Positions 1 through 64,000 of a stretch of DNA of 64,000 bases are shown piece by piece; positions within the stretch are counted from its first letter, which is position 1, and every line of letters starts with the position of its first letter. Location of the stretch: contig VGAC01000007.1 in NCBI GenBank assembly GCA_016870865.1, positions 1 to 64,000 on the forward strand, written 5' to 3'. The stretch comes from Actinomycetota bacterium (GTDB lineage Bacteria > Actinomycetota > Acidimicrobiia > Acidimicrobiales > Ilumatobacteraceae). The position numbers and the translations under genes are program-made. A model generated the notes under the pieces. That model had not been told where the DNA came from, did no database searches, and was given only the letters and a program-made list of their open reading frames with translations.

Positions 1-23
1 TTCAAATCCCGCCAGCCCGACCA
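1..23 (+). tRNA. tRNA, 3' end only (probably tRNA-Pro)
   Basis: The window opens inside a tRNA. The visible parts are a 7-nt T-loop (TTCAAAT), a 5-nt T-stem strand (CCCGC), a 7-nt acceptor strand (CAGCCCG), discriminator A and an encoded CCA. The acceptor strand ends in G72, which implies C1; a C1-G72 pair with A73 is characteristic of tRNA-Pro. The anticodon lies outside the window, so the identity is inferred. Confidence 0.7.
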
Positions 24-33
24 CTCTTTTCGC

Positions 34-684
34 ATGAAACGTTGTCTTGGTCTCCTGGTCGTTTCATTGGTTGTCCTCTTCGCGTCGCCGGTGGCGGCGT
101 CGGCCTCCGTGACGCAGTTGGTGATCGTTGAGGTGCCGTCGGCCTCGGCGAGTGTTGGAACTCTGAAAGTGGTCGAGACGATCGACGGTGTCGAACGCGT
201 GGTGCTGGCACCCGTGTTGGCACGTGTGGGTCGCAACGGTGTGAAGCGGGACCGGCGAGAGGGGGATGGCACGACGCCTTTGGGGTCGATGGCGATCACC
301 GGTGCGTTCGGCTCGACTGCCAAGGCGCGCACGGAGCTCCCTTACCGCCGAGTGGTTGACGGCGATTGTTGGATCTCCGACGTGGGTGACCGGGCCTACA
401 ACCGTCGTGTGCGGCGCTCGCTCTGCGTTGCCCCGAACGAGGATCTGTACCGCATCGCCAGGGGCGGTGCATACGAGTATGCGTTGACAACCGACTACAA
501 CACCTCACCGACCGTGACGGGTAAGGGGAGTGCGATTTTCATACATGTCCATGCCCATGACGTAGCCGGCCAGACGAAACCGACGAGCGGGTGCGTAAGC
601 GTGTCGCGAGCGGTGATGAAGCGCTTGTTCGCGCTGTTGGACCCGGCGAAGAACCCCGTCCTGGTGGTGCGGATCAGGCGGTGA
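34..684 (+). CDS. Secreted L,D-transpeptidase (YkuD-family) protein
   Basis: A 216-residue protein with an N-terminal signal peptide (MKR followed by a hydrophobic stretch ending near ASAS, about residue 25) and a C-terminal YkuD-like catalytic region. The His-containing segment IFIHVHAHD is followed by TSGCVSVS with Cys187 as the likely nucleophile. Enzymes of this family make 3-3 cross-links in peptidoglycan or attach proteins to it, outside the membrane. The length suits a short single-domain member like the YafK/ErfK group. It starts 11 nt after the tRNA end, with no clear Shine-Dalgarno sequence. The physiological substrate cannot be read from the sequence. Confidence 0.8.
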   Translation: MKRCLGLLVVSLVVLFASPVAASASVTQLVIVEVPSASASVGTLKVVETIDGVERVVLAPVLARVGRNGVKRDRREGDGTTPLGSMAITGAFGSTAKARTELPYRRVVDGDCWISDVGDRAYNRRVRRSLCVAPNEDLYRIARGGAYEYALTTDYNTSPTVTGKGSAIFIHVHAHDVAGQTKPTSGCVSVSRAVMKRLFALLDPAKNPVLVVRIRR

Positions 685-1432
685 GCACGTCGTCGGGTGA
701 GGACGTGAGGAGAATGACGCGCTCCACACCTTGCTTTTCCATTTCGGCGATGCGTGGATGAGTTGCGTCTGTGAGTGCCTTGTCATAAGCGAACCACACC
801 GATGACGACCACTCGCCGACCGACGGGTTCGCACAGGCGAGGATTTCGCTCGCCTTGGGATGCGCGCCACGCACGTTGATGCCGCATCCCGCTTGCGCGG
901 CACGACGGGCGAGGGCGACGCTGTTGACTCCGACGACCACGGGGATGGGTGTCGTGGGTTTGGGAAACACGAGGTTCTTGTCGTGGTCACCCGACCAGAT
1001 GGCCCGCACGCGTGCGAGGGTGTCGAGAAGTCGGTCGTGGCGAGCCTGCATCGACGGATTGAGAACGTTTCCGAGTGCAGCGTGTTCGGAAGCGAAGTAG
1101 GTGTCGGGGGCGGCTCCGGCGCCAAGACCGAGTACGGCGCGACCCTGTGAGATCAGGTCGAGCGTGGCGGTGGCTCCGGCGATCACCTCGGCGGGGCGGA
1201 CTGCCACGTTGTTGACAAGGACGCCGAGGCGTACGCGTTTCGTGTGCGTTGCGATGGCACCGAGAAGGGTGTGGGGGTCGAGCATCTGTCCCTTGTTGCG
1301 TGCCGGCTCCATCGAAGCGAGGTGGTCGAGGACCCAGACCGCGTCATAGACGGCCCGGTCGGCACGGATGGCGCAGTCGACCACGTCGGCAACCGGCGCG
1401 AGGGCCTGGTTGATGTGCAGGTCGATACGCAT
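674..1432 (-). CDS. LLM-class (luciferase-like, probably F420-dependent) oxidoreductase
   Basis: A 252-residue protein starting MRIDLHIN. It shows the bacterial-luciferase-like TIM-barrel pattern: an early VWVLDHL segment, a central VRLGVLVNN strand, GRAVLGLGAGA after the third strand and IPVVVGVNSV in the C-terminal half. It is shorter than the usual 300-350 residues. Many actinobacterial members use F420 rather than FMN, but the cofactor is not decided here. The 3' end overlaps the L,D-transpeptidase gene by 11 bp. It is divergent from the SRAP gene with only 25 bp between starts. The substrate is unknown. Confidence 0.7.
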   Translation of the reverse strand: MRIDLHINQALAPVADVVDCAIRADRAVYDAVWVLDHLASMEPARNKGQMLDPHTLLGAIATHTKRVRLGVLVNNVAVRPAEVIAGATATLDLISQGRAVLGLGAGAAPDTYFASEHAALGNVLNPSMQARHDRLLDTLARVRAIWSGDHDKNLVFPKPTTPIPVVVGVNSVALARRAAQAGCGINVRGAHPKASEILACANPSVGEWSSSVWFAYDKALTDATHPRIAEMEKQGVERVILLTSSPDDVLTA

Positions 1433-1457
1433 GGGGGAAGTCTTACACTCGGGTTCG

Positions 1458-2147
1458 ATGTGCGGTCGCTTCGTCGCCTCGACACCCGTGTCCACGCTGG
1501 CCTCGGTGTTTGATGCCGATGTCGGTGAAGTCGACCTGCGCCCGAGTTGGAACGTTGCGCCGACCAGCAGGATCGTGGGAATACGCGATGTCGGGGGTAC
1601 GCGTCGCATCGACACCTTCGTGTGGGGTTTGAGGCCAGCCTGGCGGCAATCAGCCGGTGCATTGTCAGTCTTGATCAATGCCCGAGCGGAATCGGTGACC
1701 GAGAAGCCCTCGTTCCGCAATCTGGTTGCTGGGCACAGATGTGTGCTGCCGATGACGGGTTACTACGAATGGCTCACGACCAGGGAGGCAAAGCGGAAAA
1801 TCCCGTATTTCATTTCGCGCCGTGACGGTCTTCCCCTCGCTGTTGCCGCGTTGTGGGATGCGGCCGATGCCGACAGTGGGGGTCATCCGCGGGCGTGTGT
1901 CATCACGGTTTCGGCGAACCCGCGTCTCGCCGAGATCCACGACCGGATGCCTGCGGTGCTGTCGGGGGACGCGTTGACCGCGTGGTTGGGGGCCGACACC
2001 GCCGGGGCCGTGGCGGTGCTGGCATCGTCGTGTGATGGAGTCCTCGAGCCCGTCGAGGTGTCGACGAAGGTGAACTCGGTGCGCAACAACGACCCGACCA
2101 ACATCGATGCCGTGGCGGGTCAATTGCCCGACACCTTGTTCGACTAG
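1458..2147 (+). CDS. SRAP-domain protein (abasic-site crosslinking, YedK/HMCES family)
   Basis: A 229-residue protein whose start is fixed by the family hallmark MCGRF: Cys2 becomes the N-terminal catalytic residue after Met removal. Other SRAP signatures are WNVAPTS, WGLRPAW, INARAES, GYYEW and the HDRMPAVL motif with the conserved His. Family members form a stable thiazolidine link with abasic sites in single-stranded DNA and shield them during replication. Length matches YedK. An upstream in-frame extension exists but would destroy the Cys2 arrangement, so ATG at 1458 is chosen. It is divergent from the luciferase-like gene. Confidence 0.9.
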   Translation: MCGRFVASTPVSTLASVFDADVGEVDLRPSWNVAPTSRIVGIRDVGGTRRIDTFVWGLRPAWRQSAGALSVLINARAESVTEKPSFRNLVAGHRCVLPMTGYYEWLTTREAKRKIPYFISRRDGLPLAVAALWDAADADSGGHPRACVITVSANPRLAEIHDRMPAVLSGDALTAWLGADTAGAVAVLASSCDGVLEPVEVSTKVNSVRNNDPTNIDAVAGQLPDTLFD

Positions 2148-2151
2148 GAGC

Positions 2152-2550
2152 TCAGAGTTCCAGATTCGCCGTGATGGCTTGCGCGTGACGGCGCAATTCC
2201 TCGGGGTCGACGTGAGCGGCAGCATTGGCGAACGAAACGTCGCCCATGTCGTTGGCGGGGATGACATGGACGTGGCAGTGCGGCACTTCGAAGCCGGCGA
2301 TGATGAGTGCCACGCGGTGGCAGAAGAAAGCCTTTTTTTGTGCGGCACCGACGGCATGGGCGACATCAAAGAGCCGCGTGCGGATGCGCGGGTCGACATC
2401 GGTCCACTGGTCGACCTCGGCGACGGGAACGACGAGGGCGTGGCCGGGGGAGATCGGGTTGATGGTCATGAACACGGCCAGGTCGTCGTCGCGATGCACG
2501 AACGTGCCGGGCAGCTCGCCCTTGATGATGCGGGTGAACACGCTCGTCAC
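2152..2550 (-). CDS. HIT-family nucleotide-binding hydrolase
   Basis: A 132-residue protein ending its catalytic segment with the histidine triad PHCHVHVIPAN. The N-terminal FTRIIKGELP and PISPGHALVVP segments are typical of HIT proteins (HinT-like), which hydrolyse nucleoside phosphoramidates or dinucleotides. The GTG start at 2550 overlaps the stop of the upstream SDR gene in a GTGA arrangement, so the pair is probably translationally coupled. The substrate is unknown. Confidence 0.85.
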   Translation of the reverse strand: MTSVFTRIIKGELPGTFVHRDDDLAVFMTINPISPGHALVVPVAEVDQWTDVDPRIRTRLFDVAHAVGAAQKKAFFCHRVALIIAGFEVPHCHVHVIPANDMGDVSFANAAAHVDPEELRRHAQAITANLEL

Positions 2551-3377
2551 GAGAGATAGCCACCAGAGGCGCTGAATACTTCGCCCGTGCAGTACGACGC
2601 GGCAGGTGATGCGAGAAAGGCGATGACCTGGGCGATCTCGTCGGAGACGCCCATACGACCCATGCCGATCTGCGAGACGATGACCGAGCGCATCATCTCG
2701 GAATAGTGACTGAGCAGGGGCGTATCGGTGTAGCCCGGGCACACGGCGTTGATGCGCACGCCGAACTGTGACACCTCGGCCGAGGTGGCCTTGGTGAGGG
2801 CGATGATGGCGGCCTTGGCCACCGAATAGTGCGGCGCCGATGCCGACGGGCGCATGCCGAGGATCGACGAGATGTTGATGATCGAACCCGCGCGGCGCGG
2901 CGTCATGTGGGCGAGGGCTTCGCGGGTGCCGTAGAAGACGCCGTAGAGATGTGTTCGAATCATGCGATCCCAGACGCCGTCTGAAAGATTGACGAGGATG
3001 TCGAGCGGCTCGGCGGTGATCGACGGGTCGAGCCGCGACATCTGGTTGTTGATCATCCTCTGGAAGCGGTCGTTGTCGGGCGGTGGAGCGATGCCGGCGT
3101 TGTTCACCATCACGTCGAGCGCACCGTAGGTATCAATGGTTGTTTGTACGGCGATGCGAACCTGAGCAGAGTCGGTGACGTCGCAAGGCACGGCAACACC
3201 ATCGAGGCGACGCGCGATGTCGCTTGCCGCATCCATGTTGATGTCCGCGATGGCGACGCGGGCACCGCGGTTGGTCATCAGCTCCGCCGTTGCGGCCCCG
3301 AGGCCCGAGGCGCCACCGGTGATCAGCGCATATTTGCCGCCCAGATCGAAAGCCGCGAATGCGTCGGTTGCACCCAT
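2547..3377 (-). CDS. SDR-family NAD(P)-dependent oxidoreductase
   Basis: A 276-residue classical short-chain dehydrogenase: TGGASGLG dinucleotide-binding loop at 20-27, NNAG at 92-95, Ser171 and the catalytic YSVAK at 184-188. The stretch at about 98-133 between NNAG and the next helix is longer than usual and may shape substrate entry. Acidic residues after the second strand (ADIN) suggest NAD rather than NADP. It is first in a two-gene unit with the HIT protein (4-bp overlap). The substrate is not predictable. Confidence 0.85.
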   Translation of the reverse strand: MGATDAFAAFDLGGKYALITGGASGLGAATAELMTNRGARVAIADINMDAASDIARRLDGVAVPCDVTDSAQVRIAVQTTIDTYGALDVMVNNAGIAPPPDNDRFQRMINNQMSRLDPSITAEPLDILVNLSDGVWDRMIRTHLYGVFYGTREALAHMTPRRAGSIINISSILGMRPSASAPHYSVAKAAIIALTKATSAEVSQFGVRINAVCPGYTDTPLLSHYSEMMRSVIVSQIGMGRMGVSDEIAQVIAFLASPAASYCTGEVFSASGGYLS

Positions 3378-3443
3378 AGTCCGAGACTATCCACCCCCGA
3401 GAAACCGCCCGTCTCGGATGTGGGTGCGTCTAGGGTTGGGCAC

Positions 3444-4037
3444 GTGTCGGAGCTCTTCTCGCGTCGCAGTCTCCTGACGGTTCCGAACGCGATCACATTG
3501 CTGCGCTTGCTGTGTCTGCCCGTGTTTTTGTGGGCACTGTTTGGCCGAGATTCGCGTTTTGCCGCGGGGATCATCATCGGATGTCTCGGGGCAACCGACT
3601 GGGTCGACGGGTGGGTGGCGAGGCGTTTCGATCAGATGTCGCCCTTCGGTGCGATCTTCGACCCGACGGTTGACCGGTTGTTGTTCATCGTCGGACTGTT
3701 GGCTCTCGGGGTGGACGGTGCGGTCCCCATTGTCGTTGCGGTGTTGATTCTCGCCCGTGAGATTGGAGTCGGCCTGATGATGGTTGTCGCGACGGCCTTC
3801 GGGATGGAGCGCTTCTCGGTGACGTACCTCGGCAAGTGGGCCACCTTCATCCTCATGTTCGCGGTGCCGGCCCTCACCCTGTCGAGGTCGGGAATAGCCC
3901 TCGAAGGCCTGTTTGGCCTCTTTGGCTGGGTGCTCGTCGGGCCCGGCCTTGCGCTGAGTTGGCTCACGGCGATCCAGTACGTGCCCAAGGTGCAAGAGCA
4001 TTTGCGCGCCGGCCGGAGGCACCGAACTACGGTGTGA
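3444..4037 (+). CDS. pgsA: CDP-alcohol phosphatidyltransferase (PgsA-like)
   Basis: A 197-residue integral membrane enzyme. The full CDP-alcohol transferase signature is present: Asp52, Asp55, Gly56, Ala59, Arg60, Gly69, Asp73 and Asp77, spaced D-x2-DG-x2-AR-x8-G-x3-D-x3-D. About five to six hydrophobic segments surround it. The family transfers a phosphatidyl group from CDP-diacylglycerol to an alcohol such as glycerol-3-phosphate or inositol. Placement before gcvH and garA matches mycobacterial pgsA2, so the symbol rests partly on synteny. The GTG start at 3444 gives the N-terminus LLTVPNAITLLRL typical of PgsA. Confidence 0.8.
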   Translation: MSELFSRRSLLTVPNAITLLRLLCLPVFLWALFGRDSRFAAGIIIGCLGATDWVDGWVARRFDQMSPFGAIFDPTVDRLLFIVGLLALGVDGAVPIVVAVLILAREIGVGLMMVVATAFGMERFSVTYLGKWATFILMFAVPALTLSRSGIALEGLFGLFGWVLVGPGLALSWLTAIQYVPKVQEHLRAGRRHRTTV

Positions 4038-4040
4038 GAC

Positions 4041-4421
4041 GTGCTGGTCCCCGCCGATCTCGCCTACAGCCCCGACCACGAATGGATCCGCCGCAGCGGT
4101 GGCACGGTCAGACTCGGCATCACCGACTACGCACAGGATGCTCTCGGCGACGTGGTGTTCGTCCAGGTTCCGTCGCTCGGCACGTCGGTCTCGAAGGGCC
4201 AGTCCTTTTCCGAGGTCGAGAGCACCAAGTCCGTCTCTGACATCTATGCGCCCGTATCGGGCAAAGTGACGGCCGTGAACGACGCTCTCGGGGACACTCC
4301 CGAACTCGTGAACTCTGACCCTTACGGTGAGGGTTGGATCTGCGAGATCGAGATGAGCAACGAGGCCGAACTGGATGCTCTGCTCGACGCCGCCGGCTAC
4401 AGCGCCCTGACGGGGGCCTAG
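4041..4421 (+). CDS. gcvH: Glycine cleavage system H protein
   Basis: A 126-residue lipoyl carrier protein starting at GTG 4041, 3 nt after the preceding stop. The lipoylation site is Lys63 in ESTKSV, preceded by LGDVVFVQ and followed by YAPVSGKV, the standard GcvH pattern. NSDPYGEGWI near the C-terminus is also characteristic. It shuttles the aminomethyl group between the P protein and the T protein and carries the lipoyl arm for the L protein. Its partner gcvT lies downstream on the same strand, and gcvP is on the opposite strand. Confidence 0.95.
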   Translation: MLVPADLAYSPDHEWIRRSGGTVRLGITDYAQDALGDVVFVQVPSLGTSVSKGQSFSEVESTKSVSDIYAPVSGKVTAVNDALGDTPELVNSDPYGEGWICEIEMSNEAELDALLDAAGYSALTGA

Positions 4422-4429
4422 GTCGCGTC

Positions 4430-4912
4430 GTGTCCTACGTCTATTGCAACCGCTGCGCACACAGGAACCCGCCCCAAGCGGCGTTCTGCAGTGTCTGTGG
4501 TGCGGTTCTCGACAGCGCCACAGACCGGACGATCACCCTCACGCGGGTCGACGCCCTGCAGGATGCTCCGGGCCACGCTGATGACGTGATTTTCCGGACT
4601 TCGGAGGTGCCGATAGGCGGTGCGGTGCTGGTGTCGCGCACGGGCGAGCAATTCGGCGACCGCTTCCTGCTCGGAATCGGGACAACAAACATCGGCCGTC
4701 ACCCGAATTCGGACATCGTTCTCGACGACATCACGGTGTCGCGGCGTCATGCCCAGGTGGTGTTCAGCGAGGGAGCCTATGTCGTGCGCGATGTCGGGTC
4801 GTTGAACGGAACCTACGTCAATCAGCAGCGCACCGATGAGGTCAAGCTCTACCACGGCGACGAAGTACAGGTCGGCAAGTTCCGCCTCGTCTTTTTCGAT
4901 CGCTCGGAGTGA
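4430..4912 (+). CDS. garA: FHA-domain regulator, GarA-like, with N-terminal zinc ribbon
   Basis: A 160-residue protein. The C-terminal FHA domain (about residues 62-160) has GRHPNSDI, SRRHAQV and GSLNGTYVN, the phosphothreonine-binding residues, and is very close to mycobacterial GarA. GarA/OdhI-type proteins inhibit 2-oxoglutarate dehydrogenase and related enzymes until phosphorylated. The N-terminus differs: a ribbon with CNRC and CSVC replaces the acidic tail carrying the ETTS phospho-site. A TITLT segment follows and could be a phospho-site. Synteny (gcvH upstream, MerR ftsR downstream) matches Rv1826-Rv1828. GTG at 4430 keeps the whole ribbon. Confidence 0.85.
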   Translation: MSYVYCNRCAHRNPPQAAFCSVCGAVLDSATDRTITLTRVDALQDAPGHADDVIFRTSEVPIGGAVLVSRTGEQFGDRFLLGIGTTNIGRHPNSDIVLDDITVSRRHAQVVFSEGAYVVRDVGSLNGTYVNQQRTDEVKLYHGDEVQVGKFRLVFFDRSE

Positions 4913-4914
4913 AC

Positions 4915-5811
4915 ATGGCCGAGCGCAGTTACAAAAGTATCGGCGAGGTTCTCGGTCTGCTTCTTGAGGAGTTTCCGAATGTCACGATCTCAAAGATCAG
5001 GTTTCTCGAGAGTCAAGGCCTGATCGAACCCGAACGCACGCCCTCGGGCTACCGCAAGTTCACCGACGCCGAGATCGATCGTCTGCGGTACATTCTGCGT
5101 GAGCAGGAAACGAACTATCTCCCGCTCCGCGTCATTCGTGATCGCCTCGACGAGTCGGGGTCGATTCCCCGTGATTCCACCTCCCCGGTGTCGTTGCCGG
5201 CTGCCCTGCGCAATCGAAGCGTCGGGGATGTGAGCAGGGAACTGGCGCGGATCCACAAGTTGAACGTCGCTTCGACGGACGTCGACGAGAGTGCGGAGAT
5301 CGCAATCGACCCCGTGGTCCTCGCCGAATCGGGTCGTCTGCACCCTGCGTCACGACGCTCACCCCAACGCCCGGCCTCCAAGCCCGTGGCGCACGTGGGG
5401 CCGGCCCCGATCAGCGCCACCCAGGGTGGGCCCGTCTCACTGGAAGATCTCTGCGAGTTGAGCGGGCTAGCCGAGGCTGAACTACGCACGCTCGAGCAGT
5501 TCGGCCTGATGTCCTCGCGCCAGGTGGGTGGCGACACCTTCTACGAGGCCTCGGCGCGCGAGATCGCGACATTGGCCAAGAGATTTCTCGACCTCGGAAT
5601 CGAGTTCCGGCACTTGAAGTCCTGGCGCCTCGCAGCCGAGAAGGAGGCCGCTCTCTTCGAGCAGCGGCTGATGCCTTTGCTGCGCCAGAAAAACCCCGAC
5701 GCGCGGTCCCAGTCGGCTGAAATGCTGGCTTCGCTGATGTCTTTGGCGGGTGACCTCCGTCGCGTTCTCGTGCAACAGGCCGTTGGCCAATTCATCGAAC
5801 CGCGTCAGTAA
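4915..5811 (+). CDS. ftsR: MerR-family regulator, FtsR-like
   Basis: A 298-residue protein with an N-terminal MerR helix-turn-helix (SIGEVLGLL, then IRFLESQGLIEPERTPSGYRKF). A long linker follows and a second helical region at about 185-285. Orthologues after garA (Rv1828, corynebacterial FtsR) activate ftsZ transcription. GGAG at 4906-4909 sits 5 nt before ATG 4915, favouring that start; an alternative GTG at 4909 overlaps the garA stop as GTGA. The role in cell division is by analogy. Confidence 0.8.
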   Translation: MAERSYKSIGEVLGLLLEEFPNVTISKIRFLESQGLIEPERTPSGYRKFTDAEIDRLRYILREQETNYLPLRVIRDRLDESGSIPRDSTSPVSLPAALRNRSVGDVSRELARIHKLNVASTDVDESAEIAIDPVVLAESGRLHPASRRSPQRPASKPVAHVGPAPISATQGGPVSLEDLCELSGLAEAELRTLEQFGLMSSRQVGGDTFYEASAREIATLAKRFLDLGIEFRHLKSWRLAAEKEAALFEQRLMPLLRQKNPDARSQSAEMLASLMSLAGDLRRVLVQQAVGQFIEPRQ

Positions 5812-5825
5812 GTAACCTCTCGGTC

Positions 5826-6341
5826 ATGGGTGATGTGGCGCGGGTCGAGGTCGTTGGTCTGCGGGTCGAACTTCCGTCGAACCAGCCCGTGCTTGTCTTG
5901 CGCGAGGTCGAAGGCCGCCGCCGGGTGCTGACCATCTACATCGGTGGCCCCGAGGCGAGCGCCATTCACACGGCACTCGAAGGCACCCAGCCGCCCCGTC
6001 CGCTGACCCACGACTTGTCGGTGATGCTGATCGAGGCCCTCGCAGCAAAACTCGACCGGGTGATCGTCACCGAAATCCGCAACGAGACGTATTTTGCAGA
6101 GATCGTGTTGCGCACGACGGTCGGGGAGGTGGGTGTGTCCGGTCGCCCCTCGGATGCCGTGGCTCTGGCCGTACGGGCAGGGGCAGGGATCTTTGCCTCT
6201 TCCGACCTCCTCGACGAGGTCGGCCGTGAAATCAGCGAGGAGGCGGCCCAAGACGAGGAAGCCGAAGAGGCGGTGGTCGACGAGTTCAGGGACTTCCTCG
6301 AGTCGATTTCGCCCGAAGACTTCTCCGATCCGACGTCATAG
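5826..6341 (+). CDS. Bifunctional nuclease family protein (DUF151)
   Basis: A 171-residue protein with the BFN/DUF151 pattern: VVGLRVEL, VLVLREVEGRR, LTIYIGGPEASAI, then RPLTHDLSVMLIEAL and SGRPSDAVALAVRAGAGIFAS. The tail is strongly acidic (residues about 140-171). Plant and bacterial members have reported DNase and RNase activity; the mycobacterial orthologue Rv1829 sits in the same position between the two MerR genes. Its true role is unsettled. Confidence 0.85.
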   Translation: MGDVARVEVVGLRVELPSNQPVLVLREVEGRRRVLTIYIGGPEASAIHTALEGTQPPRPLTHDLSVMLIEALAAKLDRVIVTEIRNETYFAEIVLRTTVGEVGVSGRPSDAVALAVRAGAGIFASSDLLDEVGREISEEAAQDEEAEEAVVDEFRDFLESISPEDFSDPTS

Positions 6342-6351
6342 ACTGCCCCCC

Positions 6352-6807
6352 ATGAGTGAGGGGTTCAGTGGCACCGCGGCCGCGCAGATCGTTGGTATCT
6401 CCTACCGACAACTCGACTACTGGGCGCGCACCAACCTGGTCACGCCAACGTTGTCGGCCGCGTCGGGAAGTGGCTCGCGTCGTGCGTACTCTTACGGCGA
6501 CCTGCTGGCTTTGAAGGTCGTGAAGAACCTTTTGGATGCGGGCATCAAACTGGAATCGGTGCGCGAGGTCTTCCGCTACATGCGCGAACATCTGCGTTCC
6601 GACGTTGTCTCGGCACACATCGTGATCAGCGGCTCGTCGGTGGTGTTGTGTGACGGCGACCAACTCATCGACGTGCTGCGCAATGGGCAGGGCGTGCTGA
6701 ATGTGCTGCCCCTCGCAGGCGTGATAGATGACGTCGATGCGAGCATCGTGACCGTCGGTCGTCGGGTCGGGGCCCACACCGAGCAGCGTCGCGTCGCCGG
6801 CATGTGA
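6352..6807 (+). CDS. MerR-family transcriptional regulator (Rv1830-like)
   Basis: A 151-residue MerR protein. The helix-turn-helix reads GTAAAQIVGISYRQLDYWARTNLV (two helices), followed by RRAYSYGDLLALKVVKNLLDAG, the usual wing and helix. A short C-terminal segment follows, with no cysteine sensor motif. Together with the upstream FtsR-like gene it forms the paired MerR genes conserved beside garA. The start at 6352 lies 10 nt after the nuclease stop. The stop shares one base with the gcvT start. Confidence 0.8.
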   Translation: MSEGFSGTAAAQIVGISYRQLDYWARTNLVTPTLSAASGSGSRRAYSYGDLLALKVVKNLLDAGIKLESVREVFRYMREHLRSDVVSAHIVISGSSVVLCDGDQLIDVLRNGQGVLNVLPLAGVIDDVDASIVTVGRRVGAHTEQRRVAGM

Positions 6808-7868
6808 TGCCGCTTCGTCAGACCGCACTCCACTCCACCCACCTCGCCCTTGACGCCAAAATGGTGCCTTTTGGTGGATGGGACATGCCCGTGTCCTACC
6901 CGCGGGGCACCATCGAAGAACACATGACATGCCGCCGCTTCGCGGTGATGTTCGACGTGTCGCACCTCGGCACTGTGCGCCTGGAGGGTGCCGGGTCATT
7001 CGGATTGTTGCAGGCGGTACTGACAAACGACCTCACAAAGGTCGCCCCGGGCCGCGCGCAGTACACGCACCTCCTCGACCCCGATGACGCATCGGTGATC
7101 GACGACATCATCGTGTGGTGGGTCGAGGACGAGGTCTTTGATGTCATGCCCAACGCCTCGAACACGGAACGCGTCGTTCGATATCTCGGCGGATTCGACA
7201 CCACTGCGACCAGGTCTGTGATCGCGGTGCAGGGTCCGGCCGCTCGGAACATGGTCGCGCACGTGTCGCCGCAGGCCGCAGCGGTCGGTCGTTTTTTGGT
7301 GGAGCGTGTCGAGGTGTGCGGTGCATCCTGTGTCGTTGCCGGAACGGGTTACACGGGTGAGGACGGAATCGAGATCGCCGTTCCGAACGACCACGCATCT
7401 GTCGTGTGGGACGCTCTCATGGCGGCTGGTGTCGTGCCCGCGGGTCTGGGTGCGCGCGACACGTTGCGACTCGAGGCGGGCCTGCCCTTGCACGGATTCG
7501 AACTGGGTGCGGGCATCACGCCCTTGCAGGCCAACCTGAACTGGGTGGTGGGGTGGAAGAAGCGTGATTTTCAGGGACGTGCCCCGCTCTTGGCGGAGAA
7601 AGAGCGTGGTGTCGAGCGCGTGTTGCGGGGCATTTCGACCGAGGGGCGCAGGCCGTCGCGCGAGGGGAGTGTCGTGCATACTGCCCAGGGCGACGGGGTG
7701 GTGACCAGCGGCAACTTTTCACCCGTGCTCGGCCACGGTATTGCAATGGCGTTCCTGCCGCCGCCGGTTGTCGAGGGTGAAGTCGTTCAAATCGACGTGC
7801 GCGGCGCCGCGCTGGCGGGCCGTGTCGTGGCCCTGCCTTTTGTCAGGAAGTCGGCTTCTGGGGCTTGA
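6807..7868 (+). CDS. gcvT: Glycine cleavage system T protein (aminomethyltransferase)
   Basis: A 353-residue folate-dependent aminomethyltransferase. Signatures include KMVPFGGWDMPVSY near the N-terminus, FDVSHLG, GTGYTGEDGIEI with the catalytic-region Asp, and ARDTLRLEAGLPLHG. It releases ammonia from the H-protein-bound intermediate and makes methylene-tetrahydrofolate. ATG at 6807 shares one base with the MerR stop (TGATG); a GTG at 6804 is possible. The 3' end overlaps the convergent small gene by 26 bp. Confidence 0.95.
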   Translation: MPLRQTALHSTHLALDAKMVPFGGWDMPVSYPRGTIEEHMTCRRFAVMFDVSHLGTVRLEGAGSFGLLQAVLTNDLTKVAPGRAQYTHLLDPDDASVIDDIIVWWVEDEVFDVMPNASNTERVVRYLGGFDTTATRSVIAVQGPAARNMVAHVSPQAAAVGRFLVERVEVCGASCVVAGTGYTGEDGIEIAVPNDHASVVWDALMAAGVVPAGLGARDTLRLEAGLPLHGFELGAGITPLQANLNWVVGWKKRDFQGRAPLLAEKERGVERVLRGISTEGRRPSREGSVVHTAQGDGVVTSGNFSPVLGHGIAMAFLPPPVVEGEVVQIDVRGAALAGRVVALPFVRKSASGA

Positions 7869-8184
7869 TGCCCATCAGGTTGCCCATGGCGGCCATCGTC
7901 TGGAGCGCGAAGCCGACCTGGGGCATCACCGCACGCAGCGGCACCTCGATGTCGTCGAGCAGCGAATTGATGCGCGTGGCCGCCGAGTTCAGGTTCTTCA
8001 TCGTCTCGGCGGTGTTTTCGAGTGTCTGGAGCAACAGTTCGACCGAGCGACGACCTTGATCGAGCGTCTTGCCACCTTCGGCGATGACTTTGGTTGCAAG
8101 TTCGACCGGGTTGATGCTCAGCAGTAGTGCCACGAGCTCCTCGAGGCCGGCGAGAGGGTTGAGGGCTTCGCCGTTTTCGTCCAT
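7843..8184 (-). CDS. Small helical protein cotranscribed with gcvP, unknown function
   Basis: A 113-residue protein beginning MDENGEALNPL. The body is amphipathic and helical (about residues 15-90), with a pattern like phasin or coiled-coil proteins: regularly spaced Leu/Val and a KTLDQGRRSVELLLQTL segment. There is no signal peptide, membrane segment or catalytic motif. It begins 5 nt after the gcvP stop on the same strand, so it is probably in the gcvP transcript and under the glycine riboswitch. A structural or granule-associated role is only a guess. Confidence 0.6.
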   Translation of the reverse strand: MDENGEALNPLAGLEELVALLLSINPVELATKVIAEGGKTLDQGRRSVELLLQTLENTAETMKNLNSAATRINSLLDDIEVPLRAVMPQVGFALQTMAAMGNLMGIKPQKPTS

Positions 8185-8189
8185 GGGAC

Positions 8190-11075
8190 TCAGGCTATTC
8201 GGTGGGACGCGGCGTATTCCTCGAGGGGTGCGCATGAGCACACCAGGTTGCGGTCACCCGCCGCGGCGTCGATACGCGACACGGGCGGAAAGTACGACCG
8301 ACCAACGGTACGGGCGGTCGGGTAGAGCCCGAGTCGTCGGTCGTAGATTCGGCCCCATTCGGCTGTCGCATCAGCCACGGTGTGTGGCGCATACCTGAGG
8401 GGTGAGTCTTCGATGGCGGTTCGTCCGGCCTCCACCTCGGCGATCTCGGCGCGGATAGCCAGCATCGCTTGGATGAAGCGATCGAGCTCGGACTTCTCTT
8501 CGCTTTCCGTGGGCTCGACCATCAATGTGCCCGCCACCGGGAAGCTCACGGTCGGTGCATGGAATCCGTGGTCGATGAGTCGTTTGGCGACGTCGTCGAT
8601 CGACACGCCCGTCGATTTGCCGAGTGGACGCAGGTCGAGAATGCACTCGTGAGCCACGCGGCCGTTCGCACCGCGGTACAAGACCGGGAAGGCATCCCCG
8701 AGTTTGGCGGCGATGTAGTTCGCGTTGAGAATCGCGCGTTGCGTGGCGCGACGCAGGCCGTCACCGCCCATCATCGCGATGTACATCCACGGAATCGGCA
8801 GGATGCCCGCTGATCCGTGGGGTGCCCCAGAGACCGGCCCGACGGGGTCGTCGAAGTCGCGATCGGGCGAATTGAATTCAACGACGGCTGGTAGGAACGG
8901 TGCGAGGTGGGCGCGCACGGCGACCGGTCCGACACCGGGGCCCCCGCCGCCGTGCGGAATACAGAACGTTTTGTGCAGATTCAGGTGGCTCACATCGGCG
9001 CCGAACCTGCCCGGTGCGGCGAGGCCGACGAGGGCATTGACGTTGGCTCCGTCGACGTACACCTGGCCTCCTGCGTCGTGCACCATGCCGCAGATCTCCA
9101 CCACAGCCGCTTCGTACACACCGTGGGTGGAGGGGTAGGTGATCATCAAAGCGGCAAGTCGGTCGCCGGCAACCTCGATGTTGCGACGCAGATCAGTGAC
9201 GTCAACGTTTCCTTCGCCGTCACATTTTACGACCACGACTTTCATACCGGCCATGACCGCGCTGGCGGCGTTCGTGCCGTGCGCCGAGGACGGGATGAGA
9301 CAGACGTCCCGGCCGAAGTCGCCGCGTGAACGGTGGTAGGCGCGAATCGCCAGGAGGCCCGCGAACTCGCCCTGACTGCCGGCGTTGGGTTGCAGGCTGA
9401 CAGCGTCGTATCCCGTGGCCTCGCAGAGCCATTCCTCCAGTTGGGCGATCATTTCGAGCGAGCCGGTGCGTGTCTCTTGGGGTGCGAATGGATGCAGCGA
9501 GGCGAACTCGGGCCACGTGACGGGGATCATCTCGGAAGTGGCGTTGAGCTTCATCGTGCACGACCCGAGGGGGATCATCGTGCGGTCGAGGGCCAGATCC
9601 TTGTCGGCGAGGCTGCGCAGATAGCGCAGCATCTCATGCTCGGTGCGGTGGGCCTTGAAGGTGTGGTGCTCAAGGAAGGAGTCGGTGCGCAGCGACTCGA
9701 GAGGGCTCTCGAGCGCGCAATCCCACAGCTTGTCGATCTGGTCGGCGCAGCCGAAGAAACCTGCGATCGTGCGGACGTCGTCGCGGGTCGTGGTTTCGTC
9801 GATGGACAGACCGACGGTGCCGGTATCGGTGTGGCGCAGGAACCAGCCCTCGTTGCGGGCGATGCGCAGAATGACCTCAGCATCACCCTTTGGGTCGACG
9901 GTCAGGGTGTCGAACCATGACGGGTTGACCACCTCGTGGCCTGCGGCGACGAGCGCCTCGGCGAGAACATTGGTGTAGGCGTGAACGCGCGAGGCAATCT
10001 CGACAAGACCCTCGCGGCCGTGCCATGCGGCGTAAAGGCCGGCCATGTTGGCAAGCAGCACCTGGGCGGTGCAGATGTTCGAGGTGGCCTTCTCGCGGCG
10101 AATGTGCTGCTCTCGGGTTTGGAGAGCGAGACGCAGCGCGGGTCGACCGTGGGCGTCGATGCTCACGCCCACGAGGCGACCGGGCAAGGCACGCACGTGT
10201 GACTCACCGATGGCCAGGTATGCGGCGTGCGGACCGCCCATGCCCATCGGAACACCGAAGCGTTGCGAGGTGCCCACGGCGGCGTCGAAGCCGAGTTGTC
10301 CGGGCGGGGTGATCAGACACAGTGCGAGGAGGTCGGCAGCGGCGATGGCGAGCGCGCCGACGGAATGTGCGGCCGCGACGACGGCGCGCAGAGTGTCGGC
10401 GCTGGGAACGTTGCCCGACAGTCCGGGGATCGACGCCAGCACTCCGAAGGGCTTGGCACCGGCGATCTGGGCGACGTCGCCGACGACGATGTCGATGCCG
10501 AGAGGTTCGGCGCGAGTCTGCAGAACGGCAAGGATCTGGGGCAGAACATCGTCGACCACGAAGAAAGTGTCGGAGTCGGCGCTAGCCGCGCGGTGGGCCA
10601 TCGTCATTGCCTCGGCCGCGGCAGTGGCTTCGTCGAGAAGTGAGGCGTTGGCGACGTCGAAGCCGGTGAGTTCGGCGATCATCGTCTGGTAGTTGAGGAG
10701 TGCCTCCAGCCTGCCCTGGGAGATCTCGGGTTGGTAGGGCGTATAGGCGGTGTACCAGGCGGGGTTTTCGAGCACGTTGCGTTGGATGACGGCAGGCGTG
10801 ATCGTGCCGAAGTAGCCCATGCCGATCGCGCTGCGGCCCACCTCGTTCTTGGCGGCGAGTTCGCGCAAGGTGCGCAAGGCCGCCTGCTCAGAAAGACCCG
10901 AATCGATCGACAGACCTTCGGTCAGCGAGATCACCGCGGGAACGGTTTGACGCACCAGGTCGTCGAGGTCGACGGCGCCAACGGTGGCGAGCATGGAGGC
11001 GAGATCGCTCGGGTCGGCACCCATGTGACGGGTCTCGAACTTTTCTTCACCAAAATAGGACGGGGACAGACGCAC
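8190..11075 (-). CDS. gcvP: Glycine dehydrogenase (decarboxylating), P protein
   Basis: A 961-residue single-chain P protein, equal to fused P1 and P2 halves. It opens RHMGADPSD and shows [28 protein letters not shown] and the PLP-lysine region [17 protein letters not shown]. It decarboxylates glycine and loads the aminomethyl group on GcvH. The start is GTG at 11075, with AGGAG 6 nt upstream. It is preceded by a tandem glycine riboswitch. It faces gcvT, so gcvP is inverted relative to the mycobacterial arrangement. Confidence 0.97.
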
Positions 11076-11105
11076 GTTTGCTCCTCACGGATGGTCGATG
11101 TGCGC
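11070..11105 (-). promoter_or_regulatory. Possible start-codon-sequestering stem between riboswitch and gcvP
   Basis: On the minus strand GCGCAC (11105-11100) can pair with GUGCGU (11075-11070), which holds the gcvP GTG start. The loop contains the GAGGAG ribosome site. Five Watson-Crick pairs plus a G-U pair form the stem. It could act as the expression platform of the riboswitch through translation control, but this is inference from pairing alone. Confidence 0.3.
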
Positions 11106-11107
11106 CC

Positions 11108-11285
11108 CCGCTGTCGGTGGAACCTGAGAGTTTCACGGCCGAGGCCGTTTTCCCCTTCGGTGGGAGAGTTGCCTCTCCGCTTTCCAGCGTGTGAGTCCCG
11201 ACGGTCCTTTGTGCCTGAGAGGTTCCGGGGCGGTTGCTCCTTCGGCGGCCGGCGAACCGGCTCTCTCCCGTGCGGGAATTTCAGT
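11108..11285 (-). promoter_or_regulatory. Tandem glycine riboswitch upstream of gcvP
   Basis: Two successive aptamers are readable on the minus strand. Aptamer 1 (about 11285-11197) has CGGGAGAGAGCC, CCGCCGAAGGAGCAA and CCTCTCAGGCACAAAGGAC. Aptamer 2 (about 11190-11108) has GCGGAGAGGC, CCACCGAAGGGG and AACTCTCAGGTTCC. These are the conserved glycine-aptamer core segments in the right order in both copies. Glycine riboswitches usually switch on glycine-cleavage genes when glycine is abundant. It fills most of the 228-bp leader between gcvP and the luciferase-like gene. Confidence 0.93.
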
Positions 11286-11303
11286 TGTGGACCCGAGCCT
11301 ACA

Positions 11304-12455
11304 TCACTTGCGGGCGGTTCTCTCCTCCTCGTAGGCGGCAATTGCGCTGAGTTGCGCCCCGAGGGTGGAGTCGACCCAGCGTGAACCTGCCGCGACGATA
11401 CGGTCGTAACTGTCCTGTGGGGCCCTGAGTTGATCCTGAAAATGGGGCATCACGTACTCGGCGAAGAGTTCATAACTGCGCTTGGTCGCCCCCCAGTCGG
11501 CGAGGTCGGCTCCGAGGAACAAATACGCGCCGAACCCCCCGGTTTTCTCGACCAACCGCTCGAGTTGGGCGATCGCCATTTCGGGTGTGCCGATGACCAT
11601 CCGGCCTGATTCGTTGGCGAAGTCGACGAATGATGCGAAATCTGTGGGCGGCGCACTGCCCGGGTCGCCGACGGGGATGATGTGCGAGAGGTAGTCAAAG
11701 ACCCATTGCAGGCCGTACTCGCAGTTTTTGCGGGCCTCCCGCTCGGTTTCGGCTATGTGCATCGGGCCCATCAGGCGCCATTGGGAACGGTCGGCAACAT
11801 GGCCATGGAGTGCTGCTTCCTCCTGCCAGACATCGAAGTTGTAGTCCAGCACCTGGAAGGCGGCGGGCTCAGTGGCGGCGATGGAGAGCAGACCCGTGCC
11901 GTAGCGACCGGCCAGTTTCGATCCCGACGGAGAAATCGACGAAGCCACCGCGATGGGAAAGTTCGAAAATGGTTTCATCTGCAGGACAGCGTCTTGGCAG
12001 ACAAACCAGTCGGTGTGCCTGGTCACCGTCTCGCCGCGCAAGAGCCGCATGATGACGTCAAAGGCTTCCTCCATGCGTGGGCGCTGCATCTGGGGCGCGA
12101 TGCCGAGCATTGCCGCGTCACTGGTTAGTTGGCCCGGACCCGCACCGAACATCATCCGGCCCCGTGTGAGGTGGTCGAGCATGACGATGCGGTCGGCGAG
12201 GATAAAGGGGTGGTGGTAGGGGAGTGAGTTGACTCCCGTGCCGAGCCTGATGCGCGACGTGCGTTGTGCAGCCGCCGCGATGAACACCTCGGGCGAGGCG
12301 ATGAGCTCGGATCCCGCGCTGTGGTGTTCGCCGATCCATGCCTCATCGAAGCCGAGCTTGTCGAGCCATTCGAGCAGTTCGAGGTCACGGTGCAACAAAA
12401 GGGTCGGGTTGATGCCCGTCTTGTGCATGGGTGGGAGAAAGATGCCGAAACGCAT
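11304..12455 (-). CDS. LLM-class flavin-dependent oxidoreductase
   Basis: A 383-residue luciferase-like monooxygenase. The N-terminus MRFGIFLPP, then DEAWIGEHH, RIRLGTGVNSLPYHHPF, DRIVMLDHLTRGRMMFGAGPG and GTPEMAIAQLERL are typical of FMN-dependent members such as limonene-monooxygenase-like proteins. ATG at 12455 is chosen; a TTG two codons earlier is possible. It starts 9 nt after the stop of the PLP-decarboxylase gene on the same strand, suggesting one transcript. Its substrate is unknown. Confidence 0.8.
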   Translation of the reverse strand: MRFGIFLPPMHKTGINPTLLLHRDLELLEWLDKLGFDEAWIGEHHSAGSELIASPEVFIAAAAQRTSRIRLGTGVNSLPYHHPFILADRIVMLDHLTRGRMMFGAGPGQLTSDAAMLGIAPQMQRPRMEEAFDVIMRLLRGETVTRHTDWFVCQDAVLQMKPFSNFPIAVASSISPSGSKLAGRYGTGLLSIAATEPAAFQVLDYNFDVWQEEAALHGHVADRSQWRLMGPMHIAETEREARKNCEYGLQWVFDYLSHIIPVGDPGSAPPTDFASFVDFANESGRMVIGTPEMAIAQLERLVEKTGGFGAYLFLGADLADWGATKRSYELFAEYVMPHFQDQLRAPQDSYDRIVAAGSRWVDSTLGAQLSAIAAYEEERTARK

Positions 12456-12464
12456 GCGCAATTC

Positions 12465-13697
12465 TTACTCGACGGTTCCGTAGGCGCCGGCTTGGCCGAC
12501 CGCGCCGTTCGAGGCGCGCACATCCTCGACGCTGGCCTGCAGCGCCGTTGCGAATTGTTCGACGACTCTGTGGTGGTGGGCGCTGACTGTCATGTGCAGC
12601 GAATCCGGCGGGGACTGCCGGTCGACCCACCAGCCGCGGGCGGCAAGCGCCTCGGCCACCGCGGGCGTGGGTACCGCGGGGTCGGACGAGGCGAAACAGA
12701 TCAGCGTCGAGTCGGGTTTTGTCATGACGAAAAGGGGGTCGATGGTGCCGATCGCGTCGGCCAGCAGGAGAGTGGTTGTGCGGGTCAGAGTGGCCAGGTC
12801 GGCGTAACCCTCGCGGCCGAAGTGGGTGATCATCGCCCACGACGAGGCGATCGGCCCGCCACTTTTCGTGCCCAGCACACCGGAGCTGCCGTACAAGCCA
12901 CCGAGCCAGTTGTCGGTGACGAACACCTGCTTGTCGCGCAACTCACGCGATCGGTAGACGATCACCCCCGAACCCTTTGCGGCGTATCCGTACTTGTGAA
13001 GGTCGACGGAGATGGATGTGACGCCCTCGACGCGGAAGTCGAAGGGGTGCTCGCCGTTGGCAAAAGGATCCAGGAACGCCAACACCATTCCACCGATACA
13101 CGCATCGACGTGCAGGGGTACGCCACGCGAAAGGGCGATCTCACCGATTTCGGCGATCGGGTCGACGACCCCTTGCGGATACTGCGGCGCCGAAGCGACC
13201 ATCAGCACGCTCGCTTCGTCGAGTGCATCAGCCATGGCGCGGGGGTCGGCCCGCCAGTCGTCGCGAACGGGTACGCGACGACTCTCGATACCGAAATAGG
13301 CACAGGCTTTTTCGAATGCGGCGTGAGCGGAGGTTGGAAGAACGATGTTCGGCCGGGTGATGTCGGGCCGTCGTTGTCGTGCCGCGTAGGACACCAGGAG
13401 CAAACTCTCTGTGCCGCCCGAGGTCATGAAGCCGGCCGATCCGGGAGGGGCGTGAAAGAGCCCCGACACGAATCCCAGGACTTCGGTTTGCATCCGCCGC
13501 AGACTGGGAAACGCGGCCACGTTGAGGGCGTTTTCGCCGGCATACATCGCATAGGCCCGCTCGGAGAGCTCGAGAGCCTCGGGGGTCGCCAGGTAGGTCA
13601 GGCTAAAGGCACGTCCGTTGCGCCAGTCGATGTCGGCCCCCCGCAGATCACTCAGAGCCGCGATGACGTTCTCCGGCCGAACCAGGAATTCACCCAC
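12465..13697 (-). CDS. PLP-dependent decarboxylase/lyase (sphingosine-phosphate-lyase-like)
   Basis: A 410-residue fold-type-I PLP enzyme of the group II decarboxylase superfamily. Features: GFMTSGGTESLLL (cofactor phosphate loop), TSAHAAFEKACAYFGI, HVDACIGGM with the cofactor Asp, and SVDLHKYGYAAKGSG, whose Lys should form the Schiff base. The HKYGYA.KG form is closer to sphingosine-1-phosphate lyase than to glutamate decarboxylase, though bacterial members act on several amines. The start is GTG at 13697 with no clear ribosome site. It is probably cotranscribed with the downstream luciferase-like gene. Confidence 0.75.
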   Translation of the reverse strand: MGEFLVRPENVIAALSDLRGADIDWRNGRAFSLTYLATPEALELSERAYAMYAGENALNVAAFPSLRRMQTEVLGFVSGLFHAPPGSAGFMTSGGTESLLLVSYAARQRRPDITRPNIVLPTSAHAAFEKACAYFGIESRRVPVRDDWRADPRAMADALDEASVLMVASAPQYPQGVVDPIAEIGEIALSRGVPLHVDACIGGMVLAFLDPFANGEHPFDFRVEGVTSISVDLHKYGYAAKGSGVIVYRSRELRDKQVFVTDNWLGGLYGSSGVLGTKSGGPIASSWAMITHFGREGYADLATLTRTTTLLLADAIGTIDPLFVMTKPDSTLICFASSDPAVPTPAVAEALAARGWWVDRQSPPDSLHMTVSAHHHRVVEQFATALQASVEDVRASNGAVGQAGAYGTVE

Positions 13698-13784
13698 GGG
13701 GCGGAGGGTAGTGGGATCGATAGGTGCCGGGCGGGCGATGATCTCCCTCGGTTCACGAGAAACATCTATTTTACATAAGATCTA
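13698..13784 (-). promoter_or_regulatory. AT-rich intergenic segment, possible promoter for the PLP lyase gene
   Basis: The 87-bp gap is GC-rich except for an AT-rich block at about 13765-13787 that contains two direct ATCTATT copies and TAAAAT on the minus strand. This is the most AT-rich patch nearby and could hold a -10 element for the gene starting at 13697. I cannot assign -35 and -10 boxes with confidence. Confidence 0.25.
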
Positions 13785-14189
13785 TTATGGGCGCAGACGG
13801 ATCGTCTCGAGGGGGTCCGCACAGTCCAGAATCCACCTCAACATTTCGCCCAATTCACGGGCCGTGGGCTTCTTGTTGTGTTCGAGGTCGCGGCGCACAT
13901 CTTGCACCGCACACGCCAGCACGTAGAGCGCGTCGTGCAGATCGTTGAGGGCGGTGCGCGTGATTGTGAGTTGGTCCTCGGAGAGTTTCAATTCGCGTGC
14001 ACGCTGGCGCGCCACCCAATCCCACTGTCGGCAGGCCTGGGAACAGAACTGGCGGGGGCGACCCGGCCCGTCGGGGGTCCCGATGGCCCGTCGGCACCAC
14101 CGGCAGCGCGGCTTGGCCTCGGCCGTACCCTCGAGAGCTGGCTGTCGCACTATCTTGCCTGATTTTGTCATGACGTAATTATGCGCCAT
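13785..14189 (-). CDS. Small zinc-finger protein, unknown function
   Basis: A 134-residue protein with a four-Cys zinc finger: CRWC, then GRPRQFCSQACRQW. The spacing resembles treble-clef fingers. Behind it is a long basic-acidic helical region (about residues 65-120) that looks able to form a coiled coil. Similar finger-plus-helix proteins occur across actinobacteria without an assigned role. A later ATG at 14171 is possible; 14189 has GGAA just upstream. The gene is divergent from the threonine-aldolase-like gene, with 28 bp between starts. Confidence 0.65.
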   Translation of the reverse strand: MAHNYVMTKSGKIVRQPALEGTAEAKPRCRWCRRAIGTPDGPGRPRQFCSQACRQWDWVARQRARELKLSEDQLTITRTALNDLHDALYVLACAVQDVRRDLEHNKKPTARELGEMLRWILDCADPLETIRLRP

Positions 14190-14217
14190 TTTCCGGTGCA
14201 GGTGTGAGAATGCTGCG

Positions 14218-15276
14218 GTGAGCAGGCTCGGTCGTTCCTTTGCCAGTGACAATTTCGCCGGTGCCCACCCATCGGTGATGTCTGCCCTGGCCGAGGCCAA
14301 TGTCGACCACGCCCGTGCCTACGGCGACGACGAAATTTCGCTCGAGGTGTACGCGAGGTTCGAGGAGCTCTTTGGCGCGGGTACGAAAAGCTTTTTTGTT
14401 TTCGGTGGTACCGGGGGCAATGTCGCGGCGCTGAGCTCGCTCGCGGGTCCGGGTGACTGTGTGGTGTGCAGCGAGTGGTCGCACCTCCATGTGGATGAAA
14501 CTGCAGCACCCGAGCGCGCCGGTTTGAAGTTACTGGTGCGTCCGGGCGTGGGAGGCAAGTTGACCCCACGCGACCTCCAGTCGGCCGCGCACTGGTTGGG
14601 GTCGCAGCATCACGCACAACCTCGCATCGTCTCGATCACCCAGCCAACCGAGGTCGGCACGCTCTACACCATCGATGAGGTCAAGGCGCTGTGTGCGATG
14701 GCGCACGGCCTCGGGATGGTCGTGCACATGGACGGCGCACGCGTGGCGAATGCGACCGCTGCCCTCGGTGGGTCCGACAAACTGCGTTCGTTCACTGTCG
14801 ATGCAGGAGTCGATGTGTTGACCTTCGGTGGAACGAAGAACGGCATTGTCTTTGGCGAAGTAATCGTGTATTTCCCCCAATCGGGAAATCCCGTCGTCGA
14901 GCGGGCGGTGCGTTACGCACCCTGGGCCCGCAAGGCAACGACCCAGTTGCCCTCGAAGGGCCGCTTCGTCGCCGCGCAGTTCCGAGCGCTGCTGCACAAC
15001 GATCTATGGGTGGACCTCGGGGCCCGGGCAAATGGCGCGGCCCGCGAACTCTATGAGGCAGTCGCCGACATCGAGGCCCTGGGTCTGACCACTCCCCCTG
15101 CGGTCAACAGCCTCTATCCGGTTGTTGCCGACGCGATCGCCGATCGCCTTCGAGAAACGAGTTTTTTTTGGCCATGGGACCCCGAGCAACAGCGGGTGCG
15201 CTGGATGACCTCGTGGGACACCACAAGTGCCGATGTCGCGACTTTCGCAGCCGCCATCAGGCTCTGTATGGGCTGA
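14218..15276 (+). CDS. Threonine aldolase family protein (beta-eliminating lyase)
   Basis: A 352-residue PLP fold-type-I enzyme. It shows SFASDNFAGAHP at the N-terminus, FGGTGGNVAAL, VVHMDGARVANA with the cofactor Asp, and LTFGGTKNGIVFGE with the probable Schiff-base Lys. Low-specificity L-threonine aldolases of this type split threonine into glycine and acetaldehyde. That would supply the glycine cleavage system encoded nearby, but other substrates are possible. The start is GTG at 14218. Confidence 0.85.
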   Translation: MSRLGRSFASDNFAGAHPSVMSALAEANVDHARAYGDDEISLEVYARFEELFGAGTKSFFVFGGTGGNVAALSSLAGPGDCVVCSEWSHLHVDETAAPERAGLKLLVRPGVGGKLTPRDLQSAAHWLGSQHHAQPRIVSITQPTEVGTLYTIDEVKALCAMAHGLGMVVHMDGARVANATAALGGSDKLRSFTVDAGVDVLTFGGTKNGIVFGEVIVYFPQSGNPVVERAVRYAPWARKATTQLPSKGRFVAAQFRALLHNDLWVDLGARANGAARELYEAVADIEALGLTTPPAVNSLYPVVADAIADRLRETSFFWPWDPEQQRVRWMTSWDTTSADVATFAAAIRLCMG

Positions 15277-15305
15277 TTGTCGCAAAAGTCAGATCTCGCT
15301 AGATT
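15277..15305 (+). promoter_or_regulatory. Candidate promoter of the whiB-family gene
   Basis: TTGTCG (15277-15282) and TAGATT (15300-15305) are separated by 17 bp, a good match to housekeeping-sigma -35 and -10 boxes of actinobacteria. They lie 41 bp upstream of the ATG at 15346. A GGAGG ribosome site follows at 15334-15338. Confidence 0.5.
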
Positions 15306-15345
15306 CAACGGAGTCACCTAGGCCCAAATTTTGTGGAGGATTCAG

Positions 15346-15651
15346 ATGGCAGTCGTCGGGTCGGATGCACGTCGCGGATCGGGTGTCGACGGCTGGATGC
15401 ACGAAGGTGCGTGTCGCGGTTTGTCGTCGGTGTTCTTCCCACCCGCAGCGGAGCGTCCCCAGGCCCGCACTCGTCGTGAGGCGCAAGCCCGTTCCGTGTG
15501 CAAGGAGTGCCGCGTCGTGCGGGTTTGCCGCGAGTTTGCCCGAGAGAATCATGAATACGGGTTCTGGGGCGGTGAATCCGAGGAGGAACGCCATGCGGCC
15601 GGTTTCCACCTCATCTCACCGATCGGCGTGCGAAACCGCGCGGCAAGTTGA
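15346..15651 (+). CDS. WhiB-family iron-sulfur transcriptional regulator
   Basis: A 101-residue WhiB-like protein. The four cluster ligands are Cys23, Cys52, Cys55 and Cys61 (C-x28-C-x2-C-x5-C). The turn motif, usually GVWGG, reads GFWGG here in EYGFWGGESEEER. Such proteins bind a [4Fe-4S] cluster and act with the primary sigma factor to control division, stress or redox genes. A strong GGAGG lies before the ATG. The actinobacterial restriction of this family is a main taxonomic clue. Confidence 0.92.
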   Translation: MAVVGSDARRGSGVDGWMHEGACRGLSSVFFPPAAERPQARTRREAQARSVCKECRVVRVCREFARENHEYGFWGGESEEERHAAGFHLISPIGVRNRAAS

Positions 15652-15694
15652 CGGCATTGCCGTCTGCGTGTGGCAGAACGTGAATAATTGATCC

Positions 15695-16771
15695 ATGGAG
15701 GCCTCCCCCGCCGGCGTCGTGCGTGCGGCGTGGGCCGATCTCGGGGTTGGGCGGGACATCCTGGATGTCCGTGAAATCTCGGCCAACGTTTCCACCAACC
15801 GCGTGTATCGCGTGACCCTGGAAGGTGGGGACACCGTCGTGTGCAAGGTGTCGTCCTACGGTTCGTACTTTCTCTTCGCCGAAGACCACGACCGCCTGCA
15901 TCGCTGCGCAAAAATGCTCGTGGGCAATCCCGAGACGCAGCGCTGGGCGCCGTTCCTCGCCAACGTGTTGGAGCGTGACGGACGCCCCCTGACGTGGTAC
16001 GACGGTTCGATCTGGGCGGTGTTCTACCAGGACGTGCCGCGCGCCGAATCGTTGCCGAGAATCCTCTCGGTGTCCCAGGTCGAGAACCTCGGACGTGAAA
16101 TGGCCGAGTTCCATGCCGCCTGCACTCCGATGGCCAAGCAACTGCCCCCAACGTCGAATTCCGTGAAGGGTGATCTCATCCACCTTCTCGACCTTCTCGA
16201 GAGTCCGTTTGCGGCGAAGAATTTCAATCTCGCGCCCGAGCACATCGGAGTGCTGCACAGGGATACGCATCAGTTGTTGTTGCAATTCGAGGCGGTCCAC
16301 TACGACGAATGGTTGCGCATACCCGTACTGATCGACTGGAACCTCGGGAACTTCTCCGTCTTGTTCAGCAACACGGATCAGGGGCAGGGTTTCCGTCTCT
16401 TTAGTCGTTGGGACTACGACTGGTTCCGTCTCGAGTCGCGCGTGTTCGACTTCTATTTTCTCTCCCGTGTGAGCAGCAGCACCGGTGACCGCACCACGTT
16501 CACGTACTCGCCCCACACTTTGCTGGAGCCACGATTCCTCGCCTTGCTACGGGCATACCACGGCGTCTACCCCCTGACCGCCGACGAGGTGCGCTTCATT
16601 CCACTCGCATACCGGTTCTTTCTCTTGAACTACGTCATCCGCGAGGGCGCCCGCTTCTTCCGCGACGACCTGTGCCGACAGTTCCGCGAAGAGGTTGCCA
16701 GGCGTTATCTCAGACAGGTCGCACAACTCGACTTTTCCCCGTTGCTAGAGGCGCTCGAACTGGAGGGCTAA
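15695..16771 (+). CDS. Aminoglycoside-phosphotransferase-fold kinase-like protein
   Basis: A 358-residue protein with a kinase-like layout. An N-lobe strand pair carries Lys in TVVCKVSSYG. The catalytic-loop equivalent is VLHRDTHQLLL (His, Asp, His), and VLIDWNLGNF is the metal-binding equivalent. In aminoglycoside and choline kinase relatives the loop reads HxDxHxxN; here Leu occupies the Asn position, so activity is uncertain. There is no signal peptide. The gene follows whiB by 43 bp. The substrate cannot be predicted. Confidence 0.6.
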   Translation: MEASPAGVVRAAWADLGVGRDILDVREISANVSTNRVYRVTLEGGDTVVCKVSSYGSYFLFAEDHDRLHRCAKMLVGNPETQRWAPFLANVLERDGRPLTWYDGSIWAVFYQDVPRAESLPRILSVSQVENLGREMAEFHAACTPMAKQLPPTSNSVKGDLIHLLDLLESPFAAKNFNLAPEHIGVLHRDTHQLLLQFEAVHYDEWLRIPVLIDWNLGNFSVLFSNTDQGQGFRLFSRWDYDWFRLESRVFDFYFLSRVSSSTGDRTTFTYSPHTLLEPRFLALLRAYHGVYPLTADEVRFIPLAYRFFLLNYVIREGARFFRDDLCRQFREEVARRYLRQVAQLDFSPLLEALELEG

Positions 16772-17593
16772 CCAGCCGTCCAAGTGTGTCTCGCGGCGAG
16801 TTTGGAGACCGAGCGCCGAATAGCGCGCGATGATGTCGGAACGACGGGTGTCGGTGAAACCGCTCAGGATCAGGGTGCCGCGTGGGGCGACACGCGCGGC
16901 GATGTGGTCGGCATCGCCGAGGAGAACCGGAGCGAGAATGTTCGCAAGAACGAGGTCGAAGGTGCCCGCCACGCACCGTGCGTCACCCTGCGCGAGGACG
17001 AACCGATCGGCTACTGCGTTGATACGGATGTTGTGTCGAGTCGCCTCAATGGCCGCGGGAGCGACATCGACTGCAACGACGCGTGCGTGCCTCACACGGC
17101 AAATGGCGATGCCGAGGACACCCGAGCCGCAACCCAGGTCCAAGATGTTCGTTCCCCGCGACCCCAGCGCGAGCTCGAGCGTTGCCCGTGTGGTGGGGTG
17201 GTCGCCCATCCCGAACGAACCTCCGGGCTCGATGAGAACCGTATTTTCGGCTTGTGGACCCACCGACGAAGCGAGCCAGGCCGGGGTGATCCTCACGTCA
17301 CCGACGAAAGTGACGGACACGTGTTGTTTCCAGGTGTCGGCAATGCGCCCGTCGAACGACTCGGTGCGCACCGCCCAGTCCCGTGCGAGTGGTGTCGTCT
17401 CGAGGAGCGAGTTCCATACACTCAACGGGTCATGCCCGAGGTGTGTACGCAGGTCGGTGCTTGCTGCGTGGCGGACCTCTTCTACGGCTTGTGCTCCTGC
17501 CGACCAAAGAACGTCGGCGGCGAACTCGGCGGCCTCGACGGGAACCCGCACGACCAAGAGAACGTGAAACGGATCCTCCGAGGCACCCGACAT
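16745..17593 (-). CDS. Ribosomal protein L11 methyltransferase-like (PrmA-like) protein
   Basis: A 282-residue SAM-dependent methyltransferase. An N-terminal substrate-domain-like part is followed by GSFGMGDHPTTR, a hallmark of PrmA, then motif I LDLGCGSGVLGIA and LVLANILAPVLL. PrmA methylates ribosomal protein L11. ATG at 17593 begins 1 nt after the stop of the carbonic-anhydrase-like gene on the same strand. The 3' end overlaps the convergent kinase-like gene by 27 bp. Assignment as true PrmA is likely but not certain. Confidence 0.8.
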   Translation of the reverse strand: MSGASEDPFHVLLVVRVPVEAAEFAADVLWSAGAQAVEEVRHAASTDLRTHLGHDPLSVWNSLLETTPLARDWAVRTESFDGRIADTWKQHVSVTFVGDVRITPAWLASSVGPQAENTVLIEPGGSFGMGDHPTTRATLELALGSRGTNILDLGCGSGVLGIAICRVRHARVVAVDVAPAAIEATRHNIRINAVADRFVLAQGDARCVAGTFDLVLANILAPVLLGDADHIAARVAPRGTLILSGFTDTRRSDIIARYSALGLQTRRETHLDGWLALQFERL

Positions 17594-17594
17594 C

Positions 17595-18113
17595 TCAGTC
17601 GATACGGCGCAACTCGGCTCGGTAACGCGCCGTCTTGTGGACGTAGGACTCCACCCCGAAGACGACGGCATCCATCTTTGCGCGACCTTCCTTGATCACC
17701 GCGGGGGCACCGACTGCAAGCGCTCCCGTGGGTACTTCGAGGCCGTTCAACACGACTGCGTTTGCTGCAACGATCGACCCCGTGCGCACGATGACCTGGT
17801 GCAGAACGATCGCTCCGTTTGACACCTGCGCGCGATCCTCGACCGTGCAGCCCTCGAGATGCACGATGTGGCCGATGATGCACTCGTCGCCGACGGTCGT
17901 CGGGTACATCGGTGTCGTGTGAAGGACACTCCCGTCTTGAATCGAGGTGTTCGCTCCGATGCGTATGTAGCCGTCATCGCCTCGCAGCACGGCCCCGGGC
18001 CAGATGCTCGAGCCGGGGCCGATCCTGACGCTGCCGATGATCGTCGCCTCGGGATGCACGAACGCTGTCGGGTCGATTTCAGGAACCTGGTCACCGAGTG
18101 CGTAGACAGCCAC
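17595..18113 (-). CDS. Gamma-carbonic-anhydrase-like hexapeptide protein
   Basis: A 172-residue left-handed beta-helix protein with repeated hexapeptide units such as IGPGSSIWPGAVLRGDDGYIRIGANTS. His residues at SVLHTTP, IGHIV and VHLEG are in positions of the zinc ligands of the YrdA/CaiE gamma-carbonic-anhydrase group. Family members may hydrate CO2 or be inactive. The GTG start at 18113 gives the usual MAVYALG beginning. It is the first gene of a two-gene unit with the PrmA-like gene. Confidence 0.85.
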   Translation of the reverse strand: MAVYALGDQVPEIDPTAFVHPEATIIGSVRIGPGSSIWPGAVLRGDDGYIRIGANTSIQDGSVLHTTPMYPTTVGDECIIGHIVHLEGCTVEDRAQVSNGAIVLHQVIVRTGSIVAANAVVLNGLEVPTGALAVGAPAVIKEGRAKMDAVVFGVESYVHKTARYRAELRRID

Positions 18114-18161
18114 GGGCAGACCATAGTCGGGGGGCGTTTGAGGTATTAGCGTTGGGAGCCT

Positions 18162-19487
18162 ATGTCGCGTCGCATTGATATCGAACTCACGAGCAGTCGC
18201 CCGGACGGCTCGTGGACCTGGCGGGCGGCCGGGGCGCGCGAACCCAAAGGTGTGCTCGAGGGTGGCGTGCTGTCGGGTGGCGCGAAGGTCGGCGACGTTC
18301 TCAAGGTCGAAGCCGACTTCGACATCGACGGCATCTCAATCCTCTCGATCATCTCAGGCAAGGAGCGAGTCGAGAAGTCGAATCGTCTCGAATTGCTGGC
18401 AACCGAGAAACCTTTCAAGCCGGTGATCGAAACCAAGGCCCCACGCTCGGAGCGTCCACGTCGCGACGACAAACGTCCACCTCGCGACGACAAGCGCCGT
18501 CCGCGCCGCGACAAGGGTGAGGTGTCGGACTCGGGTGTCGATGACCGCAAGCGGCGTGGTCCTTTCACGCCACCACCCGAACTGCCGCAGCGTCCGAAGG
18601 CCAAGCGTTTGCGTCCCGGACGTGCGCACCGCAGCGAGGTTCTCGACGCGCTTCCCGAAGCACAGCGCGCGATCGCGGAACGTGTCCTGCAGGGTGGCAT
18701 TCCCGCAGTGCGCAGTGCTGTGGCGGATCAGAACAAGTTGCTTGCCTCGCAGGGCAAGGAAGTGATCCCCGCTGACGGGCTCGTCACCATGGCCGAGAAT
18801 CTCCTGCCGAAGTTGCGGGTTGCCGAATGGCTCGACCGCGCCGTTGCCGCGGTGGCCGACATCGATTCGCTCGACCTGCGTGACTTGCGGTCCGTCGTCA
18901 CATCGGGAGACGACCCGGCTATCGCCCGCGATGAATCCACCCGCGCGGTCGCAGCGAAGTTGAGGGAAGGTCTCGCGGCCCGCCAAGAAAAGGATCACGC
19001 CGATTGGCTGTCCGACATCGATGCTGCTCTCGGAGTCGGTCGTGTCGTTCGGGCGTTGCGGTTGTCCTCACAGCCGCCCAAGGCCGGTGCCCGCTTCCCC
19101 ACCGAGCTCGCCACGCGCCTTGCCGCAGCCGCTTCCGGCGCGCTCGAAGTGGACGCTCCCGCCGACCGTTGGGTGGCCATGCTTGAAGCAGCGGCATTCA
19201 GCCCCGTGCGCTCGCAATTGAATGCCGCCGCCATCCCCGCGGTCGTCGCCCCCGAACTCCTCGCTTGTGTGACGCGGCTGGCCCCTGCGGTCCCGCAGGT
19301 CGCGGCAAAGTTCGGTGTCTCGGCCGCCGCGGGTGCGGCAATGCCACGACCCCTGCGCCCGACCCGACCGGCCGACAAGAAGGGCGCCGACAAAAAGGGA
19401 GCGACGCGCGGCGGTCGTGCGGACCGGCGCCGGCCGGGGAACCAAGAGTCGCAGTCCGCAACGAAAGCGAGCACCGAGAATGTCTGA
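18162..19487 (+). CDS. Conserved basic protein with Arg/Asp-repeat linker, unknown function
   Basis: A 441-residue protein. The first 75 residues form a small beta-rich domain (IDIELTSSRPDGSWTWR, then KVGDVLKVEADFDIDG). The linker at about 95-125 has repeated RPxRDDK units. Helical segments follow at about 155-400, and the tail is rich in Lys, Arg and Gly (KKGADKKGATRGG). This suggests nucleic-acid or ribosome contact, but no known domain is recognised. GGGAG precedes ATG 18162. It overlaps the enoyl-CoA hydratase gene by 8 bp. Confidence 0.7.
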   Translation: MSRRIDIELTSSRPDGSWTWRAAGAREPKGVLEGGVLSGGAKVGDVLKVEADFDIDGISILSIISGKERVEKSNRLELLATEKPFKPVIETKAPRSERPRRDDKRPPRDDKRRPRRDKGEVSDSGVDDRKRRGPFTPPPELPQRPKAKRLRPGRAHRSEVLDALPEAQRAIAERVLQGGIPAVRSAVADQNKLLASQGKEVIPADGLVTMAENLLPKLRVAEWLDRAVAAVADIDSLDLRDLRSVVTSGDDPAIARDESTRAVAAKLREGLAARQEKDHADWLSDIDAALGVGRVVRALRLSSQPPKAGARFPTELATRLAAAASGALEVDAPADRWVAMLEAAAFSPVRSQLNAAAIPAVVAPELLACVTRLAPAVPQVAAKFGVSAAAGAAMPRPLRPTRPADKKGADKKGATRGGRADRRRPGNQESQSATKASTENV

Positions 19488-20265
19488 AATCGTCCAATAC
19501 GAAAAGCGTGGCCGCATCGGCGTCATCACACTGAACCGGCCCGAAGCCCGCAACGCCGTGAATGGTGATGTGGCCAGCGGTGTCGAAGCCGCGGTCGATC
19601 AGATCGAGGCCGACGATGAGGTCTGGGTCGGTGTCCTCACCGCAAACACCTCAGGCCAGGAAAGGCCCGTGTTCTGCGCGGGGGCCGACCTCAAGGCCAT
19701 CAACTCGGGTGACGCCGCAGCTCTCGCCACCAAACGTGGAGGTTTCGCCGGACTCACCTACCGCGAGCGTCGCAAGCCGATCATCGCCGCGGTCGACGGC
19801 CTCGCCACAGCGGGCGGGTGTGAAATCGTGCTGTCGTGCGATCTGGTTGTCGCATCGAACCGTTCCGCATTCGGCCTGGCCGAGGTCAAGCGCAACCTGA
19901 TCGCCGGTGCCGGCGGACTGTTCCGCCTCCCACGCGCCATCGGCCAAGCAGCGGCGATGGAGATCATTCTCACGGGCGAGCCCCTTGCTGCGCAGAGGGC
20001 ATACGAATTGGGCCTCGTCAACCACTGCGTGGCGCCTGACCAGGTGATGCCGGCCGCACTCGCTCTCGCCGACAAGATTTGTGCTGCGGCACCCTTGGCG
20101 GTGTGGGCAAGTCGCAAGGTGGTGCTTGCCTCGGCCTACGAAAGCGATGAGAACCTCATCAAGATGACCAACGCCGAGTTCGGCGGGGTCATGGCCTCAC
20201 AGGACACCAAGGAAGGCCTCACCGCGTTCATCGAGAAGCGCCCGCCGAACTGGAAGGGCCGTTAG
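19480..20265 (+). CDS. Enoyl-CoA hydratase/isomerase family protein
   Basis: A 261-residue crotonase-fold enzyme. It shows VITLNRPEARNAVN, the oxyanion-hole segment FCAGADLKAI, and GLATAGGCEIVLSCDLVVAS with the second oxyanion Gly and catalytic-region Glu. The tail has EGLTAFIEKRPPNWKG. Such proteins hydrate enoyl-CoA in beta-oxidation or perform related CoA chemistry. The ATG at 19480 is within the end of the upstream gene, so the two are coupled. The substrate is unknown. Confidence 0.85.
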   Translation: MSEIVQYEKRGRIGVITLNRPEARNAVNGDVASGVEAAVDQIEADDEVWVGVLTANTSGQERPVFCAGADLKAINSGDAAALATKRGGFAGLTYRERRKPIIAAVDGLATAGGCEIVLSCDLVVASNRSAFGLAEVKRNLIAGAGGLFRLPRAIGQAAAMEIILTGEPLAAQRAYELGLVNHCVAPDQVMPAALALADKICAAAPLAVWASRKVVLASAYESDENLIKMTNAEFGGVMASQDTKEGLTAFIEKRPPNWKGR

Positions 20266-20283
20266 GCCACCGGGAGTTTCCGC

Positions 20284-20634
20284 CTAGTGCAGGAGCACCT
20301 GTGCGGGCAGACCCGCTTCTTCGAAGAGGTTCTTGGTTTGCCTGTCACCCGGCAACGCAAGACCGCGTAGTGCGGTGTCGGCACCGTATGCATCGCGCGC
20401 ATGCATGAGCAGGACAGCCGAGTCCGCCGCTTCACCCGAAAGACTGTGGAGAACCACCGCACCGTCGACAACGGTCACCACTGCGCTGGACGAGCCGTGC
20501 GACACTGCGGTGCTGGTCGACCCGGGGTGGGCCTGGAGTAAGCACACCAACCAGTTGTAGGCGTCTATCCCCCGCTGTCCCGCGTGTGACTCTGCGTAAC
20601 CGCTAACCACGGAAGCCACGGAATTGCGCGTCAT
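20284..20634 (-). CDS. Hypothetical protein (possible acyltransferase-like fold)
   Basis: A 116-residue protein with no recognised domain. A central strand pair (AVVTVVDGAVVLHSLSG) and the tail DRQTKNLFEEAGLPAQVLLH resemble the last strands of GNAT-like acetyltransferases, but the acetyl-CoA loop is missing. The ATG at 20634 overlaps the upstream gene by 4 bp (ATGA). The gene is the last of a three-gene unit with the DUF4193-like protein. The similarity is weak and may be chance. Confidence 0.55.
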   Translation of the reverse strand: MTRNSVASVVSGYAESHAGQRGIDAYNWLVCLLQAHPGSTSTAVSHGSSSAVVTVVDGAVVLHSLSGEAADSAVLLMHARDAYGADTALRGLALPGDRQTKNLFEEAGLPAQVLLH

Positions 20635-21011
20635 CTGGTGAGCCTGTTCTTCACGGCCTGAACAACCAGACGACGTCGACGGTGCACCTCTTCGTAGGCG
20701 CCGATGGCCCTCACGGCTTCATCGTCACAACGCTCAATCATGTCGACGACCTCTCCCGAACGCAACAGGGCCCACTGGGCGACCGGCAGGGGCAGACCGT
20801 CGTACGAAGCCGGATTGTCACCGCCCCCCGGCGCGACATCGAATCCGCTGGCTACGTCCGTGGATCTCTCCCCGACATCTGATGCCGAACCATCAGCCTT
20901 GCCCGAGAAGCGATGCAGGGCGGTGTCAAGGACGAGCTTGCCGATCGCGTGCGAATTGCGCACGTGACGCGCCACCGCACGCGCAACCTTGGCGGGATCG
21001 GCAAATGTCAT
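20631..21011 (-). CDS. Hypothetical protein, unknown function
   Basis: A 126-residue protein, helical at both ends. The middle (about 40-75) is a low-complexity acidic and Gly-rich loop. The C-terminal half has LPVAQWALLRSGEVVDMIERCDDEAVRAIGAYEEVHRRRR, a likely helical hairpin with a basic end. No membrane segment or catalytic motif is visible. It starts 24 nt after the stop of the acidic DUF4193-like gene and overlaps the next gene by 4 bp, so the three are probably one transcript. Confidence 0.55.
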   Translation of the reverse strand: MTFADPAKVARAVARHVRNSHAIGKLVLDTALHRFSGKADGSASDVGERSTDVASGFDVAPGGGDNPASYDGLPLPVAQWALLRSGEVVDMIERCDDEAVRAIGAYEEVHRRRRLVVQAVKNRLTR

Positions 21012-21035
21012 GGCAGGGACAGGTGGAGCACCATG

Positions 21036-21653
21036 TCAGCGGCCGAAAATCGGACAGTTGTCATCGCCGACCGGACAATTCGGCGCAACCCGACGCACGA
21101 GCAAAAAGCAGGAGGAACACATTTCCTCGTCGGCGCGACGCGGCTGGAGAGCGTCGCCGTCAGTCGTCTTGTCGTCCGCCTCCTGGTCCTCGTCGTCTTC
21201 GACGGGCTGGTCTTCTGCTGCGACGAGGCGATCCTTGAGGATCGTGTCAAGGTCGGCCTCGACGTCGTCGGGTGTCGTTAGATCCTCGTCGTCTTCTTCC
21301 TCGGTGGCTCGACGTGCGGCGGGGACGGCTTCATCGTCGTCTTCTTCGGCATCGTCGGCAAAACCCTCGTCGTCCTCGAATTCCTCGCCCTCATCCTCGA
21401 AACCCTCCTCGTCGAGCGTTTCGGGATCGACGTCCTCGGGGTCGAGGTCGTCCGCGTCGGGTTCGATTTCTTCATCGACATCTTCTGCGTCGTCGAGTTC
21501 AACGGGGCTCGGATCGTCCCCGCCGATGTCGTCCTTCTTGGCGGACCCCTTGCGCCGCGCGGTCGACGCCTTGGACTTCTTGGCGGAAGATGACCTCCCT
21601 GCTGCAACTTTCTTTGGGGCCCCACTCTTGGGCTTGGCCCGCTTGCTTGCCAT
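21036..21653 (-). CDS. Acidic DUF4193-like protein with basic tail and C-terminal Cys cluster
   Basis: A 205-residue protein in three parts. Residues 1-42 are Lys/Ala/Ser-rich (AKPKSGAPKKVAAGR), like a histone-H1-type tail. Residues 43-160 are extremely acidic (long Asp/Glu runs). The end has CSSCFLLVRR followed by two more Cys (PNCP, DNCP), likely a zinc site. The CSxCFL segment matches the C-terminus of actinobacterial DUF4193 proteins, which are shorter (about 100 residues). The function of the family is unknown. The compositional bias makes DNA or ribosome association plausible. Confidence 0.7.
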   Translation of the reverse strand: MASKRAKPKSGAPKKVAAGRSSSAKKSKASTARRKGSAKKDDIGGDDPSPVELDDAEDVDEEIEPDADDLDPEDVDPETLDEEGFEDEGEEFEDDEGFADDAEEDDDEAVPAARRATEEEDDEDLTTPDDVEADLDTILKDRLVAAEDQPVEDDEDQEADDKTTDGDALQPRRADEEMCSSCFLLVRRVAPNCPVGDDNCPIFGR

Positions 21654-21810
21654 GAACAGGAAACCTTTCTTCGAAACTCATCACGGGACTGGTCCGCGCC
21701 GGGATAATAGGCACATCGGGCCGTCTCAGGCGCGCACCATAGGTGCTCAGGAACCCCCTGTTGCAAATCCGATCAACTTTTCACCCTTCGGGGCGGAGCA
21801 GTTCATCCGT

Positions 21811-23418
21811 TCAGGACTTGTTGCGACGTGATTCGGCCCGCCGTTCGGCCTCGAGACGCTCGAGTTCGGGGGGCTCGGTGGTGATGTGGGTCATCGCATC
21901 AGCGATGGCCGTGTGTCCGGCATGATCACGAATCAGACGGTGCATGTCGAGGGCCACCTTGCGGTACGCGGGATGTCCCTGCGGGCTCGAGCGCAACTCG
22001 AGCAGGTGGATCGCCTCGCGGGCGTTGAACTGCATCACGTAGCGAATGCGGTAGGCCATGGACACCGCGTACGGGGCCTGGGCCGGGTACTCGACACTGA
22101 GCGAGTCGTAGAGAGCGGCGCTGCGCTGCATGACTTCGTCGAACAGCCCCCCTTTGCCCGCATCGTCGACGAGTTCGGGCCGCACGTACCCGTGGTTGGG
22201 TGTCAGCGGCTGCCATTCGATCGTCAGCAGGCGATGGCGCTGGAGGTCACGGAAGGCGCCGTAGTCGGAGAGAACGTCGAACCGGTAGTCGACGCGTTCG
22301 AAAGCGCGGCCCGGGCGGTGCCGGCGATTCGAGCGCTCCCCCACGTAGGCCCTGATCAGCGCAACCTTTTCTTCGTGGGCCATGCGAGCGATGCGGCGCA
22401 TGATCTCGGCCTCGCTGCGATTCGTGTGCGAGTAGCAGATGGCCGCGAGCAACTTGTCCTCGCCGTCGGGATCGAAATCCGTCAGGGTCACCGATTCCGT
22501 CGCCGAGTCATCGACATCGTCGGCGTCGAACAACTCACGAACGGCGAGGTCGGTCTCCGTTGCTGTGTCGACGAGGTACTGCGACCACCGGCCGCCACGC
22601 TCGGGCTGGTCGACGCGGCGAAGGAAGCTCGGTATCACCTTGCGAAGTTCCGTGAGCATCAAGTCGGCGTACAGACGCGCCTCGGGGAGGGAGTTCGAGC
22701 GCATGCGCAGGAGCAGACTCTCGAAGGCCTGACCGCTGCCGTAAATGCCGACGTTCGACAAGGCCGCTGCCGGGAGGGCGCCACGCACCGCATCGAGAGC
22801 CTTCGCCCGTGTCGCCTGCCGGTAGACAAAGTCGCTGTCCTTGGGTCCCTGGGGAACCACGCGCCTCACGTGGTCGGTGAGCGACTCGACAAGCGTGCTG
22901 TAGGAGTCGAACATCCTGTCCATGTCACCCACGTAACGCGTCCCGTACTTGCCCGTGAGAACGTCGGGGTCCCGAAAATAGCGGTACCGGCCACCCAGGC
23001 GAACGTCATAGGAGATGTAGCGGGTGCTCTGTTCGAGGTAGCTCATCAGTCGGCCCCACTCGAGGATCTTGGTCAAGATGTTCGATGCCTGCTCGCAGGC
23101 GAGGTGGACGCCACCCAGTTGCGCAACGGAGTCGTCGCCGTACTCGACGAAGATCCGCTCGTAGAGGTCCTCGGCCCGTGACACGCCGACGGTTGCGTCG
23201 AAAGATTGATCACCACGAATGTCGAGTTCACCCACGAACTCATCCAGGAACAAACGGCGCAAACTTTTGGCACTACGGCTGTAGCGAGCAAAGAGTGCAC
23301 CCTTGACGACTTCGGGCAGGTTGACGAGGGCAAAGACCGGCGAATCCAGGTTTGTGAAATACCGTCGCAGGATGTCGGCCTCGGTGGGACTGAACTCCTC
23401 GGGCACGTACACCGTCAC
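21811..23418 (-). CDS. Double-domain ThyX-like protein (FAD-dependent thymidylate synthase family)
   Basis: A 535-residue protein made of two ThyX-like halves; ordinary ThyX has about 220-250 residues per chain. The N-terminal half carries EWGRLMSYLEQSTRY (23018-23059), which keeps the Ser/Arg/Tyr part of the RHR-x-x-S-x-N-x-x-S-x-R-Y signature but has WGR for RHR. The C-terminal half keeps RHR (RHRLLTIEW, 22213-22239) but has lost the SxRY end. Long ThyX-like proteins are usually annotated as thymidylate synthases. Catalysis is not assured. GTG at 23418 is chosen over a TTG three codons earlier. Confidence 0.75.
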   Translation of the reverse strand: MTVYVPEEFSPTEADILRRYFTNLDSPVFALVNLPEVVKGALFARYSRSAKSLRRLFLDEFVGELDIRGDQSFDATVGVSRAEDLYERIFVEYGDDSVAQLGGVHLACEQASNILTKILEWGRLMSYLEQSTRYISYDVRLGGRYRYFRDPDVLTGKYGTRYVGDMDRMFDSYSTLVESLTDHVRRVVPQGPKDSDFVYRQATRAKALDAVRGALPAAALSNVGIYGSGQAFESLLLRMRSNSLPEARLYADLMLTELRKVIPSFLRRVDQPERGGRWSQYLVDTATETDLAVRELFDADDVDDSATESVTLTDFDPDGEDKLLAAICYSHTNRSEAEIMRRIARMAHEEKVALIRAYVGERSNRRHRPGRAFERVDYRFDVLSDYGAFRDLQRHRLLTIEWQPLTPNHGYVRPELVDDAGKGGLFDEVMQRSAALYDSLSVEYPAQAPYAVSMAYRIRYVMQFNAREAIHLLELRSSPQGHPAYRKVALDMHRLIRDHAGHTAIADAMTHITTEPPELERLEAERRAESRRNKS

Positions 23419-23469
23419 GCCGACCAACTCTAGGAGTCCCGACCCCGTGCGGTAGGGATTCGTCGGCCG

Positions 23470-24672
23470 CTACAGGACCCCGTCGGGCAGACCACCGATC
23501 GCGGCGAATTCGGAGGCGATTGAATCCCGCAACTGCGGATTCGCCCATACGTCGAGGGCGGTCAGGGCGAGAATCTTTGCGCCGTCGATGGCGGCACGGT
23601 CGCCCTCCTCCCCTCCGGCGTAAACCGCGAAACGAGCGGTGTGAATGGGGACCCCACGGGGCGCGACACGGATCATTGGGTGGATCGAAGGAGCGAGGTA
23701 ACTCACATTGCCCATGTCGGTCGACCCGACTACCACACTGTCGGGGGACGCTGCGGCACACTCACGGCCCACCCCATGGGCGTTGGCGACGTAGGCGGTC
23801 AGCAATGCAGCCGAATCACGGACATCGGCGTAGGCGTGGTTCTCCCATTCGATGTCGACTTCGCACCCGGTCGCCTGGGCCGCACCCCGAAAGCAGTCTT
23901 CGACGCGTTTCTTGAGGGGTTTGAGTGTCTCGAGCGTGTCGGATCGCACGTACCAATTCATCGCTGCGTATTTGGGAACGATGTTCGGCTTGTCGCCGCC
24001 GTGGGTGAAGATACCGTGCACCCGTTCCGTGGGCCGGATGTGTTGGCGCAGCGCCGCGATGGAACTGTAGGCAAGAACCGCACCGTCGAGGGCGTTACGA
24101 CCCTTGTGTGGGGCCGCCGCGGCGTGTGCCTCGCTGCCGTGAAAGTGGGCGCAACATTCATGAATTGCGATCGCGCGCATAGAGGTGATGTCGACATCGG
24201 CAGGATGCACCATCATGGCGGCGTCCAGACCACGAAAGGCGCCGTTGCGGGCCATCGCGATCTTGCCGCCACCACCCTCCTCGGCGGGCGTGCCGTAGAC
24301 CTCGAGTAAGCCACCGGTCGAACCCATGAACGGTGCGAGGCTGAGGGACGCACCAAGCCCGGCGGCGGCAATGACGTTGTGTCCACACGCGTGGCCAATC
24401 ACCGGCAGCGCGTCGTATTCGAGAACGATGCCGACACGGGGACCGTTTATATCCCCCTTGACAGCATGGAAGGCCGTGTCGACGCCGAATGCCGACCGTG
24501 TGACGGATGAAAAACCCGCGCCGAGCGCATCGCTGAGAAGGTCGTGTGCGTGGTGTTCCTCGTAATTCAATTCGGGATGTGCGTGGATATCGCGACTGAT
24601 CTCGACGAGCAAGGGGGCAAGCCGGTCAATTTCGGCCACGACTTCACGCTTGAGTCCTGCGAGATCACCCAT
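23470..24672 (-). CDS. M20-family amidohydrolase (AbgB/peptidase M20D-like)
   Basis: A 400-residue metal-dependent amidohydrolase. It has ISRDIHAHPELNYEE at the N-terminus, VIGHACGHNV with metal-binding Cys and His residues, and GTPAEEGGGGK with the catalytic Glu pair. A dimerisation insert (about 185-300) contains the HGGDKPNIVPKYA segment. This layout matches the aminobenzoyl-glutamate hydrolase branch of M20D. It is a cytoplasmic enzyme with unknown substrate. ATG at 24672 is 20 nt from the stop of the upstream gene. Confidence 0.85.
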   Translation of the reverse strand: MGDLAGLKREVVAEIDRLAPLLVEISRDIHAHPELNYEEHHAHDLLSDALGAGFSSVTRSAFGVDTAFHAVKGDINGPRVGIVLEYDALPVIGHACGHNVIAAAGLGASLSLAPFMGSTGGLLEVYGTPAEEGGGGKIAMARNGAFRGLDAAMMVHPADVDITSMRAIAIHECCAHFHGSEAHAAAAPHKGRNALDGAVLAYSSIAALRQHIRPTERVHGIFTHGGDKPNIVPKYAAMNWYVRSDTLETLKPLKKRVEDCFRGAAQATGCEVDIEWENHAYADVRDSAALLTAYVANAHGVGRECAAASPDSVVVGSTDMGNVSYLAPSIHPMIRVAPRGVPIHTARFAVYAGGEEGDRAAIDGAKILALTALDVWANPQLRDSIASEFAAIGGLPDGVL

Positions 24673-24692
24673 GGCCCGACTCTAGTCCGACG

Positions 24693-25250
24693 TCACGCGA
24701 TGGGGATGTGCGTGTGCGTCGCATCGGCACGAATTGTCGCGTTCAATTCCACGACACCGCTGATCGGTTCACCGGCTTCGAAGCGAAGCTTCACCGGGTG
24801 TGTGAACGACCGGGACACACCGGATCCGGTGCCGATGCGGACGCAAGGATGCGGCAGATGTGTCTCGCTGCGTGTCCGGCGGCGAAAAGCGAGCCGTTGT
24901 CGCAACGACATGCCTGGCTCGATGGCCAGCCAGTCGAGGCGGCCGTCGTTGGGATGGGCCCGGGAAAAGATCCGCCGGCCTCCCACGAAGGATGTCGATG
25001 ACACGATCAGATAGTCGCCGCGCAGGCGCGACCCGGCCGTCACCCACGTCGCAACGCTCCGGAGGTGACGCCGTCCGTGTTCATCGATCGCCTCGATGGC
25101 GACCAAATCGAGCGGCAGTCGCAGCCAGCGCCCCTCGTGCCCCGTGCCGTGGCTCGAACCAAGTTCACGGGCGAGGTCGCCGCTGACCACGATGCCGCCT
25201 TCGCGCGCACCCACAGATTCACCCCAGTCCCGACTCTTTTCGATGGTCAC
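24693..25250 (-). CDS. Hypothetical beta-rich protein downstream of helY
   Basis: A 185-residue protein with alternating beta strands (GGIVVSGDLA, LPLDLVAIEAI, DYLIVSSTSFVGGRRIF, DWLAIEPGMSLRQR). The later part vaguely resembles the C-terminal beta domain of lipid kinases related to YegS/DgkB, without any catalytic motif. No signal or membrane segment is present. GTG at 25250 overlaps the helY stop by 4 bp (GTGA), showing coupling to the helicase gene. The function is unknown. Confidence 0.55.
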   Translation of the reverse strand: MTIEKSRDWGESVGAREGGIVVSGDLARELGSSHGTGHEGRWLRLPLDLVAIEAIDEHGRRHLRSVATWVTAGSRLRGDYLIVSSTSFVGGRRIFSRAHPNDGRLDWLAIEPGMSLRQRLAFRRRTRSETHLPHPCVRIGTGSGVSRSFTHPVKLRFEAGEPISGVVELNATIRADATHTHIPIA

Positions 25251-27841
25251 GTCGAGAGCCCCCCCGGGAGGACTTCACTACCCACCACGAGGCCCCGAAA
25301 CATCGCCTTTGCAGCACGGCTTGCATTTGCGGCCAGCACCGGATTCGGTGTGGTGCGCTCAATTTGTCGCAGTAGGTCGACGAGTTGACGAATCATGCGC
25401 ACGAAGTCGCCCGCGCCCATGTCGGGAACGACATCGAGAATTTCATCCAGTGAGCCACCGGCGGCCCAGACGGAGGCTGCTCTTGCAAAACCGTTGTCGG
25501 GGAAGCGGTGTGTCGGCAGACCCGCCTCCTGCTCTGCCTTGCGGATCTGCCTGCTGAGGTCCTCGAGAGCCTCGATCGTGCGTTTGACGGTGTCGGAGGG
25601 ATACGGATGGTCGACGTCGTCGGATGACCGACGTTCGTAAACCAAGGCCGAGACCGCACCGGCCAGGTCGGGCACCGACAGCTCGTCCCAGATGCCCCTC
25701 TCGACGGCCTCGGCCACGAGGATGTCGCACTCGTGAAAGATGCCAGCGAGGACCGCACCGGCCGGCGTGAGAGACCAGCCCTCGATGAAACCCCGGTTCT
25801 GGAGCATCTGCAAGACCCGGTCGAAAGTTGCGGCGACCGACTGCGACTCGACCACCAGTTCGTTTTCGATGCGGGTGATGTCATGGCGGATCCGATCCGC
25901 TTTGTCTGCGTGTCGCATCCGTTCGCGCAGTTGGGGGTCGCAGGTGATGCTGTCGTGCGATTCGTGCACGGATTCCTCACCCGGCGTGCGCTGTGGGAAG
26001 TTGGCCAGCCGTTGGGCGAGAGTTTTCACATCGGTCGGATTCCAGGTGGAGAATTCCCCTGGAATCTCGATGCGACCGACATGTCGGGGAGTCGCACCAA
26101 AATCGTCGAGGAGGACGCCGCGTACCCCCTGTCGTGTGTCGAGCACAGTGACCTTGAGTCCCCGTGCCCGAGCCGCAGTCGCAACCACGAGGAACTGTTC
26201 CTCCCCACCGTCAGCCATGGCGGCTATCACGTCCCCCGGTCTCAGGTTGTCCCAGAGAATCCGGTCATTGGCAGCCCTCGTGGGCGCATCGAGGCCGACA
26301 CCCCTTGCGCGGCGATAGGCCCAGATGTCGCCGAAAGGGCTCTCGGCTCGTGCTTCGGCGGCTTCCATGGCTTCACGGCGGCGTTCGAGGCGGGACTGCA
26401 TTGCCACAACCGTCGAGTTGGTTTGGAACTGGGCGAAGGACAAGTTGAGCAGGTGCCTCACCTCGCGCTCGGCATGGGTGCGAACGAGGTTCACCGTCAT
26501 GTTGTAGGTCGGTCTGAACGCCGAGGTGAGCGTGAATGTCTCGTTGGTCGCGTATCTGGCGACTTCGTCGAGAGATACGAAGGGACTCCACATCGTCACC
26601 GCGTGGCCGAGAGTGTCGATGCCGCGACGACCGGCTCGACCCGTGAGTTGCGTGAAGTCCGAGGGCTTGAGCGGAACGTGCCGCTCCCCGGTGTAGCGGG
26701 TGAGCTTGTCGATCACGACGGTGCGCGCCGGCATGTTGATGCCCACGGCGAGGGTCTCCGTGGCGAACACAACCTTGATGAGGCCCGCCGTGAACGCCTC
26801 TTCGACCAGTTCCTTGTACGCAGGCACAAGTCCAGCGTGGTGGGGTGCCACCCCCGACGAGACGAGATCGACGAATCCGTCGAAGTCCAGGGCGCGACGT
26901 TCCTCGGTCGAGAGTCGCGTTCCATGGCGGTCGGCGATCTCACGAATGCGCCGGGATTCGGCACCCGTGACGAACGACCGTGCGTTGCGTCGACACTCCT
27001 TTGCCGCCTCGTCGCATTGGTGACGGCTGAAGATGAAGTAGATCGCCGGTAGCAGCTTTCGATCCTGCAGTTCCTCGATCACCTCGGCGCGTCCGGCCGG
27101 CCCGACCCGGGAATCGCGCCCATTCCGGCCCTTGGTACCGCGGGATCGCTGGCCGCCGGCGGTGAGGACCCGCCTGAGTTTGTCGTTGGTCTTCGCCCCG
27201 TCGAGCGTCGCCATGACCCGGGTCATGCCGGTCGCCCTGTCGTAGAAGGCGTGGTGGTGTTCGAGGGGTACCGGACGCCGTGTTTCGACGATTGCCCGCG
27301 TATCGCCACGAACCGTCGTGAGCCAGGCGGCTACTTCGTCGGCATTGGAGACGGTTGCCGAAAGGCACACCAGTGTCACATCGAGCGGGAGGTGAATGAT
27401 GACCTCTTCCCAAACGGGCCCGCGGTACTGGTCCTGTAGGAAGTGCACCTCGTCGAGCACGACATATGCAAGGCCGTCGAGTGCGGTCGATCGCGCATAG
27501 ATCATGTTGCGCAGAACCTCGGTGGTCATCACGAGAACCGGTGCGTCGGCATTGACACTTGTGTCACCGGTGAGAAGACCGACCTGCCGCTCTCCGAACA
27601 GGGTCTGGAAGTCGCGGAACTTCTGGTTCGACAACGCCTTGATGGGCGCCGTGTAAAAAACCCGCCTTCCCCTACTCAGGGCCGACGACACAGCGTGCTC
27701 GGCGATGAATGTCTTGCCCGATCCGGTCGGTGCTGCGACGAGCACCGATGCACCCTCATCGAGTGCGACGCACGCGGCGCGCTGGAATGGGTCCGGTGAG
27801 AAACTCACGACACTGCCGGTGCGCGGCGCCGTCGACGCCAT
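25247..27841 (-). CDS. helY: Ski2-like DEAD/DEAH-box RNA helicase HelY
   Basis: An 864-residue helicase. Motifs in order: APTGSGKT (Walker A), DEVH (motif II), LSATVSN (motif III), HHAGLVPAYK and TLAVGINMPA in the second RecA lobe, and QLTGRAGRRG (motif VI). The C-terminal part after about residue 540 corresponds to the beta-barrel/arch and helical DSHCT-like region of Ski2/Mtr4 relatives. Mycobacterial helY is likewise beside tatC. A role in RNA unwinding or decay is inferred. It overlaps the end of tatC by 37 bp; ATG at 27841 is the first good start. Confidence 0.92.
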   Translation of the reverse strand: MASTAPRTGSVVSFSPDPFQRAACVALDEGASVLVAAPTGSGKTFIAEHAVSSALSRGRRVFYTAPIKALSNQKFRDFQTLFGERQVGLLTGDTSVNADAPVLVMTTEVLRNMIYARSTALDGLAYVVLDEVHFLQDQYRGPVWEEVIIHLPLDVTLVCLSATVSNADEVAAWLTTVRGDTRAIVETRRPVPLEHHHAFYDRATGMTRVMATLDGAKTNDKLRRVLTAGGQRSRGTKGRNGRDSRVGPAGRAEVIEELQDRKLLPAIYFIFSRHQCDEAAKECRRNARSFVTGAESRRIREIADRHGTRLSTEERRALDFDGFVDLVSSGVAPHHAGLVPAYKELVEEAFTAGLIKVVFATETLAVGINMPARTVVIDKLTRYTGERHVPLKPSDFTQLTGRAGRRGIDTLGHAVTMWSPFVSLDEVARYATNETFTLTSAFRPTYNMTVNLVRTHAEREVRHLLNLSFAQFQTNSTVVAMQSRLERRREAMEAAEARAESPFGDIWAYRRARGVGLDAPTRAANDRILWDNLRPGDVIAAMADGGEEQFLVVATAARARGLKVTVLDTRQGVRGVLLDDFGATPRHVGRIEIPGEFSTWNPTDVKTLAQRLANFPQRTPGEESVHESHDSITCDPQLRERMRHADKADRIRHDITRIENELVVESQSVAATFDRVLQMLQNRGFIEGWSLTPAGAVLAGIFHECDILVAEAVERGIWDELSVPDLAGAVSALVYERRSSDDVDHPYPSDTVKRTIEALEDLSRQIRKAEQEAGLPTHRFPDNGFARAASVWAAGGSLDEILDVVPDMGAGDFVRMIRQLVDLLRQIERTTPNPVLAANASRAAKAMFRGLVVGSEVLPGGLST

Positions 27842-28599
27842 GCAACGGTATATCCGATGCCGATGGACAGCCCGTAGAGAAGACACATCGGCAGGGAAAG
27901 CGCAAAGAGCGAGACCGGGTCTCCCGAGGGTGTGATCACGGCGGCGGTGACAAAGATCAGCATGATTGCCCAACGCCAACGCATGACGAGCTGGCGGGGC
28001 GTGGTGACCTCGACAAGCTGAAGAAAAACGAGAAGCACAGGAAACAGAAATCCGATGCCGAATGCAAGAACCATGAGAAAGACGAGGTTCACGTACTTTG
28101 TGATTTGGTAGGCCTGTTCGACGTCCGAGCCCGACCAGCTGATGAGGAACTCGAGAGCCTTGTCGAGGGTCCAGAACGCGATGTATCCACCGAGTGCGAA
28201 GAGCAGGACGCTCGACACCACGAAACCAACTGCGTACTTTTTCTCCCTGCGGTGCAGTGCTGGTGCCACGAAACGCCAGATCTGCCACATGATCACAGGC
28301 AGGGCAAGGATGATTCCTCCGTACACGGAAATTCGCATCCGGGCCGCGAGGCCGTCGAGGGGACCGAGCCCATAGAGCGTTCCATCGCAGGCGAAGTCGG
28401 GCCGCGCCCGACAGAGGTTGCGGTACGGCTTGGTCAGGAAGCGCAACAAGGACTCGTACTGCAAGAGAACGAGAATCATCCCGATTGCAACCGCGAGAAG
28501 CGATCTGATGATGCGGAAACGAAGTTCGCCCAGATGTTCCGTGAGGGTGACCTCATCGTCGGGCCCGTGAACGCGGCGTCTCCTATTGCGCAGGGCCAT
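27805..28599 (-). CDS. tatC: Sec-independent protein translocase TatC
   Basis: A 264-residue polytopic membrane protein with six predicted hydrophobic spans and the cytosolic N-terminal signature LTEHLGELRFRI, the twin-arginine signal binding region. VYGGIILALPVIMWQIWRFVAPAL is the conserved second-span segment. TatC receives folded, twin-arginine-tagged substrates. The start at 28599 overlaps tatB by 17 bp; in-frame ATG 28620 is an alternative. The end is Arg-rich (WRRRRR). Confidence 0.95.
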   Translation of the reverse strand: MALRNRRRRVHGPDDEVTLTEHLGELRFRIIRSLLAVAIGMILVLLQYESLLRFLTKPYRNLCRARPDFACDGTLYGLGPLDGLAARMRISVYGGIILALPVIMWQIWRFVAPALHRREKKYAVGFVVSSVLLFALGGYIAFWTLDKALEFLISWSGSDVEQAYQITKYVNLVFLMVLAFGIGFLFPVLLVFLQLVEVTTPRQLVMRWRWAIMLIFVTAAVITPSGDPVSLFALSLPMCLLYGLSIGIGYTVAWRRRRRAPAVS

Positions 28600-28933
28600 C
28601 GTCTGTGACTTTCCCGGCATCGGGATCAACCGGCGCCTCGTAGGGGACGAAGGGTGGTTCGTCTGTTTCGTTGGCGTGCCCCTGCGGAGCCGCCGACGGC
28701 GTGGGGTCGGAGCCCCTCAGGATCCGTTTCGCCTCGTCGGCGGTTCTGCGCAGTTCGTTGACGGGTTCGGAAAAAGTGGACGTGACATCACGCTGGATAC
28801 CTCCAGCCACACGACGCAGTTCGTTGTAGACACGGCCGACCTTGCGCATCGCGTCAGGCAACTTCTCCGGGCCGAGCACGACCAAACCGATCAGCAGCAA
28901 AACAATGATTTCGCCACCCGACAGGTTGAACAC
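28583..28933 (-). CDS. tatB: Tat translocase subunit, TatA/TatB family (TatB-like)
   Basis: A 116-residue single-span protein. The N-terminus MFNLSGGEIIVLLLIGLVVLGPEKLP has the membrane span, Glu at position 8 and the GLVVLGPEKLP hinge, all closer to TatB than TatA. An amphipathic helix (about 27-70) and an acidic, Pro-rich disordered tail follow. It partners TatC in twin-arginine export. In mycobacteria the gene beside tatC is tatA, so assignment here is by sequence rather than synteny. The start is GTG at 28933. Confidence 0.85.
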   Translation of the reverse strand: MFNLSGGEIIVLLLIGLVVLGPEKLPDAMRKVGRVYNELRRVAGGIQRDVTSTFSEPVNELRRTADEAKRILRGSDPTPSAAPQGHANETDEPPFVPYEAPVDPDAGKVTDDGPAQ

Positions 28934-28997
28934 GCTCAGAGTCTATGAAGCCGCATCCAGATAGCTCTGCTCCCCTCGGCACTAGCCTCGCCCCTGC

Positions 28998-29681
28998 ATG
29001 TTGTCCGCCGTCATCGGATTCGCCCATCGCGGTGCCAAGGCCTACGCCCCCGAGAACACCCTCGAGGCATTCGCGCTGGCCCTGCGGCTCGGCGCCAGCG
29101 GACTCGAAAGTGACGTCTGGCTCACGGCCGACGGAGTTCCGGTACTCGACCATGACGGAGTCGTCAAAGGTCGCCTGCGTTCGAGGCCCATTTCCGGGGT
29201 TGTCCGCGACGACCTTCCCTTGCACATACCGACCCTCGATGAGATGTTGCGTGTCGTCCCGCCAACGGTGCCTTTGTCACTCGACGTGAAGGACCCTGCC
29301 GCGTTCGATGCGATTCTCGAGGTGCACCGTGGGCGTCGCGGCCCGGCGGATCATCTGTTGTATCTGTGTCACCCCGAACTCGCCGTGCTCCGCAGCCAGG
29401 ATCACCTTGCGCGCCGCGTCCACCTCGTCCATTCCACCCGCATTGCCCGCATGAAGCAGGGCCCCGAACGTCACGCTGCAACGTTGCGAGAAGACGGCAT
29501 CGGCGCGGTGAACATGCCCTACGCGGACTGGACCGGGGGTCTGGTGGCGTTGTTCAAGAGGTTCGATGTCGCCTGTTTCGCCTGGGATTGCCAACACGAA
29601 CGCCAGATTGCCGAGGTGCTCCGCATGGGTGTCGACGCGGTCTACAGCGACTGGCCCGACCGTCTGGCCGACGCTCTCTAG
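28998..29681 (+). CDS. Glycerophosphodiester phosphodiesterase family protein
   Basis: A 227-residue TIM-barrel protein with the GDPD signatures: [14 protein letters not shown] (catalytic His10, Arg11 and the PENT motif), [18 protein letters not shown] with metal-binding Glu/Asp, and LSLDVKD. The end is [13 protein letters not shown]. Enzymes of this family cleave glycerophosphodiesters to glycerol-3-phosphate and an alcohol. There is no signal peptide, so it is probably cytoplasmic. It is divergent from tatB, and its end overlaps lepB by 4 bp. Confidence 0.88.
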
Positions 29682-30289
29682 AGCCAGCGCCAACGGCTGA
29701 TCGGCCAAATCACCACGAACGCACGCCCGACGATGGTCTCTTTGTCGACCGGTCCAAAGGTGCGACTGTCCATCGACTGCACACGATTGTCTCCCAGGAC
29801 GAAGACCTGCTCCGCGGGGACATCGACCGCTGCCATCTCGGGCTGGCGGCAACGCGAAACGAGATCGGCCTGCTGCGCGTCGACCACGGGTAGGTAGGGC
29901 TCGTCCAATTGCTTTCCATCGACGTACACCACACAGCCCTTGATCGACACCGACTCCCCTGGCAGGGCGACGACACGCTTGATGAGGTCGTCGTGCTGGA
30001 CGTACTGGCCGTTGGAGGTGACTCGATCGAAGACCACGACGTCTCCCCGACTGATGTCTCCGAAGCGGTACGAGAGTTTGTTCACCAGCACCCGGTTGGG
30101 TTGGAAGAGCGTGGTCTCCATGGAGGGCCCGGAGATATAGAACTGTTGCAGCACGAAGGTTCTGATGCCGAGCGCGACGAGGAGTGCCACGACGAGCACG
30201 ACCACCCAGTCAAAAGCTGCGCGGAAGGAGCCGCCGAGTCGACGGCGACCGTTGTCGACCTCTGTTTCGCCCGGGAGTTCTATCGGCAC
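29678..30289 (-). CDS. lepB: Signal peptidase I
   Basis: A 203-residue membrane-anchored serine protease. One span at about 29-48 is followed by the catalytic Ser56 in SGPSMETTL, Lys104 in [11 protein letters not shown] and the structural [11 protein letters not shown]. It removes N-terminal signal peptides on the outer face of the membrane after Sec or Tat export, fitting its place near the tat genes. The GTG start at 30289 gives a short basic cytoplasmic N-terminus. It lies between pafA and the GDPD gene. Confidence 0.95.
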
Positions 30290-30309
30290 TCGGGTGAGGC
30301 TAGTGCGGG

Positions 30310-31668
30310 CTACATCGACTCAATGATCTTTTCGACCCGCTCGTCCCTGCTCTTGAAAGGATCCTTGCACAGCACGGTGCGCTGGGCTTGGTCGTTCAAC
30401 TTGAGGTGCACCCAGTCCACGGTGTAATCCCGTTTTTTCGATTTCGCCTTCTTGATGAACTCGCCACGAAGGCGCGCACGTGTCGTGGTCGGTGCATTTT
30501 CGATGGCATGCGTGATGTGGTCTTCATTGCACAACCGCTCGACGAGTCCCTTCGACTCGAGTTTGTAGTACAGCCCGCGTGTCCGGCAGATGTCGTGGTA
30601 CTGAAGGTCGACCAACTGGGTCTGCGGATCCCCCAGGGCGATCCCGTGACGTTCCCGGTACCTCTCGATCAACCTGTGTTTGATCACCCAGTCGAGTTCC
30701 CTGTCGAGCGCAAATGGGTCGCGCTCGATCGTGGAGATGCAGTGGTGCCACATTTGCAACGCCTTCATTTCGAAATCGGGAAACCCCTTTCGATCGGCGT
30801 ACACGAGAGCACGATCGAGATATTCACGCTGGATGTCCAGTGCGCTGACCTCCCGGCCGCTCTGGAGCCGCACGGTGCGCCGACACGTGAGATCGTGACT
30901 GATTTCGCGGATTGCCCGTATCGGATTTTCGAGGGTCATGTCGCGCAGGACGACGCTCGGGTCCTCCATCATCCGCAGGAGACAAGCCGTCGCGCCGACC
31001 TTGAGGAACGTCGTGTATTCACTCATGTTCGAGTCCCCGACAATGACGTGCAATCTGCGGTAGCTCTCGGCATCCGCATGGGGTTCGTCGCGCGTGTTGA
31101 TGATCGGTCGGCTGCGTGTAGTGGCCGAACTCATTCCCTCCCAGATGTGGTCGGCACGCTGCGAGATGGAATACACGGGTCCACGTGCCGTGTGGGTGAT
31201 CCGTCCCGCTCCGGCGATGATCTGGCGCGACACGAGAAACGGAATGAGTATCTGACCGATGGCGGTCTGGTCGTCGTCGCGGCCCGTGAGATAATTCTCG
31301 TGGCAGCCATAGGAATTTCCCGCGCTGTCTGTGTTGTTCTTGAAGAGATACACCGTTCCGCGAATTCCCTCGTCACGCAGCCTTTCCTCTGCCGAATTCG
31401 TGAGGTCCTCGATGCGACGTTCGCCGGCCTTGTCGTGAACGACGAGGTCGTAGATGTTGTCGCACTCCGGGGTCGCGTACTCCGGATGCGAACCGACGTC
31501 GAGATACAAACGTGCCCCGTTCTCCAGGAAGACATTGCTGCTGCGACCCCATGAGACGACCTTACGGAAGAGATACCGTGCGACCTCGTCGGGACTGAGG
31601 CGACGTTGGCCCCGCAGCGTGCAGGTGATGCCGTACTCGGTTTCGATCCCGAAGATCCGCCGTTCCAT
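30310..31668 (-). CDS. pafA: Pup-protein ligase PafA
   Basis: A 452-residue member of the glutamine-synthetase-like PafA/Dop family. It opens [13 protein letters not shown], with Asp57 in [15 protein letters not shown] as the conserved catalytic Asp, followed by [20 protein letters not shown] and [14 protein letters not shown]. It uses ATP to join the C-terminal Glu of Pup to substrate lysines. The Dop loop is absent, supporting ligase rather than depupylase identity. It starts 15 nt after the prcA stop in the same run. Confidence 0.97.
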
Positions 31669-31683
31669 TCGGGTTGCCGGCGG

Positions 31684-32367
31684 TCAACTCGCGAGGAGAT
31701 TCGATACCTCTGCGTCGTCGAGACGGGCAAAGGCACGACGTGGACCATTGCGACGCAAGACCGCAACTTCGAGGTCGTCGGCAACAAGGGTTCGGTCCGA
31801 CCCGGCGAGTGCACGATTGGCGACCTTGACGGCCTTTGCGAGATCGGGTACGTCACCGGCAAGTTCGGGTGAGAGGCGACCTGCTATCGCATCGGCGTCG
31901 CCACCCAGAACCGAATAACGTTTTTCGTCGAGAACCGTCCCGTCGTAGAGAATGTGGAATAACTGGTCGGCCGCGGCACTGACGCCTATTTCGGCCACGA
32001 GGATCTCGACCTCCAGGGGCTTCATCTCGTGGGTGAAGATCTGGCCGAGGATTTGCGCGTACTGGTTGGCGAGACTGCGCGCGTCGACATCGGCCCGCGA
32101 GTATTGGTAACCCTTGAGGTCGGCCGATCGCACGCCGGCGACGCGCAATTGGTCGAATTCGTTGTATTTGCCGACGCCCGCGAAGGCAATCCGGTCGTAG
32201 ATCTCGCTGACCTTACGCAACGTGTTCGAGGGATTCTCCGCGATGATTGCGATTCCATCGATGTATTGCACGGCCACGAGGGCGCGACCACGTGCGATTC
32301 CCTTGCGGGCATAGTCCGCACGGTCCTTCATGACCTGCTCTGGTGCGACGTAGAAGGGCATGCTCAT
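31684..32367 (-). CDS. prcA: 20S proteasome alpha subunit
   Basis: A 227-residue alpha-type subunit. It opens MSMPFYVAPEQVMKDRADYARKGIARG, close to actinobacterial PrcA, and contains DGIAIIAENPS, FAGVGKYNEFDQLR and GYQYSRADV. Alpha subunits form the outer gated rings to which Mpa docks. It lacks the longer C-terminal extension of mycobacterial PrcA and ends SNLLAS. The ATG overlaps the prcB stop by 4 bp (ATGA), ensuring coupled synthesis. Confidence 0.97.
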   Translation of the reverse strand: MSMPFYVAPEQVMKDRADYARKGIARGRALVAVQYIDGIAIIAENPSNTLRKVSEIYDRIAFAGVGKYNEFDQLRVAGVRSADLKGYQYSRADVDARSLANQYAQILGQIFTHEMKPLEVEILVAEIGVSAAADQLFHILYDGTVLDEKRYSVLGGDADAIAGRLSPELAGDVPDLAKAVKVANRALAGSDRTLVADDLEVAVLRRNGPRRAFARLDDAEVSNLLAS

Positions 32368-33164
32368 CGGGGTTCACCTGCGTTACGCGCGCGTTGGTCG
32401 GCGAGTATCTGGTCAACAATGGCGGCCAGTCGGGAGTCTTCGACGCGCGACCAACCCGCCGAGGTGATCGTGGCCGTGACGGGATAGATGCCGCGCAGGG
32501 CATCGGGACCACCCGTGGCCGAATCGGCATCGGCCGCCTCCCACAGCGCGTGCACCGCAAGGCGAATCGCGTCGTCCTCACCCAGGGAGGAACGCCAACC
32601 AACCTTGACCACCGTGCCCGCGTGAAGGCTTCCTGAACCGGTCGCCACGTATTCCTTCTCCTCGTAACGACCGCCCGTCGGGTCGTAATCCCAGAGGCGA
32701 CCGGCACCCACGGCGAGGTCGTACCCGGCGAAAATCGGCACGACGACCATGCCCTGCATCGCTGCGGGCAGGTTTCCGCGCACGAGCATCGACAACTGGT
32801 TTGCCTTGCCTTCGAGGGAGAGCAGTTGACCCTCCACCTTCTCGTAGTGCTCGAGTTGCAGTTGGAAGAGCTTGATCATTTCCATTGCGGGTCCCGCGGC
32901 ACCGGCAATCGCAACGCCGCTGAAACGGTCGGCCTCGACGACCTTTTCCATCGTGCGGTGCGAGATGAGATTTCCAGACGTAGCCCGACGGTCGCCGGCC
33001 ATCACGACCCCACCTTCGAAACGCAGAGCGACACAGGTGGTGGCATGCGGCACGGACAACTGACCCGACATGTCGCACGACGCGAACGGTTCGGCGCCCC
33101 TGCGACGCAAAAGATCGAGGAAACTTGCCCCCGGATTGTCGTCGAGGAAGAACGGCATCGCCAT
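32364..33164 (-). CDS. prcB: 20S proteasome beta subunit
   Basis: A 266-residue precursor. Residues 1-41 are a propeptide, and cleavage before Thr42 in PHATTCVAL would expose the catalytic threonine. Downstream GGVVMAGDRRATSGN with the Asp, Arg and Lys region is typical of active beta subunits. The residue before Thr42 is Ala, where mycobacteria have Gly. Beta subunits form the inner proteolytic rings. The start is 5 nt after the pup stop; a second Met at position 3 is an alternative. Confidence 0.96.
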   Translation of the reverse strand: MAMPFFLDDNPGASFLDLLRRRGAEPFASCDMSGQLSVPHATTCVALRFEGGVVMAGDRRATSGNLISHRTMEKVVEADRFSGVAIAGAAGPAMEMIKLFQLQLEHYEKVEGQLLSLEGKANQLSMLVRGNLPAAMQGMVVVPIFAGYDLAVGAGRLWDYDPTGGRYEEKEYVATGSGSLHAGTVVKVGWRSSLGEDDAIRLAVHALWEAADADSATGGPDALRGIYPVTATITSAGWSRVEDSRLAAIVDQILADQRARNAGEPR

Positions 33165-33169
33165 CGGGC

Positions 33170-33373
33170 CTATTCCCCACCTTTTTGTACGTAACTCTTC
33201 ACGAAGTCCTCGGCATTGGACTCGAGCACCTCGTCGATTTCGTCGAGGAGGCCGTCGAGTTCGGCCTTCAACTTTTCGCTTCGCCCCGTGTCGGCTGCGG
33301 GCGACGCAGATTCAGAGACGTCCGCGTCGTCGTTACCGCGCTCGCCACGTTGTTTCTTGATCCGCTCGGCCAT
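33170..33373 (-). CDS. pup: Prokaryotic ubiquitin-like protein Pup
   Basis: A 67-residue, mostly charged and disordered protein. The C-terminal half LKAELDGLLDEIDEVLESNAEDFVKSYVQKGGE carries the helical Mpa-binding region and the signature end. It ends in GGE, the ligatable form, with the Glu codon at 33173-33175; mycobacterial Pup ends GGQ and needs Dop deamidation. The ATG at 33373 gives MAERIKKQRGERG. It lies between dop and prcB as in other actinobacteria. Confidence 0.97.
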   Translation of the reverse strand: MAERIKKQRGERGNDDADVSESASPAADTGRSEKLKAELDGLLDEIDEVLESNAEDFVKSYVQKGGE

Positions 33374-33401
33374 ATGCCCACCGTAGCGAAATTTCCGAGC
33401 C

Positions 33402-34940
33402 TCAGTACATCCCGGGATCAACGAAACCCGAGGTCTCACTCGCACCCGCGCCGAGCATGTTGATGAGTTCCCTGGGCGACGTTGCGGAATCAATGAGTGC
33501 CCCGACGATGGCACGGGTGCCCCGCAGGGGTTCCATCATCGGAACCCTGCGCAACGGCTCGTCTCCGATGTCGAACACGAGGCTGTCCCAATTCGCCGCG
33601 ACGACATCGTTCGGCCATTTCAAGAGACATTTGCCCCGGAAAAAGGCACGCGTGGTGGTTGGGGGCTCGGTGACGGCAGCCGCGACCGCATCTGCCGACC
33701 ACATGGTCTCGAGGCCCACCCGCTGTGCGAGGCATCGTTCGGGACGCATGTCGTGGTACTGCAGGTCGATCGCCTTCAATTTGGCGTGGCCCGGAGACAG
33801 GTTGTGACGGGAGGCCAATCCATCGACCAAACGCTTCTTGGCGACCCAGTCCACGATGTGGGACATGGACGGCGGATCATGTTCGAGACCCTCGAGCACT
33901 TGCTTCCAGCGGGCAAGGATCAGTTCACCCTCACCTGTTCCACGCGCATCGTCGACGCAAGCCAACCCGTATTGTTGGGCGTACTTTTCCGCGCATTCCA
34001 GGAGGAGAAACTGAAATTCGAGTGCCGTGAGTCGCTGGCCATTGACGCGCTCAACCGTGGCTCCCAGCGTCGGGTCGTGGCTCACGGCGGTAATCGCCTG
34101 AAGGGGTTTGGCGAGTTGCATGTTGTACGGGAGTACGTCATCTTCGATCATCGCGAGCACGATCGCGGTGGTTCCGACCTTGAGAAACGTTGCCACCTCA
34201 CTCATGTTCGCATCACCGACGATGACATGGAGTCGCCGGTAGAGATTCGGGTTGCAGTGCGGCTCGTCCCTCGTGTTGACGATCGGACGCTTGAGTGTGG
34301 TTTCGAGACCGATCTCCTCTTCGAAGAAGTCGGCCCGCTGCGTGAGTTGGTAGGGAACCGCGGTTGATCCCCTCCCCGGCTGCTCACAGCCCACCTTGCC
34401 CGCGCCGGTGAACACCTGCCTGGTGACGAAATGGCCGGTGATCAGCCCCGCCAGGCGGCCGAAGGGTAGGTTGCGGTCGACGAGATAATTCTCGTGACAG
34501 CCGTACGAGTTCCCTTTTCCGTCGGAGTTGTTCTTGTAGAGAACGATTTCGTGGCCGGATGGGAGTTTCTCGTTGGCTGAGGTTGCGCTGCGCCGAATGA
34601 CTTCCTCGGCGGCCCTGTCGAAGAGAACTACCTGCGAAGCACTGGTGCATTCGGGCGTGGAGACCTCGGGGTGGGCATGGTCGACGTAATAGCGGGCCCC
34701 GTTGGTCAGAACACTGTTGACCAGATGCGTTTCGACCTCCGGTGGAAACGCATCGTCGAGGACGAACCCTCTCGCGTCGAGAGCGGGACTCTCGTCGGCG
34801 AAGTCCCATCCGGTGAGTTGGGGAAAGTTGCCCGCGTAGGCATTGACGAGAACCGAGGACGCCACGACAGGGTTCGCATCGAAACCGCGCGTGATGATTC
34901 CGTATTCGGTTTCGACCCCGCAGACCTTGTGGATTGCCAT
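33402..34940 (-). CDS. dop: Depupylase Dop
   Basis: A 512-residue paralogue of PafA. It opens MAIHKVCGVETEYGI, and Asp87 in YYVDHAHPEVSTPE is the conserved active-site Asp. An extra segment at about 40-70 (LTGWDFADESPALDARG) is the Dop loop that PafA lacks. Dop removes Pup from substrates and, in species with GGQ Pup, also deamidates it. Because Pup here already ends in Glu, depupylation is probably its only job. It precedes pup by 28 nt. Confidence 0.96.
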   Translation of the reverse strand: MAIHKVCGVETEYGIITRGFDANPVVASSVLVNAYAGNFPQLTGWDFADESPALDARGFVLDDAFPPEVETHLVNSVLTNGARYYVDHAHPEVSTPECTSASQVVLFDRAAEEVIRRSATSANEKLPSGHEIVLYKNNSDGKGNSYGCHENYLVDRNLPFGRLAGLITGHFVTRQVFTGAGKVGCEQPGRGSTAVPYQLTQRADFFEEEIGLETTLKRPIVNTRDEPHCNPNLYRRLHVIVGDANMSEVATFLKVGTTAIVLAMIEDDVLPYNMQLAKPLQAITAVSHDPTLGATVERVNGQRLTALEFQFLLLECAEKYAQQYGLACVDDARGTGEGELILARWKQVLEGLEHDPPSMSHIVDWVAKKRLVDGLASRHNLSPGHAKLKAIDLQYHDMRPERCLAQRVGLETMWSADAVAAAVTEPPTTTRAFFRGKCLLKWPNDVVAANWDSLVFDIGDEPLRRVPMMEPLRGTRAIVGALIDSATSPRELINMLGAGASETSGFVDPGMY

Positions 34941-34955
34941 GAACTGGTGCGCTGC

Positions 34956-36647
34956 CTAGAGGTACTGGCCCGTGGCGGTGCGCTCGATGGCCTTGCCCCC
35001 GCGCGAAGCGGCGTCGCCGGTTTGTTCGTTGACCAACGTGCGGATGAACACGATGCGCTCCCCCTTCTTGCCCGAAATACGGGCCCAGTCGTCGGGATTC
35101 GTCGTGTTCGGCAGGTCCTCGTGCTCCTTGAATTCTTGCCGTACCGATTCGACGAGATCGTCGAGACGAATTCCTCTGTTCCCTCCCGCGATGACCCGTT
35201 TGATGGCCAGCTTCTTGGCCCGACGGACGATGTTTTCAATCATCGCACCGGACGAAAAATCGCGGAAGAAGAGAACTTCCTTGTCACCGTTCTGGTACGT
35301 GACCTCGAGGAACCGGTTCGACTCGTCCTCGCTGTACATGGCCTCGACAGTGGCCGCGATCATCAACCGCACGGCGCTCTCGGCGTCTTGGTCACCCGGT
35401 GTTTCCGACGCGGCGAGGGGGAGATCGGAGGTCAGATAACGCGAGAAGATCTGCGTGGCCGCGGCCTTGTCAGGGCGTTCGATCTTGATCTTCACGTCTA
35501 GTCGTCCGGGCCGGAGGATCGCGGGGTCGATGAGATCCTCGCGATTGGTTGCCCCGATGACGATCACGTTGCGCAGGCCCTCGACTCCGTCGATCTCGGC
35601 AAGCAGCTGTGGCACGATCGTCGATTCCATGTCGCTGCTGATTCCACTTCCGCGTGTGCGGAACATCGAGTCCATCTCGTCGAAGAACACGATGACCGGC
35701 CAACCCTCTTCACTCTTCTCACGCGCACGCTGGAAGATGAGTCGGATCTGGCGCTCGGTCTCGCCGACGTATTTGTTGAGAAGTTCGGGTCCCTTCACGT
35801 TGATGAAATAACTACGTCCCTTCGCGTCACCCTGCTTGGCGGCAACTTTCGTCGCGAGGCTGTTTGCCACGGCCTTGGCGATGAGGGTCTTTCCGCAACC
35901 GGGCGGACCGTAGAGAAGAACACCCTTCGGAGCGGGCAATCTGTGTTCGGCGAACAGGTCGCCGTAGAGGAACGGCAGTTCGACGGCATCGGCGATCAGC
36001 TCGATTTGGGAGTCGAGGCCCCCGATGTCGGCGTAGTCGATGTCGGGTACCTCTTCGAGAAGCAGATCCTCCACGTCGGGTTGCGGAAGTTTTTCGAGCA
36101 GCAAGGCCGAACGCGGGTCGAGGCGCAGCAGGTCCCCCGAACGCAGGTGAACACCACGCAGGGCGTCGGCCAGTTCGCAGATCCGTTCCTCGTCCCCGCG
36201 CACCGTGACCACCGCACGTACCCCGTCCTCGCAGACCTCCTTCAACGTGACCACCTCGCCGGACCCCTCGGGCATTCTGGCGAGAACCACGTTGAGGCTC
36301 TCGTTCAGGACAACTTCGGCACCACGCGCAACCGTCTCGAAATCGATTGTGGGATGAAGCTGTACTCGCATCTTCCGGCCGCTCGTGAGGATGTCGACCG
36401 TCTCGTCGTCGTTCTTTCCGACGATCACCCCGTAAGCCGACGGCGGTTGCGAAAGTTTGTCGACCTCTTCGCGCAGCTGGGTGATGTGTTCGCGCGCCTC
36501 GCGGAGGGTGTAGGAGAGCTTCTCGTTCTGGGCCTCCTTGTGGGCCAACTGGCTCTTGGCCTCGAGCAACTGGGCCTCCAGGCGCGACGTGCGTTCGTCG
36601 CCGCGCCCGCTTTCCCCGTTCTGCTCGTCCTGCCGACCAGCAGACAT
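34956..36647 (-). CDS. mpa: Proteasome-associated AAA+ ATPase Mpa/ARC
   Basis: A 563-residue hexameric unfoldase. An N-terminal coiled coil at about 18-68 binds Pup, two OB-like domains follow at about 70-190, and the AAA module contains GPPGCGKT (Walker A) and [10 protein letters not shown] (Walker B). It ends TGQYL, whose QYL tail docks on the PrcA ring. GGAGG lies 6 nt before ATG 36647. An ATG at about 36692 also has a ribosome site and would add 15 residues. It is the first gene of the proteasome run. Confidence 0.96.
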
Positions 36648-36863
36648 ACCGCACCTCCGAACCGACGAAGCTTTTTCGATCAAACCTCTCATCTCTCTAT
36701 CACCTCCCGCGGTAGATGGTGTGACTGCACGGGCCGGATAACGAAAAAGATGGGTCTCGGCGGGTCGCTTGCCGGGTGCAAGGTGACGCGGGACAAAAGG
36801 TGCCTCACGGAGCGTCGGCGTGTAGAGTCGGGGCGCACGATCAAGCAATAGAAGGAGCAGTCA
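36648..36863. promoter_or_regulatory. Divergent promoter region of mpa and ferredoxin
   Basis: A 216-bp gap between two outward-facing genes must hold the start of the proteasome run and of the ferredoxin gene. On the minus strand a second GGGAGG (36703-36708) precedes the alternative mpa ATG. On the plus strand AAGGAG (36852-36857) is the ferredoxin ribosome site, and TAGAGT near 36825 is a possible -10. No clear palindrome is visible. Confidence 0.4.
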
Positions 36864-37109
36864 ATGAAGGTCTGGATCGATCAGGATCTGTGCACTGGCG
36901 ACGGCCTGTGCGAGGAGATCGCGCCGGATGTCTTCACCCTTCTCGATGACGGTTTGGCCTACGTGAAAGAAGGCAGCAAGATTTTCGCGACTGCCAAGGG
37001 CAATCCCCAGGGTGCCGAGGGTCTGGCCAACTTTCCCGACAGCATGACCGACGCCGTCGTGGAGTCCGCCGAGGAATGCCCCGGCGAGTGCATCTTCATC
37101 GAGCCGTGA
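36864..37109 (+). CDS. Small [3Fe-4S]-type ferredoxin
   Basis: An 81-residue acidic ferredoxin. Cys10 and Cys16 (CTGDGLC) and Cys72 before Pro (CPGEC, Cys76) give the C-x5-C...C-P pattern of actinobacterial ferredoxins with one 3Fe-4S cluster. These donate electrons to P450s or other oxidoreductases; no such partner is adjacent. AAGGAG precedes ATG 36864 at good spacing. A run of Lys and Gly at 36-50 is a loop typical of this subgroup. Confidence 0.9.
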   Translation: MKVWIDQDLCTGDGLCEEIAPDVFTLLDDGLAYVKEGSKIFATAKGNPQGAEGLANFPDSMTDAVVESAEECPGECIFIEP

Positions 37110-37124
37110 CGTTGCGGCCCTGAG

Positions 37125-37919
37125 TCAGGGCTTCTCGATCAGCCGAGCCGTCGTGAGAAATCCGGTGTGTGCCACCATGCGGTGGTCTGGCCGTACCGCC
37201 TGGCCGTCAATGTGCCAGGTTCGGTGCAGGACCTCGAGGGTGCGCTGGCCTGTCCAGGCGTCGCCCAATGCCGAGCGCACTTGCATGGCCTGGGTGATCG
37301 AAGGCGTGTAGGCGACCAGGACGCCCCCGCGGCGCAGCGCGCCGACTGCGTGGTCAACCACAAGCCAGGGTTCGGGAAGGTCGAGTACGACGTGGTCGAA
37401 GTCGTTGCCATCGATCCCCTCGTAACAGTTGCGGAGATGGACGTCGTATGAACGCAGTGCCGACTCGCCGAGGAACGATTTCACGTTCGCCCTCGCGCGG
37501 TTGGCAAAGTCCTCACGCAACTCGTACCCGGTGATCGAAGCCCCGGCCCGCAGCATCGCCATCGACAGTGCGCCCGACCCGACGCCCGATTCGAGAACCC
37601 GTGCACCGGGGCGAATATCGGCGATCATCAGGATCGTTGCGAGATCCTTCGGGTAGATCACTTGCGCACCGCGGGGCATCTCCACGACAAAGTCCTCGAG
37701 GGTCGGTCGCAACACCACGTAGCGCGCACCCTTGGTGGAGATGACTTCCGTTCCGTCGGGACAGCCCACGACCGCATCGTGGGGGACGAATCCCGCGTGC
37801 GAGTGGAACTCACCACCGTCGACGAGATCGACGAGGTAACGGCGGTCCTTGCAGTCCACGAACATCACTTTTTCCCCCAGTCCGAAGGTGTCCGGGTGTG
37901 CCGTGGGGTCGACGCTCAT
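37125..37919 (-). CDS. trmI: tRNA (adenine-N1)-methyltransferase TrmI
   Basis: A 264-residue class I methyltransferase. A small beta-barrel N-domain (to about 75) is followed by VIYPKDLATILMIADIRPGARVLESGVGSGALSMAML, with motif I GVGSG, and the DLPEPW motif typical of the TrmI/Trm61 family. It makes m1A58 in the T-loop of tRNA. In mycobacteria trmI is likewise beside mpa. The ATG overlaps the preceding small gene by 4 bp (ATGA). Confidence 0.93.
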   Translation of the reverse strand: MSVDPTAHPDTFGLGEKVMFVDCKDRRYLVDLVDGGEFHSHAGFVPHDAVVGCPDGTEVISTKGARYVVLRPTLEDFVVEMPRGAQVIYPKDLATILMIADIRPGARVLESGVGSGALSMAMLRAGASITGYELREDFANRARANVKSFLGESALRSYDVHLRNCYEGIDGNDFDHVVLDLPEPWLVVDHAVGALRRGGVLVAYTPSITQAMQVRSALGDAWTGQRTLEVLHRTWHIDGQAVRPDHRMVAHTGFLTTARLIEKP

Positions 37920-38137
37920 CGGGACTCGACATCGATCACGGCGCGGCGCGTTCGTGCCTTGACCACGCGCGGTGCGGGCGTCGCCAGGAAGCGTCGCGTC
38001 AGGCGACCAAAAAGAACCGCCTTGGCAAACCTCGAGGATCGGCGTGCGAGCAACGACACCACGCGACGTCGAACGGGAACCCGACCGATGACGAGAGCGG
38101 CGAACAACGAGATGCGACGCGCGTTCTTGGAGACCAC
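37916..38137 (-). CDS. Small, very basic protein (YqjK-like position)
   Basis: A 73-residue protein rich in Arg and Val (RRRVVSLLARRSSRFAK, VVKARTRR), with one short hydrophobic stretch (ISLFAALVIG). The GTG at 38137 sits 1 nt after the upstream stop, and the stop overlaps the trmI start by 4 bp. It follows two small membrane-protein genes. Position and charge resemble E. coli YqjK after YqjE and YqjD, but homology is not shown. Its function is unknown. Confidence 0.55.
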   Translation of the reverse strand: MVSKNARRISLFAALVIGRVPVRRRVVSLLARRSSRFAKAVLFGRLTRRFLATPAPRVVKARTRRAVIDVESR

Positions 38138-38138
38138 T

Positions 38139-38351
38139 TCAGCGCCTGAAATCGACGCGGGTGGCGCGGCGCGATCCACGGCGCCGGCCAAACAGATACG
38201 AGACCACCATCACCACGACAGCGGCGGCACCTGCGAGGGCGAGAGCCGTCTGCTTTTTGTTCTCGACGCGGCCCTGAAGGTCGTCCTGCAGGTTCTTGAA
38301 TCTGCGCTCCAGGTCGTCCTTGGAAATCCTCCGGTTGCCAGTGTTTTCCAT
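38139..38351 (-). CDS. Small membrane protein (YqjD/DUF3618-like layout)
   Basis: A 70-residue protein. The first 33 residues form a charged helix (KDDLERRFKNLQDDLQGRVENKK), followed by one membrane span (about 34-53: TALALAGAAAVVVMVVSYLFG) and a basic tail. This layout of a cytosolic amphipathic helix plus C-terminal anchor is like DUF883/DUF3618 proteins, some of which tether ribosomes or other complexes to the membrane. The gene is in a run of small genes with 12-nt or smaller gaps. Confidence 0.6.
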   Translation of the reverse strand: MENTGNRRISKDDLERRFKNLQDDLQGRVENKKQTALALAGAAAVVVMVVSYLFGRRRGSRRATRVDFRR

Positions 38352-38363
38352 TGCCCCTCCAAC

Positions 38364-38666
38364 CTAAAGGCGCGGCCGGCGCATCTGGGAAAGTCCCACA
38401 CCGACCACGACCACCGCGAACACGGTGCCGAAAATGTAAGGCACAAAGGACCACGCGCCGTCGAATGCGTCTGACGAGAGGTCCTGCACCAGACGCAGCA
38501 ACCCGAGCGCAACGAGAACCATTCCCGCCGAGACCAGCACCATCGACACGACACCCCACAGAATCCAGCGTCCCGCCCCACGCAACGGCTCGACGGTCTC
38601 TTGACGCGCGTAGGCGACGACCATGTCAACAATCTCGCTGTCATGGGCGCGGGCCTGCGATGCCAT
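38364..38666 (-). CDS. Two-span membrane protein (YqjE/holin-superfamily-like)
   Basis: A 100-residue protein. An N-terminal charged segment (to about 33) is followed by two membrane spans (about 35-58 and 75-93) with a short loop between. The order resembles the YqjE/DUF1469 group, often annotated as phage holin superfamily III although not phage-derived. It is the first of three small genes ending before trmI. Residues AYARQETVEPLRG before the first span are conserved-looking. The function is unknown. Confidence 0.6.
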   Translation of the reverse strand: MASQARAHDSEIVDMVVAYARQETVEPLRGAGRWILWGVVSMVLVSAGMVLVALGLLRLVQDLSSDAFDGAWSFVPYIFGTVFAVVVVGVGLSQMRRPRL

Positions 38667-38705
38667 GTCCCAAGTGTCGCAGCGAAGCGTCTGTTTTGCA
38701 CCCTC

Positions 38706-40118
38706 TCAGCCGCCGCGGAGCACCCGCACCTGGCCTGCCGAGGGTCCCGTTGGGTACGTCGCCACGGCGCGGGCCAGGGCATTCCACAAGGGCCTGTAGT
38801 TGCCCTGGTCTGCCCATCCGGCGCCGCCAAGGAACAGTGCAAGCGTGACCTCGTCACTTTCGCTCACGGGGAGGACTCCCCCGAGGGTTTTCACGTTGAG
38901 AAGCGTCCCCGTTTTGCCGAGGAACTTGCCGGCCACGGGTGAATCTGTGAGGACGTCTTTCAAAGTGCCGGTGCGCCCTGCAACGGCGAGTCCCTTTTTC
39001 AGGTCGCCTCCGATCGGGCTGCGCTCAAGTAATTCGACGAGCGCGGCACAAGTCATTCGGTTTCCGCGCGACAATCCCGAACCGTCCTTGATCACCACCC
39101 CTTGGATTCCCCACTGCACCATGAAGTCGCGAAGAACGGCAAGACCCGCACTGGTCGTGGGCTGTAGCGAGCGCGAGAGCCCGATGTGTCGCACAAGAAT
39201 TTCCGCAGTGTTGTTGTCGCTGTTGGTGAGCATCTCAGCGACCACCGATGCGACGGGTGCAGACGACACTTCGGCGATCATTGCCTCTGGCGGTGCCGTT
39301 TTCGTCTCACGCGGGTTGCCCGCCACGGTGATGCCGCGCACGCGCAGCAAACGAGTGAACTCTTCGGCGGCCGCGGCCGCCGGGTTGTCGGGTTTGAGGG
39401 GATTTCCGAGAACCACACCATCGTTGACCATGAGCCCGCCCAAGGGCCCCGCCTCGGTTCCCCGAACGGCCGACGACCAGTCGTCGAGGTAGCGGTCGTC
39501 ATCGAGGTACGACTCGTCCCCGACCACGCTGCCCGTCACCGACCTGACACCTGCGGCTTGCACCTTGTCGGCGAGGTCGTCGAGGATCGTGGGCGAGGTC
39601 GTTGGGAAGCGCTCGGTGGCGAGGAACTCGCGGCTCACCAGCAGCGGGTCGCCACCCCCGACGAGGAACAGGTCGCCGGCAACGGTTCCGTTCTCGATCT
39701 TGCCGATGACGCGCGTTGTAAAACGGGTGTCTGGGGCAAGAACCTGGAGGGCGACTGCCGCAGTCACGATCTTTTGGTTGCTCGCCGGGACCAACGACTT
39801 GTCCGACGACTTCGCCAGGACGATGCGTCCGCCCGCATCCACACGAAGGCATCCCGAGGAGGGCAGTTTTTCGAGGATGGGTGCGAGCTCTTTGCGAAGG
39901 TTCCGTGTCGCGATGTCGGTAGCCAACGTTGATGCGGCGCGACGCACGCTCATGACCGGTGTGACGATGTACGAAACTGGCTTTGCGTCACGGCCGTCGG
40001 TGCGCGTCGCGAGTGAATGTCCTGCGTACCACAGCACCGCGAGGGGGGACGCCACGACCGTGCCGACGATCACCACGACGAGACCGGGTCGACGAGCGCG
40101 ACGTCTCTGTGTCGTCAT
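38706..40118 (-). CDS. dacB: D-alanyl-D-alanine carboxypeptidase/endopeptidase (PBP4, S13)
   Basis: A 470-residue penicillin-binding protein of the S13 family. An N-terminal membrane anchor or signal (about 11-35) is followed by the active-site SxxK at Ser113-Lys116 (SNQK), SDN as the SxN motif and GKTGTL as the KTG motif. Domain II inserts lie between. It trims peptidoglycan stem peptides outside the membrane. The ATG at 40118 overlaps the upstream acyl-CoA ligase stop by 4 bp (ATGA). Confidence 0.9.
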   Translation of the reverse strand: MTTQRRRARRPGLVVVIVGTVVASPLAVLWYAGHSLATRTDGRDAKPVSYIVTPVMSVRRAASTLATDIATRNLRKELAPILEKLPSSGCLRVDAGGRIVLAKSSDKSLVPASNQKIVTAAVALQVLAPDTRFTTRVIGKIENGTVAGDLFLVGGGDPLLVSREFLATERFPTTSPTILDDLADKVQAAGVRSVTGSVVGDESYLDDDRYLDDWSSAVRGTEAGPLGGLMVNDGVVLGNPLKPDNPAAAAAEEFTRLLRVRGITVAGNPRETKTAPPEAMIAEVSSAPVASVVAEMLTNSDNNTAEILVRHIGLSRSLQPTTSAGLAVLRDFMVQWGIQGVVIKDGSGLSRGNRMTCAALVELLERSPIGGDLKKGLAVAGRTGTLKDVLTDSPVAGKFLGKTGTLLNVKTLGGVLPVSESDEVTLALFLGGAGWADQGNYRPLWNALARAVATYPTGPSAGQVRVLRGG

Positions 40119-42292
40119 CGGTCCCGGAACCGTGCGTATCGGACCATGTGTGAGAGTGCCGCGACGGCACGATTTCCCGTCGGAAAGCAATAACGACCGG
40201 ATTGGCGAACGGCGTGCGGGCCCGGGTTGTCGGGGTCTGCGATGGCGAGCTCGGTGGCGACGAGAATCGGCTTGCCTGTTTGCGTCGACAACTCGGCGGC
40301 CGCTTCGGCGAATCGTGCATCTTGACGTTCGTGATAGGCAACGATGCGCTCGAGGCCGTGGTCGGGGTAGAACGATCCCCCGCGCATGAGTCGTGCCTGA
40401 TTCGATTGGATCCCGATCCCGAGATAGATCACCGCATCGACATCCGGATGGTGCGCGATGAGGCCGAGAATTTCGGGGATCGTGTCACGTGTTTCACCGC
40501 CCGCGCAGTCGACGGGGTTGCCCTTGCTCCAGCGCGCCGGCAGTTTTTCGTCGATCGCAGCATGGAGGTCGTCGGGTAGTGCAACGAGGCTGAGTTCGGG
40601 TCGCGCAAACAGCGCGTCGGAAGTGACCACACCCCAGCCACCGGCCGTCGTGAGAATCACTGTTCGTCCCCCGCGCGGCAGGGGCTGAGTTGCAAAGCAG
40701 GCCGCAGTGTCGAAGGCCTCCTCGACGGAGGCCGCCCGCACGAGACCGGCCGCGCGACACGCGCCGTCGAAGACCTTGTCGTTGGCTGCGAGAGCACCCG
40801 TGTGGCTCGCGGCCGCCTTGGCCCCTGCTTCGGTGGCCCCTCCCTTGACGATGACGAGGGGCATTCGGTGCGAAACGGTGCCGAGTTGCGCCATGAGTTC
40901 ACGGCCGTTGCTGATGCCCTCCAGATACGCAAGGCCAACCGAGGTCGCCGGGTCGGTTGCGTACCACTCCAGGTAATCGGCCACCGACACGCTCGCCGCG
41001 TTCCCCGCCGAGACCGCTCGACTCACCCCGACACCACTTTGGCGGGCGTAATTGAGAAAGGACGAAACGAAGTTGCCGCTCTGGCTCGCGACTCCGATTC
41101 GACCAGCAGGCGGGTACGGCGCCACGATCTGCGCACACAATTGCACGGGTGTGCTCACGACTCCCTGACCGTTCGGGCCGGCCAGGAGCATGTCAAGTTC
41201 GTCAGCCAATGCGACGATTTCGTTCTCGATTCCTCGACCCTCGTGGCCCGCCTCGCCATAACCCGCGGTGGTCAAAAAGGCCGCCTTGACGCCTTTGGCA
41301 GCGCATTCGCGGAGTAGTTTGGGATTCGCCGCAGGCGGCGTGCACACGAACACCAGGTCTGCAAAACCATCGGGAAGATCGTCGACCGACACCACGGTCT
41401 GGACCCCGAGCACCGCCTCGCCCGAAAGATTGGTTCCACCGACGCGACCCTGGTATCCGCTCGCCAGAATGTTGTGCATCGAGACGAACCCGAATTTGCC
41501 CGGGTGGCTGGATGCCCCCGCGATGAGGACGCCACGCGGCTCGAACAGCGCCCGGAAGTGCTCGTCCTTGAGGGTCCTTCTGCGCTTCGTGGATTCGGGT
41601 GGCGCGGGCGGTGTGCCCACTTCGACCAGCGCGTCGACGGCCACCAGACCGCCGCTGGTGGTGACGAGCAACGGATTGAGGTCGACTGACAACAGGTCCT
41701 CACGCTGGGTCGCGGCGTCGGACAAACCGGTCAGCACACCCACGAGTGCTTTTCGCTCGACCGGAGCCTCCCCACGAAAGGCACCGAGCAACTTCTGGGC
41801 CTTGATTTCGTCGATCATTTCGAGTGCGTCGGCCACCGAGACGGGAACCGGGCGAAAAACCACGTCGGCCAGCGCCTCTGCCAGCACGCCCCCGACGCCG
41901 AGCATCAGGATCGGGCCGAACTGGGCGTCGTGCACGACGCCGGCGATGAACTCCCGGTTGCTCTTCACCATCGGTGCAACAAGGACACTGACGTCCCCGT
42001 CCGTTGGGCGTGCAGCGCCGAAAAGCTCGTCCACCGCTTGCGCCAGAGTGGCCACGTCACCGACGTTGAGACGCACGAGTCCGCGTTCGGTTTTGTGCGC
42101 GATGCGCTCACCGTTCAGTTTTGCGACCACGGGAAACGCGATCTGATGCGCTTTGAGTAGACCGACCAACTCCTCGACGGGCGCGGGCGACGTCAATTCG
42201 AGTTCGGCGAGAAACGGCACTCCGAAGCCCGACAGGAGGGCCTTGCTCTCGCGCTCCGACAAAGTGCGCGACGCACCACCGTTGTTGTTCAC
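40115..42292 (-). CDS. ADP-forming acyl-CoA ligase (acetyl-CoA-synthetase family)
   Basis: A 725-residue NDP-forming ligase. An ATP-grasp domain is at the N-terminal end (about 1-235), followed by a CoA-binding Rossmann domain (from FEPRGVLIAGASSHPGKFG) and the ligase domain with ASHTGALAANDKVFDG, whose His should carry the phosphoryl group. This is the reverse of the common order with the CoA-binding domain first. It would interconvert an acid and its CoA ester with ATP. GTG 42292 overlaps the tetR stop. Confidence 0.8.
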   Translation of the reverse strand: MNNNGGASRTLSERESKALLSGFGVPFLAELELTSPAPVEELVGLLKAHQIAFPVVAKLNGERIAHKTERGLVRLNVGDVATLAQAVDELFGAARPTDGDVSVLVAPMVKSNREFIAGVVHDAQFGPILMLGVGGVLAEALADVVFRPVPVSVADALEMIDEIKAQKLLGAFRGEAPVERKALVGVLTGLSDAATQREDLLSVDLNPLLVTTSGGLVAVDALVEVGTPPAPPESTKRRRTLKDEHFRALFEPRGVLIAGASSHPGKFGFVSMHNILASGYQGRVGGTNLSGEAVLGVQTVVSVDDLPDGFADLVFVCTPPAANPKLLRECAAKGVKAAFLTTAGYGEAGHEGRGIENEIVALADELDMLLAGPNGQGVVSTPVQLCAQIVAPYPPAGRIGVASQSGNFVSSFLNYARQSGVGVSRAVSAGNAASVSVADYLEWYATDPATSVGLAYLEGISNGRELMAQLGTVSHRMPLVIVKGGATEAGAKAAASHTGALAANDKVFDGACRAAGLVRAASVEEAFDTAACFATQPLPRGGRTVILTTAGGWGVVTSDALFARPELSLVALPDDLHAAIDEKLPARWSKGNPVDCAGGETRDTIPEILGLIAHHPDVDAVIYLGIGIQSNQARLMRGGSFYPDHGLERIVAYHERQDARFAEAAAELSTQTGKPILVATELAIADPDNPGPHAVRQSGRYCFPTGNRAVAALSHMVRYARFRDR

Positions 42293-42921
42293 GCGCCGAG
42301 AATAGTGAGCGGAGCGTCCACATCAGCGACAAGGATGCGGTGGAACAGCTCGAGGAGATGATCACGGCGAGCCACGAGCATCTCCGGGGCGAGGGCGTCG
42401 TCGATGAGGAGTCCGTTGATGAACGGTGCATCCGAGACGTAGCCGAGCAGGGTCGCATACGCGGTGACCAGAAGCTGGCGTGCGTCGACTTTGCGGAAGT
42501 GTCCGGCCACCATCTCCTCCTCCAGCCAATTCACGGCGGCCTCGAAGAACGGCGCAACGACTCCCACAAGGTCGATACCGAGACGGTCACCGCCCTCGAT
42601 CGCTTCGCGGCGCATCAGGCGCACATAGGACGGGTTGGCGCAAAAAAGGTCGAATCCGGACAGGAGAACCGCGGAGAAGCGCTCCCAACCCCGGCCTGGA
42701 CTCTTCATCGATGCCTCGACGCATTCGAGCCAGTCCGAGAGCATCCGCTCGAAGACCTCCCCGTAGAGGGCGTCCTTGCTGGGAAAGTAATGCAGCACGC
42801 TCGGACGCTTGATGCCCACACCTGCCGCGATGTCGTTCAGCGATGTGCCTTCGAAACCGAACCGGGCAAAGAGTTCCGTGGCCTCGTCGAGGATCACATC
42901 CCGCATGGGGCGCCCGGCCAT
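42289..42921 (-). CDS. TetR-family transcriptional regulator
   Basis: A 210-residue regulator. The helix-turn-helix reads ILDEATELFARFGFEGTSLNDIAAGVGIKRPSVLHYFPSKDAL, and the C-terminal domain is helical. A palindrome at 42944-42961 lies just upstream and is its likely operator. Downstream on the same strand it is coupled to the acyl-CoA ligase by a 4-bp overlap, and it diverges from a membrane desaturase. An acyl-CoA or fatty-acid effector is plausible. ATG at 42921 is chosen. Confidence 0.92.
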   Translation of the reverse strand: MAGRPMRDVILDEATELFARFGFEGTSLNDIAAGVGIKRPSVLHYFPSKDALYGEVFERMLSDWLECVEASMKSPGRGWERFSAVLLSGFDLFCANPSYVRLMRREAIEGGDRLGIDLVGVVAPFFEAAVNWLEEEMVAGHFRKVDARQLLVTAYATLLGYVSDAPFINGLLIDDALAPEMLVARRDHLLELFHRILVADVDAPLTILGA

Positions 42922-42943
42922 GCCCCGAGAGTACCCGAAAGAT

Positions 42944-42961
42944 CTACCTACTGGTCGGTAG
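42944..42961. promoter_or_regulatory. TetR operator palindrome between tetR and desaturase
   Basis: CTACCTACTGGTCGGTAG is an imperfect 18-bp inverted repeat (7 of 9 pairs match). Its core ACCTACTGGTCGGT (42946-42959) fits ACC-N-AC-NN-GT-N-GGT, a form seen for several lipid-metabolism TetR regulators. It is the central element of a 57-bp divergent promoter, about 22 bp from the tetR start and 17 bp from the desaturase start, so it could control both. Confidence 0.75.
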
Positions 42962-42978
42962 GGCGATAGTGTTCACCC

Positions 42979-43773
42979 ATGCTCGTTGAATTCACACCAG
43001 CCCTCGCTGCGCCGTCGACCTTCTGGGGGGCGGTGGTGGTCGCTTTGATTGTCGGGCTTTGCGTGACCGTGCTCGCCAACGTTGCCACGACCGTGTACCT
43101 CCATCGCGCGTTGTCGCATCGTGCCCTGTCGCTTTCGCGGGTTGCCGCTTTCGGCTTCCGATTCCTGATCTGGGTCGCCACTGGAATACGTCCACGGCAG
43201 TGGGTGGCGGTGCACCGCAAACACCATGCCTTCACCGACATCGATGGCGATCCACATTCGCCGGTTCTGTTGGGCTGGAGGACCGTGCAGGCAAAAAATG
43301 TCGCGCTCTACCGGAGATGCGCAGCGCAAACATCGACAATCTCGCGCTACGCCAAGGACTTGCCCCCAACGCGGATCGACCACGTCGTCTTCGATCGTAC
43401 GATTCTGGGCCTCACGATCGGTATCACGACGCTGTGTTTGGTGTTCGGCCTGTGGGTTGGCCTTGCAGCCTCGTTCGTGCATGTCAATCTGTACCTGGGT
43501 GGTTCGGCCGCGGTGAACGCGATCGGCCACCATTTCGGTCGGCGCCCCTACGACAACGGGGCGGGAAATCTCCAATGGCTGGCTTTCCTCACGGCGGGAG
43601 AGGGCCTGCACAACAACCACCACGCTGCACCCACCTCGGCGCGACTGGCCCATCGGTGGTACGAAATCGACTACGGCTGGTGGGTGATCAAGGTGCTGAC
43701 GTGGACGAAATTGGCACGTGTGCGTCTGGCCGACGTCAAACTTGTTGCGCCAGCCCGCCGCACTGCAGCATGA
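42979..43773 (+). CDS. Membrane fatty-acid (acyl-CoA-type) desaturase
   Basis: A 264-residue multi-span di-iron enzyme. The three His boxes are HRALSH, HRKHH and HNNHH, the classical set of acyl-CoA desaturases. Hydrophobic spans lie before the first box, between the boxes and before the last box (LGLTIGITTLCLVFGLWVGLA). It would insert a double bond into long-chain acyl groups in the membrane. Transcription is probably governed by the divergent TetR regulator through the shared operator. Confidence 0.92.
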   Translation: MLVEFTPALAAPSTFWGAVVVALIVGLCVTVLANVATTVYLHRALSHRALSLSRVAAFGFRFLIWVATGIRPRQWVAVHRKHHAFTDIDGDPHSPVLLGWRTVQAKNVALYRRCAAQTSTISRYAKDLPPTRIDHVVFDRTILGLTIGITTLCLVFGLWVGLAASFVHVNLYLGGSAAVNAIGHHFGRRPYDNGAGNLQWLAFLTAGEGLHNNHHAAPTSARLAHRWYEIDYGWWVIKVLTWTKLARVRLADVKLVAPARRTAA

Positions 43774-43810
43774 CTTTCGGGGCATTCATCGGGCTTTGTA
43801 GATTCACAGG

Positions 43811-44212
43811 ATGCATCTCGTCTCTACGCTTTTCGTCGAGAACTTTGAAATGCGTCAGGCCGACGGGCCGAGCTCGCGGATCGACCTGACGGGGGCTTTC
43901 TTTTCGATCCTCGCCCCGTCCGAGCCGCCGTTCATCTTCTCCCCGCACCTGATTGCGTTGATCTACTGCGAACCGGGCGAATCCGGGGAGGGTGTTTTCG
44001 AAGTGGTCTTCAGGAGAGGTCTCGGCGAGACCGACGAACAAGTGGCACGCAACGTCAGTCCGTTCCGTGTCGACCCGGGGAAATTCACTTACCGTCTCGT
44101 CAAAGCCGAACTTGAATTCGACGACTATGGCCAGATTTTTGCGCATTGCCGTGTCAATCGCGATCCGTGGAGCGTTCTACCGCTGACCCTTCTGCCTCGA
44201 CCCAACAGTTAG
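43811..44212 (+). CDS. Hypothetical cytoplasmic protein
   Basis: A 133-residue protein with a beta-sandwich-like pattern (HLVSTLFVENFEMRQADG, HLIALIYCEPG, FEVVFRRG, AELEFDDYGQIFAHCRV). No catalytic motif, signal or membrane span is visible. It may belong to a DUF6941-like group of small proteins, but this is uncertain. It sits between the desaturase and transketolase genes, 9 nt before tkt, so it is probably cotranscribed with tkt. Confidence 0.6.
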   Translation: MHLVSTLFVENFEMRQADGPSSRIDLTGAFFSILAPSEPPFIFSPHLIALIYCEPGESGEGVFEVVFRRGLGETDEQVARNVSPFRVDPGKFTYRLVKAELEFDDYGQIFAHCRVNRDPWSVLPLTLLPRPNS

Positions 44213-44221
44213 TGTTCGCAC

Positions 44222-46189
44222 GTGGTCACGCAACACGCCGCCCGATCCGCCTTCGACCCCGTGCGTGACGCCCAGGCCATCGCGGTGATCCGTGGCATGG
44301 CGATGGACGCGCCGTTCCATGCAAGGAGTGGGCACCAGGGCACGGCGATGGCGCTCGCCCCCCTCGCGCACGCGCTCTATTCCCGCGTCATGCGCCACGA
44401 CCCCCTCGACCCGAAGTGGCCAAATCGTGATCGGTTCATTCTCTCGGCGGGACACGCTTCGATCCTTCAATACAGCCTTCTTTGGTTGAACGGATACGGT
44501 CTCGAGGTCGACGACCTGCGCGCATTCCGACAACTCGGCTCCGCAACCCCGGGTCACCCCGAAGTCGGGCTCACGGCGGGTGTCGAAGTCACCACGGGCC
44601 CACTCGGACAGGGTTTTGCAAACGCCGTCGGGATGGCCATCGCCGAAGAACATCTGCGCGCCACCCTCGGTGGCGATGTCATCGACCATCACGTCTATGT
44701 GATTGCCGGAGACGGCTGCCTGATGGAAGGTGTGAGTCACGAAGCGGCATCCCTTGCGGGTCACCTCGGCCTCGAGAAATTGATCTGTGTGTTCGACGAC
44801 AACAAGATCACGATCGACGGCGCGGTCGACCTCACCTGCAGCGACGACGTTGTCGGGCGCTTCGGGTCGTACGGATGGAACGTGATGGAGGCTGGACCCA
44901 TCTCAGAGGATTGTGACGCCCTCGAGGCGCTCCTCGATCGCGCGAAGAACACCCGGGGTGCGCCGACTCTGATCGTTCTGCCGACACGCATCGGTTATCC
45001 GTCGCCTGATTTCACCGACAAACACGTGGCTCACGGAAACCCCCTTGCGGCCGAACACATATCCCGAACGAAGGAAATACTCGGGATTCCAGACGAGCCG
45101 TTCTACGCGCCGCAGGATCTCGTCTCGGCTTACCGTGCCCACGTGGCGACCCGCGGCGAGGCGGCCCGTGGACCTTGGGTGGCTTCCGGGGCCCCGGCGC
45201 GTTTGGCCGACTATGCGACGACGGGGCTTTCCGCTCGGCTCGAACCACATCTGCCCAGCTTCGAGGCGGACCAAACACCCGCCACCCGTGTTGCAATCCA
45301 AAAAGTTCTCTCGACAGCAACCGGGGTCCTTCCCAACATCGTCGCCGGGGCCGCCGACCTGACGGGAAACACCGGGGCCAAGCTGTCCACCGACCGGCCG
45401 TTCTCGCGCCATGATCGCTTGGGCCGGCAGATCTACTTCGGTGTTCGCGAGCACGCAATGGGGGCGGTCGCGAATGGCATTGCACTCCACGGGAGTCTCG
45501 TACCGGTGGTCGGGACCTTTTTTGTGTTCGCCGACTACATGCGCCCGGCTCTGCGACTCGCCACCCTGTCGAAGGCAAAGGTGATTTTTGTCTTCAGTCA
45601 CGATTCTGTCGGTGTCGGCGAAGACGGACCGACGCATCAGCCCGTGGAACATCTTGCCTCCCTGCGCGTCATTCCCGGCCTGCAGGTGATCCGTCCGGCC
45701 GACGGCAACGAGACCGCAGCCGCCATGTTGGCTGCCCTCGACCACGATGGCCCCACGGCGCTCGTCCTTAGTCGACAGAACCTGCCCATAGTCACCGACG
45801 GAAACGCGGTTCGCCGTGGCGCGGGAGTGGTCGATGATGCGTCCGATCCGCAGGTGGTGCTCGTCGGCACCGGTAGCGAAGTATCCCTGTGTGTCGCCGC
45901 GGGCCGCGCCCTTGCTTCGGCAGGCATCCCCTCGCGCGTCGTCTCGATGCCGTGTCAGTCGACATTCCTCGCCCAAGACCGGACTTTCCGCGAGTCGATT
46001 CTGCCCCCCGGCATTCCCGTGGTGTCCGTCGAAGCAGGCAGCACGTACGGCTGGGCGGCCATTGCCCATCGTGCGATCGGTATCGATGAATTCGGCGCGA
46101 GCGCACCGGGGTCGGTGGCACTCGAACATTTCGGTATCTGTGTGCCGAACGTCGTTCGGGTGGCAACCGAACTAGCGTCGCGTCAATGA
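44222..46189 (+). CDS. tkt: Transketolase
   Basis: A 655-residue thiamine-diphosphate enzyme. Landmarks: HARSGHQGTAM, GPLGQGFANAVGMA, the TPP motif GDGCLMEGVSHEAASLAG...FDDNKITIDG and, in the pyrimidine-binding domain, REHAMGAVANGIALHG and FVFADYMRPALRLA. It moves two-carbon units in the pentose phosphate and Calvin-type pathways. The GTG start at 44222 is followed by tal with a 4-bp overlap, the usual actinobacterial pairing. Confidence 0.97.
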   Translation: MVTQHAARSAFDPVRDAQAIAVIRGMAMDAPFHARSGHQGTAMALAPLAHALYSRVMRHDPLDPKWPNRDRFILSAGHASILQYSLLWLNGYGLEVDDLRAFRQLGSATPGHPEVGLTAGVEVTTGPLGQGFANAVGMAIAEEHLRATLGGDVIDHHVYVIAGDGCLMEGVSHEAASLAGHLGLEKLICVFDDNKITIDGAVDLTCSDDVVGRFGSYGWNVMEAGPISEDCDALEALLDRAKNTRGAPTLIVLPTRIGYPSPDFTDKHVAHGNPLAAEHISRTKEILGIPDEPFYAPQDLVSAYRAHVATRGEAARGPWVASGAPARLADYATTGLSARLEPHLPSFEADQTPATRVAIQKVLSTATGVLPNIVAGAADLTGNTGAKLSTDRPFSRHDRLGRQIYFGVREHAMGAVANGIALHGSLVPVVGTFFVFADYMRPALRLATLSKAKVIFVFSHDSVGVGEDGPTHQPVEHLASLRVIPGLQVIRPADGNETAAAMLAALDHDGPTALVLSRQNLPIVTDGNAVRRGAGVVDDASDPQVVLVGTGSEVSLCVAAGRALASAGIPSRVVSMPCQSTFLAQDRTFRESILPPGIPVVSVEAGSTYGWAAIAHRAIGIDEFGASAPGSVALEHFGICVPNVVRVATELASRQ

Positions 46190-47307
46190 GCTCGACGAAC
46201 ATCCTTCGGCGACTGCACGCGGAACAGGGTCAAAGCCCGTGGATTGACAATTTGCGCCGCGGCTATCTCACCAGCGGTCAGTTGCAGAACCTTGTCGAAC
46301 GTGGCGTGCGTGGGCTGACCTCCAACCCGACGATCTTTCAAAAGGCGATCCAGGGTTCCGCCGAGTATGACGCACAGTTCGAGAATCTCGCCCGTCGGGG
46401 CCTCGGCGTCGAGGAGATCTACTGGGAGCTGGTACTCGCCGACATCGCCGGCGCAGCGTCGATTTTCGGACCGCTCTACGACGCATCCGACGGATCCGAT
46501 GGATTCGTGAGCGTGGAGATCGATCCGGGTCTGGCCGCAGACGGGGCAGGGACGCTGGCCGCGGCCCGCGCGCTCGACGAGCGCATCGGTGCGCCGAACG
46601 TGATGATCAAGATCCCGGCCACCCGGGAGGGTCTGTCCCCCATCCGCACGATGATCAGCGAGGGTCGCAACGTCAACGTGACGCTGATCTTTTCCCTACA
46701 ACGCTACGCCGAAGTCATCGAGGCCTACATCGCCGGCCTCGAAGACCGCCTCGCGGCAGGTCACACCGATCTCTCGTCGGTGAACTCCGTGGCGAGTTTC
46801 TTCATCAGTCGGGTGGACTCCGAAGTCGATGATCGTCTCGCTCGCAGCCAAAACCCAGCGGTCGGGGGACTCTTCGGCCGCGCGGCCATCGCGCAGGGGC
46901 AACTGGCCTACGGGTTGTTTCTCGAACGGTTCTCGGGTGAGAGATGGCAGCGTCTGAGAACACTCGGTGCAAGGGTCCAAAGACCCCTGTGGGCCAGCAC
47001 CTCGACAAAGAACGCGGCGTATCCCGACACGCTGTATGTCGACACGTTGATCGGTCCCGACACGGTGAACACCCTCCCCGACCAGACCCTCGAGGCATTC
47101 GAGGACCACGGCACGGTTGCCCGAACGGTGGATGCCACTCTCGCCGAGGCCCGCCTGACATGGGACCGCCTCGCCGACGTCGGGATCGATATGGCCGACG
47201 TCGCAGCGAAACTGGAAGCCGAGGGGGTCGCGTCGTTCCAGAGGAGTTTCGTGGAATTGCTCGACGCTCTTCGATCCAAGTGTGGCGCGGGGTCCGCGGC
47301 GGGTTGA
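46186..47307 (+). CDS. tal: Transaldolase
   Basis: A 373-residue transaldolase of the longer actinobacterial type. It shows GLTSNPTIFQKAI near the N-terminus, VSVEIDPGLA, the Schiff-base Lys in NVMIKIPATREG, NVNVTLIFSLQRYAEV and ASTSTKNAAYPDTLYVD. It transfers three-carbon units and works with the preceding transketolase. The ATG overlaps tkt by 4 bp (ATGA). Confidence 0.96.
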   Translation: MSSTNILRRLHAEQGQSPWIDNLRRGYLTSGQLQNLVERGVRGLTSNPTIFQKAIQGSAEYDAQFENLARRGLGVEEIYWELVLADIAGAASIFGPLYDASDGSDGFVSVEIDPGLAADGAGTLAAARALDERIGAPNVMIKIPATREGLSPIRTMISEGRNVNVTLIFSLQRYAEVIEAYIAGLEDRLAAGHTDLSSVNSVASFFISRVDSEVDDRLARSQNPAVGGLFGRAAIAQGQLAYGLFLERFSGERWQRLRTLGARVQRPLWASTSTKNAAYPDTLYVDTLIGPDTVNTLPDQTLEAFEDHGTVARTVDATLAEARLTWDRLADVGIDMADVAAKLEAEGVASFQRSFVELLDALRSKCGAGSAAG

Positions 47308-47311
47308 TGTC

Positions 47312-48292
47312 GTGACGACCCACAGCGCGGGCGCGCCAAGTCCTTTCGAGCGCGACCTGCGCGAGGAAGTCGAGAGATTCTTGGCCGAGGGGCCCTCCCT
47401 CTTGGACCAGAAAATCATGGCCAACACCGTGAAGGACCTTCGCAAGGCATTTTCCCTGTTGGCGCAGGTCGAAGGCCGGCCGAAAGTCACCATTTTCGGC
47501 AGTGCCCGCACCGCCTCACCCGACCCGCTCTACGAACAAACCGTGCGAGTCGCAGGTGAACTTGCCGCCAAGGGGTGGATGGTGATCACGGGTGCAGGGC
47601 CCGGGATCATGGAGGCGGGCATGGTCGGTGCGGGTCGAGACAGCAGCATCGGGGTGTCGATTCAGTTGCCCTTCGAGAACGAGGCGAACGAAATCATCGC
47701 CGGCGACGATAAGCACATCACGCTCAAGTACTTCTTCACGCGCAAGTTCGCCCTCACCAAGGCCTCGCAGGCCTTCATCTGCATGCCGGGCGGTTTCGGC
47801 ACGCTCGACGAACTGTTCGAGTTGCTGACCCTGACACAAACCGGCAAGGGAACACCCGTACCCATCGTCTTGCTCGATGTTCCCGGTGACCCCTACTGGC
47901 AGCAGGTGGACGATTTCGTTCGCGACCAGATGGCCAGTCGGGGGCTGATTTCGCCCGACGATCGAGCGCTGTATCTGACCACGAACGATGCGGTGGCTGC
48001 CGCCAACGAAATCACCGCGTTCTATTCGAATTTCCACTCCCTTCGCTTCGTTGGTCAACGTCTCGTTCTGCGTTTGCGTTCACTTCCCGACCCGCAGGGT
48101 CTCGCGTCACTCAACGAGATGTTCTCGCACCTGTGCGTGGAGGGTGGCATCGAACCAACACAGCCGCTTCCGGCAGAAACACGCGACGATGACAACCTGG
48201 GCCTGCCCCGCCTCGTGCTGCGCTTCGACAGACGCTCTTTCGGGGAGTTGAGACTGTTGATCGACGCGGTCAATCGTCTCGTCGGGAACTGA
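47312..48292 (+). CDS. LOG-family (lysine decarboxylase-like) protein
   Basis: A 326-residue Rossmann-like protein. VTIFGSARTASPD, GAGPGIMEAGMVGA and PGGFGTLDELFE are the signatures of the LOG/TIGR00730 family. Plant members release cytokinin bases from nucleotides; bacterial ones hydrolyse nucleoside monophosphates. It is longer than typical (about 180-200), with an N-terminal helix and C-terminal domain of unknown role. GTG at 47312 is 4 nt after the tal stop; GTG 47282 is possible. Confidence 0.8.
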   Translation: MTTHSAGAPSPFERDLREEVERFLAEGPSLLDQKIMANTVKDLRKAFSLLAQVEGRPKVTIFGSARTASPDPLYEQTVRVAGELAAKGWMVITGAGPGIMEAGMVGAGRDSSIGVSIQLPFENEANEIIAGDDKHITLKYFFTRKFALTKASQAFICMPGGFGTLDELFELLTLTQTGKGTPVPIVLLDVPGDPYWQQVDDFVRDQMASRGLISPDDRALYLTTNDAVAAANEITAFYSNFHSLRFVGQRLVLRLRSLPDPQGLASLNEMFSHLCVEGGIEPTQPLPAETRDDDNLGLPRLVLRFDRRSFGELRLLIDAVNRLVGN

Positions 48293-48494
48293 TCCCGCGG
48301 AGAATTCCCTCCGCCTTGACCACCGCACGCCGGGCTTTTTGCAGTTCCCGCTGGAGACGGTCTGCGACGTTCCCGTCACCGTCGCGCACGGCCGCGGTGA
48401 GCAGGTCGATCGAGGCATCGGCGAGGCGGTCGGCGATCGCGGCCAGCGCGTCGGCGTCGGAATCAAAATCTCCGTTGATCGCTGACACCCGCAC
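48270..48494 (-). CDS. Small coiled-coil-like protein, unknown function
   Basis: A 74-residue helical protein (DADALAAIADRLADASIDLLTAAV, then VADRLQRELQKARRAVVKAE). It overlaps the LOG gene end by 23 bp and the glcF end by 32 bp, so its coding status is moderately uncertain. The composition and length of the heptad-like pattern are protein-like. The start is GTG at 48494; a second GTG at 48488 is possible. Confidence 0.5.
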   Translation of the reverse strand: MRVSAINGDFDSDADALAAIADRLADASIDLLTAAVRDGDGNVADRLQRELQKARRAVVKAEGILRGISSRRDD

Positions 48495-49695
48495 CTTCGC
48501 TTCCCTGTTTCGATGCGATCATACGCGCGACCAGTTGAACGGGATGGACGACACTCACGTGCGACATGGTCGATGGCTTGTTCGCGGCAAGATGACCAAT
48601 GCAGCCCGGGTTTCCCGAGGAAATGAATTTGACTCCCGCATCGACGACCGTGTCGATTGCGACATATTTCCGTTCCGCGATTTCTCGGGCCATGACGGGA
48701 TGTTCGAGCGCGAAAGCACCTCCGGCGCCGCAACACAGCCCATCGTCGGGAACCGAAAGAACGCGATGATGGAGCCCAAGGACGCGGTGCGCAGCAAGAT
48801 GCGTGCCCAACAAATTGCGAAGATGGCAGGCATCGTGGACGACGACGGACTCACGCAGGCCCTCACGCGCCGGCGGGCAGGCAGCCAACAGGCGGTCCAT
48901 GTTCACATCTATGAAGTCCATCACGTCCACGACTTTGGTCGGTCGCTGGGGGTCTTTGGAAAACAGTGCGCGAAGATGCGCACCGCACCCCGCCGAGTTG
49001 ACCACCAGCGTGGCCCCCGACAGCTCCGCTGTGACCCGCTCCTCGAGGTTCTTGGCCCGGGCGGACAATCCGCCGTGCGAGTGAAGCGCCCCACAGCACA
49101 GGGCCGGCTCGCTGAAACTCGCGCTGAATCCCATCGCGGTGACAACCGCGTGTGTGTCGCGATGGACGTGGCCGTACCACGCATCCATCACACAACCCGA
49201 AAAAATGATGATCTTCTCTCCGGATGAGGCGGGTGCACAGCGGGCATGTGCGCGCCCGAACGACAGGGGTGGTGCTCCGAAACGTTTCGGCAACACGCCC
49301 AGACGCGCAGCGAGCAGGGCGATGAAGGTCACCAGGCGGAGCAGGCGAGGCCGGCCCAGCGGACTGAGTACGAGGCTTCGACGCCGTCGCGAGCCGCGAC
49401 GATGTGTGGTCATCTCTTCGACGACGGGCGCAATGATGCGGTCGTAGCGCACCCCCGAGGGGCACGCCGGCATACAGCCCATGCACTGCAGGCAGGAGTC
49501 GATTGCCTCGGTGATTCCTCCATCCAGGTCGAGTGCGCCATCCCGTACCCCCGCAATGAGGGCGATACGACCGCGCGGACTCTGGGAGTCGGAGCCCGTC
49601 GTGCGGTAGGTCGGACAGTGCGGGAGACACAGTCCGCAAGCGACACATGATGCGAGGTCGTCGGCATCGACACCCTGAAACGGCCGATCGGTCAC
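48463..49695 (-). CDS. glcF: Glycolate oxidase iron-sulfur subunit GlcF
   Basis: A 410-residue iron-sulfur protein. Two 4Fe-4S motifs are CVACGLCLPHCP and CLQCMGCMPACP. Two CCG-type domains follow (PALCCGALHSHGG, DGLCCGAGGAFALEHP). GlcF passes electrons from the GlcD/GlcE flavoprotein to the membrane quinone pool. The GTG at 49695 overlaps the glcE stop (GTGA). Gene order D-E-F on one strand agrees with the enzyme complex. Confidence 0.93.
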   Translation of the reverse strand: MTDRPFQGVDADDLASCVACGLCLPHCPTYRTTGSDSQSPRGRIALIAGVRDGALDLDGGITEAIDSCLQCMGCMPACPSGVRYDRIIAPVVEEMTTHRRGSRRRRSLVLSPLGRPRLLRLVTFIALLAARLGVLPKRFGAPPLSFGRAHARCAPASSGEKIIIFSGCVMDAWYGHVHRDTHAVVTAMGFSASFSEPALCCGALHSHGGLSARAKNLEERVTAELSGATLVVNSAGCGAHLRALFSKDPQRPTKVVDVMDFIDVNMDRLLAACPPAREGLRESVVVHDACHLRNLLGTHLAAHRVLGLHHRVLSVPDDGLCCGAGGAFALEHPVMAREIAERKYVAIDTVVDAGVKFISSGNPGCIGHLAANKPSTMSHVSVVHPVQLVARMIASKQGSEGAGVSDQRRF

Positions 49696-50396
49696 AAGAG
49701 GCCCATTTCCAACGAGCGCTCGGGCTCCAGGACATTGTCGGGGTCGAAAGCGGCTTTGAGTCGCCGACAAATCTCCAGCACCGAGGAGGCATTGGCCCGT
49801 GCAGGGGTCGCCTCTTCGACGGGTTGGAATGTGCATAATTCCTCCGCAGTCGGCCGTCGTATCTCGGCGAAACCCGACAGCAAAAGGGATTGTTCAATCA
49901 CATCGTCCGGGTGGCCCTCGAGGTTGACGATGGTGTGGCCGCGATCCAACGCCACCAGCGTCGGCCGGAAAAGACCAGCGATCGACCCGGTTCCCCGAAA
50001 CCATCGGCTCGCGCGCGGAATGGGCTCGGTTCGCAGCGTGACCTCGGTGAAGGTGGCCAACGTACCCCGCGAGCCAACGAGGAGCTTCACGAGGTCGAAG
50101 CCAGAAACGTTCTTCACGGTGCCACCACCCGCCGTGAAGGCCCGCCCGAGTCCGTCGACGGCCCGTATGCGCAGCACGATGTTCGGCAGGGCATTGTTGT
50201 CGGCGGGAAACGGGCCGTTGCGGCGCTCCGCAATGGCGCCACCGACCGTGCCCACCGCGGGTATCCGCAATCGTTGCCCCCGTGTGGCGAGCGTTTCGGC
50301 GAGTTCCCGCATAGTCGTTGCGGCGCGAGTCTCCACGATGAGTTCTTCGGGTTCGAAGCGGATGACTCCGCTTTGCATCCCTGGGGCCCTGCTCAT
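49692..50396 (-). CDS. glcE: Glycolate oxidase FAD-binding subunit GlcE (short form)
   Basis: A 234-residue FAD-linked subunit. It matches GlcE in the middle (RIRAVDGLGRAFTAGGGTVKNVSGFDLVKLLVGSRGTLATFTEVTL). E. coli GlcE has about 350 residues; here the first FAD-binding stretch and part of the C-terminal half are missing. Coupling to glcD (ATGA, start 50396) and glcF suggests it is still a functional gene. It may rely on GlcD for FAD. The end FDPDNVLEPERSLEMG is normal. Confidence 0.85.
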   Translation of the reverse strand: MSRAPGMQSGVIRFEPEELIVETRAATTMRELAETLATRGQRLRIPAVGTVGGAIAERRNGPFPADNNALPNIVLRIRAVDGLGRAFTAGGGTVKNVSGFDLVKLLVGSRGTLATFTEVTLRTEPIPRASRWFRGTGSIAGLFRPTLVALDRGHTIVNLEGHPDDVIEQSLLLSGFAEIRRPTAEELCTFQPVEEATPARANASSVLEICRRLKAAFDPDNVLEPERSLEMGLL

Positions 50397-51727
50397 CGCC
50401 TGTCTCCGCACCCCGCGGCCGTGGGCAACACCTTCCCCGGATTGGCGAGACCGTGGGGGTCGAAGGCGTGTCGCAACATTGCCTGCGCGGCAAGGCTTGC
50501 GTCATCGAACATGAGATTCATGAAGTCGCGCTTTTCCAGTCCGATGCCGTGTTCACCTGACAGGACGCCTCCGGCCTCAACGGAGACTCGAACGATCTCG
50601 GCTCCCGCACGATGCACCCGATCCATGATCCCGGTTTCGCGCCCATCGAAGAGCAGCAGTGGGTGCAGGTTGCCGTCGCCGGCGTGGAATACGTTCATCA
50701 CTGCCAGGTCTTGGGCGTGCGCAATCTTGCCCACGGCATCTAGCACCTCGGCCAGTTTGCGCCGGGGAACAACGGTGTCATGCAGGTAGTAATTCGGCTT
50801 GATTCTCGCAATTGCGCCGAACGCAGTCTTGCGCCCCTTCCAGATCAACGCTCTTTCGGTTTCGTCGGTGGCCCTGCGGATCGACGTTGCGCCGAAGTCC
50901 GAGCACACCCGCAGGCAGGTGGCGATGTCAGATTCAACCCCGTTGACCAGTCCCTCAACCTCGATGATCAGCAGCGCTCCGGCATCGAGTGGGAATCCGG
51001 CGTGGACGTAGTCCTCGACCGCCCTCGTGATGGGTGCATCCATCATTTCGAGCGCCGACGGGACGGTTCCGCCGGCGATGATGGCGCTGACCGCCATGGC
51101 GCCGGCTTCGATCGTGGGAAAGCCGACGACGACAGTCGCATGATGCGGTGGTGTTTGGGACAGGCGTACCTGCACGGCGGTCGCAATACCGAACATTCCC
51201 TCGCTGCCGACAAAGGCGCCCCGTAAATCGAAGGGTCCACCTGTGGTGTCGAGCACCACGACCGACCCGTCGCTCAACACGACTTCAACGGCCAGAACAT
51301 GGGCCGAGGTCACGCCCGCTGAAAGACAGTGCGGACCACCCGAATTGTTCCCCACGTTGCCCCCGATCGAGCAACTCGCTTGGCTCGACGGATCGGGGGC
51401 AAAATGGAGTCCGAAGCGAGCAGCCGCGCGGCTCAGGTCGGCGTTCAAGACGCCGGGTTCGACCCAAGCGGTGCGTCTGTTGGCGTCGATCTCACGGATC
51501 TTGTTCATCGACATCATCGATACGACCACGGCGCCTCGTGGGGGCACGGCACCACCGGTGAGTCCCGTGCCCGCTCCTCGGGCGACGAAGGGCACGTTCT
51601 TTTGTCGACAACCCTCCACGACTGCGACAACATCGTCCACTGACCGCGGCATCACGAGCGCCGATGCCGCCCCCACGATGTTCGATGCGTCGCGTGATGC
51701 GAGATGCAACTCGTGGGGCTGGGTCAT
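50393..51727 (-). CDS. glcD: Glycolate oxidase FAD-binding subunit GlcD
   Basis: A 444-residue flavoprotein of the PCMH FAD family. VPFVARGAGTGLTGGAVPPRGAVVVS is the FAD loop; CSIGGNVGNNSGGPHCLSAGVT and FDLRGAFVGSEGMFGIAT follow. The C-terminal end has NVFHAGDGNLHP and GVLSGEHGIGLEKRDFM with the active-site His. It oxidises glycolate (or D-lactate) to glyoxylate. ATG 51727 is chosen; GTG 51748 is possible. It is divergent from the Cys-rich gene. Confidence 0.93.
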   Translation of the reverse strand: MTQPHELHLASRDASNIVGAASALVMPRSVDDVVAVVEGCRQKNVPFVARGAGTGLTGGAVPPRGAVVVSMMSMNKIREIDANRRTAWVEPGVLNADLSRAAARFGLHFAPDPSSQASCSIGGNVGNNSGGPHCLSAGVTSAHVLAVEVVLSDGSVVVLDTTGGPFDLRGAFVGSEGMFGIATAVQVRLSQTPPHHATVVVGFPTIEAGAMAVSAIIAGGTVPSALEMMDAPITRAVEDYVHAGFPLDAGALLIIEVEGLVNGVESDIATCLRVCSDFGATSIRRATDETERALIWKGRKTAFGAIARIKPNYYLHDTVVPRRKLAEVLDAVGKIAHAQDLAVMNVFHAGDGNLHPLLLFDGRETGIMDRVHRAGAEIVRVSVEAGGVLSGEHGIGLEKRDFMNLMFDDASLAAQAMLRHAFDPHGLANPGKVLPTAAGCGDRR

Positions 51728-51819
51728 CAACGTCGGCTGGTAGTGCACCGACGAAACAATACCGATCCCACAAGACACACCCTTTGGTTCCGAGGCTCGT
51801 CAACAGATAGCGTCGCAGC

Positions 51820-52560
51820 GTGGCAAAAACATCGGAAGTCCATGACTGGGTCAGTTTCGAGGACCCCGATGGCGGTCGGATGTGGATCTTCGATGCGTCG
51901 TACCTCTTGAGCAACTGGAAATGCATATACGGCGAGGGCTGCAAAGGGATCCACGAAACCGATACGACCGAATTGATGCAAGGTTGTTGCAGCTTTGGCG
52001 CCCACTTCCTTGACAAAGATGACGAGAAAACCGTAGTGAGGAGTGCGAGCCGGCTGACGGCGAACAACTGGCAAAACAAAGCACGGGCCTCGAAATCGGG
52101 TTGGTTGACCGCGGAACGTGATGGCACACCCAAGACGCGCGTGGTCGACGGGGCGTGCGTGTTTCTCAACAAGCCGGGTTTCGAGGGCGGGACGGGTTGC
52201 GCACTGCACATCGGCGCCACGCAGGCCGGCGAACGCCCGATGGACTGGAAACCCGATGTTTGTTGGCAGGTTCCCGTTCGCCTACAGGAGACGACCGACG
52301 AAGACGGACACATCGTCACTTTCGTGCGCGAGTGGAAGCGCCGCGACTGGGGGGGAGGTGGCCATGAATTCCACTGGTGGTGTACGAACGACCCGGGCGC
52401 ATTCATCGGCAAGGATCCGACCTACAAGTATCTGAAAGACGAACTGATCGAGCTTGTCGGTGCAAACATCTACGCGATGCTCGTGGCGGAACTCGAAAAG
52501 CGCAGGACGACCGTGGTCGCCCACCCCGTCACCCTCTCAAAGAAGGCCCTCAGGAAGTAG
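51820..52560 (+). CDS. Cys-rich protein, YkgJ-like metal-binding candidate
   Basis: A 246-residue protein with eight Cys: CIYGEGC, QGCC, GACVF, TGCALH, DVCWQV and WWCTND. These pairs, with nearby His, look like a zinc or iron-sulfur site similar to YkgJ-family proteins. Trp and Tyr are abundant (WHWW-type patch, FHWWC). There is no signal peptide or membrane span. GTG 51820 is 42 nt from the nearest divergent start signals. The function is unknown. Confidence 0.65.
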   Translation: MAKTSEVHDWVSFEDPDGGRMWIFDASYLLSNWKCIYGEGCKGIHETDTTELMQGCCSFGAHFLDKDDEKTVVRSASRLTANNWQNKARASKSGWLTAERDGTPKTRVVDGACVFLNKPGFEGGTGCALHIGATQAGERPMDWKPDVCWQVPVRLQETTDEDGHIVTFVREWKRRDWGGGGHEFHWWCTNDPGAFIGKDPTYKYLKDELIELVGANIYAMLVAELEKRRTTVVAHPVTLSKKALRK

Positions 52561-52578
52561 AGATTCTGCGTCTCGTTT

Positions 52579-54408
52579 TCACTGCGCCTGCTTGAAGGCG
52601 CGCCTACGGTCTTCGAGGCCCAACAACCGTTTGCGAATCCGTAGTGACGCAGGTGTCACCTCGACCAACTCGTCGTCGGCAATCCACTCGAGGGCACTTT
52701 CAAGGGTGTGAATGACGGGTGAAGCGAGTTTCACACCGTCGTCGTGGCTGTGAGTTCGAATGTTCGTTTTTTCCTTGGCGCGAACGGCGTTGACGACCAT
52801 TTCATCGCTCCGCGAGTTCTCGCCGACAACCATGCCTTCGTAGACCTCTTCCCCCGGGGAGACGAAGAGTGTGCCCCGCAGTTGAAGATTGTCGAGTGCG
52901 TAGGCCGTTACCTTCCCCGCTCGATCGGAGACCATCGCTGCACCCGAACGATGCGGAAGCCCACCGACCCACGGTGTCCAACCCACGAGGCGCATGTGGA
53001 TGAGTGCCGTTCCGCGTGTCTCGGTGATGACCTGGGACCGGAATCCAATGAGTCCGCGAGATGGCGCTTCGAATCCGACCAGGGTGCGCCCGACATCTCC
53101 CGGGCGGATGTCGGTGACACGACCTTTCCGTGGTGCGAGGGCCTGTGTGACCACCCCGACGTGTTCATCGGGCACGTCCACGCTCCCCTCCTCCAGCGGC
53201 TCGTGTCGGTGACCGTCGATCTCTTTGGTGACCACCTCGGGCCGGCTGACCTGCAACTCGTAGCCTTCGCGGCGCATGTTCTCGATCAAAACCGCCAACT
53301 GCAGTTCCCCGCGACCCGATACCTCGATGACCTCGGGCGAGTCGGTGGCCGCTATGCGGATCGACACATTGCCCAGGATCTCGCGCTCGAGTCGGTCTCG
53401 AAGGTGGCGGCTGGTGAGGTATTTGCCCTCTCGGCCGGCCATCGGAGAGGTGTTGACGCCGAAACTCACGCGGATCACCGGATCGTCCACGATGAGACGT
53501 GGAAGTGGTGATGGGGCGTCGAGACTCGTCAGGGTGTCGCCCACCTCGATTTCGGGTATGCCCGACACGACAAAAAGGTCACCGGCCTCCACGCTGTCCA
53601 CATCGACCCTGCCGATTCCGCGGAAAACCTGAAGTGCGGTGATGCGCCGACGCAACATCGGGGCCGAATTGTCGTGCGTCGGGCGTTGACACACTGCGAC
53701 CGAGTCGCCCTTGCGGAGCACTCCTGAGTACACACGTCCGATACCGAGGCGACCGAGGTAGTCGGAGGCATCGAGGTTCGTCACAAGGGCTCTCAAGATG
53801 CCGTCGCTGTCGCACTTGGGTTCGGGCAGGGTGAGCATGCAATCCAGCAGTGGTTCGAGGCTGGCACCCGCGGCGGGTAGACCGACGCCAACCATGGCGC
53901 GGCCCTCGCGGGCGACCGTGCTCACGACGGGAAAAGAGAGTTGTTCATCATTGCGTGCGAGGTCGAGGAACAACTGTTCGACCTCGCCCAACACCTCCGC
54001 CGCGCGAGCGTCCTGGCGATCCACCTTGTTCAACACGACGATTGCGGGCAGGTCGGCGTCCATGGCCTTGGAGAGCACGTACCTGGTCTGCGGAAGCGGA
54101 CCTTCGGCGGCATCGACGAGGAGCACTATGCCGTCCACGATGTGCAGGGCGCGTTCGACCTCACCACCGAAATCAGCGTGGCCGGGGGTATCAACCAGGT
54201 TGATACTCACACCCTTGTAGGTGATTTGAGCCGCCTTGGCGAGAATCGTTATGCCACGCTCACGCTCCTGGTCGTCGGAGTCCATGACCCTGTCGACGAG
54301 TTGCTGGTGGGCCGCAAACGTACCGGTGGATCGCAGGAGGGAGTCGACGAGTGTCGTTTTACCGTGGTCGACGTGCGCGACAAGAGCGATGTTGCGACGG
54401 GGGGTCAT
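52579..54408 (-). CDS. typA: Ribosome-associated GTPase TypA/BipA
   Basis: A 609-residue translation-factor GTPase. G motifs: AHVDHGKTTL, DTPGHADF and NKVD; the switch I region ends RGITI. Domains II, III and V-like and the C-terminal BipA-specific region (GFRSQVITETRGTALIHMRLVG, RAKEKTNIRTHSHDDG) are present. It assists ribosome assembly and stress adaptation. The ATG start is at 54408; no in-frame upstream ATG is close. The small basic gene ends 34 nt away. Confidence 0.96.
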   Translation of the reverse strand: MTPRRNIALVAHVDHGKTTLVDSLLRSTGTFAAHQQLVDRVMDSDDQERERGITILAKAAQITYKGVSINLVDTPGHADFGGEVERALHIVDGIVLLVDAAEGPLPQTRYVLSKAMDADLPAIVVLNKVDRQDARAAEVLGEVEQLFLDLARNDEQLSFPVVSTVAREGRAMVGVGLPAAGASLEPLLDCMLTLPEPKCDSDGILRALVTNLDASDYLGRLGIGRVYSGVLRKGDSVAVCQRPTHDNSAPMLRRRITALQVFRGIGRVDVDSVEAGDLFVVSGIPEIEVGDTLTSLDAPSPLPRLIVDDPVIRVSFGVNTSPMAGREGKYLTSRHLRDRLEREILGNVSIRIAATDSPEVIEVSGRGELQLAVLIENMRREGYELQVSRPEVVTKEIDGHRHEPLEEGSVDVPDEHVGVVTQALAPRKGRVTDIRPGDVGRTLVGFEAPSRGLIGFRSQVITETRGTALIHMRLVGWTPWVGGLPHRSGAAMVSDRAGKVTAYALDNLQLRGTLFVSPGEEVYEGMVVGENSRSDEMVVNAVRAKEKTNIRTHSHDDGVKLASPVIHTLESALEWIADDELVEVTPASLRIRKRLLGLEDRRRAFKQAQ

Positions 54409-54441
54409 ATTGCGGTACCGAGACTGGCCAAAGGCAGTACG

Positions 54442-54636
54442 TCAGGACTCGTCCTCTGTTTTTTCCTCGTCGTCGTCGTCGAAGGTGACGCCGTACTTTT
54501 CAGCGATCGCGGCGTACTCGTCGTCCTGCGAGCGGGGGCGGGACTGTGTCCCGCCAAAACCGAGATCGGCGGCGCTGGGACCGGCTTGCTTCAACTTGCG
54601 CGCTTCTTCAAAGCGACGATGACGACCCTTTTTCAC
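54442..54636 (-). CDS. Small conserved charged protein, unknown function
   Basis: A 64-residue protein. It begins MKKGRHRRFEEARKLKQAG (basic), has a hinge (DLGFGGTQSRP) and ends with an acidic run (TFDDDDEEKTEDES). This pattern of a basic helix and acidic tail recurs in short actinobacterial proteins without known role. The GTG at 54636 is chosen because a longer start would add a poorly conserved, Arg/Pro-rich stretch. It lies between rnd and typA. Confidence 0.6.
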   Translation of the reverse strand: MKKGRHRRFEEARKLKQAGPSAADLGFGGTQSRPRSQDDEYAAIAEKYGVTFDDDDEEKTEDES

Positions 54637-54737
54637 GTGAGGGCTCCGAATTCTCCGAAATGGGACAACTACGCGATTCCGACCCGCAAACGGGCACACC
54701 CCAAGCCTACCGTGCGAGCGGTGCAAAAAGTGGGTCT

Positions 54738-55886
54738 TTAGCCGCGTAGAAGGCGCAGACCGCCCGCGCCGTCGAAAGCGATGCCGGCAGAGCCGGCCAC
54801 CAAATCCGCCAGGTCGCGACCCACGAGGTCGGCCCGCCAGCCCGTGCGCAATCGTGCCCCGGGACTTCCCCGCAGAAAGTCAATGATGTCGGCCCGTGTT
54901 CCCAGAATTGCGGCATCGATTCGCTCGCGAGCCGCAACTTCACTGATCCACGCCGAAATGAGTGTGGCGGCGGGGCGGAGATCACGGTCGAATTCTTCCG
55001 AGTCGGCTCTCGGATACAGGACATCTCGGTCCCGTCCCCGGTCCACGGCCTCGAGGATTTCCTGCGCGATCGCGCCTTTGGTGTAGCGACCATCGACACC
55101 GCGAGACTGTGCGAGCTCCTCGACTGTGTGCGGAGCGCGCTGGGCGATTCCGAGCAGCGCAAGATCGGCGAGAACGTGACGAACGGGCACGTTCTGGCGT
55201 TGGGCACGTTCCTCGCGCCATTGCGCAACGGACTGGGCAACTCCACGCGCCCGTGACTTGAGGGTCTTGACGTCCTTGACCCTGAGCCATGCGTGGGCCG
55301 GGTCGACCAGCGAGGACGGACGTTCGAGCAGTTCGCGACAGGCATCGGCCACCCATGCAACACGCCCGCATTCCTGGAGTTGTTGCATGATCGAGCGGTG
55401 CAACGCAGGCAGGAAGCGCACATCGGCCGCGGCGTACGCTTTCTGGTCCGCAGAAAGTGGACGTCGTAACCAGTCGGTGAGACGGTCACCCTTGGGTAAT
55501 GCGAACCCCATTTCTTTTTGGACCAGCGCAGACAGCGAGGGCGTGCTGTAGCCGAGGAAGCCGGCAGCGATCTGGGTGTCGAAAATGCCCGCCAGCCGCG
55601 TTCCGCACGTGAGCTGTAGGACGTCGAGGTCTTGTTGGGCTGCATGGAGGATGACCTGAGCTTCGTTGGCGAACAACGTGGCGATTACGTCGAGGTCGAC
55701 GGCCGTCGGGTCAACGATGAAAATCTCGTCGGCGAGATTGATTTGAATCAGGGCCAGCTGTGGGAAGTACGTGCGTTCGCGATGAAACTCGGTGTCGAGG
55801 CAGTAGGTCTCAGCCGACCGCAGGCGCAAAGCGAGTTCTTCGACCCCTTTGCGGGTCTCGATCCAGGTGCCCGCGTCGGAACTCAA
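54738..55886 (-). CDS. rnd: Ribonuclease D
   Basis: A 382-residue DEDDy exonuclease with HRDC domain. The catalytic acids are Asp31 and Glu33 (LDTEFHRE), Asp in HAAQQDLDVL and Asp with Tyr in YAAADVRFLP. The HRDC part follows at about 205-285. It trims the 3' ends of tRNAs and other small RNAs. The TTG start at 55886 overlaps the rhodanese stop (TTGA), a coupled unusual start. Confidence 0.9.
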   Translation of the reverse strand: MSSDAGTWIETRKGVEELALRLRSAETYCLDTEFHRERTYFPQLALIQINLADEIFIVDPTAVDLDVIATLFANEAQVILHAAQQDLDVLQLTCGTRLAGIFDTQIAAGFLGYSTPSLSALVQKEMGFALPKGDRLTDWLRRPLSADQKAYAAADVRFLPALHRSIMQQLQECGRVAWVADACRELLERPSSLVDPAHAWLRVKDVKTLKSRARGVAQSVAQWREERAQRQNVPVRHVLADLALLGIAQRAPHTVEELAQSRGVDGRYTKGAIAQEILEAVDRGRDRDVLYPRADSEEFDRDLRPAATLISAWISEVAARERIDAAILGTRADIIDFLRGSPGARLRTGWRADLVGRDLADLVAGSAGIAFDGAGGLRLLRG

Positions 55887-56206
55887 TGCGGGGACTCGCC
55901 GATGACGACCTCAAACCCCGAGGCGATCCAGGCTCCGGTGCCTCCGGCAACGTTGACCACATGCTTACCGAGATCTTCGAGGAACTCGCATGCCCGCATA
56001 CTGCGTGCACCCGCCTGACAGATCAGGTAGGTCGTGTGCCCGTCGCCGAAAACATCGACGTTCTCGGCCAGCACCGACAAGGGCACGGACTTTGCATCGG
56101 GAACGTGACCTGAGGCGTATTCATCCGGCTCACGCACGTCGACCACCGGGCAACCTTGCGCGAGAAGTTGCTTCAATTCGGCGACTGAAACCTCGGCTAT
56201 CGACAT
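55883..56206 (-). CDS. Rhodanese-domain sulfurtransferase
   Basis: A 107-residue single rhodanese domain. PVVDVREPDEYASGHVPDAKSVPL is followed by the active-site loop CQAGARS with Cys63. Single-domain members deliver or carry sulfane sulfur. It starts 11 nt after the stop of the MobA-like gene and overlaps rnd by 4 bp, so the run from DUF3151-like gene to rnd is probably one transcript. The sulfur acceptor is unknown. Confidence 0.9.
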   Translation of the reverse strand: MSIAEVSVAELKQLLAQGCPVVDVREPDEYASGHVPDAKSVPLSVLAENVDVFGDGHTTYLICQAGARSMRACEFLEDLGKHVVNVAGGTGAWIASGFEVVIGESPH

Positions 56207-56217
56207 CGCCTCCGAGG

Positions 56218-56802
56218 CTAGCGGTGTCGATGATCGGGCCGCAGATCGGGTGTGTTGACATCGAGGAGTTCGCTGCCCGGAACCTCCACAGGCTCTATGG
56301 GGCAGAGTTGCAGCAGAACCTGTACCGCGGACACCGAGTCGGCATTGGTAACGACCGCAGGTGCGAGAAGCGCGGGGATGGCCCCCAACACCCAGTGCAA
56401 TCGATCCTCGGCTCCGGCCACCGCGACCGCAGCACGGCCAGCCCGCACAGAGGCCTCCATGCGATCACGCAGGCACCGAAGAGTCGCGGGCGTCACTCCG
56501 AGCATGTCAACGGCCATGAAGACGAGGTCCTCGTCCCTGTCGACTGCGAGTGCGGCAAGACGCGCAATCGAGTGTGCAGGCCCGGGCGTTGAGAACTTGT
56601 CGGCCACAACGAGGCAATGCGGAGGAACGACGGGTCTCCAATCATGAGCCACGGAGACCGCGACCGAGTCCGCTGGTCGTCGTGCCTGCTCGATGATGGA
56701 CAGACAATGCCCAACGAAGGTGGTCTCACCGAAAGAAGCACTCGCCTTCGGCTGGCCGTAACGAGTCCCCCTCCCCCCGGCGAGCACCGCCCAGATCGTC
56801 AC
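56218..56802 (-). CDS. MobA-like nucleotidyltransferase
   Basis: A 194-residue Rossmann-like NTP transferase. The N-terminal loop LAGGRGTRYGQPKASASFG fits MobA/MocA-type molybdenum-cofactor nucleotidyltransferases. FMAVDMLGVTP has the metal-binding Asp. MobA joins GMP to molybdopterin; other members use CTP. No other molybdenum-cofactor gene is in the window, so the exact role is uncertain. GTG 56802 overlaps the upstream gene (GTGA). Confidence 0.75.
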   Translation of the reverse strand: MTIWAVLAGGRGTRYGQPKASASFGETTFVGHCLSIIEQARRPADSVAVSVAHDWRPVVPPHCLVVADKFSTPGPAHSIARLAALAVDRDEDLVFMAVDMLGVTPATLRCLRDRMEASVRAGRAAVAVAGAEDRLHWVLGAIPALLAPAVVTNADSVSAVQVLLQLCPIEPVEVPGSELLDVNTPDLRPDHRHR

Positions 56803-57251
56803 CTGAAGGTCTCACCGAAGCGTGCGGCCTCCTCGACGGGAACCCCGGAGGGGTCCAATTGCAGCAGGAACAAACGGCAGCGCTCTTGCTCATCGACCTC
56901 CCCGAGCAGACCGGCGGCAAATTGCACGCCCAGGAGACAACGAAGAAAGCCGAGATTTCCGGGATGCGTCCAACGGACGAACCCTGATCCTCGCCAGCCA
57001 TTGGCACGCAGCGAGTCGAGCCCACGGTGGTAGCCGACGCGAAAAGCCGCATAACGGGCAACCTCATCGTTGGTCGAGATCCCACACGCCCACCACACGA
57101 GTGAACTTCGGGGAGCCAAGCCGACAGCCAACCGCCGTGCCCCATCGTCGCCGGAGGCGATTCTCGATGCCAAGTGCATCACCTCGGGCGACTCATCGGG
57201 AAGTTTCGTTTCGGGTGGGCCTGAACCCGATAGTGAGATGTTCGACGACAC
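56799..57251 (-). CDS. DUF3151-like protein
   Basis: A 150-residue protein with AARYAAFRVGYHRGLDSLRANGWRGSGFVRWTHPGNLGFLRCLLG, a pattern I recall for actinobacterial DUF3151 proteins. The protein is helical and has no catalytic motif that I recognise. The function of the family is unknown. GTG 57251 starts the run with MobA-like, rhodanese and rnd genes. The region upstream (57252-57330) is an 79-bp divergent gap. Confidence 0.7.
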   Translation of the reverse strand: MSSNISLSGSGPPETKLPDESPEVMHLASRIASGDDGARRLAVGLAPRSSLVWWACGISTNDEVARYAAFRVGYHRGLDSLRANGWRGSGFVRWTHPGNLGFLRCLLGVQFAAGLLGEVDEQERCRLFLLQLDPSGVPVEEAARFGETFR

Positions 57252-57330
57252 AACGAGACACTAGCCCCCGACCCACGGATGGAACATCGGTATCCGCGAC
57301 CAGAAAGACACCGACCAATAACGTGGGCCC

Positions 57331-57651
57331 GTGCCGAACCAGACGCTGATCCAGGCCCTCGACTTGAACCAGGCCAAGAATGGGTCAATTGTCGCGATCG
57401 TCGTCTGTGTGGCGGCGATCCTGTTGGTACTCAAGTTCATCTCGTCACTGTTCGTGCGACTGGTACTGTCGATCCTCTTCGCAGCGCTCGGAGTGGTCGT
57501 CTATTCGCAGCGGGCTTCCTTGATCGACTGCGTCGAGAAAGTGACGTCCTCGGTGTCGGGCGCATCTGGTGGGTCTTCGGGATCGGTCGCGTGCACGTTC
57601 TTCGGGCGCGACGTGTCGTTTTCACTCGACAAACCCGCAGTGGGTGGCTGA
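57331..57651 (+). CDS. Small membrane protein, unknown function
   Basis: A 106-residue protein with two adjacent hydrophobic spans (about 20-37 and 40-58) and a Gly/Ser-rich linker (SGASGGSSGS) before a C-terminal VACTFFGRDVSF segment. It could have an extracytoplasmic small domain after the second span. There is no recognised family. GTG 57331. It precedes the phosphatase gene by 51 nt. Confidence 0.6.
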   Translation: MPNQTLIQALDLNQAKNGSIVAIVVCVAAILLVLKFISSLFVRLVLSILFAALGVVVYSQRASLIDCVEKVTSSVSGASGGSSGSVACTFFGRDVSFSLDKPAVGG

Positions 57652-57702
57652 CTCCACCACCGTTGGGGTGGGTTGGGCACCTTGGCTTAGAGTTAATTTG
57701 CG

Positions 57703-58329
57703 ATGGAACTCCTGATCATTCGTCATGCTCTACCCGTGCGCCGCGAACTCGACGCGGGAGTGGCCGATCCCCCACTGTCCGAGAGCGGTCTCGCCCAGGC
57801 CGAGCGACTCGCCGAGTATCTCGCGAGTGAAAAAATCGAGGCCGTCTATGCCAGCCCACTTCGTCGGGCCCAGCAGACGGCCGTTCCATTGGCCCGCAGC
57901 CAGGGTGTCGACATCGTGACTGTCGACGACATCGCCGAATGGGATCGCAACTCCAACGAGTACGTCCCCGTCGAGGAACTCAAAGCCGCCAACGACCCTC
58001 GATGGCAGGCGATGCTGCGCGGCGAGTGGAATGTTCACGAGGAGAGTTCCGAAGACTTCAACAAGCGGTGTGTTCTGGCAATCGAGAAGATCGTCGCCGA
58101 CCACTCGGGAGACACGGTGGCAGTCGTGTGCCACGGCGGGGTGATCAACGCCTATCTCGTCCATGTTCTCGGGTTGACGGCAAATGTTCAAGGCTTCTTT
58201 TATCCCAACTACACCTCGATCCACCGTGTTGCGGCGGCGCGCAGCGGTGAGCGCTCGATAGTCACGATCAACGAGACCTCCCACCTGCGCAATTCGGGCC
58301 TACCGATGGGAATTTTCCAGAAATCGTGA
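57703..58329 (+). CDS. Histidine-phosphatase family protein
   Basis: A 208-residue enzyme of the phosphoglycerate-mutase-like superfamily. Catalytic His8 is in IIRHALP, and the second His is in VCHGGVI; ASPLRRAQQTA supplies the conserved Arg. Substrates in this family range from sugar phosphates to nucleotides. A TAGAGT-like -10 lies about 20 nt upstream of ATG 57703. It is coupled to the following M18 peptidase gene (TGATG). Confidence 0.88.
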   Translation: MELLIIRHALPVRRELDAGVADPPLSESGLAQAERLAEYLASEKIEAVYASPLRRAQQTAVPLARSQGVDIVTVDDIAEWDRNSNEYVPVEELKAANDPRWQAMLRGEWNVHEESSEDFNKRCVLAIEKIVADHSGDTVAVVCHGGVINAYLVHVLGLTANVQGFFYPNYTSIHRVAAARSGERSIVTINETSHLRNSGLPMGIFQKS

Positions 58330-59570
58330 TGGTGGGCATAGCCGATCTTCTCTCGTATCTGGACGAGTCGCCCTCCCCTTTCCATGCTGTTGGTGCAGCG
58401 ACAAGGCGATTGGGCGCGGCCGGCTTCGCCGTGAGATCGGATGCGGCCGTCGACAGCGCGTTTTTTGCCGAGGCCCGGGGTTGCGTCACCCACCAAGGCG
58501 CAGCCGTCGCATGGTCCTGGCCACAAGATCCGGTGATCTTCCGGGGTGCGTTGTTTGTCGGAGCGCACACCGATTCACCCTGTCTGAGACTCAAACCACG
58601 GCCCAACGCGTGCGCGGCGGGTATGTCGTTGCTCGAGGTGGAGATCTACGGCGGAGTGCTCCTCAACTCATGGCTGGACCGTGATCTGGGTCTGGCGGGC
58701 GTCGTCCACTCGGGCGACGGCTCGTCCCGCTTGGTCGAGGTGCGACGACCGGTCGCGCGCGTGCCGCAGTTGGCGATCCATCTCGACCGCGAGGTAAACG
58801 AAAAAGGCCTAGTTCTCCACCGCCAGCATCACATGCGCCCGATCTGGGGGGCCGAGGGCGGTGACGTGCTCGCTCTCCTGGGCATCGGCACAGATGAGAC
58901 ATTCGACGTAGCGCTTTTCGACACGACGCCGGCTGCGCTGGTCGGAGCGAACAGCGAATTCATCGCCTCGGGGCGAATCGACAACCTCGTGTCTTGCTGG
59001 GCTGCCGTGGATGCGATCCGTACGGCTGCAGCGGATCGCCCGATGATCGTGTGTCTCTTCGATCACGAAGAGGTCGGATCGGAGAGCACGACCGGGGCGG
59101 CCGGACCCCTGCTCGAAAACATCGTCGGCGAATTACTGCGCGTGCGCGGCCTTGCCGAGGCGCGTTTTGATTTCCTGCGGCAATCCCTGTGCGTCTCGGC
59201 CGACAACGCCCACGGCCTGCACCCGAACTACCCCGACCGACACGATTCGAACCATGCCCCGCTCGTCAACCACGGCCCCGCATTGAAGCGCAACGCGAAC
59301 CAGCGGTATGCGACATCTGCTCGGGGTGCCGCAATCATGCGGCGTGTTGCAACCGAAGCCGGCGTGCAACTACAGAATTTCGTTTCGAACAATGCGATGC
59401 CATGTGGCAGCACCATCGGCCCTATCACCGCAACAAGACTCGGGGTTGAGACGATCGACATCGGCATACCCCAACTCGCCATGCACTCGGCGCGCGAGAC
59501 CTGTGGCTCACGCGACCCGCTCGCGCTGCGCGACCTGGTGGTTGCCGCCGCGCAGACCTCTGCCTACTGA
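58329..59570 (+). CDS. M18-family aminopeptidase
   Basis: A 413-residue zinc aminopeptidase. It shows LDESPSPFHAV at the N-terminus, VGAHTDSPCLRLKP (first metal His and Asp), LFDHEEVGSESTTGA (catalytic Glu pair) and PCGSTIGPITATRLG plus the C-terminal HSARE motif. M18 enzymes remove acidic or neutral N-terminal residues in dodecamers. ATG 58329 shares a base with the phosphatase stop; GTG 58326 is possible. Confidence 0.92.
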   Translation: MVGIADLLSYLDESPSPFHAVGAATRRLGAAGFAVRSDAAVDSAFFAEARGCVTHQGAAVAWSWPQDPVIFRGALFVGAHTDSPCLRLKPRPNACAAGMSLLEVEIYGGVLLNSWLDRDLGLAGVVHSGDGSSRLVEVRRPVARVPQLAIHLDREVNEKGLVLHRQHHMRPIWGAEGGDVLALLGIGTDETFDVALFDTTPAALVGANSEFIASGRIDNLVSCWAAVDAIRTAAADRPMIVCLFDHEEVGSESTTGAAGPLLENIVGELLRVRGLAEARFDFLRQSLCVSADNAHGLHPNYPDRHDSNHAPLVNHGPALKRNANQRYATSARGAAIMRRVATEAGVQLQNFVSNNAMPCGSTIGPITATRLGVETIDIGIPQLAMHSARETCGSRDPLALRDLVVAAAQTSAY

Positions 59571-60247
59571 GTGCGGGCCCCCGCGCGTACCTGCGCTTCG
59601 TCGAACAGCCGCTGCAGGACGGCGTGGAGATTGGCTGAGAAATCCCTCACGACACTCCGCGAAGCACGACCCTCCCCCGACGGCGGCATCATCGGTTCGC
59701 CGACGAGAATCACACATTTACTGGGCCGCAGATACCTCTTGCCTTTGGGCATCGCGCGCTCGGAACCACCGATCCCGACGGGGATCACAGGCACACCGGC
59801 CTTCATGGCGATGTACGTGACGCCATCGAAGAGTGGCTGCACGGTTTCGCCCGATTTGCGTTCGCCTTCCGGGAAAAGCACAAGAGGCTCACCGGCCTCG
59901 AGTACCTCGATGCAGCGCCTCAGGGCCTCGCGATCGGCGGTTCCACGCGAAACCGGAAACCCACCGAGGGCGGAAAGAACCCAACCGACCGGTCTTTTCC
60001 TCCACAGGGAATCCTTGCCCATGTACCGCATTCGCCGGCGGGTCACCGCGCAAACGAGAGGAGTGTCGATGTTCGATCGGTGCACCGGTGCAAGGATGAA
60101 CGGACCCGAACGAGGTACGAATCCGCGTCCGATCACCGAGGTGCGCCAGAACGTACGGCTAAAGAAAGTGAGCAGATTCCGCACGATTCGATAGAAGGCG
60201 CGCGAACCGAGACCTCCCCCTGCGAGGAAACTCTCAACGTCAGCCAT
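59564..60247 (-). CDS. 1-acyl-glycerol-3-phosphate acyltransferase (PlsC-like)
   Basis: A 227-residue membrane-associated acyltransferase. The HxxxxD motif is HRSNID, and the second box is LFPEGERKSG. A third conserved element is VPVIPVGIGGSE. It would acylate lysophosphatidic acid or a related acceptor. ATG 60247 overlaps the end of cmk by 8 bp. The end overlaps the convergent peptidase gene by 7 bp. Acceptor specificity is unknown. Confidence 0.88.
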   Translation of the reverse strand: MADVESFLAGGGLGSRAFYRIVRNLLTFFSRTFWRTSVIGRGFVPRSGPFILAPVHRSNIDTPLVCAVTRRRMRYMGKDSLWRKRPVGWVLSALGGFPVSRGTADREALRRCIEVLEAGEPLVLFPEGERKSGETVQPLFDGVTYIAMKAGVPVIPVGIGGSERAMPKGKRYLRPSKCVILVGEPMMPPSGEGRASRSVVRDFSANLHAVLQRLFDEAQVRAGARTQ

Positions 60248-60890
60248 TCGTCGCCTCGCGTTCGACCACCAAAGCGTGCAGTTTTGCCACGACCTCGTCG
60301 ATGGACAGGTCGGACGTGTCGACGGTGATCGATCCGTCGGCGGTCATCAATGGACTGTCGGCCCGCGACGAGTCGAGGCGGTCACGTTCACTTATCGAAC
60401 GGGCAATCGCCTCGACGTCCCCGCCGTATTCGGCGACCCGACGTCGCGCCCGCACCTGTGCTGATGCGGTGAGAAAAACTTTCAACGTCGCATCGGGAAA
60501 GACGACCGTTCCTATGTCGCGGCCCTCGACCACGCCACCGCCATGTTTGCTCACCCAGGCGCGCTGCTGTTCGCGAAGAACCATGCGTACTCCACTGATC
60601 GCGGCAACCCGGCTGACCGCCTGGTTGATCCGATCAGAGCGGATCTCGTGGGTCACGTCCACCCCGTCCACGGTCACGGTGTCGTACCCGACGTGGATGT
60701 GTGCCGTCGTGGCCAGATGCGTGACCGCCTCGGCATCACCCGGCTCGACGCCGTCGCGCAGGGCTGCATGGGTGACGGCGCGGTACATCGCGCCGGTGTC
60801 GAGATACGGAATTTCGAGTCGGCGCGCCAGGGCGCGCGCAATGGTGGATTTACCCGCTCCCGCGGGCCCGTCGATCGCCACGACACGCAT
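60240..60890 (-). CDS. cmk: Cytidylate kinase
   Basis: A 216-residue nucleoside monophosphate kinase. The P-loop is GPAGAGKST, followed by PYLDTGAMYRAVT and GRDIGTVVFPDA, the standard Cmk signatures. RARRR and the conserved Arg/Asp of the lid complete the pattern. It phosphorylates CMP and dCMP. ATG 60890 is 8 nt from the guaB1 stop; earlier in-frame codons run into a different overlapping frame and are unlikely. Confidence 0.95.
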   Translation of the reverse strand: MRVVAIDGPAGAGKSTIARALARRLEIPYLDTGAMYRAVTHAALRDGVEPGDAEAVTHLATTAHIHVGYDTVTVDGVDVTHEIRSDRINQAVSRVAAISGVRMVLREQQRAWVSKHGGGVVEGRDIGTVVFPDATLKVFLTASAQVRARRRVAEYGGDVEAIARSISERDRLDSSRADSPLMTADGSITVDTSDLSIDEVVAKLHALVVEREATNG

Positions 60891-60898
60891 CGAGGCGA

Positions 60899-62347
<1,449 letters not shown>

Positions 62348-62357
62348 CTAGGCGACC

Positions 62358-63056
62358 GTGGTCGCCAAGTCGCTCGTTCTGGTTCACGGCTGGGGTGGCT
62401 CGTTCCGCCACACTTGGCAAGACCCCGGGATCGACCAGATCTTTCGCGATGTCGGCCACGGCGTCTCGGGAATCGATCTTCTCGGTCACGGCGAGGCCGA
62501 CAAGCCTCACGATCCGGAGGCCTATGCCGGTCTTGTCTCCCACCTCCTCGCGCATCTCCCCGATCAGCCATGCATCGTCGTTGCCTTCTCACTCGGTGCG
62601 CTCACGACCCTGCGGGCCGCCGTCACCTCACCCGAGCGGTTTTGCGGCATCGTTTTGGCCGGGATTGGAGACGGCATTTTTGAACCACACCAACCCGAAG
62701 AGACGGCTCGCATCATCGCGGGCGTGGAGGGCACCGCCAGAGCCGACGACAACATGGCACGTTTGTTCGGCCAGTACGCACGACAAGGTGGCAACGACAT
62801 CAATGCCCTCGTTGCCGTCCTCAAGCGTCCACCCTCCCCACCGCTGACGATCGAACAACTGTCGGCCATCACGTGCCCCGTCTTGGTCTGCATCGGAGAC
62901 GGGGATTTCGCCGCACCCGCGGATCGACTGGCACGGTCTTTGCCTGACGCAACGTTGCGCGTTTTGCCGAGAACCGACCACTTCGCGACCCCGGGTTCTT
63001 TTGCGTTCATCGACGTCGTGGTCGGATTTCTCGAAACACGGTTTCCGATCTCTTGA
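62358..63056 (+). CDS. Alpha/beta hydrolase
   Basis: A 232-residue hydrolase. VLVHGWGGS supplies the oxyanion loop, Ser78 in AFSLGAL is the probable nucleophile, and TDHFATPG holds the catalytic His. Asp in CIGDGDFAAP is the acid. It is cytoplasmic (no signal peptide). GTG 62358, 22 bp from the divergent guaB1 start. It is 5 nt before the Sua5 gene, suggesting cotranscription. The substrate is unknown. Confidence 0.85.
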   Translation: MVAKSLVLVHGWGGSFRHTWQDPGIDQIFRDVGHGVSGIDLLGHGEADKPHDPEAYAGLVSHLLAHLPDQPCIVVAFSLGALTTLRAAVTSPERFCGIVLAGIGDGIFEPHQPEETARIIAGVEGTARADDNMARLFGQYARQGGNDINALVAVLKRPPSPPLTIEQLSAITCPVLVCIGDGDFAAPADRLARSLPDATLRVLPRTDHFATPGSFAFIDVVVGFLETRFPIS

Positions 63057-63061
63057 CGCCG

Positions 63062-64000
63062 ATGCAGACCACCCGTTTGGATGCCCGGGTCGACTCCGAT
63101 GTTGTGTCGGCCATCGACCTACTCTCCACGGGGCGTCTCGTTGCAGTTCCCACGGAAACGGTCTACGGCCTGGCAGCAGACGCATCCAATGAAAGCGCGG
63201 TCGACGCGATTTTCCGCACAAAAGGTCGCCCGACGACACATCCTCTGATCCTCCATGTCGCCGACATCGCCCATGCCCGCCGCCTGTCGAGGTCTTGGAC
63301 CGCCCCGGCCGAGGTTCTCGCAAGGCTCTGTTGGCCAGGACCGCTGTCGATTTTGACCGAGGCATCCACCAACGTGCCGCAGGTCGTGACGGCGGGCCGC
63401 GACACCGTCGTATTGCGCGTTCCCGATCATCCGGCAACGTTGCGAATCCTGCACGCTCTGCACGACCGCGGCAGCATCGGCATCGCTGCTCCCTCGGCGA
63501 ACCGCTTCGGATCCATCAGCCCGACCACCGCCCCTCACGTCATGGCCGAACTCGATACGCAAATCGACGCTGTTCTAGACGGTGGGCCGTGTCGCGTGGG
63601 TGTCGAGTCAACCATCATCGACTGCAGGCGAGAGCCGGCCACGATTCTCCGACCGGGTGGCATCGAGGCCGAAGCCATCGCAGTGGCGCTTGCCGAACAC
63701 GGTTTGTCGGTGGTCTCGGGCCACGACGTCGCAGCGGTGGATACCAGCGGCGCCATTGCGCCGGGGATGCTCCGCTCGCACTACGCACCGCGAACTCCGC
63801 TGGCCGTCTTTGGCACCCAGGCCGAGGTCGACGGTGCACGACGCCGGGCCGAAGCCCGTGGCCAACGCGTCTCGGTACTGCCCCACGAGGACGACGTCTA
63901 CGAGTACTCCCGTCGCCTCTACTCGGCCCTGCGCCAATGCGATGAGGACGCCGCCGATCTGATTGTTGCGTTGCTCCCCGACCCGGCCGGTTTGGGGGCC
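63062..64000 (+). CDS. L-threonylcarbamoyladenylate synthase, Sua5 type (3' end cut)
   Basis: At least 313 residues; the window ends before the stop. The YrdC-like domain begins near the N-terminus with GRLVAVPTETVYGLAADA, then FRTKGRPTTHPLILHV and APSANRFGSISPTTA, the ATP/threonine-binding segments. A linker GMLRSHYAPRTPL leads to the C-terminal Sua5 domain. It makes threonylcarbamoyl-AMP for the t6A37 tRNA modification. ATG 63062 is 5 nt after the hydrolase stop. Confidence 0.93.
   Translation, partial: MQTTRLDARVDSDVVSAIDLLSTGRLVAVPTETVYGLAADASNESAVDAIFRTKGRPTTHPLILHVADIAHARRLSRSWTAPAEVLARLCWPGPLSILTEASTNVPQVVTAGRDTVVLRVPDHPATLRILHALHDRGSIGIAAPSANRFGSISPTTAPHVMAELDTQIDAVLDGGPCRVGVESTIIDCRREPATILRPGGIEAEAIAVALAEHGLSVVSGHDVAAVDTSGAIAPGMLRSHYAPRTPLAVFGTQAEVDGARRRAEARGQRVSVLPHEDDVYEYSRRLYSALRQCDEDAADLIVALLPDPAGLGA

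Follow-up and report, generated by a model that had tools for sequence, protein, structure and literature searches.

A putative fused, pseudo-dimeric flavin-dependent thymidylate synthase whose two ThyX halves are predicted to share a composite active site

Can a protein built from two ThyX-like halves, each of which lacks part of the ThyX signature, be a thymidylate synthase? This question is raised by a gene in the window, by which we mean the whole 64,000-nucleotide stretch of actinomycetotal DNA that was analyzed (contig VGAC01000007.1, positions 1 to 64,000). A preliminary description made from the DNA letters had reported a two-half ThyX-like protein at this site and had suggested two readings, one in which the halves restore a single active site where they meet and one in which the protein is a repurposed flavoprotein. 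The reading frame was found where that description placed it, and two Thy1 stretches lay within this single frame (Table 1). Residues were numbered with the GTG at 23418 as M1; an alternative TTG start exists three codons upstream, and the GTG was preferred because several relatives start at the M(T/S)VY position. Thy1 (PF02511) matched each half above its curated cutoff and the whole protein with an E value of 1.4e-31, and the NCBIfam thyX equivalog TIGR02170 gave 40.5 bits, below its cutoff of 87.9. The neighboring genes in the window encode an M20 peptidase, a DEAD/DSHCT helicase, an enoyl-CoA hydratase, and a signal peptidase and say nothing about the function of the tandem gene; a promoter and terminator scan was uninformative.

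Table 1. Positions in the window of the tandem ThyX gene, its domains, and its motifs, with the corresponding TM0449 residues
Feature	Position in window	Strand	Remarks
Tandem ThyX gene, 535 aa	21811-23418	-	Start GTG at 23418
N-terminal ThyX domain (about M1-272)	22603-23418	-	Thy1 E 5.9e-13; predicted donor of Ser/Arg/Tyr side
Inter-domain segment (about 273-304)	22507-22602	-	Between modelled domains
C-terminal ThyX domain (about 305-516)	21871-22506	-	Thy1 E 6.6e-17; predicted donor of RHR and second dUMP arginine
Y93-G94-D95-D96-S97; S97 = T55 (flavin phosphate side), D95 = H53	23128-23142	-
W121-G122-R123, at RHR position	23050-23058	-	WG-R in 88/130, RG-R in 15/130 N halves
E129-x-S131-x-R133-Y134 = E86, S88, R90, Y91	23017-23034	-	130/130 N halves
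V211-R212-G-A-L-P; R212 = R147	22771-22788	-	R in 130/130 N, 0/130 C halves
R394-H395-R396 = R78, H79, R80	22231-22239	-	130/130 C halves, RHNR in 15 loci
W402-Q-P-L-T-P-N-H-G-Y411, at ExSxRY place	22186-22215	-	No S.R[YF] <=18 aa after RHR in 130 C halves
L473-E-L-R476-S; R476 = R174	21988-22002	-	R in 130/130 C, 108/130 N halves

The predicted structure of the protein was compared with those of known ThyX enzymes. AlphaFold2, supplied with 42 sequences, modelled the whole chain with a mean pLDDT of 87 and a pTM of 0.85, and the N half modelled alone also reached a pLDDT of 87. The predicted C half matched Thermotoga maritima ThyX (3g4a_B) with a VIA Z of 17.1 over 192 aligned residues (rmsd, 2.4 Å), and the predicted N half matched Mycobacterium tuberculosis ThyX (2af6_A) with a VIA Z of 13.3 over 202 aligned residues (rmsd, 4.5 Å), a score tied with that of the same half against Corynebacterium glutamicum 3ge9 (13.4), while unrelated chains scored near 5. 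Both halves thus have the ThyX fold by prediction. A phmmer search of the PDB with the window protein returned no match up to an E value of 10; unlike this single-sequence search, the family profile A1 did match PDB entries.

The way in which ThyX subunits share residues gives these two folds a possible meaning. Within a ThyX site, we take TM0449 Arg147 to lie on the Ser/Arg/Tyr side. Leduc et al. reportedly described a three-monomer ThyX active site in 2004 (PNAS). In M. tuberculosis ThyX, subunit A holds FAD and dUMP through the RHR of residues 95 to 97 and Arg199, subunit B places Ser71 and Arg190 at the same site, and subunit C provides Arg87, Ser105, Arg107, and a lid residue, Tyr108 (PMC6514825); we refer below to the residues of these subunits as roles A, B, and C. 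For PBCV-1 ThyX, the published account assigns Gln75 and Arg182 to one monomer and Ser88 and Gln89 to the other (PMC3498832). In the window protein, the N half reads E120-W121-G122-R123-LMSYL-E129-Q-S131-T-R133-Y134, and the C half reads Q393-R394-H395-R396-LLTIE-W402-QPLTPNHG-Y411. Because RHR and the second dUMP arginine on the one hand and the Ser/Arg/Tyr group on the other come from different ThyX subunits, each N:C pair would have one complete site and one dead site.

We examined whether this split is a property of the family. The comparison comprised 130 tandem loci, of which 80 came from genome contigs, 20 from viral contigs, 19 from the genome search, 10 from plasmid or phage records, and one from the window, with the copies of the gene itself (L001, L002, and L131) counted once. 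Two pairs of loci were identical (L010/L011 and L099/L118), and the 128 distinct sequences gave the same residue pattern as the 130 loci. The counts lack independence, because 80 of the 130 loci were supplied by a single scan in which the nearest relatives were retained. Loci were chosen by motif pattern, which excluded 14: eight single-domain ThyX (L083-L090), four ThyA (L091-L094), and two phage loci (L105 and L106); because these were the only exclusions, no fetched tandem locus was lost to the motif filter. The side on which each residue was expected was written down before the family was aligned, with the window protein already in view. In TM0449 numbering, the scoring accepted E or Q at E86, Y or F at Y91, and S or T at T55.

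Role-A residues were kept in the C and N halves, respectively, of the 130 loci as follows: R78, 130 and 15; H79, 130 and 2; R80, 130 and 112; and R174, 130 and 108. The numbers for role-C residues were 8 and 130 for S88, 0 and 130 for both R90 and Y91, 1 and 130 for E86, and 0 and 130 for R147; the R90 and Y91 columns were gapped in all 130 C halves, and the zero counts there were backed by a separate motif search. The full role-A set was therefore confined to C halves and the full role-C set to N halves. None of the 130 N halves had an intact RHR and every C half had one (as RHNR in 15), RHR preceded ExSxRY in 0/130 N halves, and no single domain of the tandems carried the signature RHR...S.RY, which was complete solely across both halves together. 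As the preliminary description had held, the C half of the window protein has RHR and lacks SxRY, with no S.R[YF] within 18 residues downstream of R394-H395-R396. Its account of the N half, WGR in place of RHR with Ser/Arg/Tyr kept, agrees with the protein as well, but the loss is not total across the family, where arginine persists at the third position (R123) and at the R174 position in the 112 and 108 N halves given above. R147 and R174, two residues to which that description had not extended, lie in the N half and the C half, respectively, in 130/130 loci each and would agree with a shared site.

The remaining positions were less uniform. At the role-B position T55, serine was present in 130/130 N halves and S or T in 1/130 C halves, a sequence pattern that points to the N half in the role-B place too; the other role-B residue, R165 (M. 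tuberculosis Arg190), gave a less clear picture, being kept in 112 C halves and 23 N halves of 130. Two positions ran contrary to prediction. Arginine occupied position 70 (M. tuberculosis Arg87, role C) in 19/130 N halves, and position 53 of the N halves was D in 104/130 and H in 24/130 (D in 103 and H in 23 of the 128 distinct sequences). At this position, where His53 stacks on folate, Asp occurred in the cellular-genome tandems and His in most of the phage and viral-contig tandems. The PDB contains an entry that is titled as T. maritima ThyX carrying H53D together with FAD and dUMP, and binding of both therefore survives H53D in that enzyme. RHNR, with its extra residue, was seen in the C halves of L098-L101, L112-L116, L118-L120, L122, L124, and L126, 15 loci from Bacillus/Paenibacillus plasmids and viral contigs.

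For comparison, 12 rows of single-domain ThyX were aligned, 8 of them from one genus and with L106 left out, and 12/12 held R78, H79, R80, S88, R90, R147, and R174 in a single chain. The invariant columns in alignments of 36 and 42 tandem proteins, in which the window protein is 21 to 92% identical to the rest, matched the same residue list. Because the same split occurs in 130 tandem loci, it is not a product of chance or of a damaged copy.

We investigated whether the genomes that carry the tandem gene have another source of thymidylate. In the host assembly (1.95 Mb, 96% complete), no ThyA, DHFR (PF00186), or other Thy1 was found. The window had been described as lacking an ordinary ThyX, which proved true of the whole assembly, where the two halves are the sole Thy1 matches; the search for another thyA or thyX that the same description had proposed likewise found none in this 96%-complete assembly. 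The genome has a dTMP kinase, and salvage is possible because a divergent TK-family gene is present. A dNK match considered as a separate salvage kinase was rejected, as it shares its frame with the dTMP kinase.

A sample of the class contained 198 genomes, 137 of them good. Thy1 was found in 172/198 and ThyA in 15/198; among the good genomes, Thy1 was found in 125/137, and the other 12 have ThyA (for two of these 12, G176 and G189, the lack of Thy1 was deduced because neither figured in the 172 rows with a match). The 33 genomes of family f21 carry a single-domain ThyX instead, with frames of about 220 aa, and the 139 Thy1-bearing genomes outside f21 (172 minus 33) were called tandem-type by this membership rather than by individually checked lengths. 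Among these 139, 81 had no TK-family match, and 78 had neither a TK-family nor a ThyA match. Two tandem-type genomes gave one Thy1 match (G016 and G153) and four gave more than two, namely G170, with two long Thy1 frames, G020 and G172, each with a third match, and G119. Tandem-type Thy1 was accompanied by a full ThyA match in G114, by one split into two pieces in G009, and by a partial one of 51 bits in G063. The G114 ThyA adjoins DHFR (G114:C8:48396-49669), and G119 has, besides a tandem-length frame, a separate 289-aa Thy1 frame (G119:C8:5203-5817; E 8.3e-28). Because of the ThyA of G114 and the second Thy1 frame of G119, the tandem protein is not always alone, and replacement may possibly be under way in these two genomes. 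DHFR was found in 9/15 class genomes with ThyA versus 2/183 others (p 2e-10, kinship ignored), as would be expected if the tandem protein, like ThyX, makes no dihydrofolate.

A sample of the phylum contained 296 Actinomycetota genomes, in which the tandem form was defined by a profile match with an E value under 1e-120, a few of these matches being partial. The tandem was found in 87/296. ThyA matches were present in 3/87 tandem genomes, namely G009, G063, and G316 (where the match covers model positions 1-74), versus 78/209 others, many of the 78 being weak, partial matches (Fisher p 4e-11, kinship ignored). Judged by how many Thy1 matches each genome gave and how strong these were, no single-domain ThyX was found among the matches listed for the 87 tandem genomes. 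In one genome, G235, separate contigs each gave a long match to the tandem ThyX, and its contamination is listed as 5%. Five others (G206, G234, G245, G267, and G346) each have a single weak Thy1 match (E about 1e-9 to 1e-11) without a tandem-profile match and may hold another divergent type of ThyX.

Gene neighbors elsewhere were also considered. On the Euzebya plasmid, a dCTP deaminase gene lies three genes upstream of the tandem, and in phage Tunturi_5 a dCMP deaminase gene lies directly upstream with a dUTPase gene nearby. No nucleotide-metabolism family was found by Pfam among 10 neighbor proteins from five of the eight viral loci for which ORFs were listed, so the support from context comes from Euzebya and Tunturi_5. 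The tandem ThyX on a 277-kb "plasmid" of Parabacteroides distasonis (L096) shares about 47% identity with the window protein; its neighbors look chromosomal, and either transfer or a mislabelled replicon would account for it. The DHFR gene near this copy gives weak context support.

Relatives of the protein were encoded by 409 stretches in the genome-contig scan, and the best 80 of the 409, which were kept, were titled mostly Actinomycetota, Acidimicrobiia, or Ilumatobacteraceae. Plasmid copies from Miltoncostaea, Euzebya, and the Parabacteroides-labelled plasmid were 46 to 48% identical to the window protein, and those from large Bacillus/Paenibacillus plasmids and large phages were about 22 to 26% identical. 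Viral contigs yielded no relatives in a single-sequence scan and 20 loci in a profile scan. A tree was built from the 58 halves of 29 diverse tandems together with eight single-domain rows, and in it the N halves grouped together with support of 100/99, as did the C halves (100/99). The motif columns were considered as the drivers of this clustering and rejected: without them, the N clade had support of 99/97 and the C clade 90/91 (102 columns, long branches). The data are consistent with a single origin of the tandem, the root of the tree not being inferred. As far as sequences can tell, they fit one old fusion or duplication, with the split in place by the time the cellular and phage lineages sampled here separated, and they fit later transfer between phages and cells.

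Taken together, these results lead us to propose, with a probability of about 86%, that the gene product is the cell's de novo, flavin-dependent thymidylate synthase, fused into a pseudo-dimer whose active site is composite. Catalysis, the geometry of N:C pairing, the stoichiometry of the dimer, and the meeting in space of role-A and role-C residues at one site are what we infer from the comparisons above. Two chains, each with two ThyX folds, would pair to form the equivalent of the usual ThyX homotetramer, with an active site where a C half faces an N half. In this site, the RHR of the C half would grip FAD, and R394 and R476 would hold dUMP and the flavin; E129, S131, R133, Y134, and R212 of the N half would hold and cap dUMP, and S97 of an N half would serve the FAD phosphates. 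The mirror site, formed by the RHR position of the N half and the SxRY position of the C half, would fall short of the needed residues and be dead. A dimer would then have two working sites, compared with the usual four, and two dead ones, with about one FAD per chain and neither half active alone, and the complete sites would carry out the normal ThyX reaction.

The second proposal of the preliminary description, a repurposed flavoprotein, would have the protein catalyze a different reaction that depends on flavin or a nucleotide, with dTMP supplied by salvage or an unrecognised enzyme. The score below the thyX equivalog cutoff, the Asp at the H53 position in most cellular copies, and the TK-family gene of the host would be in keeping with this, and C. 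glutamicum ThyX provides a precedent, by its PDB title, for a dispensable ThyX. The pooled catalytic set of the two halves is nevertheless invariant in proteins down to about 21% identity, 78 of 139 tandem-type class genomes gave no ThyA and no TK-family match, ThyA is present in each of the 12 good class genomes that lack Thy1, and some neighbors, those on the Euzebya plasmid and in Tunturi_5, are dUMP-supplying enzymes. We consider such a repurposing unlikely. The first proposal, that the halves rebuild one site at their interface, is favored by our analysis over it, as the published subunit roles match the division between the halves.

The same division bears on whether all four pockets might work with altered residues, the motif differences then being divergence with no division of labor. 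The arginines at the R80 and R174 positions of most N halves would suit such an arrangement, but R90, Y91, and R147 are invariant in N halves and missing from every C half, the reverse is true of intact RHR (apart from the RHNR of 15 C halves), and the losses track the subunit roles of known structures, so that this arrangement is in our judgment quite improbable. That the gene is an assembly artefact or a pseudogene fusion, for which it can be said that most relatives come from metagenome bins, is refuted by intact frames in 130 loci, in one-contig genomes (G002, G003, G014, and G027), and in plasmid and phage records, and its chance is negligible.

The composite-site enzyme that we favor may be taken further, although we put forward the following joint reading tentatively and doubt that all its parts will hold: the decay of the half-sites was fixed before the bacterial and large-phage forms sampled here split, the heterotypic N:C interface is obligatory, the dead pockets have been repurposed, and the use of folate is altered. 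The dead pockets of the dimer, in which arginine is kept at the R80 and R174 positions of most N halves, may act as regulatory sites or as sites that sense folate or nucleotides. With its natural Asp at the His53 position, the cellular branch may handle folate, or another carbon donor, differently from known ThyX enzymes.

In most of the Acidimicrobiia genomes sampled and in 84/296 Actinomycetota genomes, no thymidylate synthase other than the tandem protein was found, and the tandem protein occurs also in large phages; despite being so widespread, it scores under the standard thyX equivalog cutoff. On the composite-site reading, it would provide a clean natural example of duplicated active sites decaying in a complementary manner across an oligomer interface, and a ThyX with unequal sites would be useful for asking which residues of a flavoenzyme cooperate.

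Compared with canonical ThyX/FDTS (PF02511; TM0449 and M. tuberculosis ThyX), the protein is alike in the predicted fold of each half, in its active-site residues, in having sites made by several subunits (known from the literature for the canonical enzyme and predicted here), and in a host genome in which no ThyA or DHFR was found. It differs from the canonical homotetramer in having two domains per chain, with one side of the site per half, two predicted sites rather than four, and a score below the TIGR02170 cutoff. The atypical ThyX of C. glutamicum (3fnn and 3ge9) shares the ThyX fold with the tandem halves; it is a single domain, is not required for thymidylate synthesis according to the PDB titles, and exists alongside ThyA. 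The two-domain ThyX proteins of large phages and similar elements (Tunturi_5; Vibrio phages BONAISHI and Yong MS32; Bacillus/Paenibacillus plasmids of about 200 kb; and IMG/VR L107-L126) have the same domain order and, in the members aligned here, the same residue split. Identity to the window protein is 21 to 33% for most of them and 52% for L107, and they differ in having His at position 53 in most cases and RHNR in the C half at 15 loci. The phage family phrog_36506 (E 7.6e-6) and A0A7D4 of Microcystis phage LMM01 (a fold match) are probable relatives. Within the open-licence PMC literature, which leaves most subscription papers outside its coverage, the one mention of the tandem form that was found is that of Valas and Bourne (2009), who noted an uncharacterised domain-duplicated ThyX in Chloroflexi (PMC3224940); the same literature as covered held no description of complementary half-sites and no characterization of the tandem. 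The Chloroflexi protein, compared here by its description, likely belongs to the same family, and the passages of its account contain neither the motif split nor the idea of a composite site. The duplication has been noticed before, and the composite-site reading and the distribution of the tandem form appear to be new.
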